Assembly: GCF_016097555.1 (NCBI RefSeq)
Contig: NC_054703.1
Span: 14,092,205-14,156,204 of the forward strand
DNA length: 64,000 nucleotides
DNA from: Gigantopelta aegis
Taxonomy: Eukaryota > Mollusca > Gastropoda > Neomphalida > Peltospiridae
Direction of reading: 5' to 3'
In this document: one piece after another, positions 1 to 64,000 of the stretch
How the letters are laid out: each line of letters begins with the position of its first letter
Numbering within the stretch: the first letter of the stretch is position 1
Made by a program: the position numbers and the translations under genes
The notes under the pieces: generated by a model
Told to the model about the DNA's origin: nothing
Databases searched by the model: none
The model's input: the letters and a program-made list of their open reading frames with translations, nothing else

Positions 1-100
1 AGTAGGGCTATGCTTAAATAGTAAGTAGAAAAATTCTGCCACCGATGTGGATTGATTTATACTTTTAGTATTGAATACATAACATTCCAATAAATAAAGT

Positions 101-205
101 AAAGTTTGTTTTATTTAACGACGCCAGTAGAGCACATTGACTTTTTATCTTATCATCGGCTATTGGACGTCAAACATATGGTCATTCTGACTTCCAATAA
201 ATAAT
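101..205 (-). repeat. SINE 3' tail fragment
   Basis: The segment reads TTTATTTAACGACGCCAGTA followed by AGAGCACATTGA, which is the reverse complement of the tail of the complete SINE at 578-940. The tRNA-like head is missing, so this is a 5'-truncated copy on the minus strand. Confidence 0.75.
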
Positions 206-286
206 ACAATTTTTTATTGTTATGTGTCTGTTTGGTTGTTAGTTTTTAAATGTCAAATATGGCGCTGTTTAAATAATTTTTATATT

Positions 287-456
287 TTTGAAAATGGCGT
301 TTTCGCGTGCTTTAAACTATAGTTTTGAAAATGGCGTTTTCGCGTGCTTTAAACTATAGTTTTGAAAATGGCGTTTTCGCGTGCTTTAAACTATAGTTTT
401 GAAAATGGCGTTTTCGCGTGCTTTAAACTATAGTTTTGAAAATGGCGTTTTCGCGT
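287..456. repeat. 37-bp minisatellite, about 4.6 units
   Basis: The word TTTGAAAATGGCG recurs at 287, 324, 361, 398 and 435, an exact 37-bp period. The units are virtually identical, so the array is recent. No coding content is seen. Confidence 0.95.
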
Positions 457-577
457 CCGAAACCCTCGAACCTCCCTAGCCTACACCCCTGAAAATATGA
501 ATTGGTTATTATCAATATGCATGTGATTCGCCCAGGACGATTCTTGTTCTCCACCGTTTTGCATTTATGTTAGTATG

Positions 578-940
578 ACCGGCCTCGGTGGCGTCGTGGT
601 TAGGCCATCGGTCTACAAGCTGCTAGGTACTGGGTTCGGATACCGACTCCAAACCCTGAGTGAGTGCTCCGCAAGGCTCATTGGGTAGGTGTAAACCACT
701 TGCACCGACCAGTGATGCATAACTGGTTTAACAAAGGCCATGGTTTGTGCTATCCTGCCTGTGGGAAGTGCAAATAAAAGATCCCTTGCTGGCTGTCGAA
801 AAAGAGTAGCCTATGTGGCGACAGCGTGTTTCCTCTAAAAAAACACTTTCAGAATGACCATATGTTTGACGTCCAATAGCCGACAAGATAAAAAAATCAA
901 TATGCTCTAGTGGCGTCGTTAAATAAAACACACTTTTTTT
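578..940 (+). mobile_element. tRNA-derived SINE, full length
   Basis: It begins ACCGGCCTCGGTGGCGTCGT, a tRNA-like head with box A-like and box B-like words, continues through a conserved body (AAATAAAAGATCCCTTGCTG) and ends in the tail GGCGTCGTTAAATAAAACAC. It is flanked by an 11-bp target-site duplication, ATGTTAGTATG, at 567-577 and 941-951. Other copies of the same family lie at 19996, 34901, 36679 and 63637. Confidence 0.92.
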
Positions 941-984
941 ATGTTAGTATGGTGGACAGTGCATTATGATTTACTACCCTAACA

Positions 985-1225
985 ATTGAAATTTATTTCA
1001 CTCTGGACATAAACACGATACGAAATGGAAGTGTTTTTAATGTCCTATAAGTATGTAATAAAGGGAGACAACTATAGACATTACCTGTTCCCCATAGTGG
1101 CTTTTCCCTCCTGTAGCGACATCAACCATTATACTATCTCCACTCAGAAACATATTGCCCGAACTAGAGCGAGGGTAACACATAAATCCTGACAAGAGTT
1201 TCTTAAAATCAGTACAACACACAAT
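985..1225 (-). pseudogene. Inverted relic of SPPL2 exon 11 in a dispersed repeat
   Basis: On the minus strand, 1085-1144 matches the 60-bp SPPL2 exon at 63513-63572 almost base for base and still encodes GDSIMVDVATGGKSHYGEQ. The match continues past the GTAATGTC donor for about 70 bp of downstream intron. Upstream the match stops at the splice acceptor, where the AG is TG (TTTCTGAGTGG against TTTCAGAGTGG), so the copy could not be spliced in as it stands. The surrounding ~240 bp is shared with a second relic at 18911-19155 but not with the gene. It is read as a duplicated or captured exon piece, not a working gene. Confidence 0.8.
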
Positions 1226-2311
1226 CGAGTGTCATAATTTCTTTATTATCCATATTATCATTGGGGTTTTTTTAATGAATAACAAGGACCGTCTCAAAAG
1301 GTTTCACCCACAACCAGGAGACAACGAAATGACGTCATATATCACATGCACAGTCTGAGCCAGGACTGGGGAAGCAACATCATGTTACGTTGTCGCTTCG
1401 CAAAATTACGTCATTACACTTGTTATTACACGTGTGCTTCGTGTGATATTTTTAAATCAGTAGGGTCTCCACGAGTATTCGGGCACGGCCGAGTCTACCA
1501 AGACTCGAGTATGTTAACAGGACTAAAGTACCCATGCAAGGAAGAGCTCTCTCATATAATATAATAATAATAATAATAATAATCATAATAAACAGCATCA
1601 TTTTGCCATATACTTGTCACCAGTTATATTATGGGCTATGAGACATGGAGGGAAAACAAAAAGTCGAATGTGTAGAATGCAATACAATGGCGTGATTTGA
1701 CATCCATGTTCAGCACTGAAATAAAGATGCTCAATGATATTTAACTTTATTCCTTAGTCTCATTATCATCTAGTGTAAGTGTCGGGTACACAAGAAACTA
1801 CCTATTTAAAACCTTGGGTACTGAAGTCAGACAATTAACCTCCAACACAACATGAATCATTAAATCAATTTATTTAGCGAAGTTAATAAAAAACAAAAAC
1901 AATGTGAAGCACAATTATAGCACCAATGACCTGAAATGCCACAAATGACGACATTTTGTCATCTCCTTCTAGTTGTGTTGGACAACATCTTAAGATTAGT
2001 ACCACGCACAAGGTTGTTCAATAATCTCTATGCATGTAATTATGGATGTGACGATTATTCGATGTTACAGAAAACTGCAGTTTTAAGCCGACGGTTCGGT
2101 GCACCGTTTCCCAATTTGCGAACCGCGTTTCATTTCGATTTTTTGTTATTATTAATTTTTAATGGTAATGGTAAACGTTTCCGCACCTTGCTGGTAAATC
2201 CCAATGACGCGTAAAGTATTTCGGCCAATCACAGCATTCGATTCACTTAAAATTTGACATGTTTGCATGGACGGTAGGTACCGTTCGGATCCTGCACAAA
2301 ACCCACACATT
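1226..2311. other. Intergenic stretch with a short (AAT)n tract
   Basis: An (AAT)n microsatellite lies at about 1562-1590. Two open frames of 72 and 92 residues in this stretch show no recognisable domain, no good start context and no splice signals, so they are not called as genes. Nothing else is supported here. Confidence 0.5.
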
Positions 2312-3030
2312 TCTTGCCCGGACCGTAAAACATTGTAACCTCAGTGATTAATCCGCCGAGAGAATAAACATTTTAAGTATGTTTCGTCCCAGTTGTGAAA
2401 ATTAAAAAAAAGTAAATACGCGTTAACTCCAAGAATTATAAAATGGTGCCCAATTTCCGTCATATCAATTTTAAATGATTCAACATCGCTAATTTTCGTA
2501 AGTTTTTATCAGGACGAAATTGTCCGCAGTTCTAGAACTACAATGTACACAAACTACTTTGCACTTTTGTTTTCAAAATAAAGCTTTGCAGATTATTATT
2601 TTTTCACTTTCAGTATGAACAAAAACTAAAATAAAAAGAATATTATATATTATGTGCATGTACTTGTGCTTGCTTATGTTATTTCTACTTCTTTTTTTAA
2701 TCAGTGATACCTTTTTATGTAACTTGTGTTACAGTTCTTGTCCCCTTTTTGAGAACGTGGCTCAGTTGCCTTTGGTAAACTAAAATTAACCTTTTTAGAA
2801 TGTTGTAAATCCGCTTGACAAAAGCATGGACCTTACTTACTTACTTTCTTACTTCCATGCTTACGTATCGGCTTACGTATCGACTTACTTATTTACTTAC
2901 TTATCTACTTACTTATTTTACTGACTTTTTTTTACTTACTTATCTTACTGGTTTTTAAATAATCTTTTACAGAGTGGTTCTCTAGCAGGGATCTAAATTC
3001 TTCTCTTGACAGGTTTACCCAACACGCAGA

Positions 3031-4411
3031 ATGTTTCCAATTAGTAAGTCTGTGGCTATTTTCCTGATGGTTACAAATGTGATGCTGTTCTCTGTCGTGG
3101 TGTATAAAACATCACAGCTGTACACGAAACCGCACTCTACCATCTTCAGTAACTCGGAGATCTGTCACAAGGCCACGTGTATACCAGGAGAGACGTGCTG
3201 TGACGTCACTGCAACCAACAAAACCGTCAATGGTTCTTTCTATTGTTGTTACCATGACTACGGGGAACGTGTTCGTAGTATTATGCTAAAGGTAGGCATA
3301 TGCTATCATAAGCATTACAAATTATATTATACGTTATCTATTCTTTTAAATCTTTTAGTAGTGTGCACGTATAAGCATTTATTTTCACTCCACAATTGAG
3401 AACATTTCCGTCTCAGTATTTTGCTATATGGCCGCATCTGGCTGTAATACCGGTCCGAACAGGTCTTTCTGGAACCCATTCACAAGTGCCGTCTCTTCCG
3501 CTATACACCCATGTCCCAAAAGGTCAATGCAAAATATTACAAAATAAAATGGGCAAATTCCAGCCTGAAGCCTTACCTTTGAAAAAGGCTTCTTTTTTTA
3601 ATTGTTGCCCAATTACTAGAAATGAATATGTGAACCACATCATATGTCATATTTAGGAACTATAGTGGACCGTGATCAATGAACTTTCACCCGGAGGTGA
3701 ATTGTGTAGTGAGACCTATATATATAGATATATATACATACACACACACAGTCAAACCTGTCTTAGCAGCCACCTGTACTCAGCGGTCACCTGCCTTAAG
3801 CGGCCACCTTTTTCCCTCCCAAACGATTTATAATGTAAATGCACCTGTAATAAGCAGTCACCTGTCTAACGCGGCCAGCGGAACCTAAATCGGATCCCAA
3901 ATTGCTAAAACACCTGTATTAAGCGGCCACAATAAAGTTTTACTATTATATAAAGACGGTATTTTAACAACAGCGATAAGGTGCAGCAAATAACCGATCT
4001 TCACACCTTCAGGAATACTAGTACCCATTCAGTCCCGACATCTCAACTGTGTATCAATTAAGAAAGTATGACTCTGGCCTGCTTGACATTTGTAGGTTCA
4101 TTTACTATGACAATACACCGAATGAAGTAGGAATTAAATAATTAAATGGAAAAAGAAAACAAACTTGTTGAGAACGGTTAATTTAATACATTCCATTTGC
4201 ATTATTTCTGAAAGAGACGACATGTCAACAGTTGATTTATAGTCAACTGTGAAACACGCATCCGTTGATTAGCAGTACAAACGGTAAAACAAGAAACAAC
4301 AACACATGTTTTAAAGACTATATAATATGTGGCAACCTGTACTCAGCGGCCACCTGTCTTAAGCGGCCACTTTTATCTACTCCCTTGTGTGACCGCTTAA
4401 GACAGGTTTGA

Positions 4412-4501
<90 letters not shown>

Positions 4502-7256
4502 TGTAGTTATATTTCCTGTAGTAACGTAAATATTGCTACAAGTTACTATGTCGCGTAAACACAACTCACAACCTACACAAGTTTCATTAGGAATCGAAGA
4601 TAAATGAAAATGATATATTCAGTTTACAACTACAACAATAAATATTACTCACCAGATGCATGTTAAAGTCTGTAATTCGACAATCCATATGGACAATTAT
4701 GTTACAAACTTCTTACATCATTAAAAAGAATCATGCAACTCGGCTGTTTAAAAAAACAAAAAACAATCATAAATGCTTTTACATTCTGAAGTCGTCTGTC
4801 CGTTCACGTTTAATTGTTCTGTTGTTTTCTCTTCTTCATCTTTTTTTTCATATTCTTCTTCTTGTTAACATTGTTCTTCTTCTTCTAATTATTATTATCG
4901 TTGTTAATATTTAGCGAATAAAATTCAGTTTAGATTATGAATAATAGAAATTTCAAATTAAATAATTACGAAATTAGACGGCATTTCCTCGGTTTCTCTC
5001 CAATTCAACCAATCGGATATCAGCATTTTGATCGTCTTAATCGTGAAGACACCCCAAAAAGCCGTCTTAATAACAAGTTACATGACCAAAATTACTTCGA
5101 CCTAATTGGCCAGACATCATCGTCAAGAGCTGTACGAATGACGTCAAAACAATTGGCGCGAACACGCAATGACGCTTGCCCCGCCCATATCAAGTAATGA
5201 ACCTACGAAATGCCGTCTAAATCGGTTAGAAGGCTTAAAGGGACATACCCTAGTTTTTAAACACTAAGGCATATTTTTGACTATTATAGCCGTTTTTGAT
5301 ACTTTACTTAGATTTTATGGTTTAGGTTGTCAATTTCCGTACATTCGAAGTGTTTTTGGTCATCCTGGTGTTTTTAATATCACAAAAATCCTTTCTCGTA
5401 TTTTTAAAAACGCACGTGCGTCTGAGATGTAACAGTTATGGAGTCGAGATTTAGTCTATTTTTAGATCGTATTTCACCATTTCAAAATTACAAACTCATG
5501 TTTCTCTCAATTGTAACTTTATCCAAATGTGTTATAGGTTTGTAGATTAACTAAACTTAGTGTTAATTTTCACGGGTTGAAACTAGGGTCTGTTCCTTTA
5601 AGACGTTTCTTCAGAAATAAGAACGGCTCAGCCTCTTCTTTTTTCTGAAGAAACGTCTTAATGCCTTCTAACCTATACTTAGGAAAGTAAAACAGGGTAT
5701 TTATTTGTTAAACGTAGGGATCATTTGCTGTTTTGCAAGTACATTTTTATAAGGTTTCTAGCAAATATGTTGTGCGTTATTTAATCTTGTCTATGCCAAA
5801 ATCATAAAGAGTTTTTGCTGCAGATTCAAAGGACACATTAGAACAAACGTCACAGTTATAAGGTTTTAACAAACCACAGTTCGTAATAAATCTGATGAGG
5901 TGTCGTTTTTACATTCCTTTTTTTTCCCCCACGTCATGAGAAAACGTTTGTGCAATACGTATTTCGAACTTCCCATACTAGATGACAGATATATATTTAT
6001 TTGTAATTATTATTTTTCAGCAACTGGATCAAAATTATGAAAGAGATATCAGAAATGGTACGTTCTATCAAGTTCGCCCGCACGCACGCACGTACGCACA
6101 CATACAATTTCAAAGACGCGTACACGCACACGCACACACACACACACACACACACAGAGAGCTATACATACATACACATGCACATGGCACACACACATAC
6201 ACACAGAGATACATACATACATACATACACAGACATAAAGACATACAAACATATATACACATACATACAAATAGACACAAACACACAGACATACATAGAC
6301 ATATATGGGGGTGGGGGTGGGGGTGGGGGAAGAGTAAATAGAGAGACAGCGTGTGTTAGGTGTTGTTATTTTAGAAAATGTATTTTGAACACGAATTACA
6401 TTTACGTTCATGTTATTTCAGACTACCATCTCCAGAGGGTGAGGAAAGTTGCTGCTGTTGTAAACGAAGACAAAACTCAACAGAAACCCGCTGCCCATCT
6501 GCAGATGGACCCTGATGCACAGTATGACAAAGGTGAGATTTATACAAATACAACGTAGTCTCGGTCGCTTTCAGACTGTTGTCACAACAACAATGTTGAT
6601 ACATTCGGTATAAAAGCATAAGGCTCTTGTTTGAGTTGACCCTACCTTTAACTAGTTACGTACAAGGTAAACAACGAAGTGATCTTTAAAAAATACTAAT
6701 TGGTGTAGAAATATAGGCAACAAGGTGGCATGGATTTACTACTCTGTAAAACGGTAAAGTTATCAAATAAAACGCTTCACTTCATTCCTGAAATCATCTA
6801 AATATATAATTTAATAATACTGGGTGTTTTTTGTTGTTGTTTTTTCCAGATAAACCTATCTCAGCTCTACGGTGGAAATCAAATGGGAAGAGATCGTTTG
6901 TGAAAGACGGACTCACTGTCGTTGAGGAAGGGATTCGGGTGGAGAAAGAAGGGAACTATTTCATCTACAGCAACGTCGTGTTTTACGGTAACCAGACTAA
7001 GGAACTCGATGTCCCCAAACTTTATCATCTCGTGTACAAACGCGTTCCCACGACACCAAGGTCTACAGTCCAACAGCTGTCGTCCAACCCCCAGTCGACT
7101 TGTAAAATCCGACGAGGAAAGCCCGCCTTCGCGACATCCTACATCGGCGCTGTCTACCACCTGGAGGCCGGGGCCACGGTGATGGTGAAGACGTCGTCGG
7201 TGGAGAGACTAGTCAAACAGCCACAGTCGACGTACTTCGGAATTTACATGATTTAA
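3031..7256 (+). CDS. TNF-superfamily ligand, copy A (four exons)
   Basis: Exons are 3031-3291, 6021-6057, 6422-6532 and 6850-7256. All introns are GT-AG and the phases join cleanly (0, 1, 1) to give 271 residues. Residues 1-7 are a short cytosolic tail, about 8-27 a hydrophobic signal anchor, and 44-75 a stalk with cysteines spaced C-x4-C-x5-CC-x14-CC and two N-glycosylation sequons. A TNF homology domain covers about 121-271: it opens with KPAAHLQ, has the W-x5-SF and EGNYFIYSNVVFY strands, and closes with STYFGIYMI. This architecture marks a type II membrane TNF ligand, expected to trimerise and bind a TNF receptor at the cell surface. The start follows a possible acceptor (TCTTGACAG) 19 bases upstream, so a 5' UTR exon may exist. 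The individual TNF subfamily cannot be assigned. Confidence 0.9.
3749..4414. mobile_element. MITE with pogo/Tigger-like inverted repeats
   Basis: The ends are CAGTCAAACCTGTCTTA and, inverted, TAAGACAGGTTTGACTG. Inside, the phrase AAGCGGCCACCT recurs near both ends. There is no coding capacity. The element sits in intron 1 of TNF copy A and is absent from the matching place in copy B near 23040-23075, so it entered after the duplication or was lost from B. The pogo-like label rests only on the CAGT termini. Confidence 0.7.
4415..4493. repeat. (TA)n microsatellite
   Basis: Pure TA dinucleotides directly follow the MITE end. They could be expanded target sequence. Confidence 0.95.
5597..5662. 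repeat. Long hairpin in TNF-A intron 1
   Basis: TTAAGACGTTTCTTCAGAAA is followed about 25 bases later by its reverse complement, TTCTGAAGAAACGTCTTAA, giving a stem of about 19 bp. The corresponding part of copy B is deleted. Confidence 0.75.
6075..6331. repeat. (CA)n / (CATA)n tract with a GGGGGT run
   Basis: Mixed CA, CATA and ACACAG repeats fill intron 2 of TNF-A, ending in GGGGGTGGGGGTGGGGG. Open frames of up to 173 codons here are artefacts of simple repeats. One of them includes real exon 3 by read-through. Confidence 0.9.
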
Positions 7257-9322
7257 TAGTTCCCGTGTGTAGAGACCGCTGGTGTTCGCTGTTCATCCAA
7301 AGTATATTTTGTTTAAGGACACCACTAGAGCGCACATTTTTCCAATTTATGTTTTCATTAAAAATGGTTTCCCATTTGGACTTAAACGAGGCGTCTTTGT
7401 GAGTTCGTAATAGCAGCGCTGTATATATGTCCCATATGTCTCTGACTAAATTTAGTCCATCGCTACGTATACTTTTGTGTTGTTTGTTTCTTATCGTCGG
7501 ATTGTCATGGAAAGGTTCATACAGAATTTGTTGATAGCTCCCCGTGTCGCGTGTAATGTTAAGCTCGTCCCAAATTAATAAAATATCTTTGTAAATGTTC
7601 GGCATTGAGTTGAAATTATCTTTTTTGTTTTTAATATTACATTTTAAAATGTGCCTTTCGATATTTAAATTTTTGTATTGGCCTACAAAGTAATCAGCTA
7701 AAGATTTCCAATTTCCATCTCCCTCTAAACTCAAAAGTCAACTTTCAAATTTAATTCTTTGTGCTTTAATTTTCAGCCTAATATTTACAACTCCTAACCC
7801 ACCTAACTCCTTAGGTAGTTGAATTTGCTCTTTTGATATAAAATGTTTTCTATAGCTCCAAATAAAATTAAAAATCATTTTATCAATTTGTTTAGCATAT
7901 TTTCCGGAAGTTCCAAAACGTTTGATAAATACCAAATGCCACTAGTGGCGTGTGAATTTACCGCAACTATTTTACCATATAATGTTAATTTTCTATTACT
8001 CCATATATTTAAAAAAAAAAAAAAAATAATTTTGGGTTCCCAATTATCAGCCGAAACGTTAATATTGCCAAAATAAAAACCTAATATTTTAATTTTTTCA
8101 TTAGTCCATCTTATATCAAGTAGAGTGTCTTTCTCATACCTAAGTTTCCCCATTAGGAAACCGTTGGTTTTCTGAAGATTAACCTTAGCTCCAGATGCAC
8201 GTTCATAGATATGTAAAGTTTTGAAGAGTTGTTTAACTGAGTCAAGGTCTGAAAGAGTTGCGTTACCGTCATCCGAATATCCAACCCACTTACTGACGAA
8301 GCCACCTGGTAAAGTTATCCCATTAATTTTGTTATCTTCCCGAACAGCTTCAGCCAAATTTTCTGCTACTGGGATATAAAGAAAAGTGCTGATCGGGAAC
8401 CCGTCTAATACCCCGTGAGAGATCAAAGTATTTTGATAGATACCCATTAACCTTAACAGCTGATTGATTATCTGTATAACATGTTTTAATAATTTTAATA
8501 AAATTTGACCCAAAGTAAAAAAACAAAATTTAAACTTTAAACAGAAAGTCCATTCTACTCTATCGTAAGCTTTTGTTTGATCTAAAGAGAGTATTAACCC
8601 CGGTAGATCATTACGATTAACATATTCTATTAAGTCTCTTATCAATGATGCTCCGTCATGAATTGATCTGCCTTTGACTGAACATTTCTGTTTTGGGTGG
8701 ATAATTTTTGGTAAAAATTCTCTAATTCTACTAGCCAAAGCTTTTGTGATAATTTTGTAGTCGCAATTTAATAAAGAGATGGGTCGCCAGTTTTTGAGAA
8801 GTTGTTTTTCGTTACCTTTCCAAATTAGTACAATTACACCAAGGCGCATGGTAAAAGTTAGTTTTTCCTTATTGAATGCATCGTTAATTACTTCTACCTG
8901 ATCACTACCAATTAAGCCGAAAAAATTCCGGTAGAATTCGGCAGTCAAGCCATCACAGCCCGGTGATTTATCATTGGCAAACGATTTAATCACGAGTGAA
9001 ACTTCGTCTCTGTCTTCATTACTTAAAGTCATTGTCATTTTATTTAATAAATAATTTTGTGCTGAAGCGTCCGTCTTTTCAGATGTGTATAATGTTTGGT
9101 AAAAAAAATTGTAGTTTCATTTAAAATTTCTTCTTGTGTGTCAATTATTGTTCCGTCTTCAGTTATTAAAGAATTCATGTATTTATTGTTGGTTTTTTGT
9201 TTTGTCAAGATTAACGAAATACGCTGTGCATCTTTCACCTTGTTCAATTTCAATGACCTTGACCCTACTTCTAGCCCCCTGTAATTGTAATTGTTCATAA
9301 TCGTTAATCTTATTTTGTACAT
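7213..9322 (-). pseudogene. LINE ORF2 reverse transcriptase region, broken
   Basis: Three successive minus-strand frames (9322-9044, 9038-7875, 7935-7213) read through a non-LTR reverse transcriptase. Recognisable parts are KSPGCDGLTAEFYRNF, the LLNCDYKIITKALA block, the catalytic block A LDQTKAYDRVEW and, for block C, YSDD in place of the usual YADD. The C-terminal part keeps LPKELGGLGVVNIRLK and the helical tail. Frame changes separate the pieces, one of them near an A-rich run at 8010-8026. The enzyme would have copied its own RNA at a nicked target; this copy cannot be active. Confidence 0.85.
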
Positions 9323-9576
9323 TAATTAATTCTGAGTAATCGTCCAGCTGTCCAAGTTCGTCTAGTTGTGTTAGAAATATTTCGTCTTATTTTAAATTAT
9401 AAATGTAAGTCCTTTCAGTTCTGCGTTTTTGTTTACAATAGTCAGTGGTCAGTGTTTTGATTTTTGTTTTACCCAAATCCCACCAAAACAATAAATCATT
9501 ATAATTCCCCTTTTCCCATTGCCATGTGCGCCAAAAGTCATTCATTAAATTTACGTAATTTTTGTTTTTCAAAACA

Positions 9577-10020
9577 CTATTGTCCGGGTCCTGTGTTATT
9601 TTTGTCCAAGGAAAAGTCTGCCCATACAAGCTTATGGTCAGTATAATAACACTGAAACACACCAGCTTCTTTCAGGCCAGAAATAAACTGCCCTGAGATT
9701 AAAATGCGATCAATGCGTGAATATGTTTTGTATGCTTTGCTGTGGTATGTGTAAGAGGCCTTGTTTGGGTATAAATATCTGTAGGCGTCCTGTAGTGCAT
9801 GTCTGTTTATTATTGTGTCGAGTTTTTTCACCCCTACAGTGCCCCTAAGCTCTTGTTTTTTTTTTATCCTGTCCGGTCAAGCGTAGCGTTGTCCACACAA
9901 TTGGCTTCAGATTACAGTTATCATCCCATTTGGTTGTCCGGAAATTTGTCCGCGCAAGTAGTCTGCTGTTTGACTGTGATTATTTCATGGCAGACAGCTA
10001 TGAAGTGGCAACTATTTGAC
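9577..10020 (-). pseudogene. LINE endonuclease (APE-type) remnant
   Basis: The minus strand encodes SRIDRILIS followed by YTDHKLVWADFSL, the C-terminal half of an apurinic-like endonuclease, where the D-H pair is catalytic. Farther upstream (about 9860-9905) a second frame gives NCVDNATLDRT, the preceding GDFNC-type block. The two lie in different frames, separated by a T-rich run. It belongs to the same LINE as the reverse transcriptase downstream. Confidence 0.75.
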
Positions 10021-10448
10021 TGAAGTGACAGGGGAGTTAAACATATACCAATAATAATCAAGAACATGTACAAACAACACATAATGAAACATATATACAG
10101 TACATTTACATACACATACAGTTCCTGTCATGGGGGCCTCAGAACACACCAAGTCAGTTAAGAACCCTGGCCTCACAGGCGACAGGGTGTGGGGGTGGCC
10201 GGGATCGTCTCCATGGTTACACACACAAGGACGGAAAGTACTGGTTGCACAAAACGCCGAACCAAAGACAGTTAACAGGTTAACACAAAACAAACACGTG
10301 CACATGAAATCACAGAACACATCACAATTTCACAAAACATCACGAAAACACAACTCCTTCCACAATGAATGACGGTCACAAAAACAAACACACAAAGAAA
10401 AAACACATTTATTCAGGGGCGGGTCCAAGTAGTTAACTGTGAAAGCTA

Positions 10449-10751
10449 ATCTGGGGGGGGGGGGGGGGTTAGTCTCATGGTCCATGTTCAGTCCGTGTCA
10501 GTGAGGGGTGAAGTTGACGAGAAAGGCACACAAAAGCTAACTTTTGTGTGCCTTCTGGTCCTGGAGGGAACCTGTTGGGGGAGCTCGTGAAGCGCTTTTC
10601 CCGCAGTCTTCCGATGTGGATAGGTCTCTTTTTTTCTCCTTTCTTTCTTTCTTCCTCTCTTTCTTGGTCTTTCCTCTCTCCTCTTTCTTTTCTTCATCCT
10701 CTGTTAGTTCGTACTCTGTCTGTTCGGGGGGGGGGGGGGGGGGGGGGGGGG
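10449..10751. repeat. Two poly-G tracts flanking a pyrimidine-rich stretch
   Basis: G runs of roughly 19 and 28 bases lie near 10450-10468 and 10724-10751, with a (TTTC)-rich segment between them. Open frames in this stretch come from low-complexity sequence. Confidence 0.85.
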
Positions 10752-10764
10752 TCGGTGTCGATCA

Positions 10765-10962
10765 CTAGTCTCGCGCCGGACTCCTCTTCGGCGTTGGTAG
10801 CCGGGGGTGGGGTGGGGTAGGGGTGTTATCACCTAGGATATCCTCTGCTTCCGCTCCCACCACTATGTCGGCGAAAGTGGCCTGTCGTTTTGGGCAGTCC
10901 CACTGTAGGTGTCCGGCCTTACCACACTCAAAACAAAGTTCGGGCTGGTTGCGGTATCTCAC
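10765..10962 (-). pseudogene. LINE ORF1 zinc-knuckle fragment
   Basis: A 65-codon minus-strand frame contains CFECGKAGHLQWDC, a perfect CX2C-X4-H-X4-C nucleic-acid-binding knuckle, as found at the end of ORF1 proteins in L1/Tx1-like LINEs. The frame ends in proline-rich sequence and runs into the poly-G tract at 10724-10751. It is placed with the LINE because of strand, order and spacing. A cellular CCHC protein is the less likely alternative. Confidence 0.6.
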
Positions 10963-11048
10963 GCTGATCTAAACGTGGTCCGCGGTTTTCAGTCGTCCCG
11001 GTATGTCCTTCTTTATGTCCACTTTTAATGTTCTTTCACCCGTTCTGA

Positions 11049-11261
11049 TAGCCCGAGTACTCTGACTGTAAGAGAGCTAGACGGACATTTGGACATAAAT
11101 ACGCTCTCATTACAGTCAGAACGATAGCCCGAGTACTCTGACTGTAAGAGAGCTAGACGGACATTTGGACATAAATACGCTCTCATTACAGTCAGAGACC
11201 AAGCTATGTATTTTTTTGGCAATTCCCGACAACCAAAAAGTTGGCAAAGATTTCCGCCCTT
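11049..11261 (+). repeat. Head-to-tail dimer of a MULE-like MITE end
   Basis: TAGCCCGAGTACTCTGAC starts at 11049 and again at 11125, a 76-bp period. Each unit is itself a hairpin (CTCTGACTGTAAGAGAG against CTCTCATTACAGTCAGA). The second unit continues into GAGACCAAGCTATGT and a small hairpin around TTGGCAAAGATTTCCGCC, exactly as in the MITE at 42428-42860. It is read as a duplicated transposon end that abuts the LINE at 11262. Confidence 0.8.
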
Positions 11262-12592
11262 TATACTTTCTATGTTTAATATTATTGATAGGTTTATAAA
11301 TAATAGAAGTTTTACGGTAAAATATAAAGGTTACTCTTCACCCTGTTTGGAACTGGAAAACGGCATCCCCCAGGGGTCAGTGATTGCTCCGACTTTATTT
11401 GGCATTTTTATTAACGATTTGGCTAAATCACTCACTGACAATGTATCTAAAAATTCTCAATTAAGTATCGGACTGTTTGCGGACGATACAGCCTTCTGGA
11501 GGGTAGGGAATTCATTTGATCTTGTCAAAACAGACCTCCAGTCGGATTTAAATGTTTTACAAAATTGGTCAGAGGAAAGGGGGGGGGGGGGGGGGTAACC
11601 ATTTCCCAATCTAAAACCTGTTCTATATCTTTTTGGGGCAGAATTGGACAGCCAATGCCAAAATTAGATTTTACTTATGATAATAAAGAAATAACCCAAG
11701 TCAAATCGGTCCGCTTTTTGGGAGTGACCTTTGACCAGCGTCTCACCTTTGCGGAGCATATAGCCAATGTAGTTGGCACCTGTAAATATTATATTAATGT
11801 ATTAAAAATATTGTCAGCCGTCCCATGGGGCACATGGTAGGAAAACTCTTCATAGTCTCAAGACTTCAGTATGGTACGCAGGCCTTTGGTTGTGCCAGTG
11901 ACACCCAGCTTAAGAAACTTGAGAGCGTATACAACAGGGCACTATGTACCATCATTAGAGCTTCTGTTTGCACGCCCCATGATAGTGTCTTAGCTGAACT
12001 TGGAGTGCTACCACTGACCCTTAGAAGAATTAAGCAGGGACTAAAACATTTATTTAAAACAAAAAACTTGGTTAGAGATAATCCAATTAATAAACTTGTT
12101 TCCCTTTATACTCAGTCAGTCCGGGACTCAAATATATCCATTTATTCTTATTTATTACGTTTCGCTAATGATTTTGGGGTGGCGAATCTACCTATAAGTG
12201 ATTGTAGCGCTAGATTCAAAGCCCCATGGGTTCTCATACCCCTCAAGGTAAATCTTTTTATTAAAAATGAATTAGCGCAAATAGACCTACCAGTGTTTAA
12301 AAATATTCTTTTTAGAATCATTATGGGGGAAAGATACAAAAATTATTTACAAATTTATACAGACGGCTCCAAAAACCCCATAACTGTTAGGACGGGTATG
12401 GCCTTTGACGTCAAAGAATTAAATGGATATAGTTACTATAGAGCCAGACTGACTGACAGTGTTTCTGTCTACACCACGGAGCTATTGGCTATACAATATG
12501 CCCTGGTGTGGATATTAAACAATCGTAATAAAATTAATGACCAAAATAAATTTATTATACTATCTGACAGCTTAAGTGCCCAGATGCTATAG
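11262..12592 (+). pseudogene. LINE RT and RNase H coding remnant
   Basis: Frames 11206-11598, 11565-11840 and 11825-12592 follow one another. The first holds NGIPQGSVIAPTLFGIFIND and the catalytic FADDTAFW. The next holds the VKSVRFLGVTFDQRLTF thumb segment. The third has LQYGTQAFGCASD and then RNase H with IYTDGS, TTELLAI and ILSDSLSA, which supply three of the acidic active-site residues. A stop follows at 12590, and weaker homology with several breaks continues to 13030. The first ~18 codons of the opening frame are MITE sequence, not LINE. Confidence 0.82.
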
Positions 12593-13030
12593 ATGGCTCC
12601 CACAGTGTTAGGCCTGAAATTGTAAAAAATATTATTAGTTTATTAGTGTCTATGGCAAACTGACTGGAACCATAGGACGAGAGCATGGCACGCAAATGTT
12701 AAGCCTATTGTCTCCCCACAGGGCCCCATATCATTTAGTATTAAATCTACTAAAATAATTGCCAGACTTCGTATGGGTGTTTCAGTTGTTTTAAACCAAA
12801 TTAAATTTAAAATGAAAAAAAGTAAGTCCCAACTGCACCCATTGCAATGTTAAGAAGACATAAATCACTATTTATTCTTCTGTAATAAATATACTAATAA
12901 TAGAATTAAATTAAAAAACTTTTTTAATAAAAACAATGTTGCTTTTACTCCTAAAAATCTATTACAGTATAAACTAACTATAGATAGGTGATTAATGGCC
13001 TATGTGATGGAGACAAATGTTAATATTTAA
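11262..13030 (+). mobile_element. Decayed I-clade-like LINE (RT plus RNase H)
   Basis: The plus strand carries the second half of a non-LTR reverse transcriptase, its thumb and connection region, a ribonuclease H domain and a C-terminal tail with Cys/His spacing around 12790-12890. An RNase H after the RT is characteristic of the I, Nimb and R1 group of LINEs. The 5' part, with endonuclease and the first RT blocks, is missing. A G-run at 11578-11596 interrupts the frame. Confidence 0.8.
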
Positions 13031-13764
13031 ACATTTAATTTATTGATTAGTATTGGTGATGTTGGCCGACTTGCTTGGGTCCGACGTGCCCCAATTGGTG
13101 TACTATCCCGTGGGGGTCGGGTGGGCCCAAGCTAAAATCCGCGCAGTTGTGTACTATTCTCTTGTGTCGGCTATTTATAGTCGGCCGTCATTGCTACTAT
13201 AAATTTGATGTATAAACAATAATAATTAATAGATATAGCGAAATTAAATTAAACAAAAAACAAAACAAACAAATGATTTTTTTGCCCCCACCCCCTATCG
13301 CTCTTCCCGGGGGCTGTACAGGCCTTTGGTTTGTATTCATTAATAATACTATATAATGAAATTATTTTTAGTTAATTAATTTTAGTGTCTATGATACTAT
13401 TATTTTAATTAGCGTTTAAGTTTTGTTACAGTTTAATTTCGCTCTTTTCCAGTGTGTACGGCCGTGGCGCATATTGATCGATATCTCGAGTGTGTAGCCA
13501 ACTCTGCTCTCTGACGTCAGAGGTCGGAGCAAGGTCAGAGCTCGGTGTCAACGCGCTCCACGTATCGATCGGGTTTGCGGCGCTATGTACACACTGCTGT
13601 TTTATTTATAGCCTATGGCTATATATTTATTTTTATTTTCTTTATTCGTCTTTTTTGCCTTAGTTGTTATTGTTCGGTATATTATTTTAGTATTTATTTT
13701 ATTACATATTTTATTTTTATTTTTTTTATACCAATTTTAGCATTGGGTCATCCTCGCCTTGTTG

Positions 13765-14155
13765 TTGTAGTTTTTCTAGGGTCACAGTCGGGTCACGACC
13801 TGGCATCTTTACGCTAATCATCTTGGCTACTTGTCTATTTGTAGTTTTTCTAGGGTCACAGTCGGGTCACGACCTGGCATCTTTACGCTAATCATCTTGG
13901 CTACTTGTCTATTTGTAGTTTTTCTAGGGTCTCAGTCGGGTCACGACCTGGCAACTTTTTCCCTAATCATCTTGGCTACTTGTCTATTTGTAGTTTTTCT
14001 AGGGTCTCAGTCGGGTCACGACCTGGCATCTTTACGCTAATCATCTTGGCTACTTGTCTATTTGTAGTTTTTCTAGGGTCTCAGTCGGGTCACGACCTGG
14101 CATCTTTACGCTAATCATCTTGGCTACTTATCTATTTGTAGTTTTTATTACATAG
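13765..14155 (+). repeat. 74-bp minisatellite, about 5 units
   Basis: TCGGGTCACGACCTGGCA recurs every 74 bp with few changes. The repeat is open in several frames, which yields spurious 69-residue frames that all end in SQSGHDLASLR. Confidence 0.93.
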
Positions 14156-14878
14156 TGGGGGTGTAGGGGGGGGGGGGGGGCACATACATTTTTATTCATA
14201 TGGGTGGTGTGCCTCCGCCCGGCCCCCCACGTTTTGGCCGGGCGGGGATACATGAATACCAATTACTTTTAGATCTATGTTGTATTTGTCTGTGTTGTGT
14301 ATTTGTATATATGTTGTATGATTGGATGCGTGGTTGTTGCTCGGGTTTTTTTGGGGGTTTTATTTTTTCCCCTTTCCGGAAACTGCACCGTATATACAGT
14401 TTGTTCTTTTTAACTCGTCTATATATTTTTTAAAATAATAAAATTAAATTATTAGTGTAGGTTACCAGCATGCTCGCTCATATAGTGTGTTTTTCCAATT
14501 TTTTATCAGTATTTTAACCATATTTTATATTGTTAATTAAAACAATTATGTAATTCAACAGGGCAGGCAACTGGTTAATTATACCTTGTGTTCTGTCACC
14601 GGTTTTATAGATTAATGTGGTGACAGCGTCTGTTGAGTGACTTAATATTTATGTTCTAGGGGCGGACCGAGGGGCGCCTCGGAGTTGTCGTTCTTCTCTT
14701 CCGGATGCGTTTCTCTCTCCACGGCGGGCTGGACATGCAAAACTTTCCAACTAACTGATTTCTTCAGTACTACAAGAATTGCCTTTCAACAGATGTATGT
14801 GTCGCTCTACTAGCGACACATTACCAGACTACCCCCTATCAGTTAAATCACTCTCCTAGTGACTTTTCATTAAATATC

Positions 14879-15793
14879 TAATGGGGCGATCACACTGGCC
14901 CGAATGAACTTCCGTTTGTTTTCCGTATACGAAAGTGGTGTGATTTTTTAAACTGGCCGAATGTCCCTCCGAATGTGTTTTCCCCAATGTATCACCGAAT
15001 GCTTTCTGTTTGTTTTCCGAATGTTTTCAGTATGCTTTCAGAATGCTTTCAGAATAGACCGAATACTTCCCGCATGTTGACTTCGAAAGGTTTCCTTTCC
15101 GAACGCTTTCCGTATGCTTTCCAAATGCTTTCAGAACACGGCGAATCGACCTAGAATGGACCGAACTCTATCCGCATGCTTTCCGCAAGGGTTCGGAAAG
15201 CGTTCGGAAAGGGTTCGTCATGTTCTATGTCCATTCGGGGTGTTCGGAAAGCATACGCAACATACTGTGCATTCTGGAAGTGTACGAGCAGTTCGGAAAA
15301 TGTTCTGAAAGAATACTGGAAGGGTTCTGGCTATTCGTTATACATTCGGCGGCATAAATGAAAAAAAATCCAGAAAGGATATTGAAAACGTTCGGAAAGC
15401 ATTCGTCATGTTCTAGGTCCATTCGGGGTGTTCGGAAAGCATACGGAACCCAGCACCTCCAAATTTTCATTCCGAATGCACCAAGAACTAGACGCATGCT
15501 TCCCGAACGTTTTCCGTACATGCCGTATGCTCCTAGAATGCTTCCCGAATACTTCCCGAATACACATGGACGCCACATTCGGATGGTCGATGAAAATTAT
15601 TTTGAACATGCACAACAAATTTTTGGAGCTACCGAATGCCGTTCAGTATGCATCCGTACGGAGCCGAAAAGCCAGTATGCTCCTAGAACACACCGAATGC
15701 TTCCCGAATATGATCCGTTCGCTCCCCGAACACCCAAATTCCTATTCGGAAAACAAACGGAATGGCATTCGGGCCAGTGTGATCGGGCCATTA
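14879..15793. mobile_element. Foldback-type DNA transposon with reiterated CCGAATGC motif
   Basis: The ends are near-perfect inverted repeats of about 50 bp: TAATGG, then CGATCACACTGGCCCGAATG, and the same on the other strand ending at 15793. The interior consists of dozens of variants of TTCCGAATGC and its complement GCATTCGGAA in opposed blocks. There is no transposase. A superfamily is not assigned, because no clean target duplication is visible outside the inverted repeat. Confidence 0.75.
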
Positions 15794-15847
15794 CTTTTCT
15801 ATATCTAAATGATTTCCATGACTGGATCGAGCTGCGGTTAGACACGG

Positions 15848-15848
15848 T

Positions 15849-15881
<33 letters not shown>
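15848..15881 (+). repeat. Poly-G tract of about 33 bases
   Basis: This is one of the longest uninterrupted G runs in the window. It lies shortly after the foldback element. Confidence 0.9.
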
Positions 15882-15882
<1 letters not shown>

Positions 15883-17540
15883 TGATGCCGGTGGTTAGGT
15901 ATCTTTGGGGCCATAGGGCGTAGGCGGTTTGGCCGTAGGGGACTAAATAATTTTATTGGTAAATTATTATATATTCTTTTAGACCTCCCCATCTAAAATG
16001 GCGTCAAACAAAATTTTTATTAGAAGTAGACTTGAGATATCTGTTTTTTAGGGACGCAGTCAAAATTATTAATTGTGTCGTATTAGTATTAATTATTTTG
16101 GCCTTAAAATTCAAATTTTAAAAATATTTATATTAGTTTAGGTTTTTCCTGCCCCGAGTCAGACCACCAATATTATCGGAGGCCGGACTGGGGATAGGCG
16201 TGCTCGAAACCCTAGAGGTATATGAGCACGTTAAAAACATATCTAAGTCTTAGTTGTTTTGATGAAAAAAAGCCGGGTGGTAGAGTGAGTGTGTTTTTAT
16301 AGTGGCTCGGCGGGTTATGGTCTCGGGGACACCTGGCAGTGTCGCCGCCTCCCACCCGACGTTCCAGGTGATGGTTGTTAGTAAGTTTATTTATGTTGTT
16401 GTTCTTTTAGTATGGTATGAGTGAATTAGAAGACAGGAAGGTAGCGGTCGCATAGGCGTCTGCTCCCACCCAGTCCTTTTAACCTATATTGATAGTATGT
16501 ATGGTTGTTGGTATTTTTAGACATTATTAAATGGTTTGACTGTTAATTAATTTCCTCTTAGCATTTTACCTATTGATATTTTATATAAATGAATTCTTTT
16601 TTTACTTATAAACAGATTTTAACAGGCATTAACTTGATCAGCTGTTCTACAAAAAATAATACCGGGCTGATACTCAGGGCATCCGTCTGACGATTGAGTG
16701 GTTTTCCGGATGTACCTGAGGTTTATATAGCAATGACGTCTAGTCATCCGTATAGGTGACACATCTTTTCAGATGATGTGCTCACGAATGCTTGAGGACC
16801 TTTCTGTGACACCTCTGGAGTTACCAACTTTTAACAACTCGGACGTCGGCAGATACGTTTCCACCAATCTCTCCGGACGGCGACTGGCGGGCTTTCATCT
16901 TATCATACCTATCATTCCTATCCCATCATTCCCTCCCTTCCTTCCCTTCACCTATCATATTTAGAATGCCTAAGACTGCTGTATGGATAACTTGGGGGTA
17001 GACGAGATGGGGGGGGGGGGGGGGGGGACGCCGTGATAGGGTGCAGTTTTGGGTGCGGTAGGGCGTAGGCGGTTGTGACCGATAGTCATGACTGATAGGA
17101 GACCTCCCCCCCCCCCCCCCCCCCGGCGCGCCTGCCCCATGGAAATCCGGACCAGCCATTTTGGGCTATACCTGTCTGTTGGATCGTTAACCGGATTGGG
17201 CGCGATGCCTCCCCCTTTGCTAGCTTCTGTCCTCCAGGGCCTAAATAATAATTAATTGGTAAAAGTTTTGTTTTTGTTTTTATTTATATAAGTGGTTATC
17301 GTTTTCTTTTCAAACTGGCCCGATGGAAAAAGTAAATTTGCACCAACTAAACTTAACAATAAAGTAATACACACTGGTATTAATTCTTTTAATAATATGG
17401 TGCTATTCATATATAATTAAATTTATGCAATCCCCCCCCCCCCCCCTTTTTCATTAGGACTATGGGCATACCATTAAAATTTAGTAATTTCCCATCAACC
17501 TCAACTAACCACTCCCCATACACCCCCCCCCCCCCCCTCC

Positions 17541-17735
17541 CCCGCCCCGGGGTTGCTCACTGGCGAAGTCAGAGGCCAAACCCGGGGAGGGCGTGCCCGA
17601 ACCTCAGTTGGATAGGGGCACTCCAAAAAGTTCCCACACCCACATCATGTCATGGACGGAGAAGCCGGCCAAGGCCGGCTCTTATGACCATGACAGGCGT
17701 GCGCTACAACAGCTTGTTCTGAATGTGCACATAAA
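17541..17735 (+). repeat. Dispersed repeat shared with 37858-38000
   Basis: GCCCCGGGGTTG, CACTGGCGAAGTCAGAGGCC and GGGCGTGCC are shared, in the same order, with the reverse complement of 37858-38000. It then runs through GCCGGCCAAGGCCGGC, a palindrome. It is probably a retroelement non-coding end; the parent element is not identified. Confidence 0.6.
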
Positions 17736-17790
17736 ACACTTTGACCTGACCTTCGTTTATAAAGGAGCGGGAATGCGGAAGTAAACAGGA

Positions 17791-18877
17791 AACACATTTT
17801 TATGTTTACATATATATGCGTGTTCGTGTTTGTAAAAATACTGAAATCTGTGTTACCATATGCAGTGTATTTACAAAGCGCGGTAGTAGCTAACCTAATT
17901 ATAGATTATTTGTCGCTGACCTGATACGAAATGTACTGTGTAAACTGAAAATGAATCTGGAAAAAGATTTAATTTTTTAAAGAAATATAATAATAATAAT
18001 AATTTATAAAGTAAATAAATACATAAAACACTTAGATATAAACACTACAAATATAGTCAATCCAAATAATACACTTGCATTTCTTATCGTTTGTAGAGTA
18101 AAAAAATCAGCGTGACTTGCGACTAGCACGTTCGACGATTGAATAACTGGTGTGGGGAACCCAGCCTTTATATACCCACCGGCTGTTGAAATGAAACAAG
18201 TTGAAACATGTACGAAGTCGCAGATCATTAATTTTATTTATCAACAAACAGTAACATCACAACTTAAATTGACTGATACTATGTTGGACCGTATTCTCAA
18301 AACCTAACCTCTTGTTTGTACATACTGCATTATATAATAAATCACGTTGGGTTGGGATATCAATACATTACCATACAATAGTCTACACTGTATACCCTAC
18401 TATACACCATATATCCTATTTAAGACGAGGGTGGGGCCCTACCACAAAGGGAAAACAACAGGAAAGGAGGGTTCTATTTTTAGCTTTGGGAAACCCGAAA
18501 CGGTAGTCATTTATCTCGAAATAGATCCACAGTAGTCTAGTGTACACCGTTGGACGGTGACATAAAGAAAGCAGGTGACCGTGTTGGGTTTATTTCTCTC
18601 TTCCTGTCATTACACGAACAGTGACGTGTGGTTCAGAAATTCCCCTTTTAATTTTAGACTGCACATCATCGGTAATTCCATTCCAATAGTGATAGCTTAG
18701 TCCAGTTTGTTTCAAATTCTGAGAAGTGACTGTTCTGGACAATTCACTTGCTTTTTTTACCTTTGCTTTTCTGGTACAACGACGAAAAAGGTGAGATAAA
18801 ATTCATATAGGTGTAAAAAGGGGGTTCTTTTAGGTATCCCATTTCTCCGACATTTCATTTGGTTCCTTTCACCGACC
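17791..18877. other. Intergenic, no feature seen
   Basis: AT-rich sequence. Frames of 62-74 codons in this stretch have no recognisable content, splice context or similarity to other parts of the window. Confidence 0.4.
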
Positions 18878-18910
18878 TCGGTGGCGCAGTGGTTAAGCCA
18901 TCGGACTACA
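18878..18910 (+). repeat. SINE head fragment
   Basis: GGCGCAGTGGTTAAGCCATC followed by GGACTACAG matches the head of the complete SINE at 60875-61146. It is cut off where the SPPL2-exon relic begins. Confidence 0.7.
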
Positions 18911-19155
18911 GCCATTGAAAATTATTTTACTCTGGATATAAACGAATAAATGATACGAAATGGAAGCTTGTTCAATATCCTATAAGTATGTAATAAGGGG
19001 AGACAACTACAGATATTACCTGTTTCCCGGGGTGGATTTTCCCTCATGTAGGACATCAGCCATTATACTATCTCCACTCTGAAACATATTGCTCGAGCTA
19101 GAGCGAGGGTAACACATAAATCCTGACAAGAGTTTCTTAAAATCAGTACAGAGAA
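18911..19155 (-). pseudogene. Second inverted SPPL2 exon 11 relic
   Basis: On the minus strand 19020-19078 corresponds to the SPPL2 exon at 63513-63572, with about 75 bp of its downstream intron. The reading (SGDSIMADVLHEGKS) is more decayed than the relic at 1085-1144 and one base is missing. It shares its non-SPPL2 flanks with that relic (TCCTGACAAGAGTTTCTTAA on one side, ACTCTGGATATAAACG on the other), so both derive from one earlier copy. Confidence 0.75.
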
Positions 19156-19159
19156 CCCG

Positions 19160-19492
19160 CAATCTAATTAAAATTAGCTCCACTATTACAAGTGGATCTA
19201 ACAGCAGCCCGTTGGAGCTCATGTCCAGTTGACCTTTCATTCGACCAATCAAAACCTTACTTGCAAAATCATGCCAGTGATTTGAAAAGAATTTGATAAC
19301 ATTCGAGATTATGCCGAAGGTATACGAAATGATTCGGGTGAATTACGAAGTATGCCGGAAACTAATTTCAATATAAAATTTTATATAAAATTCGTTTCAA
19401 GAAGAAAACAAAACTGTGATGGTATAGCCATAAAATCTGTTTATACTAGTATATAATCCAGTTTATTACTGCACTTTTCCTTATTTTTTTCA
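19160..19492 (+). mobile_element. MULE-like MITE, left half only
   Basis: It starts CAATCTAATTAAAATTAGC and matches the left part of the complete elements at 21196-22807 and 35502-36059 as far as the start of the duplicated TNF block, where it stops. The right inverted repeat is missing. Confidence 0.8.
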
Positions 19493-19995
19493 ATGTCTTG
19501 CCGGGACCTGTATAAAATTGTAACCTCCCAAAATAGGGACTGACCTCAGTGATTAATCCGACGAGAGAATAAATAGTTTAAGTATGTTTCATCCCAGTTG
19601 TGAAAAAAGAAAAGAAAAAAAAGTAAAGACGGTTAACTTCAAGAATTATAAAATGGTGCCAAATTTCCGTCATATTAATTTAAAATGATTCAACATTGCT
19701 AATTTCCGTAAGTTTTTATCAGGACGAAATTGTCCACAGTTCCAGAACTACAATGTACACAAACTACTTTGCATTTTTTTTTTTAAATAAATCTTTGCAG
19801 ATTTTTTTTTTCACTTTCAGTATGAGCAAAAACTAAAATAAAATTAATACTATATATTATGTACTTGTGCTTGTTTAAGTTTTTTTTTTTAAATCAGTGA
19901 TACCTTTTTATGTAACTTGTGTTACAGTTCTTGTCCCCCTTTAGAGAACGTGGCTCATTTGCCTTTGGTAAACTAAAATTACCCTTTTTAGAATG

Positions 19996-20359
19996 TAAAG
20001 TTTGTTTTTATTTAACGACGCCACTAGAGCACATTGAATTTTTTTATCTTATCATCGGCTATTGGACGTCAAACATATAGTCATTCTGACACTGTTTTTA
20101 AGAGGAAACCAGCTGTCGCCACATAGGCTACTCTTTTACGACAGGCAGCAAGAGATCTTTTATTTGCGCTTCCCACCATGGCCTTTGTTGTACCAGTTAT
20201 GGATCACTGGTCAGTGCAGTGGTTTACACCTACCCATTGAGCCTTGCGGAGCACTCACTCGGGGTTTGGAGTCGATATCTGGATTAAAAATGCCTCGACT
20301 GGGATCCGAAACCCGTACCTACAAGACTGTAGACCGATGGCCTAACCACGACGCCAGGT
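19996..20359 (-). mobile_element. tRNA-derived SINE inserted upstream of TNF-B
   Basis: A minus-strand copy of the 578-940 family, flanked by TTTTTAGAATG at 19985-19995 and 20360-20370. Copy A keeps the empty site (TTTTTAGAATG once, near 2790), which proves both the insertion and its order after the duplication. Confidence 0.93.
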
Positions 20360-20521
20360 TTTTTAGAATGTTGTAAATCCGCTTGTCAAAAGCATGGAAC
20401 CTTACTTACTTATTTACTTTCTTACTTACATACTTACGTATCGAATTACTTATTTACTTACAGGGTGGTTCTCTAGCAGGGAGCTAAATTCTTCTCGTGA
20501 CAGTTTTACCCAACACGCAGA

Positions 20522-23500
20522 ATGTTTCCAATTAGTAAGTCTGTGGTCATTGTCCTGACGGTTCCAAATGTGATGCTGCTCTCTGTCGTGGTGTATAAAA
20601 CATCACAGCTGTACACGGAACTGGACTCTACCATCTTCAGTAACTCGGAGATCTGTCACAAGGTCACGTGTATACCAGGAGAGACATGCTGTGACGTCAC
20701 TGCAACCAAAAAAACCGTCAATGGTTCTTTGTATTGTTGTTACCATGACTACGAGGAACGTGTTCGTAGTATTATGCTAGAGGTAGGCATATGCTGTCAT
20801 AGACAGATTACAAATTATATTATACGTTATCTATTCGTTTAAATGTTTTAGTAGTGTCAGTGGCGGATCCAGAAAATCCAGGGGGGTGGGGGGGGGGGTG
20901 TGCAGTGACATGAGGTGGAATGCCAAGGGAACGTTGGGGGAGGTTTAGAGGGGGATTGTAAAAACAAATCAAAAATTAATATATAATAAAATTATAACTA
21001 TCGCAAAATTTGGGAAGTTGGGTAACGGCGGGCCCCTGCCCTCCTCCCTCCTAGATCCGCCTCTGAGTGTGCACGTATAAGCATTTATTTATTTTCACTC
21101 CAAAATTCAGAACATTTCCGTCTCAGTGTTTTGCTATATGGCCGCATCTGGCTGTAGTACCGGTCCGAACAGGTCTTTCTGGAACCCATTCACAACAATC
21201 TGATTAAAATTAGCTCTACTGGTTTCACCAGTAGATCTAACAGCATTGCGTGGACACCCATGTCTAGGTGACTGCCACGGGGATCCTATAATACCCGTAA
21301 CTGAATGAAACACGATTGTCCAAATATCTCTCCTAACTGTATATCTATTAGATCTCTCTGTAACAGGCAGTTATACCCGCTTTGGCTCGTCTAGGTATGA
21401 TCAGAGATAAGATCTTATATAAAGTATATATTATTATAGCACGTTTAGTTCACTAGAAAACACAACAAAAACACAATACACTTTGGAATCTGTATTAACC
21501 TACGCTGACAAATGTACTGCCGCAGTAGTTAATTAACAACAACAAATAATAACAACCCAGAACTGATCACTTAATTAGTTAATCTCTAGGTGTCTAGTTT
21601 ACGCAATATGCTAATCACTTCACCGTGACACAACACCCACACGTGTGATAATTGAGAAACGCTTCTAGGGGAACTTAAGTAATAAAGGAATTACAACTCT
21701 ATTCCTAACTGGTTAATTTTTAATTAACCCTTACTACTCGTTCCGTAACGTGTGATAATTGAGAAACGCTTCTAGGGGAACTTAAGTAATAAAGGAATTA
21801 CAACTCTATTCCTAACTGGTTAATTTTTAATTAACCCTTAACTACTCATTCAGTAACCTTGTAACACAGAATTAATACTGGTACCTATCACAATAAAGAC
21901 AATAACCTACAGTTTACCTAGGTCCTCTAGGATGACTGGCTAAGCTTTATATTACCAAATACTCGTATAATGTTAGAACAATAAGTCTACGATTTACTTC
22001 GTCAGATGACCGAAGACACTGTCTAAAGAATATTGGTATAATACAGTATTAAATTTTTAAAGTCACATCAATCACATCAAGGTTATACAACAGAGCAGAA
22101 ATAATATATTTACCAAAGTCCCGTCTGAACTAATATAGATCGTTCAGTTGGACAACGACCGTTCCCCTGGATGCCTTCCTATGTCTCTCCTCGATATCTC
22201 TAAAACCCTAGCTATTTATTAAAAAATCCGAATATCGCCTGGGGGTACAAGGCGGCACCGAATCTTATCATGTGGATTTCCACCACGACCACGCCGGCAT
22301 ATTTTTCTCAGATGTTCAGACTCAATGTCGCCTAGTCACCAAAATCACGGTTGTAAAAACCGCACTCGCGGAGGTATTACGTAACTACTTGCCACATAGC
22401 CTCCGCATCTGCGCTGGGTGTGTATTAGAAAATCTCGACGACCGTCGCGCAAAGGTATCACGTAACAAGTTGCCCACCTGGGCTAAGTGCAATTGGAACT
22501 GCGCACGGCCCTCTAACACAATTAATATCGCCACAGGCGAAAACAAAATTAAGAGCATGTTCCGTCACAGTGACATTTCATCTATAAATAACAATTTAAA
22601 TATCGACCAATTACACTTCGCCTTTTATAGCGTTATTCGGGAGCATACAAATTCTAAAAATATCGGACGAGACTATTCTTTTCAAACCACTGGCATGATT
22701 TTGCAAGTAAGGTTTTGATTGGTCGAATGAAAGGTCAACTGGACATGAGTTCCAACGGGCTGGTGTTAGATCAACATGTAACAGTGGAGCTAAGTTTAAT
22801 TAGATTGCATTCACAACTGCCGTCTCTTCCGCTATACACTCATATCCCAAAAGGTTAATGCAAAATATTACAAAATAACATGGGCAAAATCCAGCCTGAA
22901 GGCTTACCATTGAAAAATGAATTTTTTTAAATTGTTGCCCAATTACTAGAAATGTGAACCACAACATACATCATATTTAGGAACTATGGTTGACCGTGAT
23001 CAATGAACTTTCACCCGGAAGTGAATTGTGTAGTGAGACCTATATATATATATATCTACAATACATCAATACATAATAATAATATTTATATATTGTAGTT
23101 ATATTTTCTGTAGTAACGTAAAGATTGCTACAAATTACTATGCCGCGTAAACACAAGTCAAAACCTACAGACGTTTTATTAGGAATCGAAGATAAATGAA
23201 AATGATATATTCAGTTTACAGTTACAACAATAAATGTTACTCACCAGATGCATGTTAAAGTCTGTAATTCGACAATCCATATGGACAATTATGTTACAAA
23301 CTTCGAACATCATTAAAAGGAATCATGCGACTCGGCTATTTAAAAAACCAAAACCAATGATGAAGCCTTGGGCAGTCTGAAGTCGTCGGTCCGTTCACGT
23401 TTAATTGTTCTGTTGTTTTCTTTTCTTCATCTTTTTCTTCATATTCTTCTTCTTCTTAACATTGTTCTTCTTCTTCTAATTATTCAGGGCTTCTAGAATT

Positions 23501-24668
23501 TAAAAAAAAAAATTCACTAGCCATGAGATCGGTGATTTTTAAAATTTACTGGCCACAATTAAAATTCACAAGCCCTACTTTACTAAATACAATTTTACTA
23601 ATAGTAATAATCAATATGTTAGCTAAAGATGGAGATAGCGATTAAAAACACTAAGATTTGGGTGGGTGTTTGGGGGCTGGATATTCATATTTACAAAATA
23701 GACTCAAATACAGCATTTGACAAACAAAATTCACTAGCCGTCGGACATGGCAATAGTAGTTATTTACTAGCCCAACATTGAATATCACTAGCCATGGGAG
23801 TGGGGCTACCATAATCTAGAAGCCCTGAATTATTATTATCGTTGTTAATATTTAGCCAATAAAATTCGGTTTAGATTATGAATAATAGAAATTAGACGGC
23901 ATTTCCTCGGTTTCTCTCCAATTCAATCAATCGGATATCAGCATTTCCATCGTCTTAATCGTGAAGACACACCAAAAAGCCGTCTTAATAACAAGTCACG
24001 TGACCAAAATTACTTTGATACAATTGACCAGACATCATCGCCAAGAGCTGTACGAATTAGCGCAAACACGCATTGACGCTTGCCCTGCCCATATCAAGTA
24101 ATGAACGTATAAAATGCCGTCTAAATCGGTTAGAAGGTTTAAAGGGATATACCCTAGTTTCTAACCTATACTTCGAACTTCCTATACTAGATGACAGTTA
24201 TATATTTATTTTTAATTATTATTTTTCAGCAACTGGACCAAAATTATGAAAGAGATATCAAAAATGGTACGTCCCATCAAGTTCGCGTGCGTACGCACGC
24301 ACACACATACATTCACGCACATACACATACATTCAAAGACACACGCACACACACACGCGCTCACACACACTGTGAAACATTTCTATCAATCTTTTTCATT
24401 CTGTTGATCACACAGTTGTTATTGTTTTGTTTTTAGTCATTTTTATTGTTTGAATTTGCGATTTACTGATTAAACAAACGCCAACTTTCAAATTTCACTT
24501 CTGACTCCAATTGCCCGTCAAGATATTTAGTGGTCATAAAACCTACTGTAATACTGAACTACCGGTTGTAATGTTTGCCCAGTTCATTCCCCACAGCTAA
24601 TATACTTTACAATTTTGGCAATTGTAAATTCTTATTAGAGTTACCCTACTTTTTAAAGAGTATATATA

Positions 24669-24722
<54 letters not shown>

Positions 24723-27700
24723 AATCACCCTTTCTCACCAATGTTGCCCAATTTAAGAAAATTATTGTCGCCATCGACTAGCCATTCTAAATATTGTTTT
24801 AGGATAACAAGTTATCATTTACTAAAAGCTATAAACCAGTACTAACGTCGACAATCAGAAACAGATTGGGTTCTTTAAAAAAACAAATCCCAATTTATCT
24901 ATCGAAAGGAGTAATTTCGCGAATTTTACGTTGTCGCTTGGACAACATGCAAAATTAATACAGTCGTAACATAATATTTGCAACAGCTATTGCAATACAT
25001 ATGCGTTGCTAAGATTCTGTAATATTCAATAGTATTCATGTGAAAATTTTAAATAAATGTATTTTCACACAAAAAAGTTCTAGTATTTTGAACATTGTCG
25101 CCCAAATTCGAGTAATCTACGTTACATTTTCATTTGTTAATTCACTATGCTAATATAACGACGGAAAAACGTGACACATTCATACTTCAGAGCTCTAACA
25201 TCACCGAATCGATGACAAATACACTTGTTACATTTAATTCAAATTATTGTCTCCATATTGCAAAACAGTGTGTAATTTTGAAGAGTTGTGTTAAGCATGT
25301 AATCTACGTGACCGCCTATATCGTACAAATGTATAGCGCCAACCACCCACAGGTTTGTGTACGCAATGCAGTGATACCAAGTAATCTAAATGAACCATAT
25401 ATCTACATGTTACATTATTTTAATGTATTACTGGGAGTGTAGAAGCACTTGAAGTAATTTACGTGATGTAATCAACGTTACCAGTAAATGTTAACATTTT
25501 TATTAACACGACAGTTTGCCGTTTAATATGAAAGCTGGTATTTGGATGTACGACTATATTGAATCACACTAAACGTAGTAGTCTCCCTTGCCAAAAACAC
25601 GTGTTTCCTGTGGAGAAAATATTTGCAAGTGACGAAATTTGAAAGCTGATATTAATCAGATGCATCGCACAAATTGTTCAAGATCTTGGACCAAATAAGG
25701 TAAGTCAGTGAATAAATGTAATCTTTCTTAATAATTTAATATATTTATTTTAACACAACCGTACGTTTGTGTGAAATTGTACTATAATGGTTCAACATAG
25801 GCTATCGTTTCCGAGTTTGTTCTTTTTTCTATTCATGATTATAACCGATTAGTCGTAAATAACAGACCAAAGACATTACCTTCGAAATTTTGACTTGATG
25901 ATTTGAAAATAGTGTCAGACATAATTGCAGGCAGACAATTACTTTGAATATTACTAAATATGTGTGCAATGTATAGGTAACGTAGATTACATATATATTC
26001 TAAGTGTACTAAAATAATGTAGTCTTGGAATAAAATGTAATTGTTAGTTGACAAAAATCATATTACTAACAGTTGGCCTTAAGAACCAATGTATAGATAT
26101 TAACTAACTGTTGAATTTGTCAGTGTGTAGTACTTGTTTCAATGGTAACGTAGATTACATATGTTGGTAACGTAGATTACTGTAAAGGACTTTTTTATTT
26201 TCAGGATGGGAAAATCAAGGGCAGAGATTCAGAGAGACTATAGACAGAGAAAATTGGAAAAGGAAGGTGACGGTTATCTAAAAAAGGAAAGAGAGAGAGT
26301 ACAAACGTATTATGTACCTATAACGGAAAGAACAACAAAAGATGCAAGAGAGAGGAGAGAGAAGGTCAGAACATGGGTAACAAAACACAGGAAACGATTA
26401 AAGGATGCTGAAAAGAACATTTCTGAAGGTGGTTCTAGTCCGTATATCAATGTGGATGTTATTCAGGAGGACGAGATCTCTTCAAGTACAGACCCAGCAA
26501 AGGCCAGACCATCCTTAATTGTTAAACTGCCATTTTCTGATAAAAAGCAGAGGACAAGGAAAAGAATAAGTCGTGCCACAGCCAAATCAAGAAGGCGCAT
26601 CAATGTTCTTACATCACTTAACAATAACTTGATTAAAAAATATAAATGCGTATCGAAGAGATACGAGAGACTAGTTAAAAAGCAAAAAAATGCATCTGCC
26701 ATTGTAAGTGTAAATTCCCACCCAAATGAACCAGAAATGCAAACTCCTAAAAAAAGAGTTGTGGCAGAACTTCGTAAACATGGGATGAGTCCAAGGACTG
26801 TCCCAAAAAGCATCACCAAGAAGTTGATTTTAGCAAATGTTATTGGTGAAGAAATTAAACAAGCTCGAATATCAAATGGATATAAAGGAAATCAACTGGT
26901 TAAAAGGGTTGTATGTGGTGCAATAATAAAGAAATATCGTTTGCAAAATTATCTTGGAAACATGACAGGTTTTAGCCGTAAACGATTTTCAAAACAAAGC
27001 AAGGAGTGTAAAAGAATTCCCCATATCACAAGATTACTTCAGCAACGCCAATGCCTTCAGAAAACGTTGACAACTTTTCTGGAAAGAGATGACAATAGTA
27101 GAGTGATGCCAGGAAAGAATGACACGAAAACAGTACATAAGGAAAAGAAACAGAAAAGAGTTTTGAATGACAACTGTTCATATCTGTACCTCAAATTTAT
27201 GTCAGAGAATACAGTGAAGATGTCACTAGCAACCTTCTGCAGGATGCGACCGAAACATATCATCCTAACACAATACATTTCTCGAAACAAATGTCTTTGT
27301 CAAAGACACCAAAACATGGCATTATTATTGAAATCTATGAAATCTTCAGGTTGTAATGTGCCTCTCAGTCCTGATGAATATGGACGCAAGCTGAAGGATC
27401 AATCACCTGTAGATTTTCTGAAAGAACTGAACAGGGAGAAGATTGTTTATGGAAAATGGAAGAAGGTGGATATGCCAGATGGAAGGAAGAGGACAAGAAT
27501 TGTAGAAGAAGAAATAGAGAAAGAACAATTTAGTAAACTTGTCTCAGAACAATCATGCGAGTTCTTGGCACATGCATCAAGGGTCAAGGACCAATATAAA
27601 GCCATTTCAGATCTGAAAAACAATTTGCCGAAAAACCACGTTCTTGTTCAAATGGATTTTGCCGAAAATTATAGCTGTAGGTCTCCAGATGAAGTGCAAA

Positions 27701-30700
27701 GTACATACTGGAATAGTGTTGCTGTAACTTTGCATCCCGTGGTTGTCTATTTCAAGACAACTCCTGAAGATGGCCTGAAACACAAAAGCTACGTGTTTAC
27801 CTCGGATGGCTTGGGACACAATATAGGGACAGTGTATGCTATCCTGAAGAAGCTAGTTCCTAATATACAAGCGGATTTCGGGCCCATAGATTGGATACAT
27901 TACTGGACGGACAGCCCATCCTCTCAGTATAGAAATAAAACAGCATTTTATATTGTCTCAGATCATAAATGCTTGATGGGTGTCCCTGCAACATGGAATT
28001 ATTTTGAAAGTGGACATGGGAAGGGACCATGCGATGGTGTCGGGGGCACTGCCAAACACATGGCTGATTTATCAGTAAAGCAAGGCAAAATGAGAATTGA
28101 AAGTGCAAGAGAGTTTTACACATGGGGACAGAAGTATCACCATAGTGCTAAGTACATCTTCGTCAGTGCAGAAGAATGTGAAAAAGCTCGTTCAGAAATT
28201 ACAGAATTCAATAAAATCCTAGTTCCTGTTAAAGGTACACTCCTACTGCATGTTGTGGTGCCTGTCAGTCGTGGAGTTGTAAAAACTCGAGTTGTTTCCT
28301 GCTATTGTGCACAATGTTTGGAAGGAAAGTATCATGCCGATTGGACTGTCACAACTGTACATGGTAAACACCAACTGCCTCCACCGGTTAATCCCGAGAA
28401 GACAGACCAACTGCCTGCAGATCTTACTCCTGAATGCTCTATTACAGCTGACGTTCCTCCACCCGGTACGTCCTCTGAAAATTCAATTGGAGCCGGTGAT
28501 CTCTCTGAGGATATGTGGATTGCCTCAATATATAACAACGATTGGCACATTGGATGCGTGAAACAGATTGATGCAGATGATAAAGATTGTCTGGTTACCT
28601 TCATGAGACGTGAATCTTCGAGGCTAACCCAAAAACCAACTTTCAAATGGCCTAGTTCCTCGGATGAATTATGGATAAAGTTTGAAGACATCATCTGCGA
28701 AATAAATACACCAGAGCCGAAAGGGTGCAGCAAAAGAAGTTTCGAGATCACAGTTGATGAGGCTACGCGAATTTCTGAAGCGTTCAAAATTAGGATGAAA
28801 AAAAAATGAAATGAAATGAAATCTACGTTACTGTTGCTTTCTTACAAGCATTACCGTTCAATTAACGTTACATTCAAAGTTAGTTTAGTATTTTGTTCGA
28901 TATATTGTGCTTCATATTATTTTAATAAGAATCCAATGATACATTGCAGTGCACATTTTAAAGTTCATATTTCTGATGACAACATTCTACTTTATACCTT
29001 TTATGTACAGATTATTAAAAAACCCTAAGTTATTTAACTACTCTGAACATGTGACTACATGACAATAGAAAAAACAAACAAATAACTGAATGGTTTAATT
29101 AATGAAATATGTTCATGTTCATTGTTTACTATTCACATTGTGTGTTTTGTAATCTATTTATTTTTATGTATTTTTTGTAATTTACGTTACATAATTATCA
29201 ATCAGACTTGGTTACACAATTGGACAATGATCTTTTTGGTCTTTGGCTGTGATTGAGTACTTTTTCTAGCAAATACGATGATACACCAAATGCAGTTTCC
29301 AAGTAATCAAGTTTTTTGGCATGAGATACATTAAAGATGTATCATTGTAATTAGTAGTGAACAGACTTTAAAATTATCTTTAACACATAGATAGTTTATG
29401 TTACTTGATCAAATGCCTTATTGTGTTTAACTAATCAAAATCTATGAAATAACAATAAACAAGTGGAGTATGTCTGATTATATTGTGAATGACTGGGGAT
29501 AACAGTTACATCAGATAATACCATTGACTGAGGTCACGTAGCTTACCTATAACAGTTTGTAGTGTTGTCGTAGAAGATGTAGAACTTTGAACTTTTTTAG
29601 TTCCGAGTTCTGAAATTTCAGATTTTTACCCTCTCAGTATTGCTCTTTTAATAAAATATGTTTTTATAAACATTCTAATGTTTTCCATTTTCATAATTTT
29701 GAGCTGTCAATTTGGGCAATATTGGTGAGAAATGGTGAAATACATTCACACACGTACACACACAAACGCACAGGTACACAGAGAAACATAGACACAAATA
29801 CACACGCTGAGAGAGTGTGCTGGGTGTTGTTATTTTACAAAATGTATGTTGCCAAGTATTACACTTAGTTCGTAATGTTATTTCAGACTACCATCTTCAG
29901 AGGGTGAGGAAAGTTGCTGTTGTTCTAAAGGTATCATAGAACACGTATTACACTTAGTTCGTAATGTTATTTCAGACTACCAGCTCCAGAGGGTGAGGAA
30001 CGTTGCTGCTGTTGTAAAGGTATCATAGAACACGTATTGCACTTAGTTCGTAATGTTATTTCAGACTACCAGCTCCAGAGGGTGAGGAAAGTTGCTGCTG
30101 TTGTAAACGTATTATAGACCACGTATTACACTTAGTTCGTAATGTTATTTCAGACTACCAGCTCCAGAGGGTGAGGAAAGTTGCTGCTGTTGTAAAGGTA
30201 TCATAGACCACGTATTACACTTAGTTCGTAATGTTATTTCAGACTACCAGCTCCAGAGGGTGAGGAAAGTTGCTGCTGTTGTAAAGGTATCATAGAACAC
30301 GTATTACACTTAGTTCGTAATGTTATTTCAGACTACCAGCTCCAGAGGGTGAGGAAAGTTGCTGCTGTTGTAAACGTATTATAGACCACGTATTACACTT
30401 AGTTCGTAATGTTATTTCAGACTACCAGCTCCAGAGGGTGAGGAAAGTTGCTGCTGTTGTAAAGGTATCATAGAACACGTATTACACTTAGTTCGTAATG
30501 TTATTTCAGACTACCAGCTCCAGAGGGTGAGGAAAGTTGCTGCTGTTGTAAACGTATTATAAACCACGTATTACACTTAGTTCGTAATGTTATTTCAGAC
30601 TACCAGCTCCAGAGGGTGAGGAAAGTTGCTGCTGTTGTAAAGGTATCATAGACCACGTATTACACTTAGTTCGTAATGTTATTTCAGACTACCAGCTCCA

Positions 30701-32713
30701 GAGGGTGAGGAAAGTTGCTGCTGTTGTAAAGGTATTATAGACCACGTATTACACTTAGTTCGTAATGTTATTTCAGACTACCAGCTCCAGAGGGTGAGGA
30801 AAGTTGCTGCTGTTGTAAACGTATTATAGACCACGTATTACACTTAGTTCGTAATGTTATTTCAGACTACCAGCTCCAGAGGGTGAGGAAAGTTGCTGTT
30901 GTTGTAAACGTATTATAGACCACGTATTACACTTAGTTCGTAATGTTATTTCAGACTACCAGCTCCAGAGGGTGAGGAAAGTTGCTGCTGTTGTAAAGAT
31001 ATTATAGACCACGTATTACACTTAGTTCGTAATGTTATTTCAGACTACCAGCTCCAGAGGGTGAGGAAAGTTGCTGCTGTTGTAAACGTATTATAGACCA
31101 CGTATTACACTTAGTTCGTAATGTTATTTCAGACTACCAGCTCCAGAGGGTGAGGAAAGTTGCTGCTGTTGTAAACGTATTATAGACCACGTATTACACT
31201 TAGTTCGTAATGTTATTTCAGACTACCATCTGCAGAGGGTGAGGAAAGTTGCTGTTGTTGTAAACGTATTATAGACCACGTATTACACTTAGTTCGTAAT
31301 GTTATTTCAGACTACCAGCTCCAGAGGGTGAGGAAAGTTGCTGCTGTTGTAAAGGTATCATAGACCACGTATTACACTTAGTTCGTAATGTTATTTCAGA
31401 CTACCAGCTCCAGAGGGTGAGGAAAGTTGCTGCTGTTGTAAAGGTATTATAGACCACGTATTACACTTAGTTCGTAATGTTATTTCAGACTACCAGCTCC
31501 AGAGGGTGAGGAAAGTTGCTGCTGTTGTAAACGTATTATAGACCACGTATTACACTTAGTTCGTAATGTTATTTCAGACTACCATCTCCAGAGGGTGAGG
31601 AAAGTTGCTGTTGTTGTAAACGTATTATAGACCACGTATTACACTTAGTTCGTAATGTTATTTCAGACTACCATCTCCAGAGGGTGAGGAAAGTTGCTGC
31701 TGTTGTAAACGTATTATAGACCACGTATTACACTTAGTTCGTAATGTTATTTCAGACTACCATCTCCAGAAGGTGAGGAAAGTTGCTGCTGTTGTAAAGG
31801 TATTATAGACCACGTATTACACTTAGTTCGTAATGTTATTTCAGACTACCATCTCCTGAGGGTGACGAAAGTTGCTGTTGTTGTAAACGTATTATAGACC
31901 ACGTATTACACTTAGTCCGTAATGTTATTTCAGATGACCATCTCCAGAGGGTGAGGAAAGTTGCTGCTGTTGTAAACGAAGACAAAACTCAACAGAAACC
32001 CGCTGCTCATCTTCAGATGGACCTTGATGCACGGTATGACAAGGGTGAGATTTAAAACAAATACAACGTAGTCTCGGTCGCTTTCAAACTGTTGTCATAA
32101 CAAGATTCTTGTTACGTTCTATATAAAAGTCTGCAATAATTAGTTACGAACAACGTAAACAAACGAAATACAGGCAACAAGGTGGTCAATGCGCATGGAT
32201 CTACTACTCCGTGCAGCGGTAAAGTTATCAAATAAAAGGCTTCACTTCATTCCTGAAATCCCCTATATATATAATTTAATAATACTGGGTTGGTTTTTTT
32301 TTCCAGATAAACATATCCCAGCTGTCCGGTGGAAATCAAATGGGAAGAGATCGTTTGTGAAAGACGGACTCACTGTCGTTGAGGAAGGGATTCGGGTGGA
32401 GAAAGAAGGGAACTATTTCATCTACAGCAATGTCGTGTTTTACGGTAACCAGACTAAGGAACTCGATTTCGCCAGACTTTGTCATTACCTGTACAAACGC
32501 GTCCCCACGATACGAAGGTCTAAAGTCCAACAGCTGTCGTCCAACCCCCAGTCGACGTGTAAAATTCGACGAGGAAAGCCCGCCTTCGCGACATCCTACA
32601 TCGGTGCTGTCTACCATCTGGAGGCCGGGGCCACGGTGATGGTGAAGACGTCGTCGGTGGATAGACTTGTCAAACAGCCACAGTCGACGTACTTCGGAAT
32701 GTACATGATTTAA
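20522..32713 (+). CDS. TNF-superfamily ligand, copy B (four exons, expanded introns)
   Basis: Exons are 20522-20782, 24230-24266, 31934-32044 and 32307-32713. They have the same lengths and phases as copy A (261, 37, 111, 407 nt) and again give 271 residues with no stop. Signal anchor, six-cysteine stalk and TNF homology domain are kept (KPAAHLQ, EGNYFIYSNVVFY, STYFGMYMI), so the gene looks coding-competent. Two oddities stand out. Intron 2 holds a 5-kb transposon, followed by 23 extra tandem copies of the exon 3 acceptor and exon start, so only the last acceptor gives a full exon 3. Also, residues 191-209 differ from copy A at 9 of 19 positions, while the remainder of exon 4 differs at 5. 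Expression and splicing cannot be judged from DNA. Confidence 0.82.
20858..21065. mobile_element. MITE with CAGTGGCGGATC ends
   Basis: Ends CAGTGGCGGATCCAG and CTAGATCCGCCTCTG are inverted, flanked by AGTGT at 20853-20857 and 21066-21070. The empty site is intact in copy A (TAGTAGTGTGCACG near 3357). The CAG...CTG ends resemble hAT-type MITEs, but only 5 bp of the target duplication can be seen, so the family is left open. Confidence 0.8.
21196..22807. mobile_element. MULE-like non-autonomous element, 1.6 kb
   Basis: Inverted ends of about 80 bp start CAATCTGATTAAAATTAGC on the left and CAATCTAATTAAACTTAGC on the right (reverse complement). A 9-bp target duplication, CATTCACAA, lies at 21187-21195 and 22808-22816, and copy A has it once. 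Long inverted repeats with a 9-bp duplication are typical of Mutator-like elements. Inside, a ~100-bp segment around 21640-21845 is directly repeated. A 148-codon frame at 22272-22718 matches no transposase and part of it is shared, as DNA, with the element at 35502-36059. Confidence 0.85.
23485..23827. mobile_element. MITE with CAGGGCTTCTAG ends, copy 1
   Basis: Ends CAGGGCTTCTAGA and TCTAGAAGCCCTG are perfect inverted repeats, flanked by AATTATT on both sides. Copy A has the empty site near 4885. The interior repeats ACTAGCC words. A second member lies at 45209-45534. Confidence 0.85.
24669..24720. repeat. (CA)n microsatellite
   Basis: An uninterrupted CA repeat in TNF-B intron 2, ending just before the 5-kb transposon. 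Confidence 0.95.
24725..24753. repeat. Left terminal inverted repeat of the 5-kb transposon
   Basis: Matches 29709-29738 in reverse complement with three or four mismatches over about 29 bp. The word TTGCCCAATTTAAGAAAATT just inside it also occurs, nearly unchanged, at 34350-34372, which suggests a relative elsewhere. Confidence 0.8.
25701..26204 (+). other. Putative 5' UTR intron of the transposase gene
   Basis: AATAAG|GTAAGTCAG at 25700/25701 is a near-consensus donor, and TTTTTTATTTTCAG|GATG at 26204 a near-consensus acceptor one base before the start codon. Three of the subterminal GTAACGTAGATTAC motifs lie inside this interval. Confidence 0.45.
26206..28809 (+). CDS. Transposase-like protein, 867 aa, unnamed DDE family
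   Basis: A single uninterrupted frame. Residues 1-80 are very basic and helical (IQRDYRQRKLEKEG), and a basic region follows to about 200. A Cys/His segment (NKCLCQRHQN) lies near 363-372. The presumed catalytic core has D484 in QMDFAENY, D569 in YWTDSPSSQYRNK and E601 in NYFESGHGKGPCDGVGG, a D-84-D-31-E spacing that suits an RNase H-fold transposase. A cysteine pair (CYCAQC) and a C-terminal domain of about 100 residues (EDMWIASIY to KWPSSSDELWIKFEDI) close the protein. I recall similar intronless proteins, annotated as uncharacterised, in fish and invertebrates, but cannot name a superfamily. ATG follows a good acceptor (TTTTATTTTCAG), and a strong donor (AAG|GTAAGT) lies at 25700, suggesting a 5' UTR intron. 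Confidence 0.85.
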   Translation: MGKSRAEIQRDYRQRKLEKEGDGYLKKERERVQTYYVPITERTTKDARERREKVRTWVTKHRKRLKDAEKNISEGGSSPYINVDVIQEDEISSSTDPAKARPSLIVKLPFSDKKQRTRKRISRATAKSRRRINVLTSLNNNLIKKYKCVSKRYERLVKKQKNASAIVSVNSHPNEPEMQTPKKRVVAELRKHGMSPRTVPKSITKKLILANVIGEEIKQARISNGYKGNQLVKRVVCGAIIKKYRLQNYLGNMTGFSRKRFSKQSKECKRIPHITRLLQQRQCLQKTLTTFLERDDNSRVMPGKNDTKTVHKEKKQKRVLNDNCSYLYLKFMSENTVKMSLATFCRMRPKHIILTQYISRNKCLCQRHQNMALLLKSMKSSGCNVPLSPDEYGRKLKDQSPVDFLKELNREKIVYGKWKKVDMPDGRKRTRIVEEEIEKEQFSKLVSEQSCEFLAHASRVKDQYKAISDLKNNLPKNHVLVQMDFAENYSCRSPDEVQSTYWNSVAVTLHPVVVYFKTTPEDGLKHKSYVFTSDGLGHNIGTVYAILKKLVPNIQADFGPIDWIHYWTDSPSSQYRNKTAFYIVSDHKCLMGVPATWNYFESGHGKGPCDGVGGTAKHMADLSVKQGKMRIESAREFYTWGQKYHHSAKYIFVSAEECEKARSEITEFNKILVPVKGTLLLHVVVPVSRGVVKTRVVSCYCAQCLEGKYHADWTVTTVHGKHQLPPPVNPEKTDQLPADLTPECSITADVPPPGTSSENSIGAGDLSEDMWIASIYNNDWHIGCVKQIDADDKDCLVTFMRRESSRLTQKPTFKWPSSSDELWIKFEDIICEINTPEPKGCSKRSFEITVDEATRISEAFKIRMKKK
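29709..29738. repeat. Right terminal inverted repeat of the 5-kb transposon
   Basis: AATTTGGGCAATATTGGTGA followed by GAAATGGTGA, the inverted partner of the left end. Confidence 0.8.
29850..31933 (+). repeat. 89-bp array of the TNF exon 3 splice acceptor and exon start
   Basis: The acceptor TTATTTCAG followed by ACTACCAGCTCCAGAG recurs every 89 bp from 29886 to 31933: 24 acceptors in exact register, the last one belonging to the real exon 3. Each unit holds about 40 bp of the end of intron 2 and the first 40-44 bp of exon 3, up to GCTGTTGTAAA, then jumps back into intron sequence (GTATTATAG or GGTATCATAG). Copy A has one acceptor only. Read in the exon frame each extra unit soon meets a TAG, so upstream acceptors would give a truncated product unless the unit is spliced out again. 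Units are almost identical, so the array is recent or homogenised. Confidence 0.95.
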
Positions 32714-32764
32714 TAGTTCCCGTGTGTAGAGACCGCTGGTGTTCACTGTTCATCTAAAGTTTGT

Positions 32765-32960
32765 TTTGTTTAAGGACACCACTAGAGCGCTCATTGACTT
32801 ATCATTGACTTATAGGAATGTTTGGAATGTTTTACTCGTAGTCGTAGAGAAGAAACACCACTAGAGCGCTCAATGACTTATCATTGACTTATAGGATGTC
32901 AAATGTCAAACATTTGGATTGTTTTACTCGTACTTAGAGAAGAAACATGTTTCCATCAGC
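32765..32960 (-). repeat. SINE tail fragments beyond TNF-B
   Basis: Two copies of ACACCACTAGAGCGCTCA with ATTGACTTATAGG follow the TNF-B 3' end. The first also occurs in copy A at 7313, where the LINE has inserted. Confidence 0.7.
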
Positions 32961-33049
32961 AGCAGGTCATCTTTTGTGTACATTTTCCCCAGACAGGACA
33001 GCACATACCACGGTCTTTGATATACCAGCCGTGGAAGCTAAACCGCCAG

Positions 33050-33830
33050 TGGAACAATGAACCCTGGTAGTGGCTGCAGTGTTCACCGTTTGTGTTCTTC
33101 TGATAACCTATAGTGTAACAATGAACACTGGTAGTGGCCGCAGTGTTCACCGTTAGTTTTCTTCTGATAACCGATAGTGCAGCAATGAACACTGGTAGTG
33201 GCCGCAGTGGTCACCGTTAGTTTTCTTCTGATAACCGATAGTGCAACAGTAAACACTGGTAGTGGCCGCAGTGTTCACCGTTAGTGTTCTTCTAATAACC
33301 GATAGTGCAACAGTGAACACTGGTAGTGGCCGCAGTGTTCACCGTTTGTGTTCTCATAACCGATAGTGCAACAATGAACACTGGTAGTGGCCGCAGTGTT
33401 CACCGTTAGTGTTCTTCTGATAACCGATAGTGCAACAATGAACACTTGTTAGTGGCCGCAGTGTTCACCGTTAGTGTTCTTCTGATAACCGATAGTGCAA
33501 CAATGAACACTGTTAGTGGCCGCAGTGTTCACCGTTAGTGTTCTTCTGATAACCGATAGTGCAACAATGAACACTGGTAGTGGCTGCACTGTTCACCGTT
33601 AGTGTTCTAATAACCGATAGTGTACCAATGAACACTGGTAGTGGCTGCACTGGTCACCGTTAGTGTTCTTCTAATAACCTATAGTGTACCAATGAACACT
33701 GGTAGTGGCTGCAGTGTTCACCGTTAGTGTTCTTCTAATAACCGACAGTGCAGCAGTGAACACTGGTAGTGGCCGCAGTGGTCACCGTTAGTTTTCTTCT
33801 AATAACCGATAGTATAACAATTCGAACACC
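33050..33830. repeat. 64-bp minisatellite, about 12 units
   Basis: GTAGTGGCCGCAGTGTTCAC recurs at a 64-bp spacing (33067, 33131, 33195 and onward), with some units shortened. Unit text alternates GTGTTCACCG and GTGGTCACCG. No coding content is seen. Confidence 0.92.
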
Positions 33831-34823
33831 AATGATTATGACATTTAATTCTTTTAATTGGGAGATTTTCTGCATTGTTGTGGTGGGCTGTTAATCAGCG
33901 GTAGAACGTTTGACTGACGTGCACTGGATTTTCCCATTCCAATCAATCCTCACACAATTGATATATCAAAGGCAGCGATATGTGCTATTATAAATCTGTG
34001 GAATGTGCAGGCTCGTAGGAACAGCTGCCCCCCCCCCCCCCCCCCCCCCGTTTCTGCGGGCCTGAGTATATTGTATTTAATGTACGTCTTCATCATTTTT
34101 GTATGTTTACTTGCCACAGTTAAAAACTATTTTTCATCCGGTGTGTAGTGCCTATACACATTTGTCGCAATGTGATACTTTTTTCATGCAACTTTGTATT
34201 CCATACCATATCATGGCAGCCTGATGCATAAACTTGAAGTTACAAAGGTACCGAGGTACGTTTTAATCCCGTAATTATGCGAGTCCGTCTATTGTTATCC
34301 AAGAACGCTTTGATTGGGATTTTCAACGGGACATTATTGGTAAACGTGATGTTTGCCCAAATTTAAGAAAATTTCCCGAATCTGACTGAACACATTTATT
34401 CCTACTGGTATTATTTCAAAACAGCTAGATAAGTTACAAACGAATCACGATGCATTTGTACATGGATTACAACTAATTTTGTGGGTAGATTGATGGAAAT
34501 ACATGGTGAAACGGTTTCAGGCCAGCTCATTTTGCCCGAATATCTCCATCGTTTTTGCCGGAATTTAAGGATTTGCTCCAGCATTGGGGTTTTACTAATG
34601 ATAATGTGTTTGTTTAGTCTCTCATATCTCCATAAGGAGTGGCCTTTATATTGTTTTACTGTGTGTATATCCAGTGAGATTTCAATAAAATATTTATACA
34701 TCTGCCTTATCGCAGGGTGAATTTGTGTTTTTTTAAAATTAATTTGCAGACGTTTGAATTGCCCGTAGCGTTTTAATAAAATGATCACGTGAAATCCAGT
34801 TTTGTGAAGTGCTGTACTGTACA
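33831..34823. other. Intergenic stretch with a poly-C tract
   Basis: A C-run of about 23 bases lies at 34028-34050. A 153-codon minus-strand frame at 34411-34872 has no recognisable domain and overlaps the left end of the MULE, so it is not called. The word TTTGCCCAAATTTAAGAAAA at 34351 resembles the subterminal part of the 5-kb transposon. Confidence 0.45.
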
Positions 34824-34900
34824 AATGTAGGATGTTTCGGTCGTGGACGTTTCGGCCCGAGGGTAGGTCCAAGTTGTGTGTTTCGGCCTCTGTTTTATCA

Positions 34901-35298
34901 AAAAGTAAAATGTGTTTTATTTAACGACGTCACTAGAGCACATTGATTTTTTTATCTTATCATCGGCTGTTGGACGTCAAACATACGGTCATTCTGACAC
35001 TGTTTTTTAGAGGAAACCCGCTGTCGCCACATAGGCTACTCTTTTACGACAGGCAGCAAGGGATCTTTTATTTGCGCTTCCCACAGGCAGGATAGCACAA
35101 AGCATGGAATTTGTTGAACCAGTTATGGATCACTGGTCGGTGCAAGTGGTTTACACCTACCCATTGAGCCTTGCGGAGCACTCACTCAGAGTTTGGAGTC
35201 CGTATCTGGATTAAAAATCCCATGCCTCGACTGGGATCCGAACCCAGTACCTACCAGCCTGTAGACCGATGGCCTAGCCACGACGCCACCGAGGCCGG
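34901..35298 (-). mobile_element. SINE nested in the MULE (first)
   Basis: Full-length minus-strand copy of the 578-940 family. TCTGTTTTATCA flanks it on both sides (34889-34900 and 35300-35311). Confidence 0.9.
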
Positions 35299-35501
35299 TT
35301 CTGTTTTATCATTTAACGCAGTTGACCTGGAGAAAATCCAAGAGCTGGGACTAAGAAACACATACAATAACGATGATGAATTGAGACTACAGTGGCCAAC
35401 TGGATGCACTCGCCCTTCTCCCACCAGGTCAAGTCCAAGCTGGGATGAATTTCCTTATTAAAGAGAACCAGCCTGATGTTGCTGAAAAACTAGTTCAATA
35501 C

Positions 35502-36059
35502 CAATCTAATTAAAATTAGCTCCACTATTACATGTTGATCTAACAGCAGCCCGACGTTGGAGCTCATGTCCAGTTGACCTTTCATTCGACCAATAAAAAC
35601 CTTACTTGCAAAATCATGCCAGTGATCTGAAAAGAATTTGAAAACATTCAAGATTATGCCGAGGGTATACGAAATGATTCGGGTGAATTACGAAGTATGC
35701 CCGAAACTAATTTCAATATAAAATTTTATATAAAATTCGTTTCAAGACGGAAAAAAAAAAACCGTGATGGTATTGCCATAAAATCTTTTTATACTAGTAT
35801 ACAATCCAGAGTTTATTACTGCACTTTCCCACCAGTTTTTTTAATGCTGAAATAGACGAACGAGTTCGCCTATTGCATAAAAAGTCTCGCCCGATATTTT
35901 TAGAATTTGTTTGCTCCCGAATAACGTTATAAAAGGCAAAGTGTAATTGGTCGATGTTTAAATTGTTATTTATAGATGAAATGTCACCTGGACATGGGAG
36001 TCCACGCAATGCTGTTAGATCTACTGGTGAGACCAGTAGAGCTAATTTTAATCAGATTG
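35502..36059. mobile_element. MULE-like MITE nested in the MULE, 558 bp
   Basis: Ends CAATCTAATTAAAATTAGC and, on the complement, CAATCTGATTAAAATTAGC, about 80 bp each. The flanks GTTCAATAC and GTGCTATAC are a decayed 9-bp target duplication (7 of 9 match). It is a shorter relative of 21196-22807 and shares its internal sequence around ATCTATAAATAACAATTTAA. Confidence 0.85.
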
Positions 36060-36100
36060 GTGCTATACTTCGACCAAAGATATGTATCAGGACAACTAAA

Positions 36101-36526
36101 GCCCTGTTCTCATGCAGAAATTTACTCATATAAGTATATTTGCGTATGGATTATAAATAGACCCGTGAGCAAAAGTATATTTACTTTGCGTTCACATGTG
36201 GCAATTGTAGCAGGTGCAATTTGATATAAGCACAGCTCAGTTTTGTTCAAAACATTACGCCGGACGGGTGGTAAATCTGCATTTACTTTTTTACTCATAT
36301 GAGCAAATAACAAATCTGTTCTCATGGCAAGATTTGCGTATCTAGTAAATTTAGTTATACGCAAATATACTTTCGCATGACCTCTGCTGGTCGTGCAAAT
36401 AAAATACATGAGTAAATATAAACCCGTAAGCAAATGCGTTCTCGTGACAGATATACTCACCGTAAGTATATTTACTTACGGGTTTATATATACTCACGTA
36501 AGTAAACGACGGCATGAGAACAGGGC
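36101..36526. mobile_element. Short transposon with GCCCTGTTCTCATGC ends
   Basis: GCCCTGTTCTCATGC at the left and GCATGAGAACAGGGC at the right are perfect inverted repeats around about 400 bp that reuse words such as ACTTACGGGTTTATA. It interrupts the MULE transposase between GQL and the next coding piece. The CTAAAG/CTTAAG flanks leave the target duplication unclear. Confidence 0.8.
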
Positions 36527-36678
36527 TTAAGACAAAGACAGCTGCCACGCCAACAGAACCAGAGACCAATGTAGCACCAATTCGAATACGCCGTGTTCCT
36601 CCTATGTTTGCACCTGGCAGCTGGAACATTCGTCAAGCTACACTTGATGGAGAACCTCGAACCAACAACATATCGGAA

Positions 36679-37074
36679 AAAGAAAAAAGAAAGAAATGCT
36701 TTATTTAATGACGCACTCAACACATTTTATTTACGGTTATATGGCGTCAGACATATGGTTAAGGACCACATAGATTTTGAGAGGAAATCCGCTGTCGCCA
36801 CTTCATGGGCTACTCTTTCCGATTAGCAGCAAGGGATTTTTTATTTGCGCTTCCCACAGGCAAGATAGCACAAACCATGGCCTTTGTTGAACCAGTTATG
36901 GATCACTGGTCGGTGCAAGTGGTTTTACGCCTACCCAATGAGCCTTGCGGAACACTCACTCAGGGTTTGGAGTCGGTATCTGGATTAAAAAGCTCATGCC
37001 TCGACTGGGATCCGAACCCAGTACCTACCAGCCTGTAGACCGATGGCCTAACCACGACGCCACCGAGGCTGGTG
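36679..37074 (-). mobile_element. SINE nested in the MULE (second)
   Basis: Flanked by a perfect 13-bp duplication, CAACATATCGGAA (36666-36678 and 37075-37087). The tail is divergent (GACGCACTCAACACATTTTA) and matches the tail of the SINE at 63637-64000, so a subfamily exists. Confidence 0.93.
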
Positions 37075-37607
37075 CAACATATCGGAAGGCTGGAAGAACA
37101 AATTTCCATCTCTTGTTGGCCATCAGCATCCAAGTGTTTGGAAAGTCATCGAATGTCTTCAGGTGGAAAGTGCACGTGTAGCAGGAATAATGTTACAACA
37201 GGAAAGAGGAATCCGCCCCAAAAAAGATATTTAAAAAAAGTGTACCAGGAGTTACAAGATGGGCTTCACAACTTGTGCGTTGACATAGCTTCCTAGAATA
37301 AGACAATTCCCGAATTTCTAAGAGTTGTTAGCTATAACACGCGCGGTGGTCAGCCCAGTGTGTAAACGGTTTGACTTGTAATTTTCTGAACTTTCTGCTA
37401 TAATTTCCTTAAGATTTAGTGAATTTTCACCCAATGTGTAACTTTCTGCTTTAATTTCCTTAAGATTTAGTGTATTTTCCCCCATATTTCGAATGGTTTT
37501 GTTGTGACATAAAATATTGTGGGGTTTTTTTAAATTAATTTTATTATTATTTCATTTCATTTCATTATTATTTTATTTATTTATTTTATTTTATTTTATT
37601 TTTTTAT

Positions 37608-37657
<50 letters not shown>

Positions 37658-37857
37658 GTGAGGCCGAAACATCCACCCTGTCAATATATTTTGGCCGCGG
37701 TCGAAACATCCGGGTCGAAACGTCAGTCCACCGCACTGTACACACCTTTTCATAGCTTGGTAGTCATTACCTGCCACTATTAATAACTAGTGCGTAATAC
37801 TTTAACATGCTCATATACCGTGAAGGTTTCGAGCATAATAACTAGTAATGGAAGTTT

Positions 37858-38000
37858 CCTACATGTGGATGGGGATGTGGATGTGGATGTGGATGTGGAA
37901 CTGTATTTACGTGCCCATATCCAACTTAGGTTCAGGCACGCCCACCCCCGGGTTTGGCCTCTGACTTCGCCAGTGATCAACCCCGGGGCGGTTCCTACAT
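37858..38000 (-). repeat. Inverted copy of the 17541-17735 repeat
   Basis: On the complement it shares GCCCCGGGGTTG, CACTGGCGAAGTCAGAGGCC and GGGCGTGCC with the copy at 17541. It is preceded by a (GATGTG)n stretch at 37868-37900. Confidence 0.6.
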
Positions 38001-38059
38001 GTGACACGGCGTTGCTCCACGTCAGGTATTTCCGTTATGTGAGCGTGTGTCTATTTTTA

Positions 38060-40480
38060 ACCAGGTTGGACACGAGACGAGTTACCGAGAAATGGGAAAG
38101 TACAATTTGCAGGGAAAACCAACAACGCAGAAATCCTTTATTTAGTGATTATTGGTATGAATTCAAAAGATCTAAATCCAACCATTACAATAAAACAGTT
38201 GCGAAACATTATTGAGCTTAACTTTTCGGACATACTTTTGACTAGTCAAAACACCTGCCTCAACCAAATAAATTTGACTGTTGTAAAAACGCGGGCCTTC
38301 AAAATTATACCTGCGCTTCACTCGTGTGATTTTGAGGTTGGGCAGGACAACATTCACTGGACAGAAACAATTGTCTATAAACTTTATCGCAGTTGGGTGA
38401 GGTACTTAAATTTAAACTAAGGCCGGGAAAGGGTAATGTCCACCCTGATTTAGGACTAGGAACTAACATTGTTAACCTACCTGGTGACACTAACCTTCTA
38501 ACATCCGCTGAAAAATCATTACTGGACAGGGGTTTGAATTTTGTTCCCACCCCCCACCCCAACCCAAACACGGGCTTAGAGGCTAAACTTGACAATGGTG
38601 TAATGGATACGGCAGTTTCTGACCACAAAACGAAACTGGCCGACTGTTTTCGGCATTTAACTGGAGAAAAAATCCCATTCACGGAAAAGTGGGTGATATG
38701 ACAGTTTACACAAATCAGCAAAATATTTCTCTTATGAAACGTCCTTGTGGGACGTCATTTGAACATCAATGCTGATCCTTAATTCGGAAAACTTTATTTG
38801 CCGACAGCAACAGATTGACTTAAATATACAAAATATACTATAAATAGCCTATTGTTGATTTATACAATAATAGTATTTGTTAGGAGCCAACATAACAAAC
38901 ATCTAATGCAAGCATGTCACAACAGTCAAATGAAATCTACCCTTAGTTCGTGTACATCAATATAAGTAATACAATGCGCCTACCATTTATATACATATAC
39001 ATTTATATACATATACCATTTAATGCATATACCATTTAATACATATACATTTATATACATATACCATTTAATGCATATACCATTTAATACATATACATTT
39101 ATATACATATACCATTTAATACATATACCATTTATATACATATACCATTTATATACATATACCATTTAATACATATACATTTATATACATATACATATAT
39201 GTATAGGCTTATTTCGCCTTAATATAAGACTAAGCAATATTTCACTGAAACATTTTAAACTAATTTATAAATAGTAATACATACCGTATATGTCGGCGTA
39301 CCACAAACATTCTTTTGGAATATTAACAAACATCTTTCGGAAAGACAAAGAAATTAACGTTAACTAAAGAATGACGTAACGGAATTACCATGACGTCATA
39401 AATGTAAACAAAGACGTGCATGCATAATAAACAAAAATATATATATACATTACGTAAATGTAAAGTTTGGTGTTAACAGTCGTGGTCTCACCAAACTACG
39501 CAAAAACCGCAGAATTGTTATAAAACCTGCAGATAAGGGGTCAGTCCACTGTTATTCTATCAAGGGAGAACTATATCCCATCGATATCCCATCGACAGCT
39601 TAATAATTCAAAATACTTCTTTTGTACCTCAGATATCTCGACGATATACTTATCATTTGGCCACATTCCAAACAAGAATTTTTGAACTTTTTTGAACTTT
39701 TTTGAGCTATTAAATCAACAGGATGACAATATCAAACTTAAGACCACATATCAAATAAATCAGTTGAAACTGTTCGAGAATTAGAAAATCCCCTTCGGGC
39801 AACTGAAGACTAGAAACCATACAAACTTCAGCATAACCAACCACCTCAAATAAGCACTGGCTCCTCTGCTACTTGTGACAAAACCAGGTGTAGACTTCAC
39901 AACTTACTTAAAACGCAGTTGGCTTTCAAATGTCAATAAACCAAAATTTAATATCAAATTCGGGCCGACATGAACTGTGATAGATTAAAAAAACCATGTA
40001 ATTTATATAATAAAAAAAAAAAAAAAACAAAAAAACAGTATGTAGGACAAATGCAAAACCAACTGAGAATTAGAGCAGTTTGTCACAAGTATGATATTCG
40101 GCATGAAGTTGACACTCCTGTCGCCAATCACTTCAATCTACCTGACCATTTGTAAGATGAAAAATTTGAAATAATTCAAATTGAACAACCCCTGATACTT
40201 GGTTCAAAAGACGAAACAGACCGCTTAAGACTTGAATGAGAGGCCTTCTGGATTCGTACATTACAGACAAAACATCCATTTGGAATTAACGTTAATCTGG
40301 CAAAGCCGTAGAAAGAGATAAAATAATTCTTCCAATAATTTACAGTCGACGTAGCGTTGATATTGGTAAACTTATGAAGGAGGAGTTTTTAAATCTGCAA
40401 ACTGTCCGGTTATTGCATACAGAAAAAATCCAAGTCTCAAGGATATCTTAGTCTCCGCACGACTACCCGCCGCCTATTTT
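38060..40480 (+). mobile_element. Penelope-like retroelement, broken
   Basis: A region near 38430-38700 reads NLPGDTNLLTSAEKSLLDRG and then LNFVPTPHPN, the conserved N-terminal block of Penelope-like elements. Near 39630 the plus strand gives RYLDDILIIW, the reverse transcriptase active site. Near 40030-40280 the sequence QYVGQMQNQLRIRA and TPVANHFNLPDH is the C-terminal GIY-YIG-type endonuclease region, followed by a KNPSLKDILVSAR-like ending. The order N block, RT, GIY-YIG endonuclease identifies the family. The copy is clearly inactive, with several breaks and a simple-repeat insertion in the middle. Confidence 0.75.
38975..39200. repeat. (CATATACATTTATATA)-type satellite
   Basis: CATATACCATTTAATGCATA and CATATACATTTATATA alternate in tandem with a 16-18 bp period. 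The array lies inside the Penelope-like remnant. Confidence 0.9.
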
Positions 40481-40726
40481 TTCAGCGGTTGGTTTGTTGT
40501 TATCTCTTTTCCTAACAATAATAAAAAAAAACCCAAATACATTGTATCCGGCTGATAAACAAAACATAGTACTAGCCAAATAAATTTAAGACAAGACTGA
40601 CCGAAAAACAATTAAATTTTGTATATCACAAAGGTCAATTTAAAATCAATTTCGAATCCCTTGGGGCAAAATTAGAAAATAATATTTTTTCAGATTTTAA
40701 AAAATTCCTGAGCATTACATTCTTAA

Positions 40727-40790
40727 ATACATACATACATACATACATACATACATACATACATACATACATACATACATACATACATGT
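40727..40790. repeat. (CATA)n microsatellite
   Basis: About 16 copies of CATA in a row. The sequence just downstream (GGGATCGACCCCGTAGCT) resembles the reversed head of a SINE. Confidence 0.95.
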
Positions 40791-40799
40791 TTCATGCAC

Positions 40800-41600
40800 G
40801 TAAGCGGGATCGACCCCGTAGCTTGTAGGCCCCATGCATATAGTTGAGTTAAAGAGCATCATTTTTATTTATGCCGCAATAGCTCAAAAGGTATCGTAGC
40901 AAGTCTGCAAGTTGCGGGCGATTCGGTAATAATAAGAAAAACAGATAAAAACGTTAATAAAAAAGGGTATAATTTTACCTTCCGTATAAAGCAACATCAA
41001 AACGGAGCAAATCCAGAAGGAAAAAACCTGATATTAGTAGACCGTAAACCTCTCAGCAACATTCTCAAATATCCACTTACGTTGCTATGTTAAAGTCACG
41101 TGAAAGCGTTTATGACGTAATATAATATATTACTAACATGAAAACCAATCAAAAGTTTGGGCAGAAGTCAACTGTGACAATAATTGTTATTTTTCAAATC
41201 ATTCTAGTAGCATTGTTAAATTAATCATCTTAAATTTCATTCATGGATTCATTTTAACCGAATATACGAATATAAAATTAAGGTATTACCTGGATTATCA
41301 TGTTCAGATTAAGGAAAAGGACACCCGTTTTATTTGGAAATAATATTTGTAGAAAGAAACAAATCTTAAATCTTCAATATCAGCACCGTCCCGTTCGTTG
41401 TAGATGTATTAGTAAATGTTAATTTAATCACCTATGACAATTGATTTGAAGCAGTGCAACCTCAGATAGCACACACAAAATCGGCGTTTAGCCTTCACCT
41501 TGCACACTAATTATTTTCATTTGCTGCGCTTCTCTAACGAAAGAAACATACTAGTCGATGTTTGAAAATCGGAAAACATCTACTTCCGTCTTTAAAAAAA
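40800..41600. other. Intergenic stretch before the SPPL2 gene
   Basis: No gene or clear repeat is seen apart from a possible SINE head fragment at its left end. It would contain the SPPL2 promoter if the first exon is at 41602, but no core promoter element stands out. Confidence 0.4.
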
Positions 41601-41601
41601 A

Positions 41602-63572
<21,971 letters not shown>

Positions 63573-63636
63573 GTAATGTCTGTAGTTGTTTCCCTTTATT
63601 ACATACTTACAGGATATTAAACGAGCTTCCATTTAT

Positions 63637-64000
63637 ACCGGCCTCAGTGGCGTTGTGGTTAGGCCATCGGTTTAAAGGCTGGTAGGTACTGGGTTCAGAT
63701 CCCAGTCGAGGCATGGGATTTTTAATTCAGATACTGACTCCAAACCCTGAGTGAGTGCTCCGCAAGGCTCCTTGGGTAGGTGTAAACCACTTGCACTGAC
63801 CAGTGATCCATAACTGGTTCAACAAAGGCCATGGTTTGCGCTATCCTGCCTGTGGGAAGTGCAAATAAAAGATCCCTTGCTGCTAATCTGAAAGAGTAGC
63901 CCATGTAGTGGTGACAGCGGGTTTCCTCTCAAAAACTGTGTGGTCCTTAACCATATGTCTGACGCCATATAACCGTAAATAAAATGTGTTGAGTGCGTCA
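63637..64000 (+). mobile_element. tRNA-derived SINE running off the right edge
   Basis: Same family as 578-940, starting ACCGGCCTCAGTGGCGTTGT. The tail (ACCATATGTCTGACGCCATA, TAACCGTAAATAAAATGTG) matches the divergent tail of the SINE at 36679-37074. Confidence 0.92.

Follow-up and report, generated by a model that had tools for sequence, protein, structure and literature searches.

Tandem decoy copies of the exon 3 boundary in TNF-family genes of Gigantopelta aegis

The 64-kb window of Gigantopelta aegis DNA considered here (that is, the whole stretch analyzed) contains a TNF-family gene, TNF-B, in which the true exon 3 is preceded by 23 tandem copies of its own acceptor and exon start. This array belongs to a family-wide decoy-exon system that is structurally able to divert splicing; the original prediction had described one gene, and the feature extends across the family. 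We consider it probable that a founder duplication of the boundary was followed by expansion of the unit and its spread among paralogues, with likely partial diversion of transcripts to a stub lacking the TNF domain. The main rival to this reading is an inert, tolerated array.

Structure and splice signals of the TNF-B array

Both TNF-family genes of the window, TNF-A and TNF-B, lie on the + strand and comprise four coding exons encoding 271 residues (Table 1). The host gene carries the TNF domain that characterizes ligands of the TNF superfamily, and comparison with the PDB placed lymphotoxin-alpha first for the paralogue P0001. Exon 1 of TNF-A and TNF-B encodes a Cys-rich stretch (C..C..CC..CC) between the hydrophobic segment and the TNF domain; this stretch gave no Pfam match above the cut-off.

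Table 1. Positions in the 64-kb window of the TNF exons, the decoy array and the transposon-like stretch.
Feature	Position	Strand	Remarks
TNF-A exons	3031-3291, 6021-6057, 6422-6532, 6850-7256	+	Exon 3 (6422-6532) has one acceptor
TNF-B exon 1 (coding)	20522..20782	+	Hydrophobic segment and Cys-rich stretch
TNF-B exon 2	24230..24266	+	37 nt; donor ATG|GTACGT
Transposon-like stretch in TNF-B intron 2	24725..29738	+	About 5 kb; 30-bp inverted ends (90%)
23 tandem 89-bp decoy units	29852..31933	+	Decoy exons start at 29887+89k, k=0..22
First +17 donor, AGG|GTGAGG	29904..29905	+	GT at 29904+89k; true exon 3 has AGG|GTGAGG too
In-frame stop from first decoy acceptor	29937..29939	+	Recurs every 89 bp
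TNF-B true exon 3 (24th acceptor)	31934..32044	+	111 nt; donor AGG|GTGAGA
TNF-B exon 4	32307..32713	+	TNF domain and stop; Pfam TNF PF00229, 9.6e-21

Tandem Repeats Finder reported the array as 89 bp × 23.9 copies (29852-31978; 96% matches, 0% indels). Exon starts follow the sequence TTATTTCAG at 29887+89k (k=0..23), with all 23 intervals exactly 89, and the window's + strand contains 25 instances of TTATTTCAG, at the 24 array acceptors and at the one acceptor of TNF-A. Each TNF-B unit combines approximately 45 nt from the end of intron 2 with 44 nt from the start of exon 3. Repeat finding and motif positions thus bear out the original prediction of 24 acceptors in exact 89-bp register before exon 3, of which 23 are decoys; the proposed origin of the units from the exon 3 boundary also holds, as does the claim that only the last acceptor opens a full exon, which belongs to an intact 271-aa TNF gene.

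In 22 of the 24 units the 33 bases around the acceptor are identical (the exceptions being one decoy and the true exon), while 16 distinct unit sequences are present among the 24. With its head-to-tail units in the range of ~10-100 bp and their high identity, the TNF-B array has the form of a minisatellite. Its acceptors are spaced by 89 nt, in contrast to NAGNAG tandem acceptors, in which the AGs are 3 nt apart, and its donor lies 17 nt past the acceptor, unlike the abutting AG|GT of a recursive-splicing ratchet point. The unit is not unusual in predicted RNA structure, as folding (z 0.95 and 2.12) was less stable than that of shuffled sequences.

Reading frames entering the TNF-B decoys end 50 nt in. 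An early TAG had been expected in every decoy; an early stop is indeed present in 23/23, as TAG in 22 and as TAA in copy 8. AAG|GTATCA and AAC|GTATTA had been named as the donors through which decoys could act as mini-exons, and at +44 there is AAG|GT in ten of the 23 decoys and AAC|GT in 12, with the GT lost in copy 13. However, a stronger donor at +17, present in 22/23 decoys, had been overlooked: AGG|GTGAGG scores 4.63 versus 0.64 for AAG|GTATCA, according to a human-type matrix. The +17 donor reads AGG|GTGAGG in 21 TNF-B decoys and AAG|GTGAGG in one; copy 23 has GTGACG. Across the window, 38 of 4109 GTs score at least 4.63 with the human-type matrix, and 23 of these 38 are the internal ones of the array and of exon 3.

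An acceptor combined with the donor of the next unit would define a pseudoexon of 106 nt, close in size to the true exon 3 (111 nt); this spacing, with an intact donor, is found in 22 of the 23 neighboring TNF-B pairs. The decoys have two attributes of a poison exon in their sequence, namely an acceptor and a donor around an exon of normal size, and a premature stop upon inclusion: when four of the 106-nt pseudoexons were placed in the TNF-B mRNA, all ended after residue 116. We infer that part of the transcripts would likely enter a decoy and yield a truncated product that lacks the TNF domain, with splicing to the last acceptor giving full-length TNF.

Decoy loci across the TNF family

The whole 1.149-Gb genome was searched with the 89-bp unit (the published G. 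aegis genome is given as 1.15 Gb; PMC7895826). There were 91 matches at 15 places, all on the contigs labelled C1 and C5, and the exon 1 peptide had 14 genome matches. The window itself occupies 14092205-14156204 of C5; the 13 places beyond it (L010-L022) were retrieved, making 15 together with TNF-A and TNF-B. All 15 carry TNF exons or their remains, and a dispersed transposon was rejected as the source of the arrays on this ground. Bacterial and archaeal genomes gave a single weak match (29%), to the TNF domain, on a Paraclostridium ghonii contig (L001:5001-5261), and viral contigs gave none.

Counting every unit except the last of a locus as a decoy, we found 76 decoys in 10 of the 15 TNF places, totals that may be low, as only the best candidates were scored and the annotated relative P0003 was left unplaced, with no match to the gene models of the fetched loci. 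The longest arrays are those of TNF-B (23 decoys), L022 (19), L018 and L021 (9 each), and L013 (5); shorter ones occur in L010 and L016 (3 each), L019 and L020 (2 each), and L017 (1). TNF-A, L011, L012, L014, and L015 have none, although L015 is a broken locus scored as array-free, in which a single acceptor runs to an early stop. TNF-A, with its one acceptor, had been put forward as the natural comparison for TNF-B; it serves as such, but alongside the other TNF places of the genome rather than as the sole one.

The splice signals are conserved throughout these decoys. The acceptor AG and the GT at +18/+19 are present in 76/76, and the donor is exactly AGG|GTGAGG in 71, the remaining five being AAG|GTGAGG, AGG|GTGACG, GGG|GTGAGG, and TGG|GTGAGG (twice). 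Every decoy frame reaches a stop within 36 codons: after 17 codons in 70 decoys, 16 in two, 23 in three, and 36 in the first unit of L020. The donor of exon 3 itself is more variable, and on the human-type matrix it scores 4.30 in TNF-B, 3.95 in L019, L021, and L022, 2.98 in L011, and 6.51 in L010, L012, L013, L014, L016, and TNF-A (AAG|GTGAGA in L010, L013, and L016). By the same matrix, the decoy donor exceeds the exon 3 donor where intact genes have 23, 19, or 9 decoys, a point in favor of diversion, and falls below it in L010, L013, and L016, a point against.

The signal of selection on these sites is weak, and strong selection on decoy splice sites was set aside: sparing of the acceptor core gave a scan-corrected P of 0.042 in one array, and there were 0.53 extra states per column in the acceptor versus 0.77 in other intron columns, and 0.44 in the donor 9-mer versus 0.80 in the next exon columns.

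Use or tolerance of the decoys

Five of eight annotated G. aegis proteins (P0001, P0002, P0004, P0005, and P0093) are exact translations of fetched loci. Of these, P0093 was returned, as the one protein, by a protein search with the predicted 116-aa product of exons 1 and 2 plus a decoy as query (two candidates). P0093 is a database prediction, the uncharacterized protein LOC121385771 isoform X2, with a length of 116 aa and the C-terminus ...RVRKVAAVVNVL. It is identical (116/116) to the translation of L018 exons 1 and 2 joined to whichever of decoys 3-9 is chosen, whereas decoys 1 and 2 of that locus encode differing residues. Decoy acceptors thus appear able to work, and the diversion of splicing that had been suggested for TNF-B is supported by a paralogue with a decoy isoform in its annotation. 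However, the last unit of L018 no longer continues into a regular exon 3, and exon 4 was not found in the 14.2 kb examined, so that P0093 does not show a decoy prevailing over an intact exon 3.

The reading that competes most closely with diversion, and which we regard as possible though not probable, is that of a tolerated intronic repeat, in which the exon 3 donor, through exon definition, would select the acceptor closest to it (the last one), leaving the decoys almost unused. The annotated products of two other loci are consistent with this: P0005, from L021 with nine decoys, and P0004, from L019 with two, are both annotated full length via the last acceptor. For TNF-B, the database of 90% cluster representatives yielded neither a full-length protein identical to TNF-B nor a short one, which says little, because only such representatives were included. 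The abundance of other minisatellites in the window also favors this reading. Against an inert array stand the TNF-B decoy acceptors, which are nearly identical to the true acceptor, the decoy donors, 22 of 23 of which score at least as high as the donor of exon 3 (human-type matrix) and lie at normal exon spacing, and the decoy isoform annotated for L018.

Gene integrity bears on the same question. TNF-B, L022, and L021 retain full open frames with 23, 19, and 9 decoys, respectively, in agreement with the earlier alternative of a tolerated decoy array. Altogether nine genes have a full frame, four of them with 0 decoys and the others with 2, 3, 9, 19, and 23. These frames indicate that the arrays are tolerated, either because decoys are mostly skipped or because a lower output is acceptable, and that most splicing may reach the last acceptor. 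A full gene is lacking in one of five loci with at least five decoys (L018), in three of five with 1-3 (L016, L017, and L020), and in one of five with none (L015); long arrays are therefore not tied to gene breakage in this small sample of 15 loci, which also favors inertness. L013 was taken as open, since exons 1-3 are open and P0007, which is close but not identical, is annotated, although exon 4 breaks off in the simple model. L016 has GC instead of GT at the exon 1 donor, and its exon 4 was not found in the fetched stretch. As for the other incomplete loci, exon 1 of L017 is disrupted by one TAG, and this locus corresponds to P0006, whose annotation begins only inside exon 3; L020 has a partial exon 1, and its exon 4 was not found; in L015, exon 3 is disrupted and neither exon 1 nor exon 4 was found.

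Pairwise dN/dS among the nine intact genes ranged from 0.34 to 1.25 (36 pairs). TNF-B against its eight intact paralogues gave 0.63-1.25, including the two highest values of all pairs (1.25 and 1.15); its other six values were 0.63-0.87, and pairs without TNF-B gave 0.34-0.97. TNF-A and TNF-B differ at 31 residues, of which 13 are private to TNF-B and five to TNF-A. Relaxed constraint in TNF-B was nevertheless dropped, given that six of its eight dN/dS values are within the range of the rest, and a loss of constraint is not clearly evident in this gene.

Beyond partial diversion, a stronger version can be formulated in which a poison-exon cassette, born once and spread by gene conversion, would act as a mobile copy-number dial, the number of repeats setting the amount of full-length TNF from each paralogue and the remainder being released in the form of a membrane stub devoid of the TNF domain; we consider this doubtful. 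Far less credible is intron gain in progress, whereby each unit would represent a 72-nt intron plus a 17-nt microexon, and three microexons (or multiples) would add 17-residue stalk blocks without a stop. The arithmetic suits this idea, in that the +17 donor of 22/23 TNF-B decoys is followed by the next acceptor 72 nt on, and the frame remains open through exon 4 with 3, 6, 9, or 12 microexons and is closed with the other numbers from 1 to 12. Yet the insert is absent in all six relatives that span the exon 2/3 junction, P0093 reads through the +17 donor, and 17-nt exons are generally poorly recognized. Its precedent is an intron gained in potato RdRp (PMC4974935).

Origin, known counterparts and neighboring elements

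According to the explanation that we prefer, partial diversion from a duplicated boundary, the junction of intron 2 with exon 3 in a TNF gene would have undergone tandem duplication, most likely a single time, and the resulting 89-bp unit would then have expanded to up to 23 decoy exons and likely passed between paralogues via recombination. The segment concerned crosses the intron-exon boundary, as in intron gain by boundary duplication, and the repeat junction GTAAAC|GTATTATAG would fit a duplication between an intronic AAAAG (as in L019) and an exonic AAACG. The unique sequence that precedes the first unit is AGTATTATAGACCACGTATTACA in L013 and L019, the same as in the array interior, whereas this flank in TNF-A, L010, L011, L012, L016, and L017 is AAAATG(T/G)ATTTTGA(A/C)CACG. 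Three loci, L010, L016, and L017, combine their own flank at the first unit with the other intron type in subsequent units, a pattern that suggests import of units through recombination with a paralogue. Decoy-free genes occur in both halves of the tree. The sequences look as if decoys and true exons had exchanged sequence. Exon nt +2/+3 (codon Y/D/N) are the most variable decoy positions in the window (29888-31936), and they vary also in the true exon 3 of paralogues.

Array length evidently changes fast, since L021 and L022 are near-identical (dS 0.01 in exon 4 and 0.026 over the whole frame) and have nine and 19 decoys, respectively; such a difference in length between close copies is a further property of minisatellites. 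Although exact copy numbers derive from the assembly and not from reads, extra copies added by the assembler are extremely improbable as the source of the arrays, considering the 16 distinct units among 24, the differing arrays with private variants at ten loci, and the decoy tail at the end of an annotated protein.

The closest counterpart is the potato RdRp gene, in which one intron-exon boundary duplication created a new intron, with 106 RNA reads as confirmation (PMC4974935). As described there, the end of an intron and the start of an exon were duplicated, such that acceptor, branch region, and exon start were inherited and a latent exon donor was exposed; the snail TNF genes share this arrangement but have up to 23 extra copies, at ten loci, with a stop in each decoy. 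The decoys also resemble the decoy exons reported to promote intron retention, in that intronic sites could engage the spliceosome unproductively, and differ from these in copying the start of the downstream exon. Minisatellites (VNTRs) share the head-to-tail order, private variants, and differing lengths between close copies, but the TNF unit straddles a splice junction and is present at the corresponding position of ten paralogous loci. Known poison exons are usually single cassettes. Like these and like pseudoexons, the TNF decoys are extra exons with usable-looking sites and a premature stop; unlike poison exons, they form tandem arrays derived from the boundary of the true exon itself, in numbers that vary between paralogues.

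Judged by titles and the beginnings of abstracts, the literature search yielded no paper on such an array. For the genome papers of G. aegis, the term "TNF" is absent from the main text of one (PMC7895826), and the other reports TNF signaling as an enriched pathway (PMC7736800). With their 0 to 23 near-identical, competing decoys, the 15 closely related TNF loci constitute a natural dose series for acceptor choice, which bears on first-come selection versus exon definition among many equal acceptors. Should the decoys be used, array length would provide a rapidly changing means of tuning a cytokine family in a host with two intracellular symbionts; should they be ignored, the arrays would demonstrate the strength of exon definition in protecting the last acceptor.

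Separate from the array, the transposon-like insert lengthens intron 2 of TNF-B far beyond that of TNF-A. It contains an open 867-aa frame (26206-28806) that has no Pfam match and 85 relatives at 26-52% identity, including proteins of mussels, clams, a sea cucumber, and an amphioxus. Just 3' of TNF-B there is a 64-bp unit in 12 copies (33041-33821), and the tandem-repeat list has no such array 3' of TNF-A. Elsewhere in the window, a 92-bp unit present in 30 copies (55357-58122) shares a core with a 76-bp unit present in two (11047-11196).
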